Of a stretch of 64,000 nucleotides of DNA, positions 1-64,000 are shown in pieces. Under the pieces are notes generated by a model that saw nothing but the letters and a program-made list of their open reading frames with translations, was not told where the DNA came from and did not search any database. The stretch is from Shewanella baltica. GTDB lineage: Bacteria > Pseudomonadota > Gammaproteobacteria > Enterobacterales > Shewanellaceae. Where the stretch lies: positions 3,720,001 through 3,784,000 of the forward strand of contig NZ_UGYM01000002.1 of NCBI RefSeq assembly GCF_900456975.1, given 5' to 3'. Each line of letters starts with the position of its first letter. Within the stretch, counting starts at the first letter, position 1. The position numbers and the translations under genes were made by a program.

Positions 1-27
1 CAGTTAGCTAAAAAATGGATTCTAGAA

Positions 28-1764
28 TTATTTCTTTTCAGTCGCTTTAGAATTGGCAACTGAACCTATAACCAAACCTTGCTTATTCACATCGAAGCTC
101 ATTTGAACTCGCATGTTGTAATCTTTAAGCATTTTCATTTCTTCAGGGATTGGCTCGCCGCTCATTTCTAACAACGTCAGCATTGGAGTGAACATCTTGC
201 CGTAATCGGCAGATAAGCTATACATGCCATTCGCAGACAGTTTCTCGCCCGCTAATTTGTTTGCCAACGCCAGACCTTTATCACCGCTATACACCACTAA
301 ATGCTGACCTTTAATCGCGAGCATAGGCTTAACACCTAACTCAGGAGGCAACATCAATATGGGTGATAAGTCAGTGGCATCGCCGTTATCGGCTAATTGC
401 ACTTCGGCCAACATAGGGGCGAAAGGTTTCACCATATTGAACAACATAGACGGGTTTTCGGCGCTGAGGCTCACTAACGCATCTAAGCTTTCTAACTTAG
501 GCTCTTGATCTTGTGTGCTCATTTTAAAGTCGAGCAATGAAACGCTCATGCCTTTCACACCGTTCGCCATACCAGTGAACATGCCTAGCATAGCTGGGCT
601 CTGTTGGCTCAACTCAGCTTGCAACTCGGCCAGTGGCGCACAGGTCAATTGCGGCTTTTGCAGATCATCCCAAATAGCCGTTAATGAAGGTGCAACTTCG
701 TTGACATCTAAGCCTATGCCCATAGAGAAAATAGTGCTGTCGATATCCGCCAGATGTGCAGGAATAAAGCCACGCATCTTTTGCATTGCCGCAAGAATTG
801 GTTGATTCTTAGTTTCAACCACAAATGAGGCCGCCATATGGCTTTCTTTTTCTGTCACAGAAAACGCGGTTAAACCCGCAACCGTGCGCGGCCAATTAGC
901 CGCAATAGCGGTTAATTCGGTGCGACATTCTGGTGTTCTAATTTGAGCTAATGGATCTTCGCCAACGCTTTCATTAGCAAAAAACTTTGTCAATTGCTTG
1001 GATAACATATTGCTATCGGCTGAAGTCAACGCCTTTACAATTTCCACATGGTTGATAAAGCTGATGCTGTCATCTTTAAAACCATGGGTCTTAATAATAT
1101 CGTCTAATATGCCAGAAGCGGCCAATGAGTGCGGTGCCTTCTTAATACCGAATGCCATTTCTAATAACTCAGGCTCGGTAATTGAGGTGCTGAAAGTAAT
1201 CGTTAATATGCCATCTTTCTGGGCAAATAACAGTTCAGCTTTCTCAGTTGAAGTCTCATCCGATAATGCATAAGCGCGATAATCAACATCACCCACTTTA
1301 CGCATTTCGTGGGTCACACCACTGTCTTTTTCGGCTTTATCTAATACAGCCCAAAAAGCATCGACTTGATTAACGTCAATCTTTAATACAGGCAAAGCGC
1401 CTAACGTGTAGATATAAGGCTTAACTTCATCTGGAAAACCAAAGGTTTTCAACAGTAAGGCAGGCTCTTTAATGCCATCCATATACTGCTGATAAATGCT
1501 GACGAAGAACTTACCCATAGGGCTATCCAGCTCACCAAATTCGGCAAGCGCGTTACTTGGATATTGCTGGTAATTTCCAGAAATAGACTGTAAATACGCT
1601 TTTAACGGGAAGGGTTTTAGCTGACCCGAAAATATCGGCGTATCGGCAGGCACATAGTCGAGCAAAGGATTTGCAGAGGCACTAGAGCCAGTACCATTCT
1701 GCGTATACCAATAACCACCCGCACCAGCTGCAATAATTGCCGCGGCAATCACAATCTTTTTCAT
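28..1764 (-). CDS. Membrane-anchored protein of unknown function (578 aa)
   Basis: I do not recognise this family with certainty. The protein starts with a short basic stretch followed by an alanine/isoleucine-rich hydrophobic segment (residues 4-17), which fits an N-terminal membrane anchor or uncleaved signal, with the remaining roughly 550 residues outside the cytoplasm. The body is soluble-looking, without further membrane segments, and contains no metal-binding or nucleophile motif I can name. The pattern of alternating alpha/beta stretches and a 'YVPADTP' motif just after the anchor recalls the DUF3352-type envelope proteins, but this is only an impression. It stands alone: the next gene is about 260 bp away on the same strand. 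The ATG has only a weak ribosome-binding site (GGAG about ten bases upstream). Confidence 0.75.
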   Translation of the reverse strand: MKKIVIAAAIIAAGAGGYWYTQNGTGSSASANPLLDYVPADTPIFSGQLKPFPLKAYLQSISGNYQQYPSNALAEFGELDSPMGKFFVSIYQQYMDGIKEPALLLKTFGFPDEVKPYIYTLGALPVLKIDVNQVDAFWAVLDKAEKDSGVTHEMRKVGDVDYRAYALSDETSTEKAELLFAQKDGILTITFSTSITEPELLEMAFGIKKAPHSLAASGILDDIIKTHGFKDDSISFINHVEIVKALTSADSNMLSKQLTKFFANESVGEDPLAQIRTPECRTELTAIAANWPRTVAGLTAFSVTEKESHMAASFVVETKNQPILAAMQKMRGFIPAHLADIDSTIFSMGIGLDVNEVAPSLTAIWDDLQKPQLTCAPLAELQAELSQQSPAMLGMFTGMANGVKGMSVSLLDFKMSTQDQEPKLESLDALVSLSAENPSMLFNMVKPFAPMLAEVQLADNGDATDLSPILMLPPELGVKPMLAIKGQHLVVYSGDKGLALANKLAGEKLSANGMYSLSADYGKMFTPMLTLLEMSGEPIPEEMKMLKDYNMRVQMSFDVNKQGLVIGSVANSKATEKK

Positions 1765-2029
1765 TTAAGAAACTCCATTTAATGACAATTCAATTTTATG
1801 AAATCAATACCTAAAGTAATCCCTAGGTATTTGAATATTTATCCGCTCTTACATATCCCTTACGCAGATAATGCAAAATCAGAACCTTATTACTTTTAGT
1901 TTGGTCATGAAGACGAAGTAACGACCAAGGCTAACAAGGGCTAATCGCCCAGAAAATTTGGCGATAATTTAGCATTAAAACGCCTCTGATGCTAATTACG
2001 ACAGTATCGAAATCTAATCTTCACTAACC

Positions 2030-2746
2030 TTATTGAGGCCCTATAGTACGAAACCATCCCGTGACTGAAAATCTTGAATGCCTCGCAAAAGGCGCAACAT
2101 AAGAAACTGAATGTGGATGGTGCACGTCAAATAATGCCAAATTATTAAAAGTGGGAACCCAAGTGTCAGTAAGAACTCCTTGAGGTGTAAAAAATTGCAG
2201 TAAACCTCCCCAATCAGGATGCCACTCTGGTGTAAAACCAAAAACAAAAGCGACTTTACGTCCTTCGCTTTCCACTACATCATTATGTCTCGTTAAGAAA
2301 TTTCCCTGTATATAGCGACTGGCATGTAGTGAGGCATAGCAAATACCTTCAATACCAGTAATCGCTTGGATAAAGTTAAACATTTCAGGGCGGTTAATAA
2401 AACGATGTAACGAAGTAAGTAACTCAGGCGATGCTTTTCCGTCAAGGCCACCGACTAGATGACTACCATATAGAAACCCAATACCATTTGAAGCATTTTG
2501 TAATATTTTTTGCTGTAAATCCTTTTGGGTGGAGACAGGCAATTGGCGTATTTGTTGATCTGAAACTCTCATCGGCTTATTTTCAACAAACATTGCGTTA
2601 TCAAACATCACTTCACTCGCGAGTGTTTTGGCAATTATTGCAGCAGTATCATTCTTCCAAACTTGTTGAATGTTGATTTTTGCGTCTCTGGCATATTCTT
2701 CACGTAATAAAGCCATATCCCGCTCAAAATTAAACTCAAACATCAT
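2030..2746 (-). CDS. 2OG-Fe(II) dioxygenase, prolyl-hydroxylase-like
   Basis: Predicted non-heme iron, 2-oxoglutarate-dependent oxygenase of 238 residues. The iron-binding triad is visible as RHND (His and Asp of HxD, near residues 154-156) and a distal His in the 'HHPHSVSYV' segment near residue 211, followed by an Arg in 'RHSRFSVTGW' placed to bind the 2-oxoglutarate carboxylate. This is the arrangement of the prolyl 4-hydroxylase-like double-stranded beta-helix fold; family members hydroxylate protein or free amino-acid side chains. The substrate cannot be told from sequence. It stands alone between the unknown membrane protein and mtgA, all on the minus strand but widely spaced. Two adjacent ATG codons follow an AGGAAT site; either could be used. 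Confidence 0.85.
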   Translation of the reverse strand: MMFEFNFERDMALLREEYARDAKINIQQVWKNDTAAIIAKTLASEVMFDNAMFVENKPMRVSDQQIRQLPVSTQKDLQQKILQNASNGIGFLYGSHLVGGLDGKASPELLTSLHRFINRPEMFNFIQAITGIEGICYASLHASRYIQGNFLTRHNDVVESEGRKVAFVFGFTPEWHPDWGGLLQFFTPQGVLTDTWVPTFNNLALFDVHHPHSVSYVAPFARHSRFSVTGWFRTIGPQ

Positions 2747-2838
2747 TTATTCCTTGAACTATTCAAACACTCTACTTTTCAAGCTACGAATCAAATATGC
2801 CATCATTACAATTTAACAACAAAATCACAATCGTAATT

Positions 2839-3624
2839 TCATCCCGCTTCGTGGACTTTTTTAAGCGTGACGTCACCTAACTGGCGCATTTGTTTGCGGA
2901 TCCAAGCGGAACGCTGCTGCACATAGGACGACGGAGGTGACACTTTATAACGCCAAGGATTGGGTAAGATAGCTGCGAGTAATGAAGCCTCATATTGGGT
3001 TAGTTTTGCCGCAGACTTTCCAAAATAATGCTTTGATGCCGCTTCGGCGCCATAAATACCTGGGCCAAATTCAACGATATTTAAATACACTTCAAGGATG
3101 CGCGACTTATCCCAAGTCAGTTCCATCATTAAGGTAAACCAAGCTTCTAGTCCCTTACGAAAGAAACTGCGGCTAGACCACATAAACAGGTTTTTCGCCG
3201 CCTGCTGACTTAAGGTACTGGCTCCGCGAACTTTAGTGCCTTTCTGATTGTATTTCAGCGCCGAACTTATCGCGGCTAAATCGAATCCCGTATGCTCGGC
3301 AAAACGTTGATCTTCTGCGGCGATCACCGCCAATTGTAACTCAGGAGAAATGTGCGCTAAATCGCGCCACTGATGCATGACTTCCCCCATAGGTGCAGGT
3401 GGAAATAAGGCGCGCTCAATCCGCCAGGTCCACATGGGTGGATTAACGAATCTGAGTAGAATAACCAATAAGATTGAGCAAATTAATGCCCATACTAATC
3501 CCTTGAATAGCCAAGACAATAAACGACGAAAGCCACGCTTACGCCTCTGAGGAGCAGGACTACTCGACTTATTGGCACTAGGACGCCTGACATGATCTCG
3601 CATCGCATATAAAGGAGCCGTCAT
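2839..3624 (-). CDS. mtgA: Monofunctional biosynthetic peptidoglycan transglycosylase MtgA
   Basis: Family 51 glycosyltransferase that polymerises lipid II into glycan strands at the inner membrane, without a transpeptidase domain. At 261 residues it is the usual size of MtgA. A basic, low-complexity cytoplasmic N-terminus (residues 1-32) is followed by one membrane segment (about 36-62). The catalytic block contains 'AAEDQRF' with the essential Glu (near residue 104) and 'GASTLSQQ' with the conserved Gln pair, then 'YLNIVEFG' and '[10 protein letters not shown]', all hallmarks of the GT51 fold. No strong ribosome-binding site precedes the ATG at the 5' end; an internal ATG eight codons in is an alternative start. 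Monocistronic; a long gene-free stretch lies upstream. Confidence 0.95.
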
Positions 3625-4324
3625 TTACACCATCTCATCCGCGCACTCTCATCTCTCATTTATGATATCCAGTCAAGCCAATCCATTAGGCATTCTTTAC
3701 AACACCCAAGGCTTATTAGAAAACCGCCTAAAGCCTTAAGGGAGTTGCGGGTCGATCATGCTACGACATTGGAGGAAACACCAAGGATATCTTACTCGAG
3801 AATCAAAGATAGGCAGAGAAATAACCACAATAACAAATCACTATTGAAGATGGCGAGGACTTGACTTAACTTGACCTCGGCAGCTTTGACGACAGCTGAC
3901 CGAGGTAATGATGGCTGATTAACGAGGGCTAGCAAGTCAATCAAACTGCTTGATACTCGCAGCTGCGAGTCAGGTTTTCAACGCTTTCACTGCATCCAGT
4001 CGAATGATATCAATACACAGCAAACCCAGCCCATAAATACCGATATACAACCACTTAACCTCGGAAAAGACATGAATCATGTCAATTTCACAGTAAAATC
4101 CCTCAAAACCATCTACGGGAACTTCAAAATATAGTTCAGGCTCAACCAATGTGCATAACTCTGTGAGTAAAAATGTACAATATTTTTATCCTTTAAAGAG
4201 CCACTAACCCTAACCCTATGAATATCAATATATCTCAGTGAAATGACGCTTAAATGACATAGCTTCGCTTTCTCGTCAATCCAGAGTATTAAATTCAACC
4301 AAAGATAAGACCTTTCTTACCGAG
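3625..4324. other. Gene-free stretch between mtgA and the cys operon
   Basis: About 700 bp with no convincing gene. A 61-codon reading frame on the minus strand at 4113-4298 has no ribosome-binding site and no recognisable sequence, so I do not call it. The stretch holds an imperfect hairpin at 3875-3905 (CCTCGG/CCGAGG outer arms, CAGCT/AGCTG inner arms) and several TTGACTTAACTTGACC-like short repeats around 3861-3876. The promoter of mtgA probably lies in its left part. Confidence 0.5.
3875..3905. repeat. Imperfect inverted repeat in intergenic DNA
   Basis: CCTCGG-CAGCT pairs with AGCTG-A-CCGAGG around a short loop, giving a hairpin of about 11 pairs with one bulge. There is no T-run after it on either strand, so a terminator is unlikely. 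It lies in the middle of the gene-free stretch. Confidence 0.5.
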
Positions 4325-4355
4325 ATAAAAAACGCCCAATGGCAATTGAGGCGTT
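4325..4355 (-). terminator. Intrinsic terminator of the cysJIH operon
   Basis: Read on the minus strand, AACGCC pairs with GGCGTT and is followed by TTTTTATC, starting about 25 bases after the cysH stop codon. The position and T-run fit a rho-independent terminator. Confidence 0.75.
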
Positions 4356-4379
4356 TAATACTTTAAATCAATAAGATAA

Positions 4380-5162
4380 CTAGATATCGTAATGCAGACC
4401 ACACTCACGTTTCAGCCCATTAAAGCGAGTTTCTTCCTCTGTCATGCCTAATTCAAGTGGTTTACTCGAATGGGTATCACCAACAGAAACATAGCCTTGG
4501 TCCCAAAGTGGGTGGTACGGCAAGTCAAATTGAGTCAAATATAGGTGCACATCTTTATTCGACCACTCGATAATCGGCAGTAACTTAAAGCGAGTGCCAT
4601 GAATCGCCAGTATCGGCAGCGCCTCACGGGTGGTGGCTTGGCTACGTCTCAGCCCTGCAAACCAAGTACCAACGTCAAGCTCGGCTAAGGCGCGTTGCAT
4701 AGGCTCAACTTTGTTTAAACGGTTGTATTGCTCTAACCCGTCTAACCCTTGTTCCCACAACTTACCAAAGCGTGCCTCTTGCCATGCGGCTGTCATCGGC
4801 GCTTGATATACTTTTACATTCAGTGATAAACGCTGTGTCAGCTCATCGATAAACTGATAGGTTTCAGGGAACAAATACCCTGTATCCGTGAGGATAACCG
4901 GAATATTCGCCTGTGCCTGGCTCACCATATACAGCATCACTGCGGCTTGAATACCAAAACTTGACGACAGCGCATGATTACCGGGCAAATAAGTTAAGCC
5001 CCATAACACTCGCTCTTGTGCGCTCAATCCGGCTAAGAACTGATTTATGCGCTCAAGCTCTATCGTTTGCTCGGCCTTGGGCGCACTCAATAGCGCCGTT
5101 AACTCGGCCGTGCTGACCACAGTCGGCACTGTATCACTGTTTTCTTGTTGATGATCAACCAT
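4380..5162 (-). CDS. cysH: Phosphoadenosine phosphosulfate (PAPS) reductase CysH
   Basis: Reduces PAPS to sulfite with thioredoxin or glutaredoxin in assimilatory sulfate reduction. The sequence shows the PP-loop-type nucleotide fold ('[14 protein letters not shown]', '[14 protein letters not shown]'), the 'WFAGLRRSQ' substrate segment, and the C-terminal 'ECGLH' motif with the single catalytic Cys. The plant/Pseudomonas-type extra cysteine pairs for an iron-sulfur cluster are absent, so this is the PAPS-specific form. I chose the ATG at 5162 because AAGGA sits five bases upstream; this start overlaps the end of cysI by eight bases, implying translational coupling. A start seven codons further upstream is possible but lacks a site. 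Last gene of the cysJIH operon. Confidence 0.96.
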
Positions 5163-6852
5163 GAAAATCCTTAGCGGCATCAATAACCGCCTTCACAACG
5201 CCCACGCGGACGGTGAAGTTACCAAAGGTTTCGCCTGCATCACGCTCGACGGCGTAGCGGCCAAACAGGGTATCCAATTCGGCGAGAATTTCCGCCTCTT
5301 GGATATTTTCTCTGTGCATCTTGTTCAGACGAGTCCCTTCAAAGCTTGCGCCTAAGTACAAGTTGTAACGACCTGGCGCTTTACCCACAAGCCCAATTTC
5401 AGCGGCAAATGGACGTGCACAACCGTTTGGACAACCCGTCATCCGCACCACAATCGCTTGCTCACTGATGCCGTGTTTTGCCTGCAGCGCATCGATGTGA
5501 TCGATAAACTCAGGGAAGTAACGCTCGGCTTCCGCCATCGCTAATGGACACGTCGGCAAAGCCACACAGGCAATCGAATGACCGCGGGTTTGCGTCAACA
5601 CTTGGCCCAGTAAACCATGTTTGCGGGCTAAGCCTTCAATCGTGGCTTTATCTTCTGCCGCGACACCTGCGATGATCATGTTTTGATTCGAGGTCATGCG
5701 GAAATCGCCTTTGTGGATCTTAGCTATTTCACGCAGTCCCGTTTGCAGGGTTTGACCCGGTAAATCTTTAATGCGGCCGCTTTCGATAAATAAGGTTAAA
5801 TGCCATTTACCGTCAACGCCTTCGACCCAGCCATAACGATCGCCGCGATCGCCAATCACTACATCACGCTTAGGCTCAAACTTCACCCCAGCGCGCAGTT
5901 CGACTTCGGCTTTAAATTTCTCATAGCCATGGTCGACGATAGTGTATTTAAGGCGTGAACGTTTACGGTTAACACGATTACCCCAGTCGCGTTGCACTGT
6001 CATGACAGCTTCGGCAAACTTCATCACGTCTTCAGTTTTGATAAAACCAAAGTCATCTGCAAGACGTGGGAAAGTCTCCACCTCGCCATGGGTCGAGCCC
6101 ATGCCGCCGCCCGCCGTTAAGTTAAAGCCAACCAACTCGCCGTTTTCAGCAACCGCGATAAAGCCTAAATCGTTAGTGTAAACGTCAACATCGTTATCGG
6201 GAGGAACCGCAACCGCCATTTTGAACTTACGTGGCAGATAAGTTTTGCCATATACAGGTTCAACGGTTTCATCTTCGGTTGAGAGTAACTTTTCTTCATC
6301 TAACCAAATTTCGGCATAAGCACGCGTATGTGGCAGCAGATGATCAGACAGTTGTTTCGCCACCGCATAGGCTTGCTCGTGCAGTTTCGATTCCACCGGA
6401 TTAGGATTACACATCACGTTACGGTTAACGTCACCACAAGCGGCAATCGAATCCAGCGCTTCACGATCTAAGTCTTGAATAATGGTCTTCAAGTTACGCT
6501 TAGGAATACCGTGGTATTGGAAGGTTTGACGGGTCGTTAAACGTATGCTGTTTGAGCTGGTTAAGGTCGACGCAATTTTATCTACACCTAACCATTGCTG
6601 TGGAGAACAGATACCACCAGGCACACGAGCACGCAACATAAAGCTATATAGAGGCTCAAGTTTTTGCTCTTTACGTTCGTTACGTAAATCGCGATCATCC
6701 TGTTGATAGAAGCCGTGGAATTTGATCAACTGCTGATCGCCGTCACTGAAACTGCCGGTTACCGCAGAATCTAAGCCTTCTTTAATCGTACCGCGCAGGT
6801 AATCACTGTCGGTCTTTAGGTATTCGTTTAACGCTAACTTTTGCTCACTCAT
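5155..6852 (-). CDS. cysI: Sulfite reductase (NADPH) hemoprotein beta subunit CysI
   Basis: Catalyses six-electron reduction of sulfite to sulfide, using siroheme coupled to a 4Fe-4S cluster. At 565 residues it is of normal length. The cluster/siroheme ligands are visible near residues 427-433 ('CVALPTC') and 472-476 ('GCPNGCARP'); the two ferredoxin-like siroheme halves and the Arg-rich sulfite-binding pattern ('RLTTRQTFQ') are present. Start ATG is preceded by GAGG. It lies 100 bp after cysJ and overlaps cysH by eight bases, so the three genes form one operon for sulfate assimilation. Electrons arrive from NADPH through CysJ. Confidence 0.97.
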
Positions 6853-6951
6853 GGCAACTGCCTCTTCAAATTCGGTTCGCTGACTGCACAGGTCATCACG
6901 TGTGCAGCTTTGGCTATTTTTATGCGTTTCTTATATGCGCAACGGTTGAGA

Positions 6952-8751
6952 TTAATACACGTCTTTTTGGTAACGTTTATCGCTGCGCAGTGTTTCAAAG
7001 TAGGCTTCAGCCGCTTCGTTATTCAAACCACCGACTTCGACAGCCACCTCAATCAAGGCTTGGTGAACATCTTTGGCCATACGTTCAGCATCACCACAAA
7101 TGTACAGATGCGCGCCGTTTTGCAACCATTGCCACAGGGCTTGGCCTTGTTCTTTAATACGGTGCTGCACATAAACTTTATGGGCTTGATCGCGCGAGAA
7201 CGCCACGTCGATACGGCTTAAATCGCCATTTTTCAAATACTGTTGCCACTCAGTTTGATACAAGAAATCCTGCTCAAAGTGTGGATTGCCGAAGAATAAC
7301 CAGCTATCACCTTGAATACCTTGGGCCACGCGCTCCTGCATAAAGGCACGGAATGGCGCAACACCTGTGCCTGGGCCAACCATAATCACTGGCGTGTCTG
7401 GATTATCAGGTAAACGGAAATGCTTATTCGACTCAACATAAACCTTAACCTGAGTGCCTTCCTGCGCAGAGGCTAAGAAGTGTGACGCTCCGCCAAAACG
7501 GGCCGCGCCGTGACGCTCATCTTCCACTAACGCCACGGTTAAATGGACTTCGGTTTCCACTTCACTTTGGCTTGAGGCGATAGAGTAAAGTCTTGGGGTT
7601 AATGGGCGCAGTAACTCAAGCAATCTTGCCGCGCTTAACGTGACAGCGCTATTTGTTAACGGATACTGGGCGACTAAATCCGCAAATTGATGCTTAAGGA
7701 TAAAGTGACGCACTTGTTCTTTATCTTCGCTCAATGCCAGCAGTTTAGCGCTGCCGCTCAGTTCGGCCCACGCTTTGACTAATCCAGGATACAACTGAGT
7801 CAGCTCTTTCTTCTCAAGCAAAGCTTGCTTAAGGGTCAAAGATTCTGTGCCTAGGGTCACTAACTCATCGGCGGCCAACGACAGACCCACGAGGACTTCA
7901 TCGACTAACACTTCATTATTGCTAAACCACACACCGAGGGCATCGCCCGCTTGATAGCTTAAGCCTGAGTCGCCAAGGTCAATTTCAACGTGGCGCACAT
8001 CTCGGTCTGAACCGCGGCCGGTAATTTTTTGGCTCGCTAGCACTTCAGCGCTATAGGGGTTTTGCTTAGTAAACTCGCTTTCGCCAATCGTTTTAGCGGT
8101 ACCGATAGATACCACACTGGCGGACGAGGTTTCGATAAGCGGCTTAACGGCCTCTAATACATCGGCGTGCCACTGACCGGCGGCAGCTTCATAGTCCACA
8201 TCACATTCAACCAAAGGTAACAATGACTTAGCACCCAGTAGCGCTAAACGAGTACTAAAGTCTTTACCGGTTTGGCAGAAGAATTCATAACTTGAATCCC
8301 CCAGCGCAAGTACTGAGTAATGTAGATTGTCTAACTTAGGCGCACGTTTCGATGCTAAAAACTTATGTAATTCAATCGCGTCATCCGGCGCTTCACCTTC
8401 ACCATGGGTGCTGACAACCAGCAAGAGCACAGTTTCTTGTTTCAGTTGGCGAACATTGTATTCGCCCATTGAAGCCAGATTGACCGCATAACCTTGCGCC
8501 TGTGCTTTATCGGCGAGCGCTTTGGCGACACCACGGCCATTACCCGTTTGACTGCCATAAAGAATCGTCACTGTTTGAGCAGTTTGCGCTTCGGTGGCGG
8601 GAGCTAGTTGGCCAGCATTGGCGGTGGCAGCAAGATAGCCACTCACCCAAGCCAGTTGCACAGCACTTAACTCAGAAGTGAGTTGTTTTAGCTTCTCGAC
8701 TTGTCCTTGAGACAATGGCGAAGCCAGCGATGAAAGTTCTTTTAACAACAT
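6952..8751 (-). CDS. cysJ: Sulfite reductase (NADPH) flavoprotein alpha subunit CysJ
   Basis: Flavoprotein that passes electrons from NADPH through FAD and FMN to CysI. The 599 residues hold, in order, a flavodoxin-like FMN domain (about 60-205, 'YGSQTGNGRG'), a connecting domain, the FAD site ('RLYSIASS', near 390) and the NADPH-binding ferredoxin reductase domain ('GPGTGVAPFRAFM', near 460, and the C-terminal 'RYQKDVY' ending typical of CysJ). First gene of the operon. The 5' region shared with pntA carries a palindrome of the kind bound by LysR-type regulators such as CysB (see 8831-8848). The ribosome-binding site before the ATG is weak. Confidence 0.97.
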   Translation of the reverse strand: MLLKELSSLASPLSQGQVEKLKQLTSELSAVQLAWVSGYLAATANAGQLAPATEAQTAQTVTILYGSQTGNGRGVAKALADKAQAQGYAVNLASMGEYNVRQLKQETVLLLVVSTHGEGEAPDDAIELHKFLASKRAPKLDNLHYSVLALGDSSYEFFCQTGKDFSTRLALLGAKSLLPLVECDVDYEAAAGQWHADVLEAVKPLIETSSASVVSIGTAKTIGESEFTKQNPYSAEVLASQKITGRGSDRDVRHVEIDLGDSGLSYQAGDALGVWFSNNEVLVDEVLVGLSLAADELVTLGTESLTLKQALLEKKELTQLYPGLVKAWAELSGSAKLLALSEDKEQVRHFILKHQFADLVAQYPLTNSAVTLSAARLLELLRPLTPRLYSIASSQSEVETEVHLTVALVEDERHGAARFGGASHFLASAQEGTQVKVYVESNKHFRLPDNPDTPVIMVGPGTGVAPFRAFMQERVAQGIQGDSWLFFGNPHFEQDFLYQTEWQQYLKNGDLSRIDVAFSRDQAHKVYVQHRIKEQGQALWQWLQNGAHLYICGDAERMAKDVHQALIEVAVEVGGLNNEAAEAYFETLRSDKRYQKDVY

Positions 8752-8830
8752 GAGACGGCCCTATGACAGTGTAATGTCCACAAGCTTATCGCGGTTTAAG
8801 AAAAGCAAAAAAGAATAAAATCGGATTTTT

Positions 8831-8848
8831 AATTCCATTTTGGAATAT
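8831..8848. promoter_or_regulatory. Palindrome, candidate CysB-type operator
   Basis: ATTCCA-TTT-TGGAAT, perfect six-base arms within an AT-rich context, about 85 bp upstream of the cysJ start. CysB sites in enterobacteria contain ATTCC/GGAAT half-sites, and the T-N11-A pattern of LysR-type operators is present. Assignment to CysB is inference. Confidence 0.45.
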
Positions 8849-8984
8849 ACAAAGTGCAAAATTTAAGCTACAAAAGTGTGCACTGGTTAAAAGTTTTTGA
8901 TCCGACCAGTGCAGAAACGGCCTGCTTGAGAAATATGCACTTGTGCCAAGCTAAAGTATTGCCACAATGGTCATGAGCCTGTCG

Positions 8985-9000
8985 AACAGAAATTTCTGTT
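8985..9000. promoter_or_regulatory. 16-bp perfect palindrome upstream of pntA
   Basis: AACAGAAATTTCTGTT is fully self-complementary over 16 bases and lies 171 bp before the pntA start codon. It could be an operator or a small hairpin in a long leader; the regulator is unknown. Confidence 0.35.
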
Positions 9001-9170
9001 GCCCACAGAATAGTTTGTTTTTAAAACAAAAAGTGTCCATCCTAGATTGAATGCCCGAACTGACTCGAATCACCAGCCGAGTAATCGCTGGCGATGACAG
9101 ATTTTGCAGTTGAGTACGATGAAGGAAGCACAGCAGGCGGAACGATTATATAAACCATCAGGGAGTAGTC

Positions 9171-10697
9171 ATGCAGATTGGAATACCGAGAGAAAGTCTC
9201 GCCGGTGAAACTAGGGTCGCCGCGACTCCAGCCACCGTCGAGCAGCTTAAAAAACTCGGCTTTGAAGTTGTTATTGAGGCCAATGCGGGTCAACTGTCAA
9301 GTTTCGATGATGCAGCCTTTGAAGCTGCAGGCGCGAAAGTGACAACTGACGTTTGGCAAGCCGATCTGATTTTTAAGGTCAATGCGCCAAGCGACGCCGA
9401 AATCGAACAAATCAAAGACGGAGCAACTGTCGTCAGCTTTATTTGGCCCGCACAAAACCCTGAGCTGGTTGCGAAGTTAGCTAAACGCAAAATCAACGTG
9501 ATGGCGATGGACATGGTGCCACGCATCTCCCGTGCCCAGTCACTCGATGCCCTTTCCTCTATGGCCAACATTGGCGGTTATCGTGCCGTTGTTGAAGCCG
9601 CGCATCAATTTGGCCGTTTCTTTACCGGTCAAATTACCGCTGCCGGTAAAGTGCCGCCCGCTAAAGTGCTAGTGATTGGTGCCGGTGTTGCAGGTCTTGC
9701 TGCCATTGGTACTGCTGGTTCGCTTGGCGCCATAGTGCGCGCCTTCGATACGCGCTTAGAAGTGGCGGAGCAAATCGAATCCATGGGCGGCCAGTTCCTT
9801 AAACTGGATTTTGGTAACGAAGAAGGTGGCTCATCCGATGGTTATGCTAAAACCATGTCGGATGAATTTATTGCTGCCGAAATGGCGCTGTTTGCTGAGC
9901 AAGCCAAAGAAGTCGATATCATCATCACTACGGCGCTGATCCCCGGCCGTCCTGCGCCTAAGCTCATCACTAAAGCTATGGTCGATAGCATGAAGAGCGG
10001 CTCAGTGATCGTCGATTTAGCCGCTGCAACTGGCGGTAACTGCGAATACACGCAATCGGGCGAGCTGTTTGTCACTCCGAACGGCGTAAAAGTGATTGGT
10101 TATACCGACCTACCCGGTCGTCTGCCGGCGCAATCGTCACAGCTTTACGGCACTAACTTAGTCAACCTGATGAAGTTAATGTGCAAAGAGAAAGACGGCA
10201 CTGCCAGCATCAACTTCGATGATGTGGTCATGCGTAACATGACTGTGATTAAAGAAGGTGAAGTGACCTTCCCGCCACCACCGATTTCGGTTTCTGCGGC
10301 GCCAGCAAAACCTGCTGCGAAAATAGAACCTAAAAACACTACACCGAAAGCGCCATCTAAGCTCAAATACGTGCTCGCCGCCTTAGGCGTTGCTGGATTT
10401 GCAGCCGTGGCATCGGTTGCACCGCCAGAGTTCCTGTCCCATTTCACGGTATTCTTGCTGTCCTGCGTCGTGGGTTATTATGTGGTGTGGAACGTATCCC
10501 ACTCACTGCATACGCCTTTGATGTCAGTCACTAACGCGATTTCAGGCATTATCGTGGTCGGCGCGCTACTGCAAATCGGTCAGGGTTCAACGTTGGTCAC
10601 TGTACTGGCGTTTATCGCCGTGCTGATCGCCAGTATTAACATCTTCGGTGGCTTTACCGTCACTCAGCGCATGCTGAAGATGTTCCGTAAGGATTAA
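9171..10697 (+). CDS. pntA: NAD(P) transhydrogenase alpha subunit PntA
   Basis: Alpha subunit of the proton-translocating transhydrogenase, which uses the proton gradient to reduce NADP+ with NADH. The 508 residues match the E. coli length. The N-terminal soluble dI domain binds NAD(H): '[14 protein letters not shown]' near the start and the Rossmann motif '[11 protein letters not shown]' near residue 171. A Pro/Ala-rich linker (about 365-395) leads to four membrane helices at the C-terminus (dII part). Translation probably begins at the ATG at 9171, preceded by GGGAG. It is followed after eleven bases by pntB, with which it forms the enzyme. Confidence 0.98.
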
Positions 10698-10708
10698 GGG
10701 GGTTTAAC

Positions 10709-12193
10709 GTGTCTCAAGGACTGGTAACAGCTGCTTACATTATTGCCGCCATTCTCTTCATCTTCAGTCTCGCGGGACTGTCGAAGCAAGAGACGGCAAA
10801 ACACGGCAATTTATTCGGTATCTTAGGTATGGCAATCGCCCTACTGGCTACCATTTTCAACCCTGATACTAACGGTATTGCGTGGATCTTAATCGCCATG
10901 GTGATTGGCGGCGCGATTGGTATCCGTTTAGCATTAAAAGTCGAAATGACTGAAATGCCTGAACTGGTTGCCATCTTGCACAGTTTTGTTGGTATGGCCG
11001 CGGTATTGGTTGGCTTTAACAGCTTTATCGACTTACACCCACAAGAAGTGTCGCAAGTTGTCGTAGCTGTCGGTGGCGATATTAATACGACCCTCGCCGC
11101 AGTGCACGATGCTCTAAGTGAAGCGGCCAAAGCCGCCAGCAAAGAACATCTCACTGGCGCCATGCTTAACATTCACTTGGTCGAAGTTTTCCTCGGGATC
11201 TTCATCGGTGCGGTCACCTTCACAGGTTCTATCGTGGCCTTTTGCAAGTTACGCGGCATGATTTCATCTAAACCTTTGATGCTGCCGCATCGCCACAAGT
11301 TAAACCTAGTGGCAGTGCTCGTGTCTTTTGCCCTGTTAGTGTACTTCGTCCAAACTGGCGGCACTATGCCAGCACTGCTATTGATGACCTTGATTGCCTT
11401 CGCCTTTGGCTGGCATTTAGTCGCATCGATTGGCGGCGCGGATATGCCAGTGGTGGTGTCTATGCTTAACTCCTACTCAGGTTGGGCAGCGGCGGCAGCG
11501 GGCTTTATGTTGTCAAACGACCTCTTGATTGTCGTTGGCGCATTAGTGGGTTCATCGGGTGCAATTCTGTCTTACATAATGTGTAAGGCGATGAATCGCT
11601 CGTTTATTTCTGTAATAGCTGGTGGCTTTGGCACAGATGGTGTGGCCTCGACTGCCGATGAAGAAATGGGCGAATACCGTGAAACCAACGCTGAAGATGT
11701 GGCGGATATGCTGAAAAATGCCACCTCTGTCATCATCACCCCAGGTTACGGCATGGCTGTGGCACAGGCGCAATATCCTGTCGCTGAAATCACCAAAAGA
11801 CTGCGCGATCTTGGCGTGAAAGTCCGTTTCGGCATCCACCCAGTTGCAGGCCGTTTACCCGGTCATATGAACGTACTGCTAGCGGAAGCGAAAGTCCCCT
11901 ACGATATCGTGCTTGAAATGGACGAAATCAACGACGACTTTAACGACACTGACGTAGTACTAGTCATTGGTGCGAACGACACGGTTAACCCTGCGGCAAT
12001 GGAAGATCCAGGTAGCCCAATCGCAGGCATGCCAGTGCTCGAAGTGTGGAAAGCGCAAAACGTTATCGGCTTTAAACGCTCGATGAACACAGGTTATGCC
12101 GGCGTGCAAAACCCACTGTTCTTCAAAGATAATACCCAAATGCTATTTGGGGATGCGAAGGCCAGTGTCGAAGCGATTTTAAAAGCGCTTTGA
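10709..12193 (+). CDS. pntB: NAD(P) transhydrogenase beta subunit PntB
   Basis: Beta subunit of the transhydrogenase: the remaining membrane helices (dII, residues about 5-260) and the C-terminal soluble dIII domain that binds NADP(H), seen in '[10 protein letters not shown]' near 348 and '[10 protein letters not shown]' near 430. 494 residues is slightly longer than the E. coli protein (462), with the extra length in the membrane part around residues 110-150. The start is GTG, with an AAGGGGG site directly upstream overlapping the end of pntA. In E. coli this enzyme is a major NADPH source; here it lies head to head with the NADPH-consuming sulfite reductase operon. Confidence 0.98.
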
Positions 12194-12253
12194 GTCTGAT
12201 GTAACCTTTACAGAGTGGCAATCGTTTAGGCGAAACACACTGTTTCAATGATA

Positions 12254-12278
12254 AAAAGGGAGCCGCTGGCTCCCTTTT
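12254..12278 (+). terminator. Intrinsic terminator of pntAB
   Basis: AAAAGGGAGCC-GCT-GGCTCCCTTTT, seven strong G/C-rich pairs flanked by A and T runs, 60 bases after the pntB stop. The symmetric A/T runs would let it work in both directions. Confidence 0.85.
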
Positions 12279-12411
12279 CATTTCACATTTTTTTAAGCCT
12301 TTTAAGCTAGTCTCCGAACCCATAGGATGTGAGGTTTTTTCCCACAATCCCCATCGTTTTCGCCGGCAAAAATACGAAGTAGAATCTAACGCTATTTGAA
12401 GGAAAGAGTGA

Positions 12412-12792
12412 ATGCTACTTGGACTGTTTATCCTGTCTGGCGTATTAATCAAAACCTCATTACTCGGGCTTGGCTGGATATCGATTGCCATCGGCCTCAG
12501 TGGGTATCTATTTTGTCGCTGGTTTCATTTCAATTTGGATATCAAACTGATTGGGAAATTTAGACGCCTTTTCATCACAGCTGCGGCTCTGCATCTTCTG
12601 GTCTATATCGGCTTAATCACTAAGCTTTTCCTTATCGACAGCTTAGAAGACTTGCCCACATTTCTGATAAGTCACTTAGTGTTTCACCACATCATCAGCG
12701 CCACTATTGCTGCCGTATTAACTTTTATTGCTATTGGTATTTATCTACAGCAACAAAAAATAAAAACGCCTTACCCGCAGCAACTTAGGTAA
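12412..12792 (+). CDS. Small integral membrane protein of unknown function (126 aa)
   Basis: I do not recognise this protein. It is almost entirely hydrophobic: I count four likely membrane segments (about 2-19, 20-37, 50-73 and 88-112) and a short polar tail. Two His residues side by side ('FHHIIS') lie in or near the last segment. The ATG is preceded by AAGGAAAGAG, a good ribosome-binding site, and the gene stands between pntAB's terminator and a hairpin overlapping its own stop codon, so it is probably expressed on its own. Confidence 0.65.
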   Translation: MLLGLFILSGVLIKTSLLGLGWISIAIGLSGYLFCRWFHFNLDIKLIGKFRRLFITAAALHLLVYIGLITKLFLIDSLEDLPTFLISHLVFHHIISATIAAVLTFIAIGIYLQQQKIKTPYPQQLR

Positions 12793-12796
12793 GGCG
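12767..12796 (-). terminator. Hairpin overlapping a stop codon, T-run on the minus strand
   Basis: CGCCTTACC pairs with GGTAAGGCG. On the plus strand no T-run follows, but on the minus strand the stem is followed by TTTTTATTTTTTG. The TAA stop of the plus-strand gene lies inside the stem. As drawn it would terminate a transcript coming from the right on the minus strand, where no gene is visible. Confidence 0.5.
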
Positions 12797-13022
12797 CTAA
12801 ATGACCTAAATGCCATTTAAGCCACAGTTAACCCGTTCACTCTGTTCTATTTTTACTTACAATTTATGCTGCCTGTGCACGCAGACTTATCTTTTCTATT
12901 TACGCTGGATCAGTTAAAACCATTCAAGGGAATCGATAATTTCCCTGCAAGTCTCTAAACATCCCCTAACCATAACGTAGAAGATTCTCGATAGGCACCT
13001 CAGAATCACAAGGATCACCTCA

Positions 13023-14345
13023 ATGGACTGCAAACTGAGATTATATTTAGCCCTTAGACACCAGATTAATCGCATCGCCTTGTTAGCGTGCATTTTCCTT
13101 ATCTCGCCAGTTCAGGCTGAGAATAGTCCGACTCACACAATGCCAGTATCCGAGAGAAGCAACTTAGTTTACGGTCAAAGTTTTACCCATAACTCCAATC
13201 TATATAACGCCGAACGTCGCTATATGGTGGCGCTGCCTGAACGCTATCATGCGACCCAACGTCAGTATCCGGTGCTCTATATCATCGATGGAGATTTTCA
13301 ATTTCGTCACGTATCAGCAGCGGTCAACAATCTCGCCCGCGTCGGTAAAATCCCACCAATGATAGTGGTCGGAATCGCATTACAAGGCCAAGCGGATTAT
13401 ATAAAAAGCACCACGTGGGCGGCAGAGGATAATCCAGAATATGGTGGTGCAGCTTTGTTGCAGAGTTATTTAGCTCAGGAGCTCATTCCTTTAATCAATC
13501 AGCAATTTCGCACTTCAGGTAACAATGCCTTGGCAGGATATTCTCTTGGGGGCTTATTCACCTTGTATAGCATGATGCAGCAGAATACGCCCTTTAACGC
13601 CTATCTTGCCATGAGCCCAAGCGTTTGGTTCGACAACTACAGCAGCAACGCCCTATTCACTCAATATCTCAAACAAAAACAGCAGGACAAATCTAAGCTG
13701 CCGCCCTTGTTTTTATCTGTAGCCAACGAACAAGGTATGGGCGTGGTGGAGATGGTCGATGCGATTAACCCCATAGCAAGCGAGTTAGTTGCAAATCAAC
13801 AGTGGCGTTGGCAGTTCCAACAGTTTCCGGATGAAAACCACTACACTACAGCGATGCCTGCACTATTGGATGCTCTGGCTTTTCTTTCACCTCAGTATTT
13901 TATCGACCTTGATGAGCTAGTGAAATTGCCAAAGTACGCCGATGTATTCGATTTATTTGCCGCTAAACAACAAACTTGGGCAGGATTTCAACTCGAATGG
14001 TTACAGGCTTATACCTTCGCTAAATATGTGTTTATTTCAAAACAAGAAGGGCAAATTGATCAACTCCTAAAAGATGCCAAACAGCAATTACCAGTATCTT
14101 ATACCGAATTATGTATTGGGCTCGCGAAAGTCTTTATTTATAAACAACAGGCTGATAAAGCGCAGCAAATATTACTCAGTGCAAAAACAGAAGGTGAGCT
14201 AAGCGCCGATTGGCAGCAACAGATGAGCCTAAGCTATGCCGCACTCGGTAATAAAGATGCTGCTCTAAAAGCACATCAACGCGCACTCTTCCTCGCGAAA
14301 TCACAAGGTTTAGAAAGTTGGGAATGGTGGGAACTGGCACCTTAG
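13023..14345 (+). CDS. Secreted esterase of the esterase D / IroE-like alpha/beta hydrolase family with helical-repeat tail
   Basis: 440 residues. A signal peptide is visible (basic start, hydrophobic residues about 18-31, cleavage after 'SPVQA'). The central domain has the alpha/beta hydrolase fold of the putative esterase family (PF00756): 'YPVLYIIDGD' near residue 80, nucleophile elbow 'GYSLGG' near 175, and a likely catalytic His in 'DENHYT' near 279. The last 150 residues are helical with TPR-like pairs ('ALGNKDAALKAHQRALFLA'), an extension not found in the short IroE-type siderophore esterases. Substrate is unknown; no siderophore genes lie nearby. Monocistronic, with a strong hairpin after the stop. 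Confidence 0.85.
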   Translation: MDCKLRLYLALRHQINRIALLACIFLISPVQAENSPTHTMPVSERSNLVYGQSFTHNSNLYNAERRYMVALPERYHATQRQYPVLYIIDGDFQFRHVSAAVNNLARVGKIPPMIVVGIALQGQADYIKSTTWAAEDNPEYGGAALLQSYLAQELIPLINQQFRTSGNNALAGYSLGGLFTLYSMMQQNTPFNAYLAMSPSVWFDNYSSNALFTQYLKQKQQDKSKLPPLFLSVANEQGMGVVEMVDAINPIASELVANQQWRWQFQQFPDENHYTTAMPALLDALAFLSPQYFIDLDELVKLPKYADVFDLFAAKQQTWAGFQLEWLQAYTFAKYVFISKQEGQIDQLLKDAKQQLPVSYTELCIGLAKVFIYKQQADKAQQILLSAKTEGELSADWQQQMSLSYAALGNKDAALKAHQRALFLAKSQGLESWEWWELAP

Positions 14346-14361
14346 CGCATGCAAATACTTC

Positions 14362-14401
14362 AAGCACTGTTAAAGGGCAAACGTGTCCTTTAACAGTGCT
14401 T
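14362..14401. terminator. Long hairpin between convergent genes
   Basis: AAGCACTGTTAAAGG pairs perfectly with CCTTTAACAGTGCTT around a ten-base loop, 17 bases after the esterase stop and before the end of the convergent minus-strand gene. The T-run is poor on both sides, but the position fits a shared bidirectional terminator. Confidence 0.7.
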
Positions 14402-14432
14402 AGCTAAGGCCAACATCGACTTTATAAATGGA

Positions 14433-15017
14433 TTAATCTACAGCAATGTCGTTATCGTTAAGCTCTTTTGACAGGGTTTCATAATTCGTTTTAAGCTTCG
14501 GCAAAGTATCTTCTTGGATCTTACTCAGTACATTTTGCAGCAGGCCCTTACCGTAGGAAACACTGTAGTGGCGAGTTTCAATATCGCTAATGATCTGCTC
14601 AGACTCTAAATAAAAACGACGAATATCGGACAAGATGTGGCTCGGCGTCTCTAGGGCATTGGCTGAATAACGCATATTCTCCCAAACAAACAGTCCCATT
14701 TGCGGGTGCATTTTCACTAAACTATTACCGCTCACTGTTTCAACCGTGTCGACATAACGGCTCAAAGTCGCCACGTTGTCACTCACTTCATCATAGAGCG
14801 CATGGCGCAGATGATAGTTGTTTTGCATATTACTTAAGTTATCGAACTTAATCGCCTGCGATAAACCTTCCTGTGCGGCCAAATACACCCCGACAACCGT
14901 CGCAATGATCATAAAGATCTGACTCACCCAAAAACTGGTTTTGATGAGCTCTGTATTATCGAGCTTGATGTTACGTTTGGGAGCCTCGGCGGCATTAGAG
15001 CTGGGTGTCATGTCCAT
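14433..15017 (-). CDS. Membrane-anchored protein of unknown function (194 aa)
   Basis: I do not recognise this family. A polar cytoplasmic N-terminus (1-30) is followed by one membrane segment (about 31-50, 'SQIFMIIATVVGVYLAAQ') and a helical, probably periplasmic domain of about 140 residues rich in charged residues ('DEVSDNVATLSRYVDTVETV', 'FYLESEQIISDIETRHYSV'). The ATG has an AGGA site seven bases upstream. It is followed by the TetR gene's region upstream on the same strand but the 15127-15156 terminator separates the two, so they are not an operon. Confidence 0.7.
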   Translation of the reverse strand: MDMTPSSNAAEAPKRNIKLDNTELIKTSFWVSQIFMIIATVVGVYLAAQEGLSQAIKFDNLSNMQNNYHLRHALYDEVSDNVATLSRYVDTVETVSGNSLVKMHPQMGLFVWENMRYSANALETPSHILSDIRRFYLESEQIISDIETRHYSVSYGKGLLQNVLSKIQEDTLPKLKTNYETLSKELNDNDIAVD

Positions 15018-15126
15018 ATGTTTATCCTGTTAAATCAAGAGTAAAAGGCGGTATAACGCAATAAAGGGCATATCTTACACGACTAAAGAATGAGTTTCCT
15101 CAGTAAAAATCACGATTTTTACCTAT

Positions 15127-15156
15127 AAAAAAGGAGCCATCAGGCTCCATTTTTAT
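15127..15156 (-). terminator. Intrinsic terminator of the TetR-family gene
   Basis: On the minus strand GGAGCC-TGAT-GGCTCC is followed by TTTTTTAT, about 25 bases after the regulator's stop codon; A-run on the other side. Confidence 0.85.
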
Positions 15157-15173
15157 ATTAATTGGTCAGTCTA

Positions 15174-15653
15174 TTATGCTGCTTTTGCCACATCGAAATT
15201 GGACAATAACATCACAGCAGTACGGCCTAATAAGTGGTTGATCGTGCGATCGCCCGCTAAACCTAACTCAGCAATCGCTTGCTGACGTGCTGTGCTCACC
15301 GCTCTGAAGAGGGTGATTTCATTGTTGGCACCACCACAAAGACTAAAGAACAGTCTCAATACTGCGCGGTAATGTTCTTCCTGCATTGCCTGCATCCACG
15401 ATGTTTCTAAAGCCTCTTGGCTAGAAAAATCCAGAGCCGCAACAAATAGATTGCCGATACGGCTATCTAAACGAACGAGAAAATCGCTCTTGCGTGGAAA
15501 ATGGTGACTAATACCTGTGCGGCTAATACCCGTTGCTTCAGATAACGTGGTATAAGACATAGTCTCAAAGCCGATAGTCAAAATTTGTCTTAACGCTTCA
15601 TCCATAATCTGATTTATGGTTTGCTCAGTTTGTACTCGCGAGCGCTTAGCCAT
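15174..15653 (-). CDS. TetR-family transcriptional regulator
   Basis: 159-residue one-component regulator. The N-terminal TetR helix-turn-helix is clear: 'AVLSEATGIS'-type segment reads 'TTLSEATGISRTGISHHF' near residues 34-51, followed by 'PRKSDFLVRL'. The C-terminal domain is short for the family (about 100 residues) and its ligand cannot be inferred. I use the internal ATG at 15653 because AGGGGAG lies seven bases upstream; the longer frame starting at 15695 would add a basic, poly-Lys stretch made from that ribosome-binding region. It stands alone with its own terminator; targets unknown. Confidence 0.88.
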   Translation of the reverse strand: MAKRSRVQTEQTINQIMDEALRQILTIGFETMSYTTLSEATGISRTGISHHFPRKSDFLVRLDSRIGNLFVAALDFSSQEALETSWMQAMQEEHYRAVLRLFFSLCGGANNEITLFRAVSTARQQAIAELGLAGDRTINHLLGRTAVMLLSNFDVAKAA

Positions 15654-15804
15654 AGTAAAGTCTCCCCTCTTTTTTTTAGGGGGAAAGCTTACCAAAGCCG
15701 CTCAGGGATTACTGCTGTTCACTCGGCTGCAACCAGCGTATTTCGCTTTTGTTCAGCTAGGGTTCAGTTTAAAACAGGCCTAGACGCCGATTCCGTTAAC
15801 ACCA

Positions 15805-16632
15805 TCATAACATTGAATTTTGTACCAACCAGTTATGCGCTTTTTCCTCACCCATGAGTAAAACGAAGGTAGGTTGTAGATAGTGTCCAAGATCGGCTTT
15901 TCGCCAAAATAGATATTCAGGAAGGGGTTGCAACACACTCGCGCCAAAAGTCCGTTGCATTAAGCTCGAATACTCGCCTAATAACCTCGGCTCTAATTGC
16001 TCAGCGTTAGGATAAAAATCCGCCAGAAAATCCCGATAATCGGCGAATCTCGCCACTTGAGCCACCTCGTAGTGACGCAACACTTGTATCATCATGGGAG
16101 AGCTCCAATGCGACAAGTATTGCGGGCTTGTTAACGCATCAAGGTTGCGTCTATGGTATTGCTGCCACGCCAAGGCAAAATCCCCTCGCTCCCGCGCAAT
16201 ACGCCAAACCAGATAGATATCGGCTAGCCATTCATGCTGATATGCACTCAATTGAATCGGTAACACTGTGCCTTGCAGGGCAAGGTTCTCCAAATGACCG
16301 AGCTCATGCCATAGGGTTAATTGCGGCTGTTCGAGCAAAGGTAATTGATAGGTCACGAGATCGACACTGGCTAACTGCACTTGCGGCGTCTGCAACTCAT
16401 TGACTAAGACTAGGCCTGCAATCTTATTGTCATCGACGGGCATGACCATGGCGCCTCGCTGGCCTAAATCGCGCTTAAATTGATCTAACGTGGCGGGCAG
16501 CTGCGCCAACACTTGCTTAGGCAATAATGCCAAGCAAGTGCCAAGCTCTGGTAAAGGGCAAATCAAAGCCTGCTTATCGGCAATGGGCGTCCAAGACAAG
16601 CTAGATGCGAATACCAGAGCAACTAAGCTCAC
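15805..16632 (-). CDS. Putative exported metalloprotease-like protein with HExxH motif
   Basis: 275 residues. The N-terminus (1-14) is hydrophobic and could be a signal peptide ('[11 protein letters not shown]'). Near residue 109 there is 'WHELGHLE', a zinc-binding HExxH motif, and some 27 residues later '[11 protein letters not shown]', whose Glu and Asp fit the third ligand of gluzincin-type metallopeptidases. I do not recognise a named family. It begins with GTG whose GTGA overlaps the hldE stop, so it is translationally coupled to hldE and shares its mRNA, which suggests an envelope role, though peptidase activity is inference from one motif. Convergent with nothing; 150 bp separates it from the TetR gene. 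Confidence 0.75.
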
Positions 16633-18059
16633 TGATTCGCCATGATATTTTGAATAATCGCCGTGGTTGAAATACCATCCTCAAAGCCCAGCACTTGTAC
16701 TTGACCTCCGGCGGCAATCACTTCAGCGCCGCCTGCGATATCTTCAAGCTTATAGTCGCCGCCTTTAACCAGTAGATTTGGCAGCAGTCGAGTGATAATG
16801 CGCTGCGGCGTATCTTCACTAAAAGGCACCACCCAATCGACAGAGGCTAAGCCAGCAAGCACGGCCATACGGCGATCAACCTGATTGACCGGACGACCAT
16901 CACCCTTGAGGCGTTTAACCGAGGCATCATCGTTTACTGCAACAATCAAACGATCGCCTAAGGCTTTGGCTTGTTTGAGGTAACTCACGTGGCCCGCATG
17001 CAAAATATCAAAGCAACCATTGGTCATTACCACACGCTCACCGCGCAGTTTGGCCTGCTCTAAGGCATAGGCGAGTTGATCTTCACTCACCACCCCAAAA
17101 CCCGATTCTCCATGATGCAAAGCTAGAGCTTCGATAAGTTCAATGCGGCTCACGGTAGAAGTGCCAAGTTTACCGACCACCACGCCAGCGGCGGTGTTCG
17201 CAATTGCGCAAGCCTGCGGTAAATCGGCGCCCGCGGCTAATGAGGTTGCTAAGGCAGAAATCACAGTATCGCCAGCACCCGTCACGTCATAGACTTCACG
17301 GGCAACGGTAGGAATATGCAGCTCGGGCGCATTGGCGGTCACTAAGGTCATGCCCTTTTCTGAGCGGGTGACTAAGATGGCATCAAAATGATGTTGCTTG
17401 AGTAAGCCACGGGCTTTTTCCAGCAGATCAGCTTCTGAGGTCACAGTGCCAACAACGGCTTCAAACTCGCTCATATTCGGGGTGATCAACGACGCGCCCT
17501 GATAACGGCCAAAGTCACTGCCCTTAGGATCGACTAACACCATCACACCTTTTGCGCGGGCAAGCGCAATGAAATCACGCGGCTGATCGATAGCGCCCTT
17601 TGCATAGTCTGACAACACCACCACATCGACGGAATCGAGTAAGGCCTCTGATTGCTTGAGCAAACGCACACTATCGGCCTTGTCGAAGGCTTCTTCGAAA
17701 TCGAGTCGGATCAATTGCTGGTTGCGTGATAACACCCGCAACTTAGTGATGGTTGGCTTGTCTGCAATGGTTAACCATTGGGGTTCAACCCCTAAGGTTT
17801 GCACGCCAAGCGTTAAGGCATGGGCGGTATCGTCTTGACCGACGAGCCCAGCAAGTTGGACTTGACCACCTAAGGTCGCGATATTGAGCGCCACGTTGGC
17901 CGCGCCGCCGGGTCTGTCTTCGACTTGATTAATCTTCACCACAGGTACGGGGGCTTCAGGGGAAATACGTCCCGTTGGGCCAACCCAATAGCGGTCTAAC
18001 ATCACATCGCCGACGACTAACACTCTGGCTTTTTCAAATGCTGGCAGAGAAACCTTCAT
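16629..18059 (-). CDS. hldE: Bifunctional heptose 7-phosphate kinase / heptose 1-phosphate adenylyltransferase HldE
   Basis: Makes ADP-D-glycero-heptose for the inner core of lipopolysaccharide. The first domain (about 1-320) is a ribokinase-type kinase: '[11 protein letters not shown]' near 50 and the catalytic 'GAGDT' near 265. The second domain (about 345-476) is a cytidylyltransferase-fold adenylyltransferase with '[12 protein letters not shown]' near 350. Full-length fusion of 476 residues as in E. coli RfaE/HldE. It is divergent from lpxL (91 bp between starts) and overlaps a downstream HExxH protein gene. In E. coli hldE lies beside glnE and ygiF; here these have moved apart but remain in the same region. 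Confidence 0.97.
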
Positions 18060-18150
18060 AGTGCTCTTATCTTTATGCAGAAATTAAACCGTGATTGTAC
18101 CTAATTTTCAGTAAAAATTGAGTTAGAATAAGCAGTAATTTTCAAAAGTA

Positions 18151-19089
18151 GTGAGTATTTTTGTGGTCGAGAAAGCCGAGTTTTCATCTTCTTTATATCA
18201 TCCTAAGCATTGGCCCATGTGGTTTGGCGTATTTTTAATGCGCTTAACTCAGCTTCTACCGCTCTCTTGGCAGATGAAACTGGGTAAAGGTTTAGGTCGC
18301 TTAGTGATGAAATTTGCTGGCAGTCGCACTCATACGGCGCGCCGTAACTTGAGCCTCTGTTTCCCTGAAATGTCAGAAGCACAGCGAGAAGCACTACTCA
18401 CGCGTAACTTTGAAGAAACGGGCAAAGCCATTTTCGATACCATCAATGCATGGTGGTGGTCCGATGAAAAAGTGCAGCAGCACATGAGCATCACAGGCAA
18501 AGAACACGTGCAAGACACCCTCGATGCTGGCCACGGCGTTATCCTCTTTGCCGTGCATTGTTTACCGCTGGAAATGGGCGCACGTATCTTCGGCCAATTC
18601 CAACCCGGCGTGGGGGTTTATCGCCCACACAACAATCCTGTGATGGAATACCTCCAAGTTAAAGGCCGTTTACGCTCGAATAAAGGTCTCGTTTCTAAAC
18701 GCGACTTGCGCCAAATGGTGCGCTGCCTACGTAATCCCGATGTCATTTGGTACACGGCAGATCAAGACTTTGGCCGCTCCAGCGCGGTATTTATCCCATT
18801 TTATGCCATGCCAGATGCGGCAACGATTACGGGTGCCACCACGTTAGCCAAACTCGGCAAAGCCAAAGTCTTACCCTTTTTTGTAGAACGTACCGAAGGT
18901 GATGAGGGCTATCGAATTGAAGTGATGCCACCGCTGGATAATTTCCCCGGCGAAGATGAATTAGCCGATGCCATTCGCGGTAACAAGATTATCGAATCCA
19001 TCATAGATAAAAACCGCGCCCAATATATGTGGTTGCATCGCCGCTTTAAAACCCGTCCAGATCCAACGGACAAGTCGTTATATCAATAA
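18151..19089 (+). CDS. lpxL: Lipid A late acyltransferase LpxL-like (lauroyl transferase)
   Basis: Adds a secondary acyl chain to Kdo2-lipid IVA at the inner membrane. 312 residues, normal for LpxL/LpxM. A membrane segment lies near residues 22-40, and the catalytic HX4E motif reads 'HCLPLE' near 130, with 'HNNPVMEYL' and 'WYTADQDFG' as the usual downstream family blocks. The start is GTG at 18151; a second GTG four codons in is an alternative. LpxL versus LpxM cannot be settled by eye, but the 'LEMGARIFG' segment resembles LpxL more. Divergent from hldE, so two lipopolysaccharide-building genes share a short control region. Confidence 0.88.
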   Translation: MSIFVVEKAEFSSSLYHPKHWPMWFGVFLMRLTQLLPLSWQMKLGKGLGRLVMKFAGSRTHTARRNLSLCFPEMSEAQREALLTRNFEETGKAIFDTINAWWWSDEKVQQHMSITGKEHVQDTLDAGHGVILFAVHCLPLEMGARIFGQFQPGVGVYRPHNNPVMEYLQVKGRLRSNKGLVSKRDLRQMVRCLRNPDVIWYTADQDFGRSSAVFIPFYAMPDAATITGATTLAKLGKAKVLPFFVERTEGDEGYRIEVMPPLDNFPGEDELADAIRGNKIIESIIDKNRAQYMWLHRRFKTRPDPTDKSLYQ

Positions 19090-19109
19090 ACTCAATTAGC
19101 TTTGAGTAC

Positions 19110-19141
19110 AAAAATGCCAGCAAATAAGCTGGCATTTTTTA
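19110..19141. terminator. Bidirectional terminator between lpxL and nhaP2
   Basis: AAAAATGCCAGC-AAATAA-GCTGGCATTTTTT, with A-run and T-run flanking, between the ends of two convergent genes. Confidence 0.9.
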
Positions 19142-19180
19142 TGGTGACTTTCGATGGCAAGAAGCATCTAGCGCATGAGA

Positions 19181-20911
19181 TTACAGCGAATGCTCGGTCG
19201 GTAAACGAATACCCACGTTAGTGACTTTGCCTTCATACAGCCCCGCCACCACCCAATGCAGCGATTGCCATTGGAACTGATCGCCCAGCACAGGATTAGC
19301 GCCAAGCTGTGACACTACCAGATCGGCGACTGTCATATCATCGGCGAGATTATCTAAGCTCAAGCCATAAATTGGTGCGAGATCCGCAAGCTTAACGTCT
19401 GTTTCAATAAAGAAATCACCGAAGAAGCGTTGCACTTCTTTATTTTCAGGCGCTTGGCTAAAGAGGTTACTCAAGGCTTCTAAACTTTTCTCCTGACCCA
19501 GCACACAGAGTATATCTCCCGCTTCGAGGCGAGTACTGCCCGACGGATGCAGTAAAGTGTCATTCCTAAATACCGCCGCAATCCGTGTTCCATCAGGCAT
19601 AGCTAAGCGTTTTAGCGGCTCACCAATACACCACTTACTTTCACTCAAACGATAGACAAACACTTCCCATTCGCTGCTCGGGTAAATTTCAACTCCCGAA
19701 CGCGAAACGGGCAACGGCTTTGGGGGCAGTTCCACCTTAGCTAAACGCGCCGCAGTGGTCAAAGACGCACCTTGAACCAGTAACGATACTAATACGACGA
19801 AGAAGGCTAAGTTGAAGTACAACTGAGCACCCGGCAAGCCGGCCATCATGGGGAATACCGCTAAGATGATAGGTACAGCACCGCGTAGTCCTACCCACGA
19901 AATAAACCAGCGGTCGCGACTGCTGAAGCTCTTAAAGGGCAATAGACTGATCCACACAGCGACAGGACGAGCGAATAGAATCATCCCAAATGCCAGTGCA
20001 AAACCTGGGATCAGGATATCGACTAAATCAGAAGGAGTAAGCAATAACCCTAATACCAAGAACATGCCGATTTGGCTGACCCAAGTCATGCCATCAAGTA
20101 CGTTCAAAATTGCATGACGGCCACGGGTCGGTTTATTGCCGAGGAAAAGCCCGACTAAGTAAATCGATAAAATGCCACTGCCGCCGAGTTTGTTAGACGC
20201 AGCATAAATAATCAGACCACCGCTTAAGACTAAAATAGAGTACAGGCCGTCGGCTAATTTGCTCAAATTAACCAGCTTCCACAGCATCCAGCCGCCGCCT
20301 AAACCTAAGCAAATACCCAGACCAAATTGCTTAATAAAGCTGATAAACATAAAGCTGAAGGACATCTCAGTGTCCACATTGGCGAGAATCGCAATCAACG
20401 TCACGGTTAAAAACACCGCCATAGGGTCGTTACTACCGGACTCGATTTCTAAGGTTGCCCCAACCCGCTCGTTAAGACTGCGCCCTTTCAATAAGGAGAA
20501 TACCGCGGCGGCATCGGTCGAGCCCACAATCGCGCCCACCAGCAAACCTTGCAACCAATGCAAGTCAAACAGCCATGCGGCCATCATACCAGTAATACTG
20601 GTTGTGATAGCGACGCCAAAGGTCGCTAGCGATAATGCAGGCCACAGTGCCACCCTAAAACTGGCGACACGGGTACGCATACCACCATCGAGTAAGATGA
20701 TAGCTAGCGCTAAGTTACTGACTAAATAAGCGGTGGAATAATCATCAAACAATATTCCGCCAGGGCCATCTTCACCGGCCAAAATACCCACGGCGAGGAA
20801 GATCAAAAGAATCGGGATACCCAAACGGGAAGACATGGGACTGAGTAAAACACTCACTGCAGTTAGCAAGGCGCCAATCAGAAAAAAACTATTGATGGAA
20901 TTTGCATCCAC
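19181..20911 (-). CDS. nhaP2: K+/H+ antiporter NhaP2 (CvrA)
   Basis: CPA1-type cation/proton antiporter of the inner membrane. About twelve to thirteen membrane helices fill residues 5-390, with conserved '[13 protein letters not shown]' near 127 and '[13 protein letters not shown]' near 157 carrying the ion-coupling Asp residues. A cytoplasmic TrkA-C (RCK-C) domain follows at about 405-485 ('[18 protein letters not shown]') and a CorC/HlyC-like domain at the C-terminus. 576 residues agrees with E. coli/Vibrio NhaP2. Convergent with lpxL. Cytoplasmic regulatory domains suggest nucleotide- or pH-responsive control of K+ efflux. Confidence 0.93.
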
Positions 20912-22113
20912 AAACGCCTCCTTATACAGGTTGTTTAGTTAAACGATAGACAAATCACCGAGGTTAAAAATGACTCAACTTACAATTTTATGATTTTATA
21001 TTAGCACAAAAATAGCGAATTATTGGAGCGTTAAATATTAAATTTCAATCATCTACATAGAAAATGCCATAAATGTAACTTTGCATTAACCTTGAGATAA
21101 AGGCTAACGTAAAACCTAAAGAACCGCAGAACATTTTCACACGACTTATAAAAATTAAAATAAATAAATATCAGGCAGTTAAAAATAACAAACTAAACGT
21201 AAACTTAAATCATTCAAGCAAAATTAAGCTCATAAACCTGTATAAACTAGGGTTATCATAGTGAATTCAGCACCAGACAAAACAATGTCGACTGAAACGG
21301 CGAATATTCGAACATCACCCTCAAGCCAATTGTTTTCACTCCATTTATCCGACAATCGGCTCAGCTAGGCGGACTTTGTCAGGTTGAGCATCACCCCGTT
21401 AGAAAAGTACTTTAAAAAAGTCTCGCAAACGCTGTTTTCGCAAAACCAATCAATTCAGACCCCCTTAATTCGCCATCAAAGAAGACACTATGCATAACGC
21501 CAATATTTTAGACTGAGCGATCACCATAGAAGCGTTGCAACACAGCAGCTTAGATCAGGGATTTGCAGCACATAGAACAATAAAGCAGGCACAGGGTTTA
21601 ATACCAATCGTATTAAATATCTGTTCATTCAGCGGGAGTTCAACGCGCTTTAGACAAGGCGAAGGCTTGAAGGCATAGTGGTGCTCTGTCGAAAGCCTTA
21701 AACGCAGTATAAAGCTGCGTTGCCATGCCGTTAACATCAGCCGCCCTTCGGGAGCCACACAGGCATCCCACTCCCGTGTTGCATTGACTTAAAAGGGAAT
21801 GACCATTTCTGCGTCAATGCGCCTTGGATTGAGATGCCTGTGAGGCTCTGAACTGATTAGATATTTAATGTGATTGGTATAATGATAAGCCGAAATACTG
21901 ACAATCTCAGTCGCCGAGGAAAACCGTTAAAACAAAAATTAAGCGATAAATACGCTGTACGGATCATATTTCAGTTGAAATAATGTCCAAAATAAGGAAG
22001 GATGCGAGCTTCGCGCGCCAGTGCATTTTGCTCGTCAAATTGCCGCTCTCGTTTTAAGAGAGAAAGCTGCGTTAAACACGCTTTTTTATTAACAGGAATC
22101 GTAGTATCCGCTT
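20912..22113. other. 1.2-kb gene-free, AT-rich stretch
   Basis: No supported gene. The part near nhaP2 (20940-21260) is strongly AT-rich and would hold the nhaP2 promoter. The middle contains a MITE-like element (21601-21880). The right part is the leader of the L,D-transpeptidase gene, including a possible hairpin around 22043-22070. A 67-codon frame on the minus strand lies within the mobile-element-like repeat and is not called. Confidence 0.6.
21601..21880. mobile_element. MITE-like non-autonomous element with 22-bp terminal inverted repeats
   Basis: The ends read ATACCAATC-GT-ATTAAATATCT and, inverted, ATACCAATC-AC-ATTAAATATCT: 20 of 22 bases match. If the ends are trimmed by one base, TAA lies on both sides as a possible 3-bp target duplication. 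Inside are nested inverted repeats (21752-21767 with 21833-21848; 21781-21788 with 21813-21820), so the 280 bp would fold strongly. It codes for no transposase. Elements with ACCAATC-type ends are common in Shewanella and Vibrio genomes as far as I know; copy number here cannot be judged because this is the only copy in the window. Confidence 0.75.
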
Positions 22114-23028
22114 ATGAGTATGCTTCGCACCACAGCTTTATTATTGACTTTGGTTTTCCCTAGTCTGTCCGCTTTAGCAACGGAATATCCTTTACCAGCC
22201 GCCCAAAGCAGGCTAATTGGCGAGAACCAGTATTATACGGTTCCAGAGGGTAAACACACTCTCGAAGATATTGCTGCCAAATACCAGCTCGGTCTCAGTA
22301 ACTTACTCGAAGCTAACCCAGGTGTAGATCCATTTCTGCCAAAGCCAGGTAGCCAACTGTTAATTCCATTACAACTGATCCTGCCTAACGCTCCCCGTGA
22401 AGGCATAGTGATCAACGTGGCCGAAATGCGTTTGTACTACTATCCAAAAGGCAAAAAGACAGTTGAAGTCCTGCCTATTGGTATTGGCCAGATTGGTAAA
22501 GACACGCCAGAAAACTGGGTGACCTCAGTACAACGTAAGCGTGCCAATCCAACTTGGACACCGACGCCACGCATTCGTAAAGAATATGCTGCTAAGGGTG
22601 AAATCCTGCCAGCAGTATGGCCAGCGGGTCCAGACAACCCTATGGGACTGTATGCACTGTATATAGGCAACTTGTATGCGATTCACGGTACTAACGCGAG
22701 TTTCGGTATCGGTTTACGTGTGAGTCAAGGTTGTGTGCGTTTACGCCATGAAGATATCGAGCACTTGTTCAAGAATGTCCCAGTGGGCACCCGCGTACAA
22801 TTCGTGAACCAGCCGATTAAAGCAACCGAAGAGCCAGACGGTAAGCGCTACTTAGCAGTGCATCAACCTCTGTCTCGCACTGTGGCTGAGTTTGAATCCA
22901 ATGAGCCAGTCGCGATTTCATTACCAAGAGATATCGCCAAGTTTATCGCTAAAGCTGACACTAATTCTTCTGTGATCAAAAAGCTGCTCGATGAACGTAC
23001 TGGTGTGCCGATGCGAATTAATCAATAA
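22114..23028 (+). CDS. Periplasmic L,D-transpeptidase with LysM domain (ErfK/YbiS type)
   Basis: 304 residues. Signal peptide at 1-22 (hydrophobic '[17 protein letters not shown]'). A LysM peptidoglycan-binding domain covers about 39-86 ('[18 protein letters not shown]'). The YkuD catalytic domain (about 95-230) shows the conserved His in 'YAIHGTN' near 193 and the nucleophile Cys in 'SQGCVRL' near 210. Such enzymes form 3-3 cross-links in murein or attach Braun-type lipoprotein. The C-terminal 70 residues are an extra polar region. Monocistronic, followed by a strong bidirectional terminator. Confidence 0.93.
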
Positions 23029-23048
23029 TTCACTGGCAAATATCACCT

Positions 23049-23081
23049 AAAAAAATACCCGCTATCAGCGGGTATTTTTTT
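23049..23081. terminator. Bidirectional terminator between convergent genes
   Basis: AAAAAAATACCCGC-TATCA-GCGGGTATTTTTTT, 20 bases after the L,D-transpeptidase stop and 40 before the end of the convergent M14 peptidase gene. Confidence 0.92.
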
Positions 23082-23122
23082 GTCATTTCTTAGATGATTA
23101 AACACCTAATAGAATAACAAGA

Positions 23123-23950
23123 TCAATCACATAAAGGTGCACATAGGGCCAAGAAGTGAGTCATAGCAGCACTGTTTGCCAATACGCGTTGATCGAAGTT
23201 TTGCAGCGCAGGTGTTTCGGTACAAGCCCCGACACGGGCACCGCTTCGCACTAAACACGCTTCAAACGACGTATCGAAGTGATTGAAGATCAAGCCATCC
23301 TTCACAGGACACGCATCAATCTCGCCATCCACAGCAATCGGGAAATAACCGCCTAAGGTATCGCGCAAATCGAGGCTAAAGCGTCCTGGCACTTGGCTTG
23401 GCTCAAAAGAATACACATAGGCTTCACGGCTCAAGACATCTTCGTGGCAAGTTAAAATACCGTCACGACTCGCAGCAAGCAGTAACTGTGCATGATCTAA
23501 CAACAACTTACCTTCCACCGACGTATGTTCGTTGGCTTTAGGTTTACCGTTCTCAAATACAAAACCGCGATTTGGATTTTCGCCGTATTTGTTAAATCTA
23601 TGGCCGCGGCTGAATCCGGTTGGATTAACGAGGGGCAATAAACTCAAGTTCACCCGTTCAAATAGGTCTGCTGAAGCTTCACTCAAAAAATGCAGCAAAC
23701 CCCAAGGGCCAGCAGATTCTTCGCCATGAAATCCTGCGCTGATCAATAAAGAAGGTAAGCCTGACTTAGCGGCGGGAGACTGATACAAGCTAACCTTGTA
23801 TTTACCAACTTCACCCAAATTCTTCTCAACCATGCCCAAACGGGTCATTTCCTGCTCAAGCAGCAGATAAAAATTATCAATATCAGTGCTTTCACAGTTA
23901 AAAATATCGCTTTTCCACTGAAAGGATTCGAACGGGGATCTGCTTACCAT
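23123..23950 (-). CDS. M14-family zinc carboxypeptidase-like protein
   Basis: 275 residues, without a signal peptide, hence probably cytoplasmic. Zinc ligands of the M14/succinylglutamate desuccinylase fold are visible: 'GFHGEESAG' (HxxE) near residue 73 and a later His in 'TCHED' near 167; the general-base Glu fits 'CTETPA' near 246. Related families cleave murein tripeptides (MpaA) or act as deacylases of amino-acid conjugates. I cannot choose between these. It stands alone and is convergent with the L,D-transpeptidase gene, which hints at, but does not prove, a link to peptidoglycan turnover. Confidence 0.82.
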   Translation of the reverse strand: MVSRSPFESFQWKSDIFNCESTDIDNFYLLLEQEMTRLGMVEKNLGEVGKYKVSLYQSPAAKSGLPSLLISAGFHGEESAGPWGLLHFLSEASADLFERVNLSLLPLVNPTGFSRGHRFNKYGENPNRGFVFENGKPKANEHTSVEGKLLLDHAQLLLAASRDGILTCHEDVLSREAYVYSFEPSQVPGRFSLDLRDTLGGYFPIAVDGEIDACPVKDGLIFNHFDTSFEACLVRSGARVGACTETPALQNFDQRVLANSAAMTHFLALCAPLCD

Positions 23951-24167
23951 ATCTTGTACTTATGCCAGAAAAAGAACTGTGCCATCATAGCAGTTCTTTT
24001 TAAAAACTGAATGCTATTCAACTGATTTCGATGAAATCCGAGCAGTCGCTAACCACATCGCAATCGGTATCGATACCTGTTGATGGGTTAATCGCAACTT
24101 GGTAACGGCATTCAGCTTCGATGAGTTATTTAACGAATTCAAAAAATATGCTCGGCAGGATGCACTT

Positions 24168-25586
24168 ATGAAAACTCACATCGCCTTTTTTATCGCCCTT
24201 GCGACCAGTGCTTTTAGCAATACGCTGCTGGCACAATGCAACGCCGAGTATGATGCACAAGCCTTATACGCGCTCGAAGCGAACCTAAAAACCTACACAC
24301 TCGAAAATGGCTTGACGGTGCGGTTACTGCCCATGGCTGATAAACAGACAGTCACAATCGCCAGCCAATTTAATTTAGGCGCCCGCAACGAAGCTGAGGG
24401 CCAAAGCGGTTATGCCCATCTGTTTGAGCACATGTTATTTAAGGGCAGCGAAAATGCCCCCGGCGATACCTATGCCCAGCAGCTCAGTGCCTTAGGTGCA
24501 CGTTTTAATGCCAGCACACATTTTGACTACACCAATTACTATGTGACGCTGCCAAGCCCAGCATTAGAACTGGGGTTGTATCTCGAAGCCGACCGCTTTA
24601 TCCGTCCAAGCCTTAATGCCACTACCGTTAAAAATCAGCAGGAAACCGTACTGCAGGAAATGGCGCAAACCATAGATAATCAGCCCTATGTCCGCAGCGC
24701 GATGGCGTTCTTACTAGATCAAGTGCAAGGCACGCCCTATGGCCACGGTATTATTGGTAGTCGCGAAGATATCTTGCAAGCCACACCTGAAAGTCTCACC
24801 GCCTTTCACCGTGCTTATTATCGCCCCGACGCGATGCAGCTTTCCCTTGTCGGCAAGTTAAGCCCACAAACCCTGCAATGGATTGAGCAAGATTTGGCGA
24901 CTTGGCCTAAACCAGCGACGACTAAGCCTAGATTCACTGAGCTGAACATCCAGCCTAAACAAGTGCATGCTGAGTTAGTCGATGAGCGCGGACCTTGGCC
25001 TGGATTACTGCTCGCTTGGCATACCGTAGGTAAAAATCATCCCGATGCGGCAGCGATTCAACTGCTAGAAGGCTATTTATTTCAAAATACCGCCAGTGCA
25101 ATCGCGAAACTCAGCCAGCATAATCCCGCGCAGATGCTCAGCTATTCCCTGCCCTTTGAGCTAGAAAATCATGGGATTGCCAATATTGTCTTAGTTCCAC
25201 GCGCTCGCACTTCACTCGATGCTTTAGTGGAAAAAATACTCGGACTTGTCGCACAAACACAGCAAGAGACTCTGGATGAAACCAGCCTGTGCGCACTTAA
25301 ACAAGTGTGGTTAAACAATCGATTACAACAACTCAGTGATACTCAAACATTAGCCACGCAGCTTTCGGCGACCTCAGTTCAAGATAAAGACCATCCCTTT
25401 AGCGCGCAGTGGCAGCGGATCAATGCTGTCACGGCAGGCGATATCCAAAGAGTCGCAAAACAGTATTTTACTCAAGACTATGTGCGGGTCGACCTACTGC
25501 CACCTTGGTATATTCGCTGGGGAAAAACACTGCTGGAATGGCTGCCTGGTGATATGAGCGACAGCCTAGAGGATGCGGTATTATGA
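24168..25586 (+). CDS. M16-family zinc peptidase, catalytic partner
   Basis: 472 residues. The active-site motif HxxEH is seen as 'HLFEHMLFKG' near residue 86, with the third ligand Glu in 'ETVLQEMAQT' about 75 residues later, so this is the zinc-bearing member of an M16 pair (pitrilysin/insulinase clan). I start at the ATG at 24168: AGGA lies seven bases upstream and the resulting N-terminus is a signal peptide ('THIAFFIALATSAFSNTLLA'), placing the enzyme in the periplasm. The longer frame would bury that signal. It overlaps the downstream M16 gene by four bases, so both are made together and probably form a heterodimer. Confidence 0.93.
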   Translation: MKTHIAFFIALATSAFSNTLLAQCNAEYDAQALYALEANLKTYTLENGLTVRLLPMADKQTVTIASQFNLGARNEAEGQSGYAHLFEHMLFKGSENAPGDTYAQQLSALGARFNASTHFDYTNYYVTLPSPALELGLYLEADRFIRPSLNATTVKNQQETVLQEMAQTIDNQPYVRSAMAFLLDQVQGTPYGHGIIGSREDILQATPESLTAFHRAYYRPDAMQLSLVGKLSPQTLQWIEQDLATWPKPATTKPRFTELNIQPKQVHAELVDERGPWPGLLLAWHTVGKNHPDAAAIQLLEGYLFQNTASAIAKLSQHNPAQMLSYSLPFELENHGIANIVLVPRARTSLDALVEKILGLVAQTQQETLDETSLCALKQVWLNNRLQQLSDTQTLATQLSATSVQDKDHPFSAQWQRINAVTAGDIQRVAKQYFTQDYVRVDLLPPWYIRWGKTLLEWLPGDMSDSLEDAVL

Positions 25587-27202
25587 TGAATCTAACTCCT
25601 GTAACTCACGGACGACCTAAGCAACTACAAAGCTTAATGTGCTGCGTTATGGCGTTATTACTGAGCGCCTGCCAGCAAACACAAATCGTCTTTACGCCGA
25701 CTGAACCGCCAAGCTTAGCCAGCTTTGAAATACCCTATCCACTAGACAATCATTTACCCGAAAGCGGTGTCATCATCCCCGCAACGGATCCAATGTTTAG
25801 CGATGAAGTTCATACCGAGTTGGATTTACCCTATCAGTTACATAGACTTGCTTCAGTGCAAAGCACTTATGATCTAAGCAGTAACAGTCTAAGCAACAGG
25901 GTCAGTTTAGCCGCGGTGAGTCCGCAGGCTCCCTTCAATAATCCCGATATTTTACAGATTGCCTTGCAAGAGAAAGCCCGCGCACTGGCGATTAGCCTCG
26001 CAGATCCCTGCCTTGAGACCTTCAGTATTCGCGTCAGCTTGCATAGCATAAATCTAAGCCTCACCTGCCCCGACGATGTTAACCATATCTACGGTTTGCT
26101 AGTGCAATTTTGGCAGCCAAATACCTTTGTTGATGCGACAACCGCCCCCGTCGATATTGACAATATTCGCCGCCAACTCAAGCTCAATAAGCACTTGAAT
26201 GCCTTTAGTGGCGCAGAGATAGATAAAGTGTGGCGCGAAAAGCTACTCGGACCTGAACATCCCTACAATAAAGTACTCAATAATGATGAGCTGTTCGATT
26301 CACTTAACCTGAATCAACTGCAACAGATCCAACAGCAGGCGGCAATGCAAGCACAGTGGCATCTGTTTCTACCCAACTCGCAGGCTAAAAACGCCGAATT
26401 TAATCTTCAAGCCAGCATCAAACTGTGGCCTCTGTTGACGACATCCTTGCCTAAATCCTTGTCTAAATCGTCATCGCACGCGGATAAGCTAGAAACAACC
26501 ACATCTAAGCAAACCCAAAAGATTTTCCTTATCGATGCGCCTGGCAGCGTGCAGACCCAAGTCCGCCTAGGCTATCGCATAGATCATTCCATAAATCATG
26601 CCATAGGTCATACCGTTGATAGTGAGTTAGGCGATATGTCAGAAAAGAGTCAACTCAGTTCACAGGAAGTCGCCTTAAGCTGTCGCAGTTTATCCGCGCT
26701 GATGGGACGAAGTTTTTCGGGCAGACTCTATTATGATTTGCGAGAAAAACGCGGTCTCACCTATGGCATTTACGGCCAGTGCGCCAATGCGCCGCTGTCC
26801 AGTAGCATCAAGTTTTACGGCAGTACAGCCATAGAACATACGGGCGCGTTTGTGGTGGGCATACTCGATCACCTCGTGCTCGTTAAAACCCAAAGTGCCA
26901 GCCAAGGCGAAATAAATGCACTTAAAACCTATTTGATAGGTGAGGATTTACTCAGCCAAGACAACAGCATTCAGCGTGAAAACCAATATCTCCAACAAAT
27001 TGCGACAGGATTAACACAAGTTGATGTGCAAAAGCTGAATGCAGAGTTGCAGGCGCTAACGCCAAAAAGGCTGCTGCAGTTAGCCAACGGGGCGTTTAGC
27101 GGTGAGCCATTGATTATCTTGCGGGGTGATGTCGATCGAATAATCCCAGACTTAACCTCTAAGCTGCCAGAGTGGCAGCTTGAAAGGGTCAAGGTGGACT
27201 AA
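25583..27202 (+). CDS. M16-family peptidase-like lipoprotein, non-catalytic partner
   Basis: 539 residues. The N-terminus ends in a lipobox 'LLSACQQ' (Cys near residue 30), so it is a lipoprotein. The M16 fold is recognisable at the C-terminal half ('SLSALMGRSFSGRLYYDLREKRGLTYGIYG', where the Arg/Tyr pair of the M16 C-domain is expected), but the HxxEH motif is missing, as in the non-catalytic half of two-subunit M16 enzymes. It overlaps the catalytic partner by four bases. Unusual in-frame repeats lie near residues 332-345 (12-bp unit three times) and a Lys/Ser-rich stretch at about 287-305; these look like a lineage-specific loop insertion. Confidence 0.9.
   Translation: MMNLTPVTHGRPKQLQSLMCCVMALLLSACQQTQIVFTPTEPPSLASFEIPYPLDNHLPESGVIIPATDPMFSDEVHTELDLPYQLHRLASVQSTYDLSSNSLSNRVSLAAVSPQAPFNNPDILQIALQEKARALAISLADPCLETFSIRVSLHSINLSLTCPDDVNHIYGLLVQFWQPNTFVDATTAPVDIDNIRRQLKLNKHLNAFSGAEIDKVWREKLLGPEHPYNKVLNNDELFDSLNLNQLQQIQQQAAMQAQWHLFLPNSQAKNAEFNLQASIKLWPLLTTSLPKSLSKSSSHADKLETTTSKQTQKIFLIDAPGSVQTQVRLGYRIDHSINHAIGHTVDSELGDMSEKSQLSSQEVALSCRSLSALMGRSFSGRLYYDLREKRGLTYGIYGQCANAPLSSSIKFYGSTAIEHTGAFVVGILDHLVLVKTQSASQGEINALKTYLIGEDLLSQDNSIQRENQYLQQIATGLTQVDVQKLNAELQALTPKRLLQLANGAFSGEPLIILRGDVDRIIPDLTSKLPEWQLERVKVD
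26578..26613 (+). repeat. In-frame 12-bp tandem repeat inside the M16 lipoprotein gene
   Basis: Three units of consensus CATARRTCATNC, encoding a His/Ile/Asn-rich stretch. Length is a multiple of three, so the reading frame is kept. Confidence 0.8.
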
Positions 27203-27239
27203 ATACTGAATGCAAACAAGTAAAAGCTGAATAGTAAGA

Positions 27240-27920
27240 CTAGCGCACTCTGTGGTAGCAACGTTCGGGGCGGCCGATAGAACCATAACTCTGATCCGCC
27301 GCCAGCTCATTGCATTCCAACAAAAACTCTAAATAACGCCGCGCGGTAGAACGGCTAACACCTAGCTTTTCACCCACCATTTGCGCTGTGAGTTTATCCT
27401 GCGGCTTAGCATCAAACACTTCACGGATTTTCTGTAGTGTCAATTGATCGACCCCCTTTGGCAAACGAGCAGCAGCCTTGGTCGTCCCTGTCGGCACTTC
27501 CATAAAGGCATCGACCACGGATTGAGTCAGCTCTTCGGTGGCAGAAAGTTTGAGCTGGCGGCTCTCGAATCGACTCAAGGCTTGGTCTAACCGACTCAAG
27601 AGTACAGGTTTTACCAGAAAATCGAACACGCCGAGCTGCATGGCTTTTTCTAAAATCTGCACTTCTTTGGCTGCAGTGAGCAATACCACTTCGCTACGGA
27701 TCCCTTGGCTGCGTAATTCTGCCAGTAAATTCAAACCATTACCGTCGGGTAAATACACGTCTAACAGTAAGAGGTCCGGCGTGATAGCACCCAGTAAAGA
27801 CCGCGCCGTGCAGATATCGCTCGCCATGCCAATCACTTTATAACGATTGGTCGAGAACAAATATTGCGCAACCAAATGGGCGACTTCGACTTCATCCTCG
27901 ACGATGATCACTGTATGCAT
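27240..27920 (-). CDS. CitB/DcuR-type response regulator
   Basis: 226-residue two-component regulator. Receiver domain at 1-120 with the acidic pair in 'IIVEDE', phospho-acceptor Asp in 'LLLLDVYLPDGNG' near residue 55, Thr in 'LLTAAKE' and Lys in 'FLVKPVLL'. The C-terminal half carries a helix-turn-helix of the CitB/DcuR type ('GEKLGVSRSTARRYLEFL', near 187). Such regulators activate transport and metabolism genes for citrate and C4-dicarboxylates. It follows the sensor kinase on the same strand and is last in the porin-tctCBA operon, so it most likely controls that operon. Its ATG overlaps by one base the stop of a 33-codon ORF. Confidence 0.93.
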   Translation of the reverse strand: MHTVIIVEDEVEVAHLVAQYLFSTNRYKVIGMASDICTARSLLGAITPDLLLLDVYLPDGNGLNLLAELRSQGIRSEVVLLTAAKEVQILEKAMQLGVFDFLVKPVLLSRLDQALSRFESRQLKLSATEELTQSVVDAFMEVPTGTTKAAARLPKGVDQLTLQKIREVFDAKPQDKLTAQMVGEKLGVSRSTARRYLEFLLECNELAADQSYGSIGRPERCYHRVR

Positions 27921-28021
27921 TAAACAATACCTATTTCAGGCAGAAGTTCAGGAAACAAATACGGTGCGGTTAACTCAGCAACACGCGCAACTTGGTCCGC
28001 AACAATCATGACGGTATGCAT
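27920..28021 (-). CDS. 33-codon ORF: junction relic of a kinase-regulator tandem duplication
   Basis: The frame starts one base inside the sensor-kinase stop (TAATG) and its stop overlaps the regulator's ATG by one base (TAATG again). Its first 23 residues resemble the start of the response regulator next to it (both begin MHTV, with IV, D, V, VA, L, A, YLF conserved; about 15 of 22 identical with one gap), while its last residues (LPEIGIV) resemble the end of the sensor kinase (LPEVGTV). The DNA around both junctions matches as well. The simplest reading is that the kinase-regulator pair was once duplicated in tandem and then mostly deleted, leaving a regulator head fused to a kinase tail. 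Whether it is translated usefully or only passes ribosomes on is unknown. Confidence 0.65.
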   Translation of the reverse strand: MHTVMIVADQVARVAELTAPYLFPELLPEIGIV

Positions 28022-29634
28022 TAAACGGTACCTACTTCAGGTAAAGGTTTAGTGGGAATATACACAGAAAAACGCGCGCCACCTAAATCTGAGTCGGCAA
28101 ACTCTAAGCTGCCATGGCAGGCACACAGGTAGGTATTGACGATATACATGCCCACACCGTGCTGCGCCCCTTGCTTAGAGCTGTAATCTGGATCGAATAT
28201 CGTGCTGTACTCGGTTTTAGAAATCCCATCGCCACTGTCTTCCACATCAAAAATCAGGTTAGAGGCGGTTTCATCTAAGGTCACGACCACGCGGCGGGGC
28301 TTATGATTGTTCGCCCTGTGCACGGCCTCAATGGCATTATCGATAAGATTGCCCATAATCGACACCATCCGCTCTAGCATAATGGCGTCTTGAACATCGC
28401 TGAGTTGACTATCTGGGCTGATTTGAAACTCAATATTGAGCTCTTTCGCCTTGTGATACTTACCCAAGAGTAATCCCGCGATCGTCGGCTCATGGATTTG
28501 CGACAGTAATAAATGGATTTGAGCCTGCCAACCTTGGCTTTCTTGACCGATAAATTCGACCGCTTTGTCGTAGGCTTTGAGCTGTAATAATGCGCCTAGG
28601 GTATGGAGTTTATTCGAGTAATCATGGGTTTGCACTCTGAGCATTTCGGCAAACTCTTGTACTTTTGCCAGTTGTTGGCTCAAGCGCTCAATTTCATCGG
28701 CGGGGCGCATCGTCAGTAGTAAGCCATCATTTTGATCCCGTACCTGAAACGGCACCCGCGACATCACCAGCCATTGCTCATTGGCAAATAACTCGAATCC
28801 CCTGATGGTTTTGTTTTGGTTCGTCAGTAGAAAATCGGCGTGCTGCGGCAATAAATCACTCAACATCAGAGTATTAGGTTGGCAGGTCGGAGATAAGGCT
28901 AAGATCTCCCGCGCCCTTTGATTCAACTTGCGGATACGGCCATCGGCATCCAATGCCACCACGCCCATTCGCACTGTGTTAAGAATCGCGTCCTGCTCGA
29001 CGAATAAACGGCCTATTTCCGCAGGTTGCAAGCCGAACAACATTTCCCGTACTTGCCGTCCCATCCAAAAAGCCACCAGCACGCCCATCAATAACACCCC
29101 TAGGACTGTCATGATGATTTCAGGAATACGCTTATCGATTAACGCGCCCACGGACTGGCTCAAAAAGCCCACGGAAACCAAGCCGATAATTTGACCTTGC
29201 TCGTCAAGCACTGGCACTTTGCCGCGAATAGAGCGACCTAAACTGCCCTGCGCCTCGGAGATATAAGACTCCCCTTCTAATGCCGCTTGGCTGTCACCGC
29301 CCTCCATCTTCTTGCCAATTTTATCTGAATCTGGGTGCACGATACGGTATTTATGGGTATCGCCCACCACGATAAAATCGGCCTTAGACGCTAGACGTAT
29401 TCCCTCTATCGCAGCCAGCAATTGTGGGCTCGAATGCCCAGTCTGCAAAGCGGTAATCACATCGGCCCGTGTCGCGACCGCATGGGCCAGCCCTAATGCC
29501 TTAGCGCCCGATTGCTCAGTAATACTGCGACTCAAAATTTGATAGCTGATGCCGCCAAATAAGGCGCACAGCAACAAACTCAGGCAAGTCACCCCACTGA
29601 TTAACCACGTTTCTAAGCGCTTAGGGCGTCTCAT
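28021..29634 (-). CDS. CitA/DcuS-type sensor histidine kinase
   Basis: 537 residues, inner-membrane sensor. Two membrane segments (about 11-33 and 174-195) enclose a periplasmic PAS-like ligand domain of about 140 residues typical of carboxylate sensors ('VVGDTHKYRIVHPDSDKIGK'). A cytoplasmic PAS domain (about 215-305) is followed by the phospho-accepting His segment ('THDYSNKLHTLGALLQL', near 339) and the ATPase domain with 'NLIDNAIEAV', 'DSGDGIS' and 'GVGMYIV'. Located 15 bp after tctA, so it is co-transcribed with the transporter and very likely senses its tricarboxylate or related substrate. Confidence 0.94.
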   Translation of the reverse strand: MRRPKRLETWLISGVTCLSLLLCALFGGISYQILSRSITEQSGAKALGLAHAVATRADVITALQTGHSSPQLLAAIEGIRLASKADFIVVGDTHKYRIVHPDSDKIGKKMEGGDSQAALEGESYISEAQGSLGRSIRGKVPVLDEQGQIIGLVSVGFLSQSVGALIDKRIPEIIMTVLGVLLMGVLVAFWMGRQVREMLFGLQPAEIGRLFVEQDAILNTVRMGVVALDADGRIRKLNQRAREILALSPTCQPNTLMLSDLLPQHADFLLTNQNKTIRGFELFANEQWLVMSRVPFQVRDQNDGLLLTMRPADEIERLSQQLAKVQEFAEMLRVQTHDYSNKLHTLGALLQLKAYDKAVEFIGQESQGWQAQIHLLLSQIHEPTIAGLLLGKYHKAKELNIEFQISPDSQLSDVQDAIMLERMVSIMGNLIDNAIEAVHRANNHKPRRVVVTLDETASNLIFDVEDSGDGISKTEYSTIFDPDYSSKQGAQHGVGMYIVNTYLCACHGSLEFADSDLGGARFSVYIPTKPLPEVGTV

Positions 29635-29649
29635 TAGCGTACCTTTACA

Positions 29650-31170
29650 TTAAGAGGCTTTCGCCAATTTATCACTACGATGACTACGAATAAAACCGAT
29701 CAATGGCACAGCCAGCATCGCAATTGCCACAATCAAGATAGTCAGCGTCAGCGGGCGTTCCCACAGGAAGCTCAAAGAACCATCGGAAGCGATCATAGCA
29801 CGGCGGAAGTTACGCTCAATCATATCACCGAGGATGAAGCCCAGTAGCAGCGGCGCCATCGGAAATGCCAGCAAACGCAACACCACAGCGACAATCGCAA
29901 AACCTATCATCAAGAACAGATCGAAAGTATTAAACGAGACTAAATACACCCCAATCAAACTGAAGAACAGGATCATCACAGTCAGAATCGACTTAGGTAA
30001 AGCCAGCACTTTGGCAAAATAAGGGATCAGCGGTAAATTCAGCACCAGCAGAATAATATTGCCGAAATACATAGAGATAATCACAGACCAAAACACGTCT
30101 GGACGCTCTTGCATCAACATAGGGCCAGGTTGAATACCATAAGCGATCAATGCACCGAGCATGATGGCCGTGGTACCCGACCCCGGAATACCTAAGGTCA
30201 ATAACGGGACAAATGAGCCAGTACAGGCCGCATTGTTAGCCGACTCAGGCGCCGCAACACCGCGAATCGAGCCCTTACCAAACTCATCGCGTTTCGCGCC
30301 GCGGGATAAATTACGCTCAGTGCCGTAGGCCATAAAGCTGGCAATCGTTGCACCTGCGCCCGGTAATACCCCAATCAAAAAACCGAAAATCGACGAGCGA
30401 CCAATCACAGGTGCTATCTCTTTCACTTCCTCTTTGGTTAAGCGAGTGCTACCAATCGGCTGCGCTGAAAAGTTGATGTTTTCGGTCGACTTAGGCGGCT
30501 TAATCACATTCATTAACGCTTCCGACAGGGCAAAAGTCGCCATGGCGATTAACAGAAAACTGATGCCATCGAGTAAATCTGGCTGACCGAAGGTGAAGCG
30601 TTCCATCCCCGAGAAAGGATCGATCCCCACTGACGAGAGCAACAAACCTAAGTGAGTCATCATCATGGCCTTGAGGAAATCGCCACGATTCGAAAACGCC
30701 GCAATGGCCGTCAAACCGAGGAACATCAAGACCACATAATCGCCCGATTGAAAGCTCAGAGATACTTGCGCTAATAATGGCGCCGCGACCATCAACATAA
30801 TGGCGCCGATAGTGCCGCCGGTAAACGAAGCATAGGCCGCAATCGCTAATGCTTTGCCCGCCATGCCTTTTTGCGCCATCGGATAACCATCGAATGACGT
30901 CGCAACCGTTCCTGCCACGCCCGGGGCGTTGATCAGAATTGATGATGTCGACCCACCAAAAATAGCGCCGTAGTAAACGCCCGCCATTAAGATCATCCCT
31001 GAACTGGGGCCAATGCTGTAAGTCACAGGGATCATCAGAGCGATCGCTGTGATCGGCCCTAATCCCGGCAGCATACCGATCACTGTGCCGACCAAGCAGC
31101 CTAAGACCACATACATGAGGTTTTGCAATTCAAACGCGGTCGATAGACCAATAAACATTGCATCGAACAT
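29650..31170 (-). CDS. tctA: Tripartite tricarboxylate transporter large permease TctA
   Basis: Large membrane subunit of the TctABC secondary transporter; 506 residues with about eleven to twelve membrane segments. The family motif 'GMLPGLGPITAIALMIP' near residue 33 and the repeated second-half motif 'GVLPGAGATIASFMAYG' near 268 are present, as is 'PGVAGTVATSFDGYPMA'. I chose the ATG at 31170: GGAG lies six bases upstream and it starts two bases after the tctB stop. A TTG four codons further upstream is the alternative. Works with TctB and the periplasmic TctC. Confidence 0.96.
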   Translation of the reverse strand: MFDAMFIGLSTAFELQNLMYVVLGCLVGTVIGMLPGLGPITAIALMIPVTYSIGPSSGMILMAGVYYGAIFGGSTSSILINAPGVAGTVATSFDGYPMAQKGMAGKALAIAAYASFTGGTIGAIMLMVAAPLLAQVSLSFQSGDYVVLMFLGLTAIAAFSNRGDFLKAMMMTHLGLLLSSVGIDPFSGMERFTFGQPDLLDGISFLLIAMATFALSEALMNVIKPPKSTENINFSAQPIGSTRLTKEEVKEIAPVIGRSSIFGFLIGVLPGAGATIASFMAYGTERNLSRGAKRDEFGKGSIRGVAAPESANNAACTGSFVPLLTLGIPGSGTTAIMLGALIAYGIQPGPMLMQERPDVFWSVIISMYFGNIILLVLNLPLIPYFAKVLALPKSILTVMILFFSLIGVYLVSFNTFDLFLMIGFAIVAVVLRLLAFPMAPLLLGFILGDMIERNFRRAMIASDGSLSFLWERPLTLTILIVAIAMLAVPLIGFIRSHRSDKLAKAS

Positions 31171-31172
31171 AG

Positions 31173-31640
31173 TTAACTCCAAAGAGAACCTGAGGCCAAG
31201 TAGATACCTAAGACTTGCGTCATCAACACCCAGAACACCAACACCACGGGCACAGAGGCGAGCAGCAAAATCTTAAAGCGGCGCTCTCCCATCAACCAAA
31301 ATCCAGCGACCAAAAACAATAAGGTAGCGACAACAAACCCCAACGGTTCGAGTCCGGCGGCATACAAGACCATCAGCACAATCAGCGCCGCGGTTTGTTG
31401 TAAGGCGGCTTTAGTCAGCAGCGCCCCCCGCTGTTGAACCGTGTTTCCTTTTAGCAAGACGGCAACCAGAGAGAACAGACTAAACATCAATCCCATGGCA
31501 GCATAAATCTTCGGCATAGTGGAAGATGTCACGACTTCAAATTCTTCAAACGGCAATAAGGGAATTTGCCATGCCAGCACGCCATATCCAGTAAACACGG
31601 CGACAAATAGCAAGGAACCAATCAGATCACGATTCAACAT
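31173..31640 (-). CDS. tctB: Tripartite tricarboxylate transporter small subunit TctB
   Basis: 155 residues, four membrane segments (about 7-27, 45-63, 83-103 and 118-148), the pattern of TctB-family small permeases. Sequence conservation in this family is low; the call leans on size, topology and its place between tctC and tctA. It begins ten bases after the tctC stop with a GGAG site. Confidence 0.92.
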   Translation of the reverse strand: MLNRDLIGSLLFVAVFTGYGVLAWQIPLLPFEEFEVVTSSTMPKIYAAMGLMFSLFSLVAVLLKGNTVQQRGALLTKAALQQTAALIVLMVLYAAGLEPLGFVVATLLFLVAGFWLMGERRFKILLLASVPVVLVFWVLMTQVLGIYLASGSLWS

Positions 31641-31650
31641 CTGTCACTCC

Positions 31651-32604
31651 TTACTTAATAAAGCCCAGTTGCAACATAGTGGCTTTAAGCTGTTGCTCCT
31701 GTGCTTCCAATGACTTAACAAAATCGGCTTGGGGTTCAAACAGATTGATCCAACCATTACGGGCACGCACTTGTTCCCATTCTGGCGTTTTAATCAGTGC
31801 CGCAAACTTGGCCACATACTCATCAACTTTGGCTTTAGGCGTATCCGGTGCCGCGAAAAAGCCGCGCCAGTTAGTAAACGTCATGTCATAACCGAGTGAT
31901 TTAATCGTCGGAACCTCTGGATGCTCGGCAACGATTTCTGGCGCCGTCATCGCAAGGATCCGACCTTGACCACTGCCTGCAATTTCTAACGCTTCACTGA
32001 ATCCCGTCGACAGTAAATCGACTTCGCCCGAGAGTAAGCCAGCCTTAGCTTGACCACCCGCATCGTAGGGAACATAACGTAAACGACCGCCATCTAAACC
32101 CGCCGCCGCAATCGCTTGCGCCGCAACTAAGTGATCCATACTGCCGCGCGCCGAGCCGCCAGCGATATTGAATCTTTGTGGATCCGCCTTAAAGGCCGCC
32201 AACACATCGTCCCAGTTTTTCAACGGTGAATCGTTACGTACCACAAAGGCACCGTAATCGGCGACTATGCCTGCAACCGGCGTTAAATCACGATAACTAA
32301 ACGGGATTTGCCCAGAAAGTGCACGGAGCACAATCGGAGTCGAGTTAACCAGTAAAATATCGCCCTGTTTGTTTTTCGATTTGATCATAGAGGCTATTGC
32401 ACGGCCGCCACCGCCGCCCGAGAGGTTCTCAAAAGAGGCATTACCATCAATTTTCGACTTCACTAAGGCTTCACCGACGCCACGCGCAGTAGTATCCCAA
32501 CCACCGCCTGGACCGCCAGGAATGATAAAGTGGATATCAGCACTCGCCATGCCAGAGGCACCGAGTAACAGCGCACTCATGACTAAAGATTTCATTTTCA
32601 ACAT
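31651..32604 (-). CDS. tctC: Tripartite tricarboxylate transporter periplasmic binding protein TctC
   Basis: 317 residues with a signal peptide (cleavage after 'GMASA', residue 22). It belongs to the Bug/TctC family: 'IIPGGPGGGWDTTARG' near residue 27 binds the ligand carboxylate, and 'AGGSARGSMDHL' and 'YDAGGQAKAGLLSGEVD' are the second ligand loop and hinge. It captures tricarboxylates or similar acids and hands them to TctAB. It is 12 bases after the porin gene. Exact substrate cannot be told from sequence. Confidence 0.94.
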   Translation of the reverse strand: MLKMKSLVMSALLLGASGMASADIHFIIPGGPGGGWDTTARGVGEALVKSKIDGNASFENLSGGGGGRAIASMIKSKNKQGDILLVNSTPIVLRALSGQIPFSYRDLTPVAGIVADYGAFVVRNDSPLKNWDDVLAAFKADPQRFNIAGGSARGSMDHLVAAQAIAAAGLDGGRLRYVPYDAGGQAKAGLLSGEVDLLSTGFSEALEIAGSGQGRILAMTAPEIVAEHPEVPTIKSLGYDMTFTNWRGFFAAPDTPKAKVDEYVAKFAALIKTPEWEQVRARNGWINLFEPQADFVKSLEAQEQQLKATMLQLGFIK

Positions 32605-32616
32605 GATTCATTACTC

Positions 32617-33900
32617 CTAAAACACGTATTGCAAACGGGCAGCAAAGGCATCACCCACATCTTCATTGCCGACTAAGGCAATCGTGCCTGCGCCATCGAC
32701 GGAAGAATGGATGTAGTTAGCCATCACTTTGATTTTTGGATTGAAGTAGTAAGACACGCCTAAGGTATAGATCTGAGCTTTAGTACCTTGGAAGTCGGAG
32801 CTCGCATCCACGCTAGAAAAACGTGCCGCCAATTCCCATGCATCGGTTACGCCCTTAGGCTGAGAAAACACCGCGCTGCCCTTGGAATAGCTACGCTGTT
32901 CGCCCGTTAAGAAATAACTCGCCTGCAGGTAATACGCCTGATAACGCTCACCATCGAGCACTGACTGAGGATCTTGGGTGTTTAAACTGCGCTGGGCGTA
33001 TTCGCCCTGCAACAACAAGGCATTATGTTGAAATGCCAGCTCTAAACCCGCTTGGTTTAGATTATCAATCGCTGCGGTTTCACCACCGGCGACATAGTTA
33101 ATCAGGCGAGTATTAGTCTCGCGCAGTTCGCCGCGAGCAAAGCTGGCAGACAAGTCATCGCCGCCCATTTGACGCGCTGAGTACCACAAGCCCGCATGTA
33201 ACACTTGGCCCGGTTCTTTGGCCTGTGACCAAGTCACTCGCGAGCTCAGGGCATAGTTCAAATCATCAGTTTCATCTTTGCCATCGCTACCAAAGGCATC
33301 GTTTTTATAAACACCCAAGGCGTAACGTAAACCTGTGCTTGGGAAATATTGATAGGCAGAAACACCCCAGCGGAAGTACGGCGACATAGTATCGGCGAGG
33401 CTAGAACGTTCAATCAGCGCAATGTGATTACTGCTGGTAAGCGCATCGAGGCTGATATCCTCACGCAACTTACCAAATTGCAGTTTAGGGCCATTCTCAA
33501 AACCCGAATAACGCATCCGAGCCATGACGATTTCAGCGGTATTTTCAGCAAATTCAAGCAACAGCTTGTAATCCCAATCCTGTAATTCGCCTTCAACAAA
33601 GGTACGGACTCGGCGAGGGAAAATATCCTGCGCGCTACTGCCGTTATGTTCGGCGTTATAGGCACCATTGAAGAGGTTGTAATCGAGTTGAATGCGACCA
33701 CCTATCTCAAAAGCTGGCGCGCTAGGCTTAGATGGAGTCGCAATGGCATTCGCTGCCTGCTGTTGTTTTAGCTGGTTAACTTCTTGAGTCAATTGGGTGA
33801 GTTGTGCTTGAAGCTCTTGTGGCGTTAAGTCTTGCGCATTCGCAAAACCAGTAAAAGCCACAGCGGTTGCCGCAGCAAGTAAGGTCAATCTAGGCATCAA
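32617..33900 (-). CDS. Outer-membrane porin, OprP/OprO-like
   Basis: 427 residues. Signal peptide at 1-22 ('ATAVAFTGFANAQ'). A short coiled coil follows (about 26-50, 'LQAQLTQLTQEVNQLKQQQ'), then a beta-barrel with alternating strands and a C-terminal 'LQYVF' ending in Phe, the outer-membrane assembly signal. The barrel resembles the phosphate-selective porin O/P family, members of which also carry carboxylates. As the first gene of the porin-tctCBA-kinase-regulator operon it is likely the outer-membrane entry route for the Tct substrate. A palindrome lies just upstream (33923-33939). Confidence 0.9.
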   Translation of the reverse strand: MMPRLTLLAAATAVAFTGFANAQDLTPQELQAQLTQLTQEVNQLKQQQAANAIATPSKPSAPAFEIGGRIQLDYNLFNGAYNAEHNGSSAQDIFPRRVRTFVEGELQDWDYKLLLEFAENTAEIVMARMRYSGFENGPKLQFGKLREDISLDALTSSNHIALIERSSLADTMSPYFRWGVSAYQYFPSTGLRYALGVYKNDAFGSDGKDETDDLNYALSSRVTWSQAKEPGQVLHAGLWYSARQMGGDDLSASFARGELRETNTRLINYVAGGETAAIDNLNQAGLELAFQHNALLLQGEYAQRSLNTQDPQSVLDGERYQAYYLQASYFLTGEQRSYSKGSAVFSQPKGVTDAWELAARFSSVDASSDFQGTKAQIYTLGVSYYFNPKIKVMANYIHSSVDGAGTIALVGNEDVGDAFAARLQYVF

Positions 33901-33922
33901 TGCCTCCTGTATTGCAGTCTGC

Positions 33923-33939
33923 CATTCCCTGTGGGAATG
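33923..33939. promoter_or_regulatory. Palindrome in the porin leader
   Basis: CATTCCC-TGT-GGGAATG, perfect seven-base arms, 23 bp upstream of the porin ATG. It overlaps or abuts the ribosome-binding region, so it could be an operator or a leader hairpin that affects translation. Confidence 0.45.
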
Positions 33940-34431
33940 CCTGTGTTATTAGAATTGTGTCAGGTCTGTGACGGACTACTTCCTCGCCCAGAGGATGAAA
34001 TGTATCGTTAACATTTCGTTAAAGATATTTAACGCACTTAATCTTCATTAAGGGACTTAAGGTGACTAAAAATCATAAAGTTCATGAACAAAATGAACTT
34101 AACTCAAGGGAAACGGCTTGAAGTGCACAAAACGGGTAAGAATGAGAGATAACTCAATGAAAATATGACAGGAATATTAGCTGGCGCTGAATGTTAACAG
34201 ATGAGTGGAATAGCATAAAAATACGACGGTTCTACCCTTAAAACGTTAAATTAAGCTAGAAGCCATCCATAAAAGCAAAGCGCCGTTAAGCGCTTCTGAG
34301 GGAACTAGCAACAATACTTGAAGAGAGATTGAGTAGGATATTGGGCGATAAGCATTAGCAACGATGAGCAAATAACTGTGGTCGAACAAAAAACACCAAA
34401 TGCTCGACCCAAGGATGCGAGCACTTATTTG

Positions 34432-34473
34432 TTCGAGCTAATTGATTCAAGCTAATAAATTCGAGCTTTCGCT
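34432..34473. repeat. 14-bp imperfect tandem repeat (three units)
   Basis: TTCGAGCTAATTGA, TTCAAGCTAATAAA and TTCGAGCTTTCGCT in a row. It lies just after the bactofilin gene's stop. A similar 14-bp period is seen at 37461-37502. Confidence 0.7.
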
Positions 34474-34479
34474 TAGCAA

Positions 34480-35292
34480 TCAGAGCTTATTGCCTGCATT
34501 CTCGCTGGTGGGCGCGGTGCCATTATCACCCTGCGCCATCTGTGCATGACCTTGTTCCATTTGCTGTAAATCTTCCATCGCAGAATCCTGCGATAAAGCC
34601 AGCGGATCGGGATCTGCGGATACCGCCACCGTATTGTCGGCATTCGCGGTATCTGGCGCAGTCATTTGTTCAGTCAGTAATGGATTGGCGGCCTTTGCAG
34701 CATCTAGCTCCTGAGTCACAGGGGACACTTCAGTATTGAGCGGACTATCACTCACATTCGGTAACCACTCACGCAATGGCTCGGGTCCAAAACTAAAGCC
34801 CAAGGCGATGACGACAGTTGCAGCAGCAACATACAACCAAGGGCGAATCGCCCGATTATCGCCTCTTAATGAACCGCTCTCACTGGCATATAGGTGCGCA
34901 TCCGAGCGTTGAGCCGCTGGGGCGATCGCTTTTAGCATATCAGGCAAGGCATCAAGCTCAGGGCCTTTAATCCGCTGACCAATAAACTGGCCGCCTTCGT
35001 AGATCTCCATCTGATGGCTTGCAACTTCGCCGTCAACCACACCAGAACTGGTAATAATCAACTTATTACAACAGACTCGACCACTAAATACGCCGCACAC
35101 CCGCAACTCATCACAGCTGACTTCACCGGAGATCTCGCCGCCAAGTTCGATCTTAATTTGTCCCGCTGAACCAATCTTGCCCTGCAATTTACCCGCAATT
35201 AATGCCGTGCTCTCTAACTGGATGTCACCCTCAATCGAGGTTTGTGCACTGATAAAAGTAATGCCATTGCCTTTGCTAGCCATAGGATTCAT
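34480..35292 (-). CDS. Bactofilin-domain protein with membrane segment
   Basis: 270 residues. The N-terminal half (about 10-110) is a bactofilin (DUF583) right-handed beta-helix, seen in repeated Gly-spaced hydrophobic steps ('SIEGDIQLESTALIAGKLQG', 'GEISGEVSCDELRVCGVFSG'). Bactofilins polymerise into filaments that place cell-wall or chemotaxis proteins. After a linker, residues about 152-168 ('PWLYVAAATVVIALGFSF') form a membrane segment, and the last 100 residues are acidic, low-complexity and Asp/Asn/Met/Gln-rich, probably periplasmic. Classical bactofilins lack a membrane helix, so this is a non-standard form. Three or four Cys residues lie inside the beta-helix ('CDELRVCG', 'RVCCNKL'). 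Monocistronic. Confidence 0.85.
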   Translation of the reverse strand: MNPMASKGNGITFISAQTSIEGDIQLESTALIAGKLQGKIGSAGQIKIELGGEISGEVSCDELRVCGVFSGRVCCNKLIITSSGVVDGEVASHQMEIYEGGQFIGQRIKGPELDALPDMLKAIAPAAQRSDAHLYASESGSLRGDNRAIRPWLYVAAATVVIALGFSFGPEPLREWLPNVSDSPLNTEVSPVTQELDAAKAANPLLTEQMTAPDTANADNTVAVSADPDPLALSQDSAMEDLQQMEQGHAQMAQGDNGTAPTSENAGNKL

Positions 35293-35564
35293 TCCATATC
35301 ATTATTTTTGTGACAAAGATGTTAAGGTAAAAGTCCCCGAGAATAAAGCACTGGTTTCGTTTAGTATTTGACCTAAACCTCAGAGCGGGATTTAAGTCAC
35401 GCCAGCGACTATGTTACCCTGCGCTAGTGCAATATGGCTCCCGAGTACCTAAGTATGAGTAGCATGATGCCTCAAAAGGCGAGCGCTGATATCGCACTTA
35501 ATCAAAGCTAAAGCACACACTGACTGCAGTAAACACCTAAAACAACCGCCAACGAGACCCCGAC

Positions 35565-36890
35565 ATGGCTTATTCAAACTCCGCTAGCTCGCAATCGATA
35601 ACGCCAATGATGACGCCACTGGAAGTGTATCGCGCCAAAGTGAGCGAAAATCTAGTTGACGATCCGGCGCAACAACAGGCGGTGTTGGCGCTCGATATGT
35701 TATTTAAACACTTGATGCCACAACCCTATTCAGCACGCCACTCCCATTCACAATCCATCAAAGGCTTGTATCTGTGGGGCGATGTAGGTCGGGGTAAAAC
35801 CTTTCTGATGGATTTGTTTTTCGATTGTTTGCCAAGTGAAGGCAAATTAAGACTGCATTTCCACCGTTTTATGGCGCGGATACACCAAGCATTACGCGAG
35901 CATTCGGGTAAACGCGATCCGTTAACGCTTATAGCAAAAAATCTCGCGAAAGAATGCAAGGTGCTGTGTTTCGATGAGTTTTTTGTCTCAGACATTGGCG
36001 ATGCCATGATACTCGCAGGGCTATTTGAGTGCCTATTCGAACAAGGTGTGGTGCTGGTCGCGACCTCTAATATTCCTATTGAGCGCTTATATGAAAACGG
36101 CTTAGCCAGACACAGATTTTTACCTTGTATCCAACTGCTGCAAGCGCACACGCAAATGCTGCATCTCGATGGCAACCAAGACCACAGGATGCACGCCATC
36201 AATACTTTATTAAACAACGAGATTGGCATTGATAGCGCTGAAATGAGTGCCTCGATTTCCCGCAATATCGGCATTACCGGAACACTCGATTTTGAGCAGA
36301 TTTTTGACAAGCTAGTGAATGGGTTAACGCCAAATGCGCTCAGTATGAGTGCTATTGGCATTAGCGATTCTGGTATTATTGATACTGGCATTAGCGGTTC
36401 TAGCATGAGTGATAGCAAAATGAGTAATGCTAGCCTCACCATCTGCAACCGTGAAATCCCAGTGATCCGCGCAGCTTTAGAGCCCATAGACAAAGCTGTT
36501 GCTTGGTTCGACTTTTATGCCCTGTGTGACGGCCCGAGATCCCAACTCGATTACATCGAAATCGCCAGTCGATTTAAGATCTTAATGGTGAGTGGCGTTC
36601 CTAAATTAGGCGGCGAAGTGAAAGGCTGGATCCGTGCCCGCGGCACGGAGGACGGTACAGGTGAAAACCAAGCCGCAACCACGGGCGAGCGCAAACTCTC
36701 CTACGCCGCCAACGATGACCCAGCGCGCCGTTTTATCAGCTTAATTGATGAGTTGTACGATCAAAATGTCAGCCTTTATCTCAGCTGCGACGTGCCACTG
36801 AGCGAACTCTACCAAGGTGGCGCACTCAGTTTTGAATTCCGCCGCACCTACAGCCGATTAATAGAAATGAGCCGACATGAATTAGCGTAA
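35565..36890 (+). CDS. zapE: Cell division ATPase ZapE (AFG1-like)
   Basis: AAA-type ATPase that in E. coli acts on FtsZ rings during stress. Walker A is 'GDVGRGKT' near residue 73, Walker B 'CFDEF' near 137, with 'SDIGDAMIL' and the sensor 'VATSNIP' near 166 and the C-terminal 'SFEFRRTYSRLIEMS' block. At 441 residues it is some 60 residues longer than usual (about 375). The surplus lies at about 225-295, where a 15-bp minisatellite repeats six times in frame (36342-36431) just before the 'REIPV' strand of the C-terminal part. A second Gly/Thr-rich stretch at about 360-375 also seems extended. Both are likely surface loops. Active-site residues are intact. Confidence 0.93.
   Translation: MAYSNSASSQSITPMMTPLEVYRAKVSENLVDDPAQQQAVLALDMLFKHLMPQPYSARHSHSQSIKGLYLWGDVGRGKTFLMDLFFDCLPSEGKLRLHFHRFMARIHQALREHSGKRDPLTLIAKNLAKECKVLCFDEFFVSDIGDAMILAGLFECLFEQGVVLVATSNIPIERLYENGLARHRFLPCIQLLQAHTQMLHLDGNQDHRMHAINTLLNNEIGIDSAEMSASISRNIGITGTLDFEQIFDKLVNGLTPNALSMSAIGISDSGIIDTGISGSSMSDSKMSNASLTICNREIPVIRAALEPIDKAVAWFDFYALCDGPRSQLDYIEIASRFKILMVSGVPKLGGEVKGWIRARGTEDGTGENQAATTGERKLSYAANDDPARRFISLIDELYDQNVSLYLSCDVPLSELYQGGALSFEFRRTYSRLIEMSRHELA
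36342..36431 (+). repeat. In-frame 15-bp minisatellite in zapE (six units)
   Basis: Six consecutive 15-base units, each encoding five residues: SMSAI, GISDS, GIIDT, GISGS, SMSDS, KMSNA (residues 260-289). Consensus is roughly (G/S)(I/M)SDS. The phase matches the codon frame exactly. Confidence 0.85.
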
Positions 36891-37562
36891 AACAATTGAT
36901 TATTTATCGTTTTGCAGAGACAAAGAAAGAGACAAAAAATAAGTTCCAAAATTTTGCTCAAACTATTATTGGACAATCATTAGCAAAAAAATAAAAACGT
37001 CCAAAGGAACAGTAGATTACGAAGTAACTTATACAATCAGAATAGTAAAAGCTTGAATAACACCTTTAAAACGACAGACATGACACATGAGCCTAAAGAC
37101 CTAGATTGCCAATCTAAAACCTTATCAAATCAGCACAAAATTTCACTTTAACCATTTAAAATCAAAATAATAATCACAGTTAGCTCCTTTATCCCCAAAG
37201 ATAATCTGAATAAAAACGGAAGCATTACTCCACTCAATTCAGCAATACGGTTTGCTAACCTAGATATTTAAGGTACGGTATAACTTAGTTTCAATTATGC
37301 TAATTTACGCCCTATAGGTTTAAATCAATTAAATTTACACTCTACGGCAAGAAATTTTAAAAATATAATCTATAGTGTATTAAACCAAAGACTCATAGTT
37401 CCGACTCTGCGCAATAACGCTTAGTTTTAAAGTTAGGAAGCATAAGTTTAACTTTATTTACTCGAACTTTATGGCTCGACAGCAGTAGCTCGAAAGTATT
37501 AACTAAAAAGCAGTAAGAACGACCTTAGACGGAACTAATTTAAATACAGGGACGATTCGCTT
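36891..37562. other. AT-rich gene-free stretch before the chemoreceptor gene
   Basis: 672 bp without a supported gene and visibly more AT-rich than the neighbours. It must hold the chemoreceptor promoter. I see no flagellar sigma-factor promoter pattern with confidence. Near the right end a 14-bp periodic repeat starts each unit with CTCGA (37461-37502). Confidence 0.5.
37461..37502. repeat. 14-bp degenerate tandem repeat (three units)
   Basis: Units CTCGAACTTTATGG, CTCGACAGCAGTAG and CTCGAAAGTATTAA share CTCGA and length but diverge afterwards. Located about 60 bp upstream of the chemoreceptor start. Confidence 0.5.
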
Positions 37563-39188
37563 ATGTGGTTACGACAAATTAAGATTGGCTCACGACTCAT
37601 TACTGCGTTTGGCTTACTCGGTCTAGTATTGTTACTTCAGGGACTGATGTCATTACAAACGATGTCATCCATGCGAGTCTCCTCAGAAGAAATTGAAAAA
37701 AATACCCTACCAACGCTCGTCACGCTGTCGAGCATCAATCTTAACGTGATGCGCGCTAGGGTATTTACATTTCGTCTATTACTCGCCGATTCGGCGGCTG
37801 AGCGCGACAAAGGGCTCGAAACCTTAAGGCAAATTCGCGAGAACATTAAAACGGATCAAAAGGCCTACGAGCCTTTAATTAGTTTGCCTGGTGAGCAAGC
37901 CCTCTATCAGGAATTCAGCCATAGCCTTGAATCCTATCTAAAAGATCAAGATGAAATGATCCGTAAACTACAGGCCAATGATGCTACTGAAGCCAAACGG
38001 ATCATGGATGAAGTCATGACAGTCCAAGCCGATAAAATGACAAAAATGCTCATTAGCATCGGCGATTTAAATACCAAATATGCAAGCAAACAAGGCGAAA
38101 TCACCGCACAAGCCTACGAGGAAAGTAAGCTACTCAACAGCGTGGTGATAATAGCCTCCTTGATTGCCGCATTTGTTGTGGCCACACTCTTAACCCGCAG
38201 TATTGTGCAGCCGATGAAAGAAGCGGTAGATATTTCAGTGACGGTCGCAAGCGGTGATTTAACGCAGAAAATCCGTACAGATGGCAATGATGAAACCAGT
38301 CAGCTGATGCAGTCATTAGCAGGGATGCAGCAGAACCTGCGCGATACCTTATCCCACATCGCAAACTCCTCTAACCAGCTCGCCTCCGCCGCAGAAGAGC
38401 TCAATTCTGTGACTGAAGATGCTTCCCGCGGTATACAGCAACAAAATGATGAAATACAACAGGCTGCAACCGCAATTACCGAGATGAGTTCGGCGGTGGA
38501 TGAAGTCGCTAATACCGCAGTCCTCGCTTCGGAGGCCTCAGAAGAAACCGCCCGCAATACTGAACTAGGTAAAAAACAGGTAGATCAAACCGTCGCCGCC
38601 ATTATCGACATGAATCAGGATGTGACGCAAAGTTCGCAAATTGTCCAAACCTTAGCCATGCAAGCTGTCGATATTGGTAAAGTTTTAGATGTAATCCGCG
38701 CAATTGCCGAGCAAACGAATCTACTGGCCCTCAACGCAGCCATTGAAGCGGCGCGAGCGGGCGATACTGGCCGTGGTTTTGCGGTCGTGGCCGATGAAGT
38801 GCGCGCGCTAGCCCATCGCACTCAGTCTTCGACCCGCGAAATTGAAGACATGATCAACAAGATCCAGCACGGCACCGAAACCGCTGTGCTATCGATGCAG
38901 CACAGTGGTCAAAAAGCGGAGCAAGCACTCGCTGTCGCAAGGCTCGCTGGGGATGCATTAAACACGATTAACGCTCAAATCAGTACGATGAATAACAGCA
39001 ATATGGTCATCGCAAGCGCAGCCGAAGAACAAGCGAAAGTCGCCCGTGAAGTCGATAAAAACATTGTTAACATTAGCGATCTCGCCAGCCAAAGCGCCGC
39101 GGGAGCCCAGCAAACCAGTGCATCGGCACATGAACTATCAAGGTTAGCAGTTGAACTGAACAACCTACTGACGCGCTTTAAGGTGTAA
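37563..39188 (+). CDS. Methyl-accepting chemotaxis protein
   Basis: 541-residue transmembrane chemoreceptor. Membrane segments at about 11-31 and 190-212 enclose a periplasmic helical domain of about 155 residues that resembles the four-helix-bundle type (4HB_MCP). A HAMP domain follows (about 212-265, starting '[15 protein letters not shown]') and then the long cytoplasmic coiled coil. The signalling tip is clear: '[22 protein letters not shown]'-type sequence split by position near residues 378-400, then '[15 protein letters not shown]'. There is no C-terminal pentapeptide for CheR/CheB docking. Ligand unknown. It stands alone, with an AGGGACGATT site upstream of the ATG. Confidence 0.96.
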
Positions 39189-39195
39189 AGTCGTC

Positions 39196-39247
39196 TCGAT
39201 TTAAGGTCAAAAGCCTCGCTTTTCGATTTGAGGTCAAATCTCGTTTT
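39196..39247. repeat. Two imperfect copies of a 25-27-bp unit after the chemoreceptor gene
   Basis: Units starting TCGATTTAAGGTCAAA (39196) and TCGATTTGAGGTCAAA (39223) lie head to tail directly after the stop codon. No terminator function is apparent. Confidence 0.6.
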
Positions 39248-39357
39248 ACAAGGGAACCAGAGGGTAACTGCACAAGGTGTGCGAAAAAACGCTACCCTCA
39301 ATGTATAATCACATCTTTAACTTAATAAAATCATTCAGTATCAAAACATGAACTCAG

Positions 39358-40356
39358 CTAAGACCGAGTTTGCGGCGCCTGATTAAAGTGCATAGCCAGT
39401 TCACTGATATCGGCGGCAACCCATTCTGGCTCGATACACTCGGCCAAATGCGCCGCCATAAAGTCCACCAGCTGCATGGCGGCATAGGGCAAGCGGCGAT
39501 CTTTGCGGCCCACTAGATACCAGTTACTTTCGAGCGGAAAACCCGTTACCGGCAAAATAGCCGGTTTTTCGCGCCCTTCTTGCAGCGTGTGCGCCGAAAT
39601 CACAGACAAGCCTAAGCCAGACGCGACGCTTAAGCGTATCGCCTCATTGCTCTCAATTTGCATAGTGTCACTAAGCGTGATGCCTTGACCGCTGCACCAA
39701 GACTCAAACATCAAGCGGGTGGCAGAACCGGGCTCGCGCACGATAAAACGCTCATTTTTAAGATCGTTAAAATTTACTTGTTCACGGCCCACCGCCCAAT
39801 GATCCTTTGGCGCAATCAATTGCAGCGGGTTTTTAATGATCCGCGCAGATAGCACGTTATCGCCACTAGGTGGATGACTAAACAAATATAAATCATCTTC
39901 TTGGCGCTCAAATCGGCCTAATACATGGGCACGGTTACCTATGTTTAAGGTCACTTTAACCTGTGGAAACTGCCGATAAAAAGCCCCTAAAATCCGTGGT
40001 AACACGTATTTGGCGGTAGTGACGATACCGATATTAATATGCCCAACGCTGCCACCTTTGGCCTGCTGCATAAAGGCATCGAAATCCTCAAAACGACTCA
40101 AGGTATCGCAGGCGGCGCGGTAGAGTTCATTGCCAATCAAGGTCGGTAACATACGGCCATCACGACTCTCGAGTAACGGCTCACCTAACACATCGGCTAG
40201 CTTTTTAAGCTGTAATGACACTGTGGGCTGGGTTAAATGCAAGGCCCTCGCCGCTGCGGAAATATTGCCTAACCGCACCACTTGTACATACACCTGCAGC
40301 AAACGGAAACTCAAGTGCCGCAATTTAAGCTGAGTCGATGACGAACGCTTATCCAT
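39358..40356 (-). CDS. LysR-family transcriptional regulator, CbbR-like
   Basis: 332 residues. The N-terminal winged helix-turn-helix is at about 17-75 ('ARALHLTQPTVSLQLKKLADVLGEPLL'), followed by a periplasmic-binding-protein-like effector domain ('GHINIGIVTTAKYVLPRILGAF', about 100-300). The overall sequence looks close to CbbR, the regulator of carbon-fixation genes in autotrophs. It is divergent from an SbtA-like bicarbonate permease gene with 138 bp between starts, the usual arrangement for a LysR regulator and its target. No Calvin-cycle gene is present in the window, so the regulator probably only responds to bicarbonate or a related metabolite here. Confidence 0.9.
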   Translation of the reverse strand: MDKRSSSTQLKLRHLSFRLLQVYVQVVRLGNISAAARALHLTQPTVSLQLKKLADVLGEPLLESRDGRMLPTLIGNELYRAACDTLSRFEDFDAFMQQAKGGSVGHINIGIVTTAKYVLPRILGAFYRQFPQVKVTLNIGNRAHVLGRFERQEDDLYLFSHPPSGDNVLSARIIKNPLQLIAPKDHWAVGREQVNFNDLKNERFIVREPGSATRLMFESWCSGQGITLSDTMQIESNEAIRLSVASGLGLSVISAHTLQEGREKPAILPVTGFPLESNWYLVGRKDRRLPYAAMQLVDFMAAHLAECIEPEWVAADISELAMHFNQAPQTRS

Positions 40357-40370
40357 AGACGATTATCTAT

Positions 40371-40414
40371 ACCTAAGTGGTAAACAATTTATTTTTCAAT
40401 ATAACCAATTAGGT
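40371..40414. promoter_or_regulatory. Inverted repeat between the LysR gene and the bicarbonate permease gene
   Basis: ACCTAAGTGGT (40371-40381) is mirrored by ACCAATTAGGT (40404-40414), nine of eleven bases complementary, with centres about 33 bp apart (near three helical turns). This fits a two-part LysR-type binding region in a divergent promoter. Confidence 0.5.
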
Positions 40415-40494
40415 CCAAAATCACCAGCCATCAGGACCATCCGACATTTAAGCCTGTTCTGCACGGCTTAAAAATCAAACTTAATGAGATACTT

Positions 40495-41454
40495 ATGCCC
40501 GATATTGTCATTGCCTTTTTCGCCTTAGGCTTGTTAGCTGGCCTAGTGAAGTCAGATCTTAAAGTCCCCCCCGCGATCTACGAAACCCTATCCATACTGT
40601 TAATGCTCACTTTGGGCTTAAAGGGCGGAATGGCGCTCCACGGTCACACCCAAAACTTAGTGATCACTGAGCTGTTAGCGGTTGTTGCTTTAGGCTTTAT
40701 TATCCCCTTGGCCCTATACCCAGTGTTAACTCGGCTGGTTCGCATTGGTCACACAGATGCTATTAGCATTGCCGCACATTACGGCTCCGTTAGCGCGGGA
40801 ACCTTTGCGGTGGTGATGGCTATGGTGGAAAAATCAGGGTTGATATTAAGACCCGAAACCACCCTGTATCTCGTGCTGCTAGAACTGCCGGCGATCGTAG
40901 TGATGCTCTGGCTACATAGATACTTAAGCGCCAAAAAAGCAATTGAAACATCACCCAAGAATGAAACTCAATCGAGCGTATTGCACGAAGCGTTAACCAG
41001 CCGCGGCGTTGTCTTACTCGTTGGCGGCGTAGTGATTGGTTGGCTTTACGGCCCAACGGGGCTTGCGCCGCTCACACCTGTGCTACTAGGCGGATTCAAA
41101 ACTTTACTGGCATTATTTTTACTGGAAATGGGCTTAGTGACAGCCAAAGTGTGTTTGCCGCTACCACTAAAACAATGGCGCTTATTGGTGTTCGCCGCCG
41201 TAACGCCCTTTGTATTGGCTTGGTGCGGTATTGCCGTAGGATTATGGCTGGACTTACCTTCTGGCAGTATTTTAGTGCTAGCGGCATTAAGTGCCAGTGC
41301 ATCTTATATCGCAGCGCCTGCGGCCATTCGAGCCGCAATACCCGAAGCCAATATTGGACTGGCTATGCTGGCCTCACTCGGCATTACGTTTCCGGTTAAT
41401 GTGTTAATTGGCTTACCTTTATACCAACACTGGGTGATACTCATTACGGCTTAA
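40495..41454 (+). CDS. SbtA-like sodium-dependent bicarbonate permease
   Basis: 319 residues, almost wholly membrane-embedded, with about ten helices in two inverted halves. The motif 'KVPPAIYETLSILLMLTLGLKGG' at the start and 'HYGSVSAGTFAVV' near 96 and 'LSASASYIAAPAAIR' near 265 are typical of the SbtA/DUF897 family of Na+-dependent bicarbonate transporters, best known from cyanobacteria; many proteobacterial members are untested. The SbtB PII-like partner is not encoded next to it. The divergent CbbR-like regulator supports a link to inorganic carbon. In a heterotroph it may feed carboxylases such as those of fatty-acid or pyruvate metabolism; that is inference. Confidence 0.88.
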   Translation: MPDIVIAFFALGLLAGLVKSDLKVPPAIYETLSILLMLTLGLKGGMALHGHTQNLVITELLAVVALGFIIPLALYPVLTRLVRIGHTDAISIAAHYGSVSAGTFAVVMAMVEKSGLILRPETTLYLVLLELPAIVVMLWLHRYLSAKKAIETSPKNETQSSVLHEALTSRGVVLLVGGVVIGWLYGPTGLAPLTPVLLGGFKTLLALFLLEMGLVTAKVCLPLPLKQWRLLVFAAVTPFVLAWCGIAVGLWLDLPSGSILVLAALSASASYIAAPAAIRAAIPEANIGLAMLASLGITFPVNVLIGLPLYQHWVILITA

Positions 41455-41490
41455 TGGCGTAGCTTAGTACTTCTTCGCCGAATAAAATCA

Positions 41491-41524
41491 ATGAAAAGGG
41501 AGACATAATTGTCTCCCTTTTCAT
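41491..41524. terminator. Bidirectional terminator with 15-bp perfect arms
   Basis: ATGAAAAGGGAGACA-TAAT-TGTCTCCCTTTTCAT, between the convergent permease gene and the GAF-GGDEF gene. Confidence 0.88.
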
Positions 41525-41544
41525 CTTGCTTAAGCACACATCAT

Positions 41545-42516
41545 TTAAGGCGCATCACTGTGGTGCGCGGCTTTATCCTGATACATGGCTTTATCGGCGG
41601 AATCTAACAGATCCTCTAAGCTCACATCAGAATCTGGCGTCCAATGGGCGATACCAATACTGATCGCTAAGCTATGTTGCTTAGGATGCTGTTGATTATA
41701 TTGCTCAAGTAATTGCTTAAAACGCTCAATCACTAGATCGACTGTATCTCTATGCACAAAACTTAGTAGCACCACAAACTCATCACCGCCAAGCCTTGCG
41801 ATTACATCAGACTCCCTAAAAGCGGTCATCAAGATATGGGCAAAATCGTATAACACTTGGTCGCCCTTGAGGTGACCAAAGTTGTCATTCACTTCCTTAA
41901 AGAAATCGAGATCGAAGAAGAGTAAGGCCGCCTCAGATTCGGTACGTCGACAACTCGCTAGCGCCTGATGGGCCAGTAACTCAAATCCACGCCGATTCGA
42001 AATCGTAGTCAAAGGATCTAAGGTGTTTTGCGCGATAGAGAGTAATTCCGCCTCTACCATTTCACCTAAATCCGTCAAGGTTTCAATATCTTCAGCTGTA
42101 AACTCTCGCGGTTCAGTGCCGATTAAACACAAGGTCCCTACTCGATATTACCTGTGAATGGTTAAGGGATAGCCAGCGTAAAAGCGAATATGCGGCTGCT
42201 CGGTCACCAGTGGATTGTCACTAAAGCGCGGATCTTTGAGGGCGTCGTTTACGATAAAAATATCGTCTTGATTGATCGCATGGCCACAAAATGAGATTTC
42301 CCGTGGTGTTTCAGTCACCTCCAATCCTTGGCGAGATTTAAACCACTGCCGCTCGGCATCCACTAAGGTCACAACACAAATCGGCAAAGAGAAAATTCTG
42401 CGCGTGAGCCGAGTGATACGATCGAAACGTTCTTCGGCATCGGTGTCGAGCACATTGAGTGCGCGTAACGTGGCCAAACGTTGCAGCTCGTTTTCAGGGA
42501 TAGTAGGTAATTGCAT
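41545..42516 (-). pseudogene. GAF-GGDEF diguanylate cyclase gene interrupted by an in-frame stop
   Basis: Read through, the frame gives about 323 residues: a GAF domain (1-150, 'LPICVVTLVDAERQWFKSR', 'SFCGHAI') and a GGDEF domain (165-323) whose active site 'RLGGDEFVVL' is intact, so the ancestral enzyme made cyclic di-GMP. After 'GYPLTIHR' (codon 122) a TAA at 42148-42150 stops translation, and the next codons continue in the same frame with 'YRVGTLCLI', exactly the sequence expected inside a GAF domain. A single C-to-T change in CAA (Gln) explains it. No frameshift is present. A GTG/TTG restart after the stop could still make a GGDEF-only protein from about 42132, but no ribosome-binding site is evident. 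Confidence 0.85.
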
Positions 42517-42633
42517 GGTGCTCTCTGCTAACTGCTCTCATTAAACTCTAGCCTAAATTGTGCATTCTTGCGGTGTTAAGGCTGATATTCGTTTCAGCCT
42601 TACTCCCTTTAAATGACTGTAGAGATGACTGTA

Positions 42634-45489
42634 CTATTCCAGCACAGCGCGGTAGATATTGAGCACTCGCTCGGCATGTTCCTCAACCTCTAACACAGGT
42701 AACTGCCCCGCCTTTTGTTGCAGAGTCAGGCGATGATTTTCATCCCTGAGTAAGCAATAGGTTTGGGTTAAATGCTGGGCACTCATCATAGGTAAGAGTT
42801 CAAGCTCAGCCAACACCCCAAAAATCCGCACATTGTCAGACCAAATCGTCAGCTCAGGATACTCATGGGCATTAGCCAGCACTAAGTACTGGGCGATAAA
42901 CTCGATATCTGCAATACCGCCGGGACTCTGTTTTAGATCAAACATGCCATCGCTGGCTTTGAGCAAGTGATCACGCATCTTCTGACGCATCTCACGTACT
43001 GCTTTTTGCAGCTCAGCTTTATCCCGTGGCTTTTCCAATATCGCAGCACGAATTCGGCTAAATTTGACCGCTAAACTATTGTCGCCGAAAACAAAACGCG
43101 AGCGCACTAAGGCTTGATGTTCCCACGTCCACGCCTCGTTAGCTTGGTATTCGCCAAAGCGTTCAATCTCACTGACCATCAAACCCGAGGCGCCAGAAGG
43201 ACGCAAACGCATATCCACTTCATACAACTCACCCGAAGTGGTACGAGTCGAGAACAAATGCAGAATACGCTGGGCGAGTTTGAGGTAGAAATGGCCGACT
43301 TCAATCGGGCGTTCACCATTGGTCTGGCTGTTATCTGCTTTGTTTTCACACAGGAAGACTAAATCGAGATCGGAGCCGTAACCCAACTCTATCCCGCCGA
43401 GCTTGCCATAACCAACAACGGCAAAACCTGTGTCATTGCCCTCAAGGTGAGCGGGCACGCCATGGCGCACTGAAACCTGTTGCCACGCCTGCATCACCAC
43501 TTGTTCTATGATGGCTTCGGCTAAAAAGGTTAAGTGATCGCTCACTTGCATCACAGGTAAAACCCCAGTGACATCGGCGGCGGCGATTTTAAGTTGTTGT
43601 GACAGCTTAAATTGTCGCAGCGCTTCCATCTGCTGCTCCATATCATCCTCGGGCACCCGCAACATGTACTGGCGCAGCTCGCTAGGATAATCATCGATGG
43701 AGGTTGTGTCATAAAGCTGCGATGGATCGATAAGCTCATCGAGCAGCATGGGAAACTTAGCCAACTGCGCGGCAATCCAAGGGCTGGCGCAGCAAAGGCT
43801 CACTAACTGTTGCCGTGCGCCAGGGTTTTCACATAAAAGCTCAAGGTAAGTGGTGCGAGTTAAAATCTGCTCCAGCACCTTAGACACGGGCTCAAAGGCA
43901 GCCGATGGACTCTGTTGATTAATCAACTCTTCCAATAATCTTGGCATTAATTTATCTAAGGTTTCCCGCCCGCGTGGACCAATGGAACGCTTAGTGACAG
44001 TCTCACGCCAGCTACTGAGCATAGGGCACAGCTTGTCATCGTCGATTTGCTGTTCGGCCAATAACGCGACGGCATCATCAATATCTTGCACATGCCACAG
44101 CTGCGTTGTCCAATGCTCAGCCTTTTCTTCGCCTTCTTCACCGCCCACAGTCGCTTTAAAATGACGATGAATTTTGCTCATCGCCGCTTCAATATGGGTA
44201 CGTAAATCGACCTCGTTGGCCATATCGAGCACATGACACAATCGCGCCCAATCGAGTGGATTATTCGGCAAGGTTTGGGTTTGTTTATCGTCTATGGCTT
44301 GCAGTAAATTCTCGACTCGGCGCAGCAGTAAATAGCTGTGTTTAAGCTCATCGACCGCCAAATATTCAAACTGCCCTAAGCTGTAGAGCGTATCGATAGC
44401 GCCGAATAAACTCTGCTGACGCAGCGCAGGCTCGCGGCCACCACGAATTAATTGGAAACTCTGCACCACGAACTCGACCTCACGAATACCGCCCGCGCCG
44501 AGTTTAATATTGTCGGTCAAATGACGGCGACGCACTTCTTGGGCGATGAGTTGCTTCATTTTTCGCAGGGATTCAATCGCTGAGAAGTCGATATAGCGGC
44601 GATACACAAAGGGTCTGAGCAGGCTGTGTAATTCATCGGAGAAATGGCTCCAAGGTCCGAGCGCACGCGCCTTGACCATGGCATAGCGTTCCCAATCTCG
44701 GCCCTGTTCTTGGTAATAATCCTCAAGACCACTAAAACTCACCACCAGCGGCCCACTTTCACCGTAGGGGCGCAAACGCATATCCACGCGGAACACGAAA
44801 CCATCGACGGTAACTTGGTCTAGCAAGTTCACTAACCTTTGTCCCATGCGGATAAAAAATTGTTGATTGTCTAAACTGCGACGACCACCGACGGTTTCAC
44901 CATGTTCAGGGAAAGTGAAAATCAAGTCGATATCGGAGGAGAAATTGAGCTCGCGGCCGCCTAACTTGCCCATGCCTAAAATCAGCAATGGCTGTGCATT
45001 ACCTTCTTTGTCCATCGGCGTGCCGTATTGGGCGCACATATCTTTATAGAGCCAGTCGCGGGCGCAAATCACTAACGCTTCGGCAAGCGCCGACAGATCC
45101 AGCAGAGATTCCTCTAAACTGGCGTAGTCTAAAAAGTCACGCCAGGCTAAGCGCACCATTTGGTAGTTACGAAACCGTCGCAGGCTAGCTTTTGCCATCT
45201 CTTCAGTTGTGGCGCTACTCAGCACTTCGTGTAACTCAAGATCGAAGTTTTTACGCTCAATCAGGCTTAACTCGCCGGCAAACAGCCTATTAATCCACTC
45301 GGGATGTCGGCATAACTGGGCCGCCACGTAATCACTGAGCCCTAGAACCTTTTTGAGTTCTTGCTGCTGGGCAGGTGTTAATTGCGCGAGTCCTTCGGAC
45401 CATACTTCCTCTAACCGCAGCCAGTTGTGCTCAGCGGTTTGATTAACGAGAATAGACAATGACTTATTACTGTCTTTTTGCATGGTCAT
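42634..45489 (-). CDS. glnE: Bifunctional glutamine synthetase adenylyltransferase / adenylyl-removing enzyme GlnE
   Basis: Adds AMP to glutamine synthetase under nitrogen excess and removes it under limitation, in response to PII. 951 residues, the usual length. Two nucleotidyltransferase domains are visible: the N-terminal adenylyl-removing site ('[18 protein letters not shown]', near 165) and the C-terminal adenylyltransferase site ('[20 protein letters not shown]', near 700), each followed by a helical domain. I use the ATG at 45489, with AGGG six bases upstream; an upstream TTG is unlikely. The start region contains a 15-bp palindrome (45515-45529). In E. coli glnE follows ygiF; here ygiF lies 7 kb away. 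Confidence 0.97.
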
Positions 45490-45514
45490 AATAATCCCTA
45501 ACAAATTTAGCTAT

Positions 45515-45529
45515 CGACATATTATGTCG
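45515..45529. promoter_or_regulatory. Palindromic operator candidate, copy 1 (CGACATATTATGTCG)
   Basis: Perfect arms of six to seven bases around ATT. The core GACATATTATGTC recurs at 49363 and (as GACATAATATGTC) at 49397. It lies 26 bp upstream of the glnE ATG and about 200 bp upstream of the divergent lipoprotein gene, so it could act on either. Confidence 0.7.
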
Positions 45530-45727
45530 TAAATGATATAGATTGACGCCACATCATGTTATGTTCGACGAGACTTGCAGCTACCTGATGTAGCACACAA
45601 ATAAAGGTATCCCCTTTTATCTGTGGCATTTAAGGGTACTATAACCTGCGCAGCAGGCATATTGGGCAAGCAGATTATTATTGCCTGCAAGTATTTGAGT
45701 TTTATTTCATTACCATTTGGAGAAAAC

Positions 45728-46702
45728 ATGGCAGGAATGCTAACCCGTGTTCTCACATCGATCCTCTTTTTAGCCGTTATGCTGTCGCTGACGGGTTGTG
45801 GCGATGAGAGACCGGATAAAATCGCGAAGTATCAACAACTCACGCAGCAACGCCTCGCAACGCTCACGACGATGATCGATGACGGGCAGTTGCGTAACGC
45901 TAACCTCTTAAAACAATACACCACACTGTTAAAGCAGCAGAAACCTGATTTAGCCCCATTACTTGATGAATTAGCAAAGGATTCTGGCACCCAAGGTCCC
46001 ATGTATACCTCGCTGAAACGTCGATTAGATGAGTCGAAAGTGGCGAGTAACTTTGCCGATCTCGATCAACAGCTGGCCGAAGCGGAAAATCTTTATCAAG
46101 CCGCTGATCCCAGTTTGTTTAACGATATGTTGTCCGACCCTGTCAACGTGGTTGCCGATATGTCCGACGGCAAACTTGCCCGCGTGAATGCGATTAGCCG
46201 TGAGGCAGCAACATTAGCCAATGGCGGCGAAGATTTTGGTCCAGGCAGTCAGCTAGTTGGTAATCCGTCTTACGGTAACTGGCAAACCGACTCGAGCGGC
46301 ACTTCGTTTTGGGCTTGGTATGGCATGTATTCGATGTTTTCGAATGTCTTCAATCGCCCTGTTTCCTACGATCGTTGGTCGGGTAACCGAGGTTATAGCT
46401 ATTACAATGACGTAGGTCGTTATCGCTATACCTCACCCAAACAAGCGGATGCGCAAAATAAGACCTTCGAACAAACGAAAAAACGTTTCGATTCTCAAGG
46501 TAAGCGCTTCGACAGCCCTTATGCCAAACCGCGTACCGGTGGCACGGCGTTATCCCGTGAAAGCACCAGCACGCCCAAGGCCAGCAACACCACGAGCGCA
46601 AGCAAGAGTTCGAGTAGTAAGTTCCGCTCTAACTATGCTAAAGACAGCAGTTTCCGTAATTCCAGTAATCGCACGACCCGCAGTGTGCGCCGGGGCAAGT
46701 AA
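45728..46702 (+). CDS. Lipoprotein of unknown function, first gene of the membrane-stress-like cluster
   Basis: 324 residues. The signal sequence ends in a lipobox 'SLTGCGDE' (Cys near residue 23), so the mature protein is lipid-anchored. The first half is helical, rich in Leu/Gln/Lys; the second half has a Trp/Tyr/Gly-rich patch ('FWAWYGMYSMFSNVFNRP') and ends in a long Ser/Thr/Lys/Arg-rich basic tail ('SASKSSSSKFRSN'). I do not recognise a named family; position suggests the role of E. coli YjfM, but the sequence does not look like DUF1190. I chose the ATG at 45728 because GGAG precedes it by about six bases and it exposes the signal peptide. It is 13 bases before the DUF350 gene. Confidence 0.85.
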   Translation: MAGMLTRVLTSILFLAVMLSLTGCGDERPDKIAKYQQLTQQRLATLTTMIDDGQLRNANLLKQYTTLLKQQKPDLAPLLDELAKDSGTQGPMYTSLKRRLDESKVASNFADLDQQLAEAENLYQAADPSLFNDMLSDPVNVVADMSDGKLARVNAISREAATLANGGEDFGPGSQLVGNPSYGNWQTDSSGTSFWAWYGMYSMFSNVFNRPVSYDRWSGNRGYSYYNDVGRYRYTSPKQADAQNKTFEQTKKRFDSQGKRFDSPYAKPRTGGTALSRESTSTPKASNTTSASKSSSSKFRSNYAKDSSFRNSSNRTTRSVRRGK

Positions 46703-46715
46703 CTAAGGATTTCCA

Positions 46716-47615
46716 ATGACACTATTTCAGGATTTCGGTATCACACCAGAGCTAGCCATCATTCTGGCTATCGATCTCACCATAGCCGTGATTTTGCTAA
46801 CGCTGATGCGTTATTTGCAAGGTTGGAGCGTAAAGGTTAACAGCAGTAAAGAACTGGCGGAGCGTGATAACTTTGCCTTCGGTATCAGTACCGCGGGCGC
46901 CGTTGCCGCATTGGGTATAGTGCTAACGGGCGCTATCACTGGTGCTGCCGCGCACTCTTATCTTAATGAAGCCATTGGCATGAGCGCCTACGGTTTATTC
47001 GGCTTAGTGCTGATTAAACTGGGTCGTTTCCTCCACGATAAGATTGCGTTAAACGAGTTCGATAAGAACGAGCAAATCATCAAAGGCAATGTGTCTGTCG
47101 CGATTGTCGATGCCAGTGCCGCCATCGCCACTGCGATTATCATCCGCGCCGTGTTGTTATGGGCAGAAGACTTAACCCTAGATACCTTTATCGCTATCTT
47201 CAGCGCCTTTGCGATTTCGCAGTTGATGTTAGTGCTACTGACGCGCTGGCGTGAAAACCGTTTTGCGAGCCGCAATCAAGACTCGTCAATGCAGCAAGCC
47301 TTAGTACAAGGTCATACGGCATTAGCACTGCGTCATGCGGGTTATATGATCGCAATGGCGCTGAGCTTTAACGCTGCCAGCCACTTTATTATATTCAATC
47401 CAACGGCTTATGTGACTAACGTGATCGGTTGGTTAGTGTTCTCAGTCATCATGCTGATCGCGCTTTCCTTACTGCTGTTCGTCGTGAAGAAACTGGTATT
47501 AGCCCGTATCGATTTAGCCGATGAAGTAGAAAGACAACACAATATCGGCATCGCCGCCGTTGAAATGGCGATCAGTATCGCTATCGCACTTATCCTCACG
47601 GCACTGATGGCCTAA
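46716..47615 (+). CDS. DUF350 membrane protein (YjfL-like) with internal duplication
   Basis: 299 residues, eight probable membrane segments in two halves of about 150. Each half carries DUF350 features: in the first 'NFAFGISTAGAVAALGIVL' and 'GNVSVAIVDASAAIATAII' (near 120), in the second 'ALRHAGYMIAMALSF' and 'HNIGIAAVEMAISIAIALIL' at the end. E. coli YjfL is about half this size with one unit, so this is a duplicated, fused form. Function of DUF350 is unknown; it recurs next to PspA-type genes. It lies 13 bp after the lipoprotein gene and four bases before the aminopropyltransferase gene. Confidence 0.9.
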   Translation: MTLFQDFGITPELAIILAIDLTIAVILLTLMRYLQGWSVKVNSSKELAERDNFAFGISTAGAVAALGIVLTGAITGAAAHSYLNEAIGMSAYGLFGLVLIKLGRFLHDKIALNEFDKNEQIIKGNVSVAIVDASAAIATAIIIRAVLLWAEDLTLDTFIAIFSAFAISQLMLVLLTRWRENRFASRNQDSSMQQALVQGHTALALRHAGYMIAMALSFNAASHFIIFNPTAYVTNVIGWLVFSVIMLIALSLLLFVVKKLVLARIDLADEVERQHNIGIAAVEMAISIAIALILTALMA

Positions 47616-47619
47616 TCGA

Positions 47620-49344
47620 ATGCAAGAAACCAGCTTAACCCCCTCGGCGGCTAAACCTAGCCGCCTAGGTTGGTTCGACGATGTCCTATTATTGGGCATC
47701 ATGGCCGTATTAGCAGGCTGCGGCCTGATTTACGAATATCTTTTATCCCACTATGCGGGGCGCATTTTAGGCGCATTAGAAGCCGCCATCTACACCATGA
47801 TTGGCTTGATGATAGTCTCCATGGGGCTAGGTGCCTTCGCCGCTCGTAAGATCCGTGATGCCTTTACCGGTTTTGTGATCTTAGAACTCACAGTCGCACT
47901 CTGTGGCTCACTCGCCATTTTAATCACAGCGGCGGTGATTGGTTTTGGCCAACAACTGCCCTTAATGATTGCCAACACCTTAGGTTTACCACCAGATCAA
48001 CTACCCGAAGGCGGCATGATAGGCTCGCTTCAAAAACTCAGCGAATACTTACCCTATGTGTGGGGCGTGTTACTGGGCCTGATGATAGGTATGGAAATCC
48101 CACTGATCGCCAGGGTGCGCCAGTCTCTTTCTGACGAGCATTTACTGCACAATGCGGGGACAATTTACGGTGCCGATTACATAGGTGCTGGCATAGGTGC
48201 CGCCATTTGGGTGGGCTTTATGCTTGCCATTGATATCCAACTTGCCGCCGCCTTAACTGCCAGCTTTAACCTGTTGGCGGGTTTTGTGTTTATCTGGCGC
48301 TTCTGGCCTAAAATCCGCCGCCCTAAACTGCTTTTGACTGGGCACTTTATCGTGACAGGCATTTTACTCGTGTTAGCCATCCACGGCCCACGCTGGGAAC
48401 AAGAATTTAATAATTTGCTCTATAAAGACAAAGTGGTTTACGCCAAAGCGACACGTTTCCAACAGCTGACCTTCACCGAGCGCCTGCGCGGTAACGGTCT
48501 GCCGCCCGTTTATGCGTTATACATCAATGGTCGCTTACAGTTTTCTAGCATAGACGAACACATCTACCATGCGTTTCTCGTGCATCCCACACTCGCAGCC
48601 AGTGCCCGTCATAACAAGGTGTTGATCATTGGCGGTGGCGATGGACTCGGTCTTAAGCAAGTGCTGCGCTGGGAGCCTGAGCAAGTGACGCTGCTCGATC
48701 TCGATGTCGGCCTAGTGCAATTGTTTAAGTCGCCCGATACGGATATGCCCGAGCGTTTGAGCCGCGCTATGTTGACGCTCAACGGTAATGCGCTAAACGA
48801 TCCCCGTGTCACTGTGATCAACGACGATGCATTTAATGGCGTCGATAAGCTGATTGCCACAGGCGTGAAATACGATGCGATTATCGTGGACTTGCCCGAT
48901 CCGAGCCATCCCGATCTTAATAAGCTGTATTCGGATTATTTCTACCGTAAATTAAAGGAACTTATGAGCAGTGATGGCGCTCTGACTGTACAGTCAACAT
49001 CGCCTTACCATGCCCCTAAGGCCTTTATTTCGGTAGCAAAAACCTTGGCATTGGCAGGATTTGACGTCAAACAGTACCACCATAATGTGCCCAGTTTTGG
49101 CGAATGGGGCTGGAGTATCGCCACCGCAGGCGGACTCGATGCACAACACAGATTAGCTAAGTTAACTGAGCTGCCCATCAAAGATGACTGGCTCACCTTA
49201 GGTTTAGTGGATGGCGCCTTTGAGTTTCCAGCAAATTTTTATAAAGATGCCGCCAAAATAAAACCCAATGAATTGGGTTCGTTGCAGCTGTATCACTACC
49301 ATTTGCAAGATTGGTCCGAGAATCAGGGACTGAATCTTTTTTAA
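47620..49344 (+). CDS. Membrane-anchored spermidine-synthase-like aminopropyltransferase
   Basis: 574 residues in two parts. Residues about 22-250 contain seven or so membrane segments ('EYLLSHYAGRILGALEAAIYTMIGLMIVSMGLGAF' split across two). Residues 260-560 form a SpeE-like Rossmann methyltransferase-fold domain: 'YALYINGRLQFSSIDEHIYH' near 305, the nucleotide motif 'IGGGDGLGL' near 337 and the catalytic-type 'DLPDPSHPDL' near 427, where spermidine synthases have D-x-x-D-P. Soluble SpeE is about half this size. The substrate may be a polyamine, but an amine-modifying role at the membrane is also possible. It is in the middle of the lipoprotein-DUF350 operon and ends 79 bp before the DUF2170 gene. 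Confidence 0.9.
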   Translation: MQETSLTPSAAKPSRLGWFDDVLLLGIMAVLAGCGLIYEYLLSHYAGRILGALEAAIYTMIGLMIVSMGLGAFAARKIRDAFTGFVILELTVALCGSLAILITAAVIGFGQQLPLMIANTLGLPPDQLPEGGMIGSLQKLSEYLPYVWGVLLGLMIGMEIPLIARVRQSLSDEHLLHNAGTIYGADYIGAGIGAAIWVGFMLAIDIQLAAALTASFNLLAGFVFIWRFWPKIRRPKLLLTGHFIVTGILLVLAIHGPRWEQEFNNLLYKDKVVYAKATRFQQLTFTERLRGNGLPPVYALYINGRLQFSSIDEHIYHAFLVHPTLAASARHNKVLIIGGGDGLGLKQVLRWEPEQVTLLDLDVGLVQLFKSPDTDMPERLSRAMLTLNGNALNDPRVTVINDDAFNGVDKLIATGVKYDAIIVDLPDPSHPDLNKLYSDYFYRKLKELMSSDGALTVQSTSPYHAPKAFISVAKTLALAGFDVKQYHHNVPSFGEWGWSIATAGGLDAQHRLAKLTELPIKDDWLTLGLVDGAFEFPANFYKDAAKIKPNELGSLQLYHYHLQDWSENQGLNLF

Positions 49345-49362
49345 TAGGATGAGATAGTGCTT

Positions 49363-49375
49363 GACATATTATGTC
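49363..49375. promoter_or_regulatory. Palindromic operator candidate, copy 2 (GACATATTATGTC)
   Basis: Same 13 bases as the core of the site at 45515. Starts 19 bp after the aminopropyltransferase stop and lies 60 bp upstream of the DUF2170 start. Confidence 0.75.
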
Positions 49376-49396
49376 TCAGTGCTATCTTTGAACACA

Positions 49397-49409
49397 GACA
49401 TAATATGTC
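49397..49409. promoter_or_regulatory. Palindromic operator candidate, copy 3 (GACATAATATGTC)
   Basis: Reverse complement of copy 2. Its centre is 34 bp from that of copy 2, a little over three helical turns, and it lies just upstream of the ribosome-binding site of the DUF2170 gene, where a bound repressor could block transcription. Confidence 0.75.
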
Positions 49410-49422
49410 AATAAGGACAAAT

Positions 49423-49836
49423 ATGAATATCCATACCATTGCCAATCACCTCAACAGTCTTGGCAACACCAGCCAAACTGGCTTTCAATTTGATTGTTAT
49501 CCAATCGATGGTGAAGTCGAAGTGTTGCAAGTGAATGTGGTTGGCCGTGAAGAAATCCCGGTATTTGTATCGGTGACGGACAACCAAGTGCTCTGCATCA
49601 GCTACCTGTGGGGCGAGAACGAAGTAAACCAAGATCGTCGCAGTGAAATGTTTGAAACCATGCTAGAGCTCAACATTCCAATGCCTCTGTCATCCTTTGC
49701 AAAAATTGATGACAAATACGTAGTTTATGGTGCGCTATCACTACAATCTAGCATGCTCGAAATCGAGCAAGAATTATCAGTTTTATCCGATAACTGTTTA
49801 GAAGTTATCGATGAAATGGTCGATTATCTGAAATAA
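49423..49836 (+). CDS. DUF2170 protein (YjfI-like)
   Basis: 137 residues, soluble, acidic. Belongs by look to DUF2170, represented by E. coli YjfI; no catalytic motif is visible and its function is unknown. The family occurs next to PspA/IM30-type genes. I start at the ATG at 49423 with AAGGA upstream; a longer frame starting at 49357 reads through one of the palindromes and is implausible. First gene of a likely second transcription unit of the cluster, 11 bp ahead of the PspA-like gene. Confidence 0.85.
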   Translation: MNIHTIANHLNSLGNTSQTGFQFDCYPIDGEVEVLQVNVVGREEIPVFVSVTDNQVLCISYLWGENEVNQDRRSEMFETMLELNIPMPLSSFAKIDDKYVVYGALSLQSSMLEIEQELSVLSDNCLEVIDEMVDYLK

Positions 49837-49847
49837 GGAGCCACAAA

Positions 49848-50537
49848 ATGGGCATTCTGAATAAAATTTTAACAGCGTTTCGTGGTGGTGCTACCGAAGT
49901 GGGTCAAGGCATCGTTGACGCAAACTCAACCCGTATTTTCGAACAGGAAATCCGTGACGCAGAAAAGCATTTAACCAATGCTAAACGTGAACTGACCGAT
50001 GTTATGGCGAAAGAAATGCAAGCCAGCCGTGAAATCGACCGCCTGAAACGTTCGATTGCCGAACACGAAGGTTATGCGACTCAAGCATTGGACAAAGGTA
50101 ATGAAGCCTTAGCAATTGAAATTGCAGAGAAGATTGCCGAGTTAGATCAAGAGCTGTCTGAGCAACAAAGCGCCAACGATAGCTTTAGCGCCCATGCTGC
50201 ACGTTTGAAAGACTTAGTGAAGAAAACCGAGCGCCAACTGTCTGATTATCAACGTCAGCTGAGCATGGTTAAAACCACTGAAAGCGTGCAAAAAGCCACG
50301 GCTACCATTACTGACTCGTTTGCGTCTAGCAACTCTAAGCTGCTGAACGCTAAAGATTCACTCGAGCGCATCAAGGCTCGTCAGCAACAGTTTGACGACC
50401 GCCTGAAAGCGGCAGAAACCTTAGCCGATGAAAACAGTGACAAGTCACTGCAATCTAAGCTAGCCGAAGCCGGTATTGGTGAGCAGAAGTCGAATGCAAA
50501 TGCTGTGCTAGACCGAATCAAAGCACGTAAAAGCTAA
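49848..50537 (+). CDS. PspA/IM30-family membrane-stress protein (YjfJ-like)
   Basis: 229 residues, almost wholly coiled coil. The N-terminal amphipathic stretch 'GILNKILTAFRGGATEVGQ' would bind membranes, and the 'IFEQEIRDAEKHLTNAKREL' segment is the family signature helix. PspA-type proteins are ESCRT-III-like and form rods or rings that stabilise stressed membranes. A PspF-type activator or pspBC genes are not present, so this is the second paralogue type, like E. coli YjfJ. Preceded by AAGGAG. A terminator follows at 50552. Confidence 0.93.
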   Translation: MGILNKILTAFRGGATEVGQGIVDANSTRIFEQEIRDAEKHLTNAKRELTDVMAKEMQASREIDRLKRSIAEHEGYATQALDKGNEALAIEIAEKIAELDQELSEQQSANDSFSAHAARLKDLVKKTERQLSDYQRQLSMVKTTESVQKATATITDSFASSNSKLLNAKDSLERIKARQQQFDDRLKAAETLADENSDKSLQSKLAEAGIGEQKSNANAVLDRIKARKS

Positions 50538-50551
50538 GCAATGATTGACCG

Positions 50552-50605
50552 AATGCCGAGTCTCAGTGGGATCATCACCCCCTACTGACCTCGGCATTTT
50601 TTTGT
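50552..50605 (+). terminator. Intrinsic terminator after the PspA-like gene
   Basis: AATGCCGAG pairs with CTCGGCATT followed by TTTTTTG, with a loop of about 29 bases that can itself form a small GGGG/CCCC-type stem. It would separate the PspA-like gene from the DUF2491 gene, at least partly. Confidence 0.75.
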
Positions 50606-50699
50606 TTCATCCGCATAAAATAATTGACCACTATTGCCCGTTACGATCCGCAGCCAATCGATTTGAAGCCGCACGCGAGCATAGTCAGCAGGAGTCACT

Positions 50700-51353
50700 A
50701 TGGGATTTTTCAATAGTATTTTTGGTAAGAAAGCAGCGCCACAGCGCGAGCTCAATCACCCATCCCAGCTCAAAGTGGGCGATATGATCTCAATTGATGA
50801 CAGTTTTGCCCTGCCGCCACAACTTCGTGGTCAACAATTGAGGGTCGAAGCCGTACATACCTACGAGTCTGAACGTAAACAGCAAACCGAATGGTTACTC
50901 AAAGGTCATGGCAGCGACACACTCTTTTTAAGTATCGAAGAAGACGACGAAACCTATCTCGCCTTTTCGATTAAGATTTCCCGCGCCCAAGTGGAACAGT
51001 TATTCGATCTTGAGCAGTTCAGCGCCCTGTTCGATGAGCCGGGTCATACCGAGTTAACCACTCAAATATTACCGGCCGACTTAGCGGAACAACTGGAACA
51101 ATGGCTTGGAAAGCAATATCACCAAGTGACGTTTGCCGCTTTTGGCTATTTCCATCGTCAGGATTACCGCGGTCAAAAACCACCACAAGACGCCAATGGC
51201 GCCACGGGTGAGCCCTTCGAGTACTATTTACTGCTCGATGACGACGAAAACTGCGCCGTCGAAGTGGAAGTCTACGAAGGTGGCGACACAGATGTTGTCT
51301 TGACCCTGTATCGTCCACTGACGGATATTCGAGATTACTGGCCAGCGAAATAA
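50700..51353 (+). CDS. DUF2491 protein (YjfK-like)
   Basis: 217 residues. The N-terminal 'MGFFNSIFGKKAA' resembles a short amphipathic or membrane-touching helix, and the rest is a mixed alpha/beta, acidic domain ending in 'YRPLTDIRDYW'. Family DUF2491 is known from E. coli YjfK, which sits next to YjfI and YjfJ as here; no biochemical function is established to my knowledge. Ribosome-binding site AGGAG upstream. A hairpin follows its stop. Confidence 0.88.
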   Translation: MGFFNSIFGKKAAPQRELNHPSQLKVGDMISIDDSFALPPQLRGQQLRVEAVHTYESERKQQTEWLLKGHGSDTLFLSIEEDDETYLAFSIKISRAQVEQLFDLEQFSALFDEPGHTELTTQILPADLAEQLEQWLGKQYHQVTFAAFGYFHRQDYRGQKPPQDANGATGEPFEYYLLLDDDENCAVEVEVYEGGDTDVVLTLYRPLTDIRDYWPAK

Positions 51354-51364
51354 CCCAAAAATAA

Positions 51365-51390
51365 GATAAAGTGCGTGCTCGCACTTTATC
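51365..51390. terminator. Hairpin after the DUF2491 gene
   Basis: GATAAAGTGCG-TGCT-CGCACTTTATC, eleven perfect pairs with a four-base loop, twelve bases after the stop. No long T-run follows, so termination may be weak. Confidence 0.6.
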
Positions 51391-51454
51391 GATAATCCCA
51401 ATACAATCTCACAGATAAGCGCTAGAAACGGTTGATAGCAATAGGTAATACGCC

Positions 51455-51784
51455 ATGAGTAAAACCAAACACCCTCTCCCCGAGCAATGGTTGAAGAACC
51501 AACAGGCCGCAAAAGCAACGCAAGTGGCTTTCGATCTCGATGAAAAATTTCAATACTCAATTCGTAAAGCCGCGTTAGATGCAGGCGTGAGCCCTTCGGA
51601 TCAAATTCGCACTATTTTGGGCTTGAGCGTATCGAAGCGGCCATCGCGTCCGCGCCTTACCGTGTCACTCAATGCCGATGATTATGTGCAACTGGCAGAA
51701 AAATATGGGTTAAGCGCCGATTCGCAGCTAGAAATTAAACGCCGTGTACTCGACGATTTAGTTCACTTTGTGGATGAAACCTAA
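51455..51784 (+). CDS. Small protein with two tandem ribbon-helix-helix-like motifs, candidate cluster regulator
   Basis: 109 residues; not a family I can name. Residues 23-57 fit a beta strand with alternating residues ('QVAFDLDEKF') and two helices around a turn ('GVSPSDQIRTILGL'), as in Arc/MetJ/CopG-type proteins. Residues 66-103 repeat this shape: 'RLTVSLNADDYVQLAEKYG' then 'SADSQLEIKRRVLDDL'. Ribbon-helix-helix proteins work as dimers that insert a two-stranded sheet into palindromic DNA; two motifs in one chain would make an internal pseudo-dimer. It lies within the PspA-DUF2491 cluster, so it is my candidate for the protein that reads the GACATAWTATGTC sites. DNA binding is inference. 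Confidence 0.7.
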   Translation: MSKTKHPLPEQWLKNQQAAKATQVAFDLDEKFQYSIRKAALDAGVSPSDQIRTILGLSVSKRPSRPRLTVSLNADDYVQLAEKYGLSADSQLEIKRRVLDDLVHFVDET

Positions 51785-51930
51785 CGCCGCAATCACTTCA
51801 CGCGTCAGCCCTTTATGTAAATGGCTGGCGTGATTAATCGACAAATAGCCCTTTTATTGACTAAGACAATTTACTCATAGCCTAAAGTCTTTTACTTTAG
51901 TTGAGATATTCGCCGCACTTAACAGGGATC

Positions 51931-52764
51931 ATGTTTGGCATGACAGATAAAACCCCATGGTCACTTCGCACCCTTGGCACCCCTTCTCCATTCGAAATGG
52001 CGATGATGCTGTTATCCTTGCTGTCGGTGATCATAGTGCTCGTCATGACCTTCGGTCGCCTCGATAGCGAAACCTACCGCTTACTCTTTTTCGTCGATAC
52101 CAGCATTTGTATGATCTTCATGATCAACTTCTTTATTGGGTTGGTCCGTGCTCGCGATAAGCGTTTTTTCATTCGGCATCATTGGATTGATTTTATTGCC
52201 AGTATTCCGGCAATTGAAGCCCTGCGCATGGCGCGGCTGTTTCAAATACTGCGGGTAATACGCCTGATCCGTATGAGTCGTTCACTGCTGCTTCCGCTGA
52301 TCAAACAACGTAAACAAGCCACCTTAGCCAGTTTGCTCGTCGCCATGGTGACGATTCTGACCTTGGCCTCAGTGATCATTTTGATCGTCGAAAGCGGCAC
52401 CGAAGGCGCTAATATCCAAACCGCAGAACAAGCCATTTGGTGGGCGTTAGTCACTATCTCGACTGTCGGTTACGGCGATTATTATCCGGTGACGACAGCT
52501 GGCCATATCATAGGCGGTATTGTGATTGTCAGCGGCGTGAGCTTTTTTGGGGTGATCTCAGGTTATATGGCGTCGGTATTTGTCGCACCCGATGAAACTG
52601 AGCGTCAAGAACGCCAAGAGGCCCATAAAGCCGAAATAAAGTCAGAGCTTGAATTAGCCTTAGCGAGAATGGAAGAAAACCAGCAGAAAATGGAACAAAA
52701 CCAAGCGCAAATGCTCGCAAAAATTGCAGAGCTTAAACAGGTTATCGAAACCAGAAATAACTGA
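51931..52764 (+). CDS. Voltage-gated-type K+ channel with C-terminal coiled coil
   Basis: About 277 residues. Six membrane segments can be traced at about 15-40, 50-72, 82-100, a basic S4-like helix near 105-125 ('LRVIRLIRMSRSLLL'), 135-160 and 200-225. The pore loop holds the K+ selectivity filter 'TISTVGYGD' near 175. The cytoplasmic end (about 235-277) is a Glu/Gln/Lys-rich coiled coil ('EENQQKMEQNQAQMLAKIAEL'), likely for tetramer assembly. It belongs to the Kch/Kv-like ion channels. The start is uncertain: ATG at 51931 (AGGG close upstream) or 51940. It closes the PspA-type cluster, suggesting a link between membrane stress and membrane potential. Confidence 0.9.
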   Translation: MFGMTDKTPWSLRTLGTPSPFEMAMMLLSLLSVIIVLVMTFGRLDSETYRLLFFVDTSICMIFMINFFIGLVRARDKRFFIRHHWIDFIASIPAIEALRMARLFQILRVIRLIRMSRSLLLPLIKQRKQATLASLLVAMVTILTLASVIILIVESGTEGANIQTAEQAIWWALVTISTVGYGDYYPVTTAGHIIGGIVIVSGVSFFGVISGYMASVFVAPDETERQERQEAHKAEIKSELELALARMEENQQKMEQNQAQMLAKIAELKQVIETRNN

Positions 52765-52799
52765 TTTAGCGAAGAATTGGCTAACAATCTGCAAAAGAA

Positions 52800-52838
52800 A
52801 GGGCTCAATCCAATATGGATTGAGCCCTTAGTATTTTT
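52800..52838 (+). terminator. Terminator after the K+ channel gene
   Basis: GGGCTCAATCC-AATAT-GGATTGAGCCC followed by TTAGTATTTTT: eleven perfect pairs. It marks the end of the cluster; the convergent ygiF gene ends about 70 bp further on. Confidence 0.85.
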
Positions 52839-52910
52839 CAGTACCGAGCTAGAAATAAGTGCTGCGCCAGTCAATAGACTTAGAATTAGTTTAACGTTAT
52901 AAACATAACC

Positions 52911-54407
52911 CTACCAATAGGCCTGTTGCTGCATCGCATTACGACGCGTCGACTCCATGGCAAATAACAAACTCTGCTGTTTATCTTCCAGCCATTCATT
53001 TAAATCAATATCCAACTCTCGGCTCGCATCCTGCACCGCGCGGTAACAGGCTAAGGTTTTAATCCCAAGCACTAAATCTTGCCAAGGTGCGCGAAATGCA
53101 TCCCGTGATTTCGCCTCATATAAACTGCCATAGGCGTGACCGACTAAGATGCTCTCATCAAGCACTGCAGCCACTTGTAGGTAATTTGCGCTAGTCATGA
53201 CAGTATTGAGTGGCATTACCTCAACGATCGCCATCCAAGAAGCTTGCTGGGCGCGGTCAGCATGCTGGCGTAAGCTAGGCTGATTGCTGATATCCACTTC
53301 ACCGGCACTGACCTTAAGTAAAATCTCGACAATCGCCAGCTGTAATTGACCATATTCAGTTTGCTGCCACAAGGAGAGTAAACGTTCTGTTAGATGTATT
53401 TCACTCAGCTGCGCCATGAGTCGCGCTTTAACTTGGGCATGTTGGCCAAGTTTTGCGAATAAGCCCCTTTGGCTCCCAAGCAAGGCGGTTAGCGCCTGTG
53501 CTTGCTCGATAAAATCGAGCTGTTTTTCAATCGACATGAATTGACTCGACAGTGTCACATTCAATAATTCGAACTGACTTAAGGTCATCCGCAGTAGACG
53601 AATACAGGCGCGCATCCGCCACCACAGTGCCACACAGGCTTCGGGTTTGCTTTCCTCTGCAATCATGCTTTCTAATAATTGCCAACGCTCAAGCGCGGTT
53701 TCAAGCAGGATTTGGCAGTTTGCACTTAAATCCTGTGAAGAAGAATCATGTGACTCTGTCAGTGGCAAAAATTCCAATGCGTTTAAATCGAGCGGCTTAG
53801 CTTTACCCGCCAATCGATAGCCGCGCTGCGCCTTACTGGCTTTGCCTAAACGCACGGGCACCACACTCGCCACTTGCGTTGCCAGTTTAAGTAGCGCTTC
53901 GGTATCGCCACTGAGGAGTTCAAACTCTAGTTCACATAAAGCTTCTTGCTGACCATTGGCGGTGATTTCACCTATATCCAACGCCACTTCGACCACGCTA
54001 TTATCAATCTGAACATGCCAAGCGCGGCGATAAAAATCGGTATGAAATATACAAGTCAACTGGGCTTGAGTGGCCGCTAAATCGGCATCGACTGGCCAGA
54101 TACTGGCTGGGAATAGACTTAAATCTGGGCTATCGGCTTGGATAGTCACGTTATATTCAGGCCGCGAATGAATCCCGCCCACGACTTGTCCTGCGGTTTT
54201 TATGGTCTGCTCCCTGTGCCCATCGTAACCGCGCACCCGCAACCCCATGTCCCACTGACGCAGTTGTAAGTCAGGGGTGTCGAAATAACCATTCGCCAAA
54301 CGACGTTTACCTTGAGGTACGGCATTATCGAGACTATCTAACTTATTTATCAGGGATTCTTGATATATCGGCAGGAAAAACAGTTTTAATTCAATCTCAG
54401 CATTCAT
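52911..54407 (-). CDS. ygiF: CYTH-CHAD inorganic triphosphatase YgiF
   Basis: Metal-dependent hydrolase of inorganic triphosphate. The CYTH domain (about 1-205) begins with the signature 'EIELKLFF' (E-x-E-x-K) and has further tunnel residues ('RVRGYDGHREQTIK', 'VEVALDIGEI', 'CELEFELLSGD'). The CHAD domain (about 225-498) is helical with conserved His/Arg positions ('RMRACIRLLR') and binds polyphosphate-like anions. 498 residues with the ATG at 54407; upstream in-frame ATG codons at 54437 and 54422 are possible. It is divergent from the DUF47-pit operon, which is of note because both handle phosphate. Confidence 0.92.
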   Translation of the reverse strand: MNAEIELKLFFLPIYQESLINKLDSLDNAVPQGKRRLANGYFDTPDLQLRQWDMGLRVRGYDGHREQTIKTAGQVVGGIHSRPEYNVTIQADSPDLSLFPASIWPVDADLAATQAQLTCIFHTDFYRRAWHVQIDNSVVEVALDIGEITANGQQEALCELEFELLSGDTEALLKLATQVASVVPVRLGKASKAQRGYRLAGKAKPLDLNALEFLPLTESHDSSSQDLSANCQILLETALERWQLLESMIAEESKPEACVALWWRMRACIRLLRMTLSQFELLNVTLSSQFMSIEKQLDFIEQAQALTALLGSQRGLFAKLGQHAQVKARLMAQLSEIHLTERLLSLWQQTEYGQLQLAIVEILLKVSAGEVDISNQPSLRQHADRAQQASWMAIVEVMPLNTVMTSANYLQVAAVLDESILVGHAYGSLYEAKSRDAFRAPWQDLVLGIKTLACYRAVQDASRELDIDLNEWLEDKQQSLLFAMESTRRNAMQQQAYW

Positions 54408-54465
54408 TGCGTTACCGCTCATTTTGTCATCAAACATTCATTAATGCGTCATCTTTAGTTCATAA

Positions 54466-54483
54466 TGTCACAAATGTGTCATA
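54466..54483 (+). promoter_or_regulatory. Candidate Pho box upstream of the phosphate uptake operon
   Basis: Two direct repeats, TGTCACA and TGTCATA, start 11 bp apart, the spacing and sequence of a PhoB box (CTGTCAT-type repeats). Located 155 bp upstream of the DUF47 gene. It lies further upstream of the nearest promoter than PhoB sites usually do. Confidence 0.55.
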
Positions 54484-54504
54484 AAAATCCCGTAGGATTT
54501 GGTT

Positions 54505-54532
54505 TTGCAGTTGGTATATAACCCGTTAGAAT
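54505..54532 (+). promoter_or_regulatory. Candidate sigma-70 promoter of the DUF47-pit operon
   Basis: TTGCAG (54505-54510) and TAGAAT (54527-54532) separated by 16 bases. Transcription would start near 54539, giving a leader of about 100 bases that contains the hairpin at 54572. Confidence 0.5.
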
Positions 54533-54571
54533 AAACCTGTCGTTTTTTCTGAAAAAACACAGTTTCAATAC

Positions 54572-54604
54572 GCGGACGCATAGGTTAACATGCGCCCGCT
54601 TTTT
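54572..54604 (+). terminator. Attenuator-like hairpin in the leader of the DUF47-pit operon
   Basis: GCGG-A-CGCAT pairs with ATGCG-C-CCGC (one mismatch) around eight bases, followed at once by TTTTT. The whole structure lies upstream of the start codon (35 bp) and downstream of the promoter candidate, so it could stop transcription before the genes. No competing anti-terminator was worked out. Confidence 0.5.
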
Positions 54605-54638
54605 CCAATAATGGAACAATCTAAATAGGTAAACGGCA

Positions 54639-55319
54639 ATGCCAGTAAACTCTATTTTGGGCGTGTTTGCAAAATCGCCAATTAAGCCTCTTCAAGAGCA
54701 CATGGACAAAGTACACGATTGTGCATCGTTACTCGTCGCCTTTTTCGAAGCCACTATCACAGGTAACTGGGACAGTGCGGTTCAATTACGTAAGCAAATT
54801 AGTTTAGCCGAGAAGCAAGCAGATTCACTAAAGCGTGAAATTCGCCTTACTCTGCCAAGCGGTTTGTTTATGCCAGTAGAACGTACAGATTTATTGGAAC
54901 TTTTAACTCAACAAGACAAGATTGCCAACAAAGCAAAAGATATTTCTGGTCGTGTTATCGGCCGTCAGCTGTTAATCCCTCAGGTTATGCAAGTCCCTTT
55001 TATTGCTTATCTACAACGCTGTATTGATGCGGTAGCACTAGCAAAACAAGTCATTAATGAACTCGAAGATCTGTTAGAAACAGGTTTCCGTGGTCGTGAA
55101 GTCGACTTAGTGGCAAAAATGATCAACGAACTCGATATCATCGAAGAAGATACTGACGATCTACAAATTCAGTTACGCCGTCAGTTATTCGCCATGGAAT
55201 CTGAATTGAATCCTGTCGATGTGATGTTCCTATACAAAACGATTGAGTGGGTCGGTGGTCTTGCAGATCTCGCCGAACGCGTCGGTTCACGTCTTGAGCT
55301 TATGCTGGCTCGCGTTTAA
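54639..55319 (+). CDS. DUF47 family protein (TIGR00153, PhoU-like helical protein)
   Basis: 226 residues, all helical and soluble, with the repeating 'DCASLLVAFFEATITGNW' and 'EADSLKREIRLTLPSGLFMPVERTDL' pattern typical of the DUF47/YkaA family, distant relatives of PhoU. These proteins are encoded next to Pit transporters in many bacteria and are thought to regulate or assist them. It is 25 bp ahead of the pit gene, so both are co-transcribed. Start ATG at 54639 with a weak AGG upstream. Confidence 0.93.
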   Translation: MPVNSILGVFAKSPIKPLQEHMDKVHDCASLLVAFFEATITGNWDSAVQLRKQISLAEKQADSLKREIRLTLPSGLFMPVERTDLLELLTQQDKIANKAKDISGRVIGRQLLIPQVMQVPFIAYLQRCIDAVALAKQVINELEDLLETGFRGREVDLVAKMINELDIIEEDTDDLQIQLRRQLFAMESELNPVDVMFLYKTIEWVGGLADLAERVGSRLELMLARV

Positions 55320-55344
55320 CAAATAAGGTTATCAAGGTATCAAT

Positions 55345-56634
55345 ATGGTTGATGCAGGTATTGAGGTGGCTAACGTCTTAGTCACCAATGGCCCGTGGCT
55401 TATTGCCGTTGCGGCTGCATTTGGTTTTCTCATGGCATGGGGTATTGGCGCGAATGACGTTGCCAATGCGATGGGAACCTCTGTAGGTTCAAACGCAATT
55501 ACGATCAAACAAGCGATTATTATCGCGATGATCTTTGAGTTTGCGGGCGCGTTTTTAGCGGGTGGCGAAGTCACCAGTACAATCCGTAATGGGATTATTG
55601 ACCCCAGTTACTTCACTAATACACCTGAATTGCTGGTTTACGGCATGATAGGTTCGCTATTAGCGGCAGGTATTTGGTTAGTCGTCGCGTCTGCTTTAGG
55701 TTGGCCAGTATCGACTACACACTCTATTGTCGGCGCCATTATTGGTTTCGCTGCAGTCGGTGTAGGCACTGATTCGGTTGAATGGGGTAAAGTGGGCGGT
55801 ATCGTAGGTTCATGGGTGATTACCCCTGCAATCTCAGGCTTTATGGCATTTATCATATTCCAAAGCGTACAGAAGCTTATCTTCAACACTGATGATCCAT
55901 TAAGCAATGCTAAGCGTTATGTGCCTTTCTACATGGCATTTGCTGGCTTTATGATGTCTTTAGTGACCATCCTTAAGGGCTTATCCCACGTGGGTATTCA
56001 CTTAAGCGGCGCTGAAGCTTATATGTTAGCGGGCGCAATCGCGGTTGTGGTTGGTCTAGTGGGTAAAGTGGCGATTTCACGTTTAAAAATGAGCGACAAA
56101 ACTGACCGTCAAACTCAGTTCAAAAACGTTGAAAAAGTGTTTGCGATCCTGATGGTACTGACAGCCTGTTGTATGGCTTTCGCCCATGGTTCAAACGACG
56201 TTGCCAACGCGATTGGTCCTTTAGCGGCGGTTGTTTCTGTCGTTAACAGCGGCGGTGAAATTGCATCAAAATCACCATTAGTCTGGTGGATTTTACCTTT
56301 AGGTGCCGTAGGTATTGTGATGGGTCTGGCGATTTTTGGTCAGCGCGTTATGCAAACCATCGGTAAAAACATCACTCACCTGACGCCAAGTCGTGGTTTT
56401 GCGGCTGAATTAGCAGCGGCTTCGACAGTGGTTATCGCATCGGGCACAGGCTTACCTATCTCTACCACACAAACCTTAGTCGGTGCGGTATTAGGTGTGG
56501 GTATGGCCCGTGGTATCGCAGCGATTAACATCGGTGTAGTGCGTAATATCGTTGTGTCTTGGGTTGTGACCCTACCTGCCGGCGCAGGCCTATCAATCAT
56601 CTTCTTCTACATGATTAAAGGTATCTTTAATTAA
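55345..56634 (+). CDS. Inorganic phosphate transporter, Pit family
   Basis: 429 residues with about eleven to twelve membrane helices. The repeated family motif 'GANDVANAMGTSVGS' (near 38) in the first half and 'GSNDVANAIGPLAAV' (near 284) in the second, together with 'GWPVSTTHSIVGAIIG' and 'GLPISTTQTLVGAVLG', identify the PiT family, which moves phosphate as a metal complex with protons or Na+. The low-affinity type is normally constitutive, yet here a Pho-box-like site and an attenuator-like hairpin precede the operon. Confidence 0.97.
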   Translation: MVDAGIEVANVLVTNGPWLIAVAAAFGFLMAWGIGANDVANAMGTSVGSNAITIKQAIIIAMIFEFAGAFLAGGEVTSTIRNGIIDPSYFTNTPELLVYGMIGSLLAAGIWLVVASALGWPVSTTHSIVGAIIGFAAVGVGTDSVEWGKVGGIVGSWVITPAISGFMAFIIFQSVQKLIFNTDDPLSNAKRYVPFYMAFAGFMMSLVTILKGLSHVGIHLSGAEAYMLAGAIAVVVGLVGKVAISRLKMSDKTDRQTQFKNVEKVFAILMVLTACCMAFAHGSNDVANAIGPLAAVVSVVNSGGEIASKSPLVWWILPLGAVGIVMGLAIFGQRVMQTIGKNITHLTPSRGFAAELAAASTVVIASGTGLPISTTQTLVGAVLGVGMARGIAAINIGVVRNIVVSWVVTLPAGAGLSIIFFYMIKGIFN

Positions 56635-56748
56635 GAAGTTTCGCTAAATAAGTTGCTGAAGTTAAGTAGCATTAGCACCTAGGACTAGAAGGTCATAGGA
56701 AAGATTGAGTGAAAAGGGAATGGTCATAGCATGGATGCAGTAAAGTTG

Positions 56749-56775
56749 AGGGAAGTCTATGACTTCCCTCTTGCA
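56749..56775 (+). terminator. Hairpin after the pit gene
   Basis: GAGGGAAGTC-TAT-GACTTCCCTC followed by TTGCATT, ten perfect pairs, 115 bp after the pit stop and 60 bp before the next start. Confidence 0.65.
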
Positions 56776-56831
56776 TTACAGGCCTCAAATCCCTAGCATG
56801 TGCAGACTATTTCGTTGATGAGAATACAAAA

Positions 56832-57410
56832 GTGTTTAGACTCCTGACTCTGGTAGGAATGATGTTACTGTCTTCCAACCTGCTGGCCGAAGGCCAATCC
56901 CGTTACATCTCGGATAACGTGTTTCTTTATCTTTTAGGTGGCCCTGGTACTGAGTTTCGAATTCTTGGCTCGATTGAAGCCGGTCAACCTGTGACACTGC
57001 TCAACGAAACCCAAGGTGATTACTCTAAAATCATCGACCATAAAGGCCGTGAAGGTTGGGTACAAACTAACTTAATCAGCTCGACTCAGAGTTTCCGCGA
57101 ACAAGTGCCAGCGTTAACCACTGAGCTTACACAAGCTAAAGCTAAGCTAGCGGAAGTATTAAGTTCGACAGATAACCACGCCGACGAAGTTGCCGAACTG
57201 AAGGCTAAGCTAAGCGAGTTAGAAACAAACCTAGCCAAAACCACTCAAGAGCGTGATCAACTGAAGAATGCTGTAGATCGCACCGCCCAAGACGAGCGTT
57301 TTGAACTTTGGCGTCAAGGCGGGTTAATCGCAGGTTTGGGTTTAATCCTAGGCATTATTTTAGTGTATTTACCCAGACCACAACGTCGCAGTAAAAAACG
57401 TTGGATGTGA
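56832..57410 (+). CDS. ygiM: SH3-domain membrane protein YgiM-like (TIGR04211)
   Basis: 192 residues. A signal peptide (residues 1-19, 'LLTLVGMMLLSSNLLAE') is followed by a bacterial SH3 domain (about 22-87, 'YLLGGPGTEFRILGSIEAGQPVTLL'), a coiled coil (about 98-150, with 'TELTQAKAKLAEVL' and 'TTQERDQLKNAVDR') and a C-terminal membrane helix with a basic end (about 163-192, 'GLIAGLGLILGIILVYL'). This is the layout of E. coli YgiM. Start is GTG. The protein probably spans the periplasm. ygiM is linked to ygiF and glnE in E. coli; this region keeps all three within 15 kb. Confidence 0.9.
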   Translation: MFRLLTLVGMMLLSSNLLAEGQSRYISDNVFLYLLGGPGTEFRILGSIEAGQPVTLLNETQGDYSKIIDHKGREGWVQTNLISSTQSFREQVPALTTELTQAKAKLAEVLSSTDNHADEVAELKAKLSELETNLAKTTQERDQLKNAVDRTAQDERFELWRQGGLIAGLGLILGIILVYLPRPQRRSKKRWM

Positions 57411-57443
57411 GTCTGACACACAAAAAGTCTTCATTTACCTTCC

Positions 57444-57475
57444 AAAAGCCAGTGTTTTCAAACACTGGCTTTTTT
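57444..57475. terminator. Terminator after ygiM
   Basis: AAAAGCCAGTGTTT-TC-AAACACTGGCTTTTTTG, about 14 pairs with flanking A and T runs; would work in both directions. Confidence 0.9.
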
Positions 57476-57682
57476 GTCAATCAAGCGTTACATCTACTTA
57501 TTAACAAGCCAATCAAACAAGCTTCACAATCTTTCACGCTATAGTGTTGTCCGTCACATTTTGGTTGTATAATCGGCGCGCGCAAACCTTCATATTGTAT
57601 ACAAAATATCAAATGCGTTTGGCGCCTCCCAATTTGTTTCAACAATAGCGCCCCAATAACGGCCAAGATGGAAGCGATAACT

Positions 57683-60600
57683 ATGTTCAAAGCGAGTGAA
57701 GTGCTGGCAGGCCGCTACGATTCTGCCAATCTCGACGAACTGTTCAAAGCGATCAGCGACAACTACATTGTCGATGAAGAACAATACTTGTCAGAGTTGA
57801 TCCAACTAGTTCCCTCAAGTGATGAAGCCATAGAGCGCGTCACTCGTCGTGCCCACGAACTGGTTAACAAGGTTCGTCAATTCGATAAAAAAGGTTTGAT
57901 GGTTGGCATAGATGCCTTCCTGCAACAGTACAGCTTAGAAACACAGGAAGGCATTATCCTGATGTGTTTAGCCGAAGCGCTGCTGCGTATTCCCGATGCG
58001 GCCACTGCCGATGCACTGATTGAAGATAAGCTTTCAGGCGCTAAGTGGGATGAGCACATGAGTAAGAGTGACTCTGTACTCGTTAACGCATCGACCTGGG
58101 GCCTTATGCTCACGGGTAAAATTGTTAAGCTCGATAAAAAAATCGATGGCACCCCAAGCAACTTACTGAGCCGCTTAGTTAATCGTCTCGGCGAGCCAGT
58201 GATCCGCCAAGCCATGATGGCCGCGATGAAGATCATGGGTAAGCAGTTCGTGCTGGGCCGCAACATGAAAGAAGCCCTGAAAAACAGCGAAGACAAGCGT
58301 AAGTTAGGCTATACCCATTCATACGATATGCTGGGCGAAGCGGCGTTAACTCGCAAAGATGCAGAGAAATACTATACCGATTACGCCAATGCGATCACTG
58401 AGCTCGGTGCTCAAAGCTATAACGAAAATGAATCACCGCGCCCAACGATTTCAATCAAGCTATCGGCATTGCACCCACGTTACGAAGTGGCCAATGAAGA
58501 CCGCGTTTTAACTGAACTGTACGACACAGTTATCCGCCTGATTACACTGGCTCGCGGCTTAAATATCGGTATTTCTATCGATGCTGAAGAAGTCGATCGC
58601 CTCGAGTTGTCACTGAAACTGTTCCAAAAACTGTTTAATTCAGAAGCGGCAAAAGGCTGGGGATTACTCGGTATTGTGGTTCAAGCTTACTCTAAGCGTG
58701 CCCTGCCCGTACTGGTTTGGTTAACTCGCCTTGCGAAAGAGCAAGGAGATGAAATCCCCTTACGTCTGGTAAAAGGCGCCTATTGGGATAGCGAACTGAA
58801 ATGGGCCCAACAAGCTGGCGAAGCCGCTTACCCACTTTACACTCGTAAAGCCGGTACTGACGTTTCTTACCTCGCCTGCGCCCGCTACTTGTTATCGGAT
58901 GCGACTCGCGGCGCTATCTACCCACAATTTGCTAGCCACAATGCGCAAACCGTTGCGGCGATTTCAGATATGGCGGGCGATCGTCACCATGAGTTCCAAC
59001 GCTTACACGGCATGGGACAAGAGCTGTACGACACGATTTTGTCGGAAGCTGGCGCCAAATCGGTACGTATTTATGCGCCCATCGGTGCCCATAAGGATCT
59101 ACTGCCCTACTTAGTGCGTCGTCTGCTGGAAAACGGGGCCAACACTTCGTTCGTCCACAAGCTCGTTGATCCTAAAACCCCAATCGACTCATTAGTGGTG
59201 CATCCGCTAAAAACGCTGACGGGCTATAAAACCCTGGCTAACAATAGAATCGTTTTACCTGCCGATATTTTCGGTAGTGATCGCAAAAATTCCAAGGGAC
59301 TCAATATGAACATCATTTCCGAATCTGAGCCATTTTTCGCGGCAATAGAACAGTTTAAAAATACCCAATGGCAAGCAGGCCCTCTGGTTAACGGCAAAAC
59401 CTTAACCGGTGAGCACAAAACCATAGTCAGCCCATACGACACCACCCAAACAGTGGGTCAAGTAGCCTTTGCCGATGATGCGGCCATAGAACAAGCACTC
59501 GCGTCTGCTGAAGCGGCGTTTGCCTCATGGGCACGTACGCCGGTTGAAACCCGTGCCTCTGCGCTGCAAAAACTCGCTGACTTATTAGAAGAAAACCGCG
59601 AAGAATTGATCGCCTTGTGTACCCGTGAAGCGGGCAAGAGCATTCAAGACGGTATCGACGAAGTACGTGAAGCCGTTGATTTCTGTCGTTACTACGCAGT
59701 ACAAGCCAAGAAAATGATGGCGAAGCCTGAACTGCTTCCTGGCCCAACAGGAGAGCTGAACGAACTGTTCCTCCAAGGCCGCGGCGTATTCGTGTGTATT
59801 AGCCCGTGGAACTTCCCATTGGCCATCTTCCTCGGCCAAGTGTCTGCGGCATTAGCGGCAGGTAACACAGTGATCGCGAAACCTGCGGAGCAAACCTCGA
59901 TTATTGGTTACCGTGCAGTACAACTTGCTCACCAAGCAGGTATTCCTGTTGAGGTTCTGCAATTCCTACCAGGTACGGGTGCGACTGTGGGTAGCGCAAT
60001 TACAGCCGATGAACGTATCGGCGGCGTATGCTTTACCGGTTCAACTGGCACTGCAAAACTGATTAACCGTACACTGGCCAACCGTGATGGCGCGATTATT
60101 CCTTTAATCGCCGAAACTGGTGGTCAAAATGCCATGGTAGTGGACTCAACCTCACAACCTGAGCAAGTGGTTAACGATGTGGTTTCATCGTCATTCACCA
60201 GCGCGGGTCAACGCTGTTCAGCATTGCGCGTACTCTTCCTACAAGAAGACATCGCCGATCGCGTGATCGAAGTGCTGCAAGGCGCGATGGATGAATTAGT
60301 GATTGGCAACCCAAGCTCAGTGAAAACTGACGTAGGCCCAGTGATTGACGCCACCGCCAAAGCCAACTTAGATGCGCACATCGACCACATAAAGCAAGTC
60401 GGTAAGCTTATCAAGCAAATGCCGCTGCCTGCTGGCACTGAGAACGGTCACTTCGTTTCGCCCACTGCGGTTGAAATCGATTCGATTAAAGTGCTTGAGA
60501 AAGAACACTTTGGCCCAATCCTGCACATTATTCGCTACAAGGCTGCAGAGCTAAGCCAAGTGATCAACGAGATCAATAGCACAGGCTTTGGCTTAACCTT

Positions 60601-60862
60601 AGGCATCCACAGCCGTAACGAAGGCCATGCCCTTGAAGTTGCAGATAAAGTGAATGTGGGTAACGTCTACATCAACCGTAACCAAATCGGCGCTGTGGTG
60701 GGTGTACAGCCTTTCGGCGGTCAAGGCCTGTCTGGTACTGGCCCTAAAGCCGGTGGCCCACACTACTTAACCCGTTTTGTGACTGAAAAGACTCGCACTA
60801 ACAATATCACCGCCATCGGTGGTAACGCGACGTTGTTATCACTGGGTGATGGCGAAGAATAA
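57683..60862 (+). CDS. putA: Bifunctional proline dehydrogenase / glutamate-semialdehyde dehydrogenase PutA
   Basis: Oxidises proline to glutamate. 1059 residues. An N-terminal helical arm (about 1-190) precedes the FAD-bound proline dehydrogenase barrel (about 215-490, 'SIKLSALHPRYE', 'RLVKGAYWDSE' and 'FASHNAQTVAAI'). The aldehyde dehydrogenase domain (about 540-1040) has 'ISPWNFPLAIFLGQ', 'TGSTGTAKLI', the Glu in 'AETGGQNAM' and the catalytic Cys in 'SAGQRCSALRV'. Unlike E. coli PutA (about 1320) it lacks the N-terminal ribbon-helix-helix DNA-binding domain and the long C-terminal extension, so it is the short catalytic form and cannot repress itself. I use the ATG at 57683 (GGAAG eight bases upstream). 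Confidence 0.97.
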   Translation: MFKASEVLAGRYDSANLDELFKAISDNYIVDEEQYLSELIQLVPSSDEAIERVTRRAHELVNKVRQFDKKGLMVGIDAFLQQYSLETQEGIILMCLAEALLRIPDAATADALIEDKLSGAKWDEHMSKSDSVLVNASTWGLMLTGKIVKLDKKIDGTPSNLLSRLVNRLGEPVIRQAMMAAMKIMGKQFVLGRNMKEALKNSEDKRKLGYTHSYDMLGEAALTRKDAEKYYTDYANAITELGAQSYNENESPRPTISIKLSALHPRYEVANEDRVLTELYDTVIRLITLARGLNIGISIDAEEVDRLELSLKLFQKLFNSEAAKGWGLLGIVVQAYSKRALPVLVWLTRLAKEQGDEIPLRLVKGAYWDSELKWAQQAGEAAYPLYTRKAGTDVSYLACARYLLSDATRGAIYPQFASHNAQTVAAISDMAGDRHHEFQRLHGMGQELYDTILSEAGAKSVRIYAPIGAHKDLLPYLVRRLLENGANTSFVHKLVDPKTPIDSLVVHPLKTLTGYKTLANNRIVLPADIFGSDRKNSKGLNMNIISESEPFFAAIEQFKNTQWQAGPLVNGKTLTGEHKTIVSPYDTTQTVGQVAFADDAAIEQALASAEAAFASWARTPVETRASALQKLADLLEENREELIALCTREAGKSIQDGIDEVREAVDFCRYYAVQAKKMMAKPELLPGPTGELNELFLQGRGVFVCISPWNFPLAIFLGQVSAALAAGNTVIAKPAEQTSIIGYRAVQLAHQAGIPVEVLQFLPGTGATVGSAITADERIGGVCFTGSTGTAKLINRTLANRDGAIIPLIAETGGQNAMVVDSTSQPEQVVNDVVSSSFTSAGQRCSALRVLFLQEDIADRVIEVLQGAMDELVIGNPSSVKTDVGPVIDATAKANLDAHIDHIKQVGKLIKQMPLPAGTENGHFVSPTAVEIDSIKVLEKEHFGPILHIIRYKAAELSQVINEINSTGFGLTLGIHSRNEGHALEVADKVNVGNVYINRNQIGAVVGVQPFGGQGLSGTGPKAGGPHYLTRFVTEKTRTNNITAIGGNATLLSLGDGEE

Positions 60863-60887
60863 ACTCGCGCACCTAATAATGCCTGCT

Positions 60888-60916
60888 AAAAAGCCAGACT
60901 GAGTCTGGCTTTTTTA
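60888..60916. terminator. Terminator after putA
   Basis: AAAAAGCCAGACT-G-AGTCTGGCTTTTTT with A and T runs at the sides, 26 bases after the putA stop. Confidence 0.9.
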
Positions 60917-61136
60917 TTGGCTGCGGTTTATCTCTTACAAAGATGTATTCCTAAACCTCAGGATGAAATATCTAGCCTTTAATATCGAACGAGTGCGAGC
61001 TAGCTCAAATTTTTAATCCTTGTGATTTCAAAGCACTTGCGGGGGATTGCGTACGGCTGATAAAAGCCCTCATAATCACACAGTAATTGAGCTTGATGGT
61101 TTTGACTTCTACTTTTGACTTTAAAATAAGGTGGCT

Positions 61137-61880
61137 ATGACATTTTCGCTGTTAGATATTTCTGCATTGGTGTGGTTTATCGTTTCTTGGGCTGGCTATA
61201 CCGCCTTTGCCCGTCGTAAGGCGAAAGATACCGACTGTATTGCCCGAGGTCTGCATAAGCATAGAATTTACTGGATGCTTGAGGTGATGACCCGCGGCGT
61301 GCGTGTGGGTGATGCGGCGCTGCTGGCCAACCTTGAGCGCAATATTGCCTTTTTTGCCTCGACCACGCTGTTTGTACTCGCGGGTGTGCTGACCTTATTT
61401 GCACAAGTTGAGCGACTAGAAAGTGTTATTGCGACGATTCCCTTCGCCACACCACCGAATCATGCGCTGGTGCAAGTCAAACTTGCTTTGCTAGTCAGTA
61501 TTTTTGTGATGGCCTTCTTCCAGTTTACTTGGTCGATGCGCCAATACGGTTTTGTGAACGTGATGATAGGCGCCGGTCCTTTAGACAGCGATGGCTCAAA
61601 CGACAATCTCAAAGCCTACGCAAGGCAGATGGCGACGGTACAAGATCAAGCGGCGCACTCCTATAACTATGGCTTACGCGCCTATTACTTTTCGATGGCA
61701 GTATTGTGCTGGTTTGTACACCCGATACTCTTTATCTCGGCGAGCTTATTTGTGGTCGCAACCTTATATCGCCGCGAGTTTAAGTCCCGCGCAGTACTAG
61801 CGATCACAGCGGCAAAAGGGCATCTGCAAATAGAGAGTCAAGTGCGGGAAACGGCACGCAACCATAAAATAGAATCATAA
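61137..61880 (+). CDS. DUF599 membrane protein
   Basis: 247 residues, with four likely membrane segments (about 5-22, 68-90, 110-134 and 185-215). The sequence matches the DUF599 family in look ('WFIVSWAGYTAFA' at the start, 'RNIAFFASTTLFVLAGVLTLF' near 70, 'HSYNYGLRAYYFSMAVLCWF' near 177). The function of the family is unknown. AAGG precedes the ATG at 61137 by five bases, which favours it over the GTG two codons upstream. Monocistronic. Confidence 0.85.
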   Translation: MTFSLLDISALVWFIVSWAGYTAFARRKAKDTDCIARGLHKHRIYWMLEVMTRGVRVGDAALLANLERNIAFFASTTLFVLAGVLTLFAQVERLESVIATIPFATPPNHALVQVKLALLVSIFVMAFFQFTWSMRQYGFVNVMIGAGPLDSDGSNDNLKAYARQMATVQDQAAHSYNYGLRAYYFSMAVLCWFVHPILFISASLFVVATLYRREFKSRAVLAITAAKGHLQIESQVRETARNHKIES

Positions 61881-61973
61881 CCTTAGCGGTTTAGGTCGCA
61901 GGTATCATCTTGGTTGAAATTATTGTTCTATACTCTTTGGGTTATGTTTCTATTGAAATACTGGGAGAGTGCT

Positions 61974-62150
61974 ATGAGCGATAACTTATTAACCTTAGAT
62001 GAAGTGTGCAAAATGTTAGATAAAACACCTGCGACCATCAAACGTTTCGCTCGGGAGAATTTACTCTCGAGTGTTCAAGATGGTGACGAATTGAAATTTC
62101 CTGAAGCGGAAGTGAAACGCTATCTCGCCTTTTCACAACGCTTAGGCTAA
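61974..62150 (+). CDS. 58-residue MerR-type helix-turn-helix protein
   Basis: Very short: essentially one winged-helix DNA-binding unit ('LLTLDEVCKMLDKTPATIKRFARENLL', then 'ELKFPEAEVKRYL'), like the excisionase/helix_turn_helix_17 group, with no effector domain. The start at 61974 is supported by GGGAGAG before the ATG; the longer frame from 61914 would add a hydrophobic stretch and has no site. Such proteins are often excisionases or adaptor regulators, but there is no integrase nearby, so a chromosomal regulator is more likely. Target unknown. Confidence 0.8.
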   Translation: MSDNLLTLDEVCKMLDKTPATIKRFARENLLSSVQDGDELKFPEAEVKRYLAFSQRLG

Positions 62151-62209
62151 AACGCATTTGGCAATTAACGGCAAATAAAGCGGGGTAACCGCTGCTTAAA
62201 TCGTTTGAT

Positions 62210-62232
62210 TTTGAGTTTGAGTTTGAGTTTGT
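62210..62232. repeat. Hexamer repeat TTTGAG
   Basis: Three TTTGAG units and a diverged fourth in a row (TTTGTG). Confidence 0.75.
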
Positions 62233-62391
62233 GAAAGTGGCTTGAATGTAAATGCGATGCTTAAGTTTAAATACAAGGCTTAAGTTTAAGTCGTCGATAG
62301 CGAGTTAAAACAAACCTTGAATGCGATATGGACAGTGACGCTCAAAGGGATTTGAACTTAGCCATAGCGGTTTGTTGCGAGAGATTGCTTA

Positions 62392-62410
62392 GCCGGATTT
62401 AGCATCCGGC
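62392..62410. repeat. Small perfect hairpin GCCGGAT-TTAGC-ATCCGGC
   Basis: Seven G/C-rich pairs with a five-base loop. No T-run follows on either strand, so a terminator role is uncertain. Confidence 0.55.
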
Positions 62411-62411
62411 C

Positions 62412-62472
62412 ATTAAACTTACACCGCTAAACTTTAAGCTATTAAACGTTAAGCCATGAACTTTAAGCTTTT
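62412..62472. repeat. Degenerate 12-16-bp repeat of the AAACTTTAAGC type
   Basis: AAACTTTAAGC, AAACGTTAAGC and GAACTTTAAGC follow one another with short spacers, in front of the end of the CYTH gene. A similar doubled unit (AACGTCAAAGGTTTGAG / GCGTTAAAGGCTTGAA) lies on the other side of that gene at 63132-63163. Confidence 0.6.
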
Positions 62473-62492
62473 AATCCAACAAGATTGAACCA

Positions 62493-63080
62493 TCACTGAT
62501 CATTTAAAGCCTGCTGCAACTGCCGATAGGATAACAACTCCCGCTGCGTTTCACTTAAACCCAAATCGGCGGCGAGTTGTTGTAATTGCGCTTCATACTT
62601 AGGCAACAAGGTTTCATCGTTAGTCATAATCGCAAGCTCGGCAAAATCTCCTAAGCCTTCGAGATGATCGATTGTTAGATGAAATTCACCGAGAAAATAG
62701 ATACTGCGGCGCTTTTTAATTTCCAGTACGCACTCATAACCTAAGGTATGCAGCATACTTTTTGCCTTGGGCGCTTCAGTGATATTAACGGCTTCACAGC
62801 GGTCTTTTTCCGGCCCTTTCACTATCCACAGCATAATCCCCGATGGCTGCATCTCACGGATACACAAGCTCTTGTGTTCGCCTTTAAGTGATTGTGATGG
62901 CAGATCAAAGTAACAGTCATGCTCAAGATTATCTTCGAGCATGATCTCAGGATTTCTCATCTGTAAGGCAGAGAGAAAAGCGTGGCGATCCAATAAGCGA
63001 TATTTAAGCTCGACCTCAAATTTACCATTAAAATGGGCATTGATTTGTGGGGCTAATGCTTCTGGCATCGCAGGGTTCAT
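62493..63080 (-). CDS. CYTH-domain protein (CyaB/thiamine-triphosphatase-like)
   Basis: 195 residues, a single CYTH domain without CHAD. The signature E-x-E-x-K appears as 'FEVELKYRLL' near residue 21, with 'HDCYFDLP', 'SLCIREMQ', 'LEIKKRRSIYFL' and 'FHLTIDHLEGLGDFAELAI' supplying the tunnel residues. Relatives are class IV adenylate cyclases and triphosphate hydrolases; I cannot decide from sequence alone. It is the second CYTH protein in the window besides YgiF. Monocistronic, between a 58-residue HTH gene and cydC. Confidence 0.85.
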   Translation of the reverse strand: MNPAMPEALAPQINAHFNGKFEVELKYRLLDRHAFLSALQMRNPEIMLEDNLEHDCYFDLPSQSLKGEHKSLCIREMQPSGIMLWIVKGPEKDRCEAVNITEAPKAKSMLHTLGYECVLEIKKRRSIYFLGEFHLTIDHLEGLGDFAELAIMTNDETLLPKYEAQLQQLAADLGLSETQRELLSYRQLQQALNDQ

Positions 63081-63173
63081 CGATTTATATCCGCTTTTAA
63101 TGGGTAAAATATATCGCTATTCATCATATTGAACGTCAAAGGTTTGAGCGTTAAAGGCTTGAATACAGGAGGC

Positions 63174-64000
63174 TTAAGCGAGTCTTTGGTATAAGGCCTG
63201 ATACTCTGCACTGTCTTCAATTAAGCTCTGGTGAGTGCCAGACGCAATAATCTTACCCTGACCGAGTAGATGAATGTGATCCATCTTCGCCATAGCAGTT
63301 AAACGATGGCTAATCATCAGCAAGGTTTTATCCTGAGCAAATTCAAATAGTAAACTTAAAATTTCCCGCTCGGTACGTTTATCTAGCCCTTCAGTCGGCT
63401 CATCGAGCAATAGCAGCGGCGCATCACGCAGCAGCGCTCTTGCAACACCAATTCGGCGCTGCTCGCCACCCGAAAGCTGACGTCCACCTTCACCAATCCA
63501 CATATCCAGCGGTTTATCACCCGTGAGTAAAGCGCCAAGTCCAACCCGCTGTAACACATCAATCAAGCGCGCGTCGTGGGCCGTGCGTTTCTCGTCTTCG
63601 ATAACAGGTAGCGCTAATACTAAATTTTCCCGCAAGGTGCCCGCAAACAGATAGATGCGTTGGCTAATCACAGTTATCGCATCCCTAAGGCCGCGCTCGC
63701 TGTAATCTGAAAGAGGAAGACCATCGAGCTTGATGTGCCCTTGCTGGGCTTGCCATTCGCGGGTAATCAGCGCCAGTAAGCTCGACTTACCGCAACCCGT
63801 TGGCCCAAGTAGCGCGACTTTTTGCCCCGCTTTTATCTCAAGGGACAAACCTTGCAGCACGTGTTGATCGTCTCGATAACCAAAGTGGATATCTTCAATC
63901 TGCAATGCGCCAGATTTTGCCCTCAGGCCAGTATCGGCAACAAATTGAATATCGGCCTCTTGTTCAGTGATTTCATTAATCCGTGTCGCCGCCAATACGC
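63174..64000 (-). CDS. cydC: ABC transporter CydC, C-terminal part (cut by window edge)
   Basis: The visible 275 or so codons are the nucleotide-binding domain of CydC, half of the CydDC exporter of cysteine/glutathione needed for cytochrome bd and c maturation. Walker A 'GPTGCGKSSLL', Q-loop 'ISQRIYLF', ABC signature 'LSGGEQRR' and Walker B 'LLLLDEPTEGLD' are all visible, and 'LAATRINEITEQ' at the upstream edge is the linker after the last membrane helix. The true start lies beyond 64000; no start codon is visible in the window, and the frame is open to the edge. Confidence 0.92.
   Translation of the reverse strand, partial: VLAATRINEITEQEADIQFVADTGLRAKSGALQIEDIHFGYRDDQHVLQGLSLEIKAGQKVALLGPTGCGKSSLLALITREWQAQQGHIKLDGLPLSDYSERGLRDAITVISQRIYLFAGTLRENLVLALPVIEDEKRTAHDARLIDVLQRVGLGALLTGDKPLDMWIGEGGRQLSGGEQRRIGVARALLRDAPLLLLDEPTEGLDKRTEREILSLLFEFAQDKTLLMISHRLTAMAKMDHIHLLGQGKIIASGTHQSLIEDSAEYQALYQRLA

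Follow-up and report, generated by a model that had tools for sequence, protein, structure and literature searches.

Palindromic sites shared by the DUF2170-PspA cluster and other envelope genes of Shewanella: a probable operator and its candidate RHH-like repressor

The pspA-ydjGHI genes of Bacillus are under the control of an ECF sigma factor. In the stress response of Bacillus subtilis, PspA is functionally paired with an SPFH protein (flotillin) and with membrane partners (PMC8581546). There the genes form one operon, whereas the Shewanella operons described below are separate and apparently tied by a shared operator. The Psp response of E. coli to membrane stress likewise relies on PspA and has its own regulator, PspF (PMC9239133). 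Further related systems are the Pseudomonas aeruginosa bac operon, in which BacA (DUF2170) and BacB (PspA) form the same pair as in the Shewanella cluster and for which a figure legend gives conserved -24 and -12 dinucleotides (PMC10948618), and the CesT/Tir-PspA operon with a spermidine-synthase-like gene of Ravi et al. 2024, in which an RHH factor is the final gene in some cases (PMC11237479). The operon and its occasional RHH factor (PMC11237479) as well as the coupling of PspA with SPFH proteins in Bacillus (PMC8581546) are already known.

We analyzed a 64,000-nucleotide window of the Shewanella baltica genome containing such a cluster (Table 1). It has the same gene set as the CesT/Tir-PspA-aminopropyltransferase operon (group 2) of Ravi et al.: we found the DUF2170-PspA dyad, the spermidine-synthase-like fusion, DUF350, DUF4178, the optional RHH gene in the form of an RHH-like one and, by eye, the lipoprotein, for which no Pfam family scored above the cut-off. 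The main text of that paper (PMC11237479) contains neither “HtpX” nor “NfeD” nor “operator”, and “binding site” once; compared to this description, a putative palindromic operator, a wider regulon and a link between motif and regulator gene are added here. A strong terminator-like hairpin lies between pspA and the DUF4178 gene, ahead of the candidate repressor gene, which suggests that the latter may be expressed partly by read-through; attenuation of repressor expression is possible.

Table 1. Positions of the features of the cluster in the window.
Feature	Position	Strand	Basis
glnE (presumed), divergent neighbour of the lipoprotein gene	42634..45504	-	ORF; name as in the preliminary description
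TCGACA, putative -35 hexamer for the lipoprotein operon, partly within the operator	45514..45519	+	read from sequence, offset recurs
Putative palindromic operator GACATATTATGTC, in the glnE-lipoprotein gene interval	45516..45528	.	exact match
Putative -10 hexamer TATAGA of the lipoprotein operon, 17-bp spacer	45537..45542	+	read from sequence
Lipoprotein gene, first of the upstream operon	45728..46702	+	N-terminus, by eye
DUF350 membrane protein	46716..47615	+	PF03994, 5.1e-38
Aminopropyltransferase (Spermine_synth), N-terminal membrane part	47620..49344	+	family profile match
Predicted -35 hexamer TTGACA within operator 1	49361..49366	+	promoter reading
Putative operator 1 of the tandem pair, GACATATTATGTC	49363..49375	.	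exact match
Predicted -10 hexamer TATCTT, 16-bp spacer, TG before it	49383..49388	+	promoter reading
Putative operator 2 (tandem pair), GACATAATATGTC, 3' of the -10 box and 5' of the DUF2170 start	49397..49409	.	exact
DUF2170 (YjfI/BacA-like, CesT-like) protein	49423..49836	+	PF09938, 6.8e-37; CesT likeness from published work
PspA/IM30 family protein (YjfJ type)	49848..50537	+	PF04012, 8.4e-40
Hairpin then T run 3' of pspA, probable terminator or attenuator	50551..50599	+	-26.3 kcal/mol, z -5.4
DUF4178 protein	50700..51353	+	PF13785, barely over cut-off
109-residue candidate repressor, N-terminal part RHH-like (residues 17-58)	51455..51784	+	co-occurrence and likeness
Ion-channel protein, often 3' of the candidate repressor gene	51940..52764	+	Pfam, neighbourhood

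The cluster differs from the E. coli Psp system in having predicted sigma-70-type promoters with palindromic operators and no sigma-54 element near the operon starts. By using a sigma-54 consensus (TGGCAC-N5-TTGCW, up to two mismatches), we counted 40 matches in the window against 42.6 expected. Around the starts of both operons, in 45500-45730 and 49300-49420, the plus (coding) strand contains none and hence no supporting element; one two-mismatch match lies on the minus strand at 49304-49319, within the aminopropyltransferase gene. A Pfam scan of the eight proteins encoded in 45728-52761 revealed no PspF. Also, PspF is an AAA+ enhancer-binding protein, whereas the candidate regulator in Shewanella is small and RHH-like.

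A preliminary description had pointed to three copies of a 13-bp palindrome, seen nowhere else in the window. The three copies are indeed exact, two of them as GACATATTATGTC and one as its reverse complement GACATAATATGTC, and no further match to GACATATTATGTC was found in the 64-kb window at up to two mismatches; we obtained the same 34-bp centre spacing for the tandem pair, which ends 13 bp before the DUF2170 start, while the single copy occupies the intergenic region of glnE and the lipoprotein gene. From base composition, 0.0025 copies would be expected in 64 kb (P of at least three copies, ~2.5e-9), and the 5.3-Mb genome holds six exact copies of GACATAWTATGTC against 0.2 expected. Relaxing the search was uninformative: the window has eight matches at up to three mismatches against 15.7 expected, with no excess, and the genome has 69 at up to two mismatches against 76 for the reversed control. 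The excess is thus restricted to exact and near-exact copies, and the operator word is narrow. Four sites in this genome carry one mismatch, three upstream of genes and one within a coding sequence, and were left out of the target count. The three upstream sites (L004 2336, L006 2347 and L007 2365) precede AIM24-like (called by likeness to a locus described below, L027), Ca/Na-antiporter-like (by eye) and Tim44 (by Pfam) genes, which are possible weak targets.

According to the preliminary description, the copies flanked the PspA-like cluster. This proved too narrow, since the other three exact copies in the genome precede htpX (L001), a bPH_5 gene (L003) and an operon in which two Band_7/SPFH genes come after an NfeD gene (L002). 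All 60 same-genus genomes sampled, this one included, carry four to nine copies each, that is 361 in total against two for the reversed pattern. A chance origin of the palindromes, which the six genomic copies against 0.2 expected already contradict, was therefore rejected, and the palindromes are confirmed as real. Targets were read in 12 of these genomes (this one included) among the sites listed, so the sets may be incomplete: there, a site accompanies htpX in 12/12 genomes, nfeD-SPFH in 10/12 by NfeD match and the PH gene in 7/12. An additional SPFH locus with a site (L053) has a first gene unmatched to NfeD. A pair of sites precedes a CAAX-protease-like gene in two same-genus genomes (L060 and L068, Pfam run on the latter), and in one more genome an AIM24-family gene has a site upstream of it (L027). 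Finally, one site falls within a coding sequence (L055) and two have another or no clear target (L046 and L049).

Then, we scanned GTDB genomes for tandem pairs, with the centre spacing set by construction to 27-45 bp, and obtained at least 117 loci. Among the matches listed, pairs occur in Shewanella, Parashewanella, Colwellia, Pseudoalteromonas, Thalassotalea, Moritella, Kangiella, Aliikangiella, Motilimonas, Ketobacter, Gynuella, MAGs and others. The pair lies at DUF2170 in 101 of the 117 loci listed; among the other 16, two have the tandem at the stretch edge beside an aminopropyltransferase gene (L114 and L116), two have a PspA-like ORF without a DUF2170 match (L089 and L177) and 12 precede other genes, for instance genes of small membrane proteins. 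The sites are thus kept upstream of the cluster in other genera, and the genome-wide search, with its six exact copies, did not return many unrelated ones. A YidC-like 60KD_IMP insertase gene stands behind the tandem at two of these 12 loci (Pfam run on one). Four of the 12, all from Colwellia (L128, L136, L143 and L159, Pfam run on L136) have the tandem before an alpha-carbonic anhydrase gene, a poor obvious fit to a membrane-repair theme.

Across 17 genomes reached via tandem loci, the pattern counts ranged from two to 12 (the latter in a Colwellia MAG), with zero for the control in all. In the two-copy genomes (a Kangiella, a Moritella, one Pseudoalteromonas, two Aliikangiella and others) both copies form the tandem pair at the DUF2170/PspA genes. 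In seven genomes with more copies, we read 24 additional single sites; several of these sit between divergent genes, which makes the choice of target partly a matter of judgement. The targets were nfeD-SPFH (6), htpX (2), the PH gene (1), a YidC-like gene (1), Band_7 (1), a pspA of another type (3, two with a small ORF between), nhaA (2), Yip1-domain genes (2), YqiJ-looking genes without a Pfam match (3, called by eye from the site-flanking genes of L236, L239 and L241) and other kinds (3). Pfam confirmed two cases each of PspA and Yip1 and a single case each of NhaA and Band_7; the rest were called by BLAST or by eye. Hence, “flanking” is too narrow in relatives as well, where sites stand at another pspA gene, a YidC-like insertase gene and others. 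The pspA-type genes concerned, two in Colwellia (L231 and L235) and one in Endozoicomonas sp. G2_1 (L237, by eye), are of a kind usually under PspF control. The sites before the Na+/H+ antiporter gene nhaA are in two Colwellia genomes (L229, with Pfam run, and L234), with a regulator-like gene diverging on the other side.

Which protein binds these sites? The preliminary description proposed a dedicated regulator of both cluster halves, with the 109-residue protein as a candidate. Co-occurrence supports this proposal well and makes that protein the best candidate. Its gene follows DUF2170 on the same strand at roughly 0.7-1.9 kb in 65/65 listed tandem loci that leave 2.6 kb or more for it, and at seven loci (L098, L119, L123, L139, L166, L180 and L181) DUF2170, PspA and the 109-residue protein are the only queries recognised, despite more than 2.2 kb upstream. 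Among 276 genomes of the class, 12 encode the protein, all together with DUF2170; the exact motif is present in 8/12 genomes with the gene vs 4/264 without, and two or more copies in seven with vs none without. Since the reversed control occurs in 7/276 of these genomes, all devoid of the gene, the four single copies in gene-less genomes are at chance level. Of the 22 genomes with DUF2170, the motif is found in 8/12 with the gene vs 1/10 without, that one being on another contig, which disfavours a motif tied to DUF2170/PspA independently of the 109-residue protein. Across the 276 genomes, the motif thus follows this gene and not DUF2170-PspA as such. Similarly, among 197 genomes of the order, the motif occurs in 52/65 with the gene vs 8/132 without (control in three), and two or more copies in 48 with vs one without. 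Moreover, 16/17 genomes whose fetched tandem locus showed no ORF for the protein still encode it (the same search took in three genomes already showing the gene). As counter-cases, G438 has two motif copies and no gene found, G385 has the gene and five copies but no copy in the stretch ahead of DUF2170, and L141 is a locus where the gene was not found.

The N-terminal part of the 109-residue protein contains a beta-alpha-alpha unit and shares this beta-helix-helix arrangement with the RHH repressors CopG, Arc, omega and MetJ. It differs from them in its 109-residue chain, possibly made of two tandem RHH units, and in reaching no Pfam RHH cut-off. The C-terminal half is RHH-like by eye only, and a profile comparison of the two halves gave no convincing repeat. 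No Pfam or NCBIfam model scored above the cut-off for the window protein, nor did any Pfam RHH model for 47 family members, whose weak matches were to NikA-like (8), FitA-like RHH (3), RHH_1 (1) and RHH_10 (1) models, the commonest being Phage_RB18_ORF43 (13). A search of solved structures by sequence returned no relative, the one match (E 0.47) being a sigma factor.

Some gene-positive genomes carry variant sites. In one family (f166, loci L253-L266), 14/14 sampled genomes have the gene and keep the tandem layout, but the centre of the site is altered to the form GACAT-WWW-ATGTC: TTGACATATAATGNC comes first, followed by GACATTTAATGTC or GACATTAAATGTC. The exact copy is absent in 13 of them and single in one (G464), at an unlisted position. 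In another family (f180), the three gene-positive genomes have one GACTTATTATGTC before DUF2170. The four gene-positive class genomes lacking the exact copy have one or two CCCATAATATGTC-type variants just before DUF2170, with gene and DUF2170 on different contigs in two of them; G329 has a CCCATAATATGTC-type pair too, the gene not being found on a contig that ends soon after. The f166 and f180 variants suggest that GACAT-N3-ATGTC may be the true operator core. By eye, no protein residues clearly covaried with the variant operators (CCCATAWTATGTC, GACATWWWATGTC and GACTTATTATGTC). Omega and MetJ bind short half-sites at 7/8-bp steps, and half-sites recur at such 7/8-bp steps in distant clusters. 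Among the scan loci listed, 89/119 neighbouring pairs are spaced by 34-36 bp and the rest, but one, by 27-40 bp, the lower bound of 27 bp being fixed by the scan design. Together with the 15- and 18-bp arrays of distant clusters, this suggests that operators act as separate blocks.

To locate promoters, we used matrices of E. coli promoter frequencies on oriented unique sites, with flanks shuffled and palindromes kept as control. At DUF2170, the best sigma-70-like promoter uses a TTGACA overlapping operator 1 in 101/105 sites (14% with shuffled flanks), and the completing TT precedes operator 1 in 102/105 unique homologous sites vs operator 2 in 9/108. The same -35-overlap offset is best in 8/8 PH-gene sites (14% with shuffled flanks) and 27/40 lipoprotein sites (20%), whereas at htpX the TATTAT within the palindrome is the predicted -10 in 15/15 sites (6%). 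The nfeD sites deviate, with the commonest promoter position in only 5/14; there, 5/14 have a TGATATAGT-like extended -10 well downstream, beginning at offset 34 as counted from where the site starts. Overlap of the palindrome with -35 (pspA, lipoprotein and PH genes) or -10 (htpX) elements favours repression.

Taking these observations together, we consider it likely that GACATAWTATGTC serves as operator for a membrane/envelope-stress regulon and is bound by the 109-residue RHH-like candidate repressor. The protein would bind each GACATA half-site as one unit, two units filling the palindrome, and repress by covering core promoter elements. At DUF2170-pspA, one palindrome would overlie the -35 box and its partner would lie close to the transcription start; the lipoprotein and PH-domain operons would be overlapped at the -35 and htpX covered at the -10. 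Stress would relieve this autorepression and co-repression of membrane-repair genes. The DUF2170-PspA unit would then be induced along with the repressor, the operon of the lipoprotein, DUF350 and aminopropyltransferase genes, HtpX, NfeD-SPFH and the PH-domain protein. It is unlikely, in our estimation, that the sites are regulon operators read by an unlinked factor, with the 109-residue protein merely co-regulated, for example as an anti-factor. The small size of the protein and its lack of a confident family match would fit this view, as would the two copies without the gene in G438 and one MAG where the gene was not found. However, the motif follows the gene rather than DUF2170-PspA, the gene accompanies every listed tandem locus with room and is also encoded in genomes whose fetched tandem precedes other genes, and no other constant regulator gene was recognised beside the sites, where unlabelled ORF clusters are only partly annotated.

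The same protein could also act as an activator or dual regulator instead of a pure repressor, which we regard as quite improbable. An extended -10 well downstream of a site is a layout common for activators, and the nfeD sites approach it; yet the htpX site covers the predicted -10 in every case, and at pspA the -10 precedes operator 2, while operator 1 holds a full TTGACA that an activator would not need. That the palindrome is a promoter part or repeat element instead of a protein operator is very hard to sustain: the word does contain a -10-like TATTAT and the GACA of a -35 box, but both half-sites are kept even in operator 2, which rarely has the TT needed for TTGACA, the few copies per genome repeatedly lie upstream of the same genes, and the stepwise half-sites of distant clusters do not fit such an element.

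Returning to repression by the 109-residue protein, DUF2170 and PspA recur in one core with the RHH-like gene, so either of them would be a natural candidate anti-repressor. We tentatively picture a small RHH repressor, perhaps of tandem type, held off DNA by the DUF2170-PspA pair upon membrane damage, perhaps the PspA-PspF arrangement in reverse sign, a possibility we would not put at even odds. Two-copy genomes such as those of a Kangiella, a Moritella and others would represent an original local autorepressor, and later growth of the regulon in Shewanella, Colwellia and relatives would have joined PspA, SPFH-NfeD, HtpX, the YidC-like insertase and a second pspA.

The glnE gene may be a further target, as the preliminary description had also considered. 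Where glnE diverges from the lipoprotein gene, the exact site is present in 27/28 loci vs 3/13 with another neighbour, a comparison in which taxa and neighbourhood are confounded. In the three site-bearing loci with another neighbour, the site goes with the lipoprotein gene, towards which the promoter-like geometry points in 27/40 sites.

A literature search on the operator word returned only papers unrelated by title, and no description of the operator, regulon, promoter geometry or motif-gene link was found among the papers listed, as judged by title and abstract start. If the proposed regulation holds true, a defined set of genes could be assigned to the widespread and unexplained DUF2170-PspA operons, together with a regulator and its binding site, and PspA, SPFH/NfeD, HtpX and a polyamine-synthase-like enzyme would be joined in one response, with a readable operator for finding further members of the regulon.
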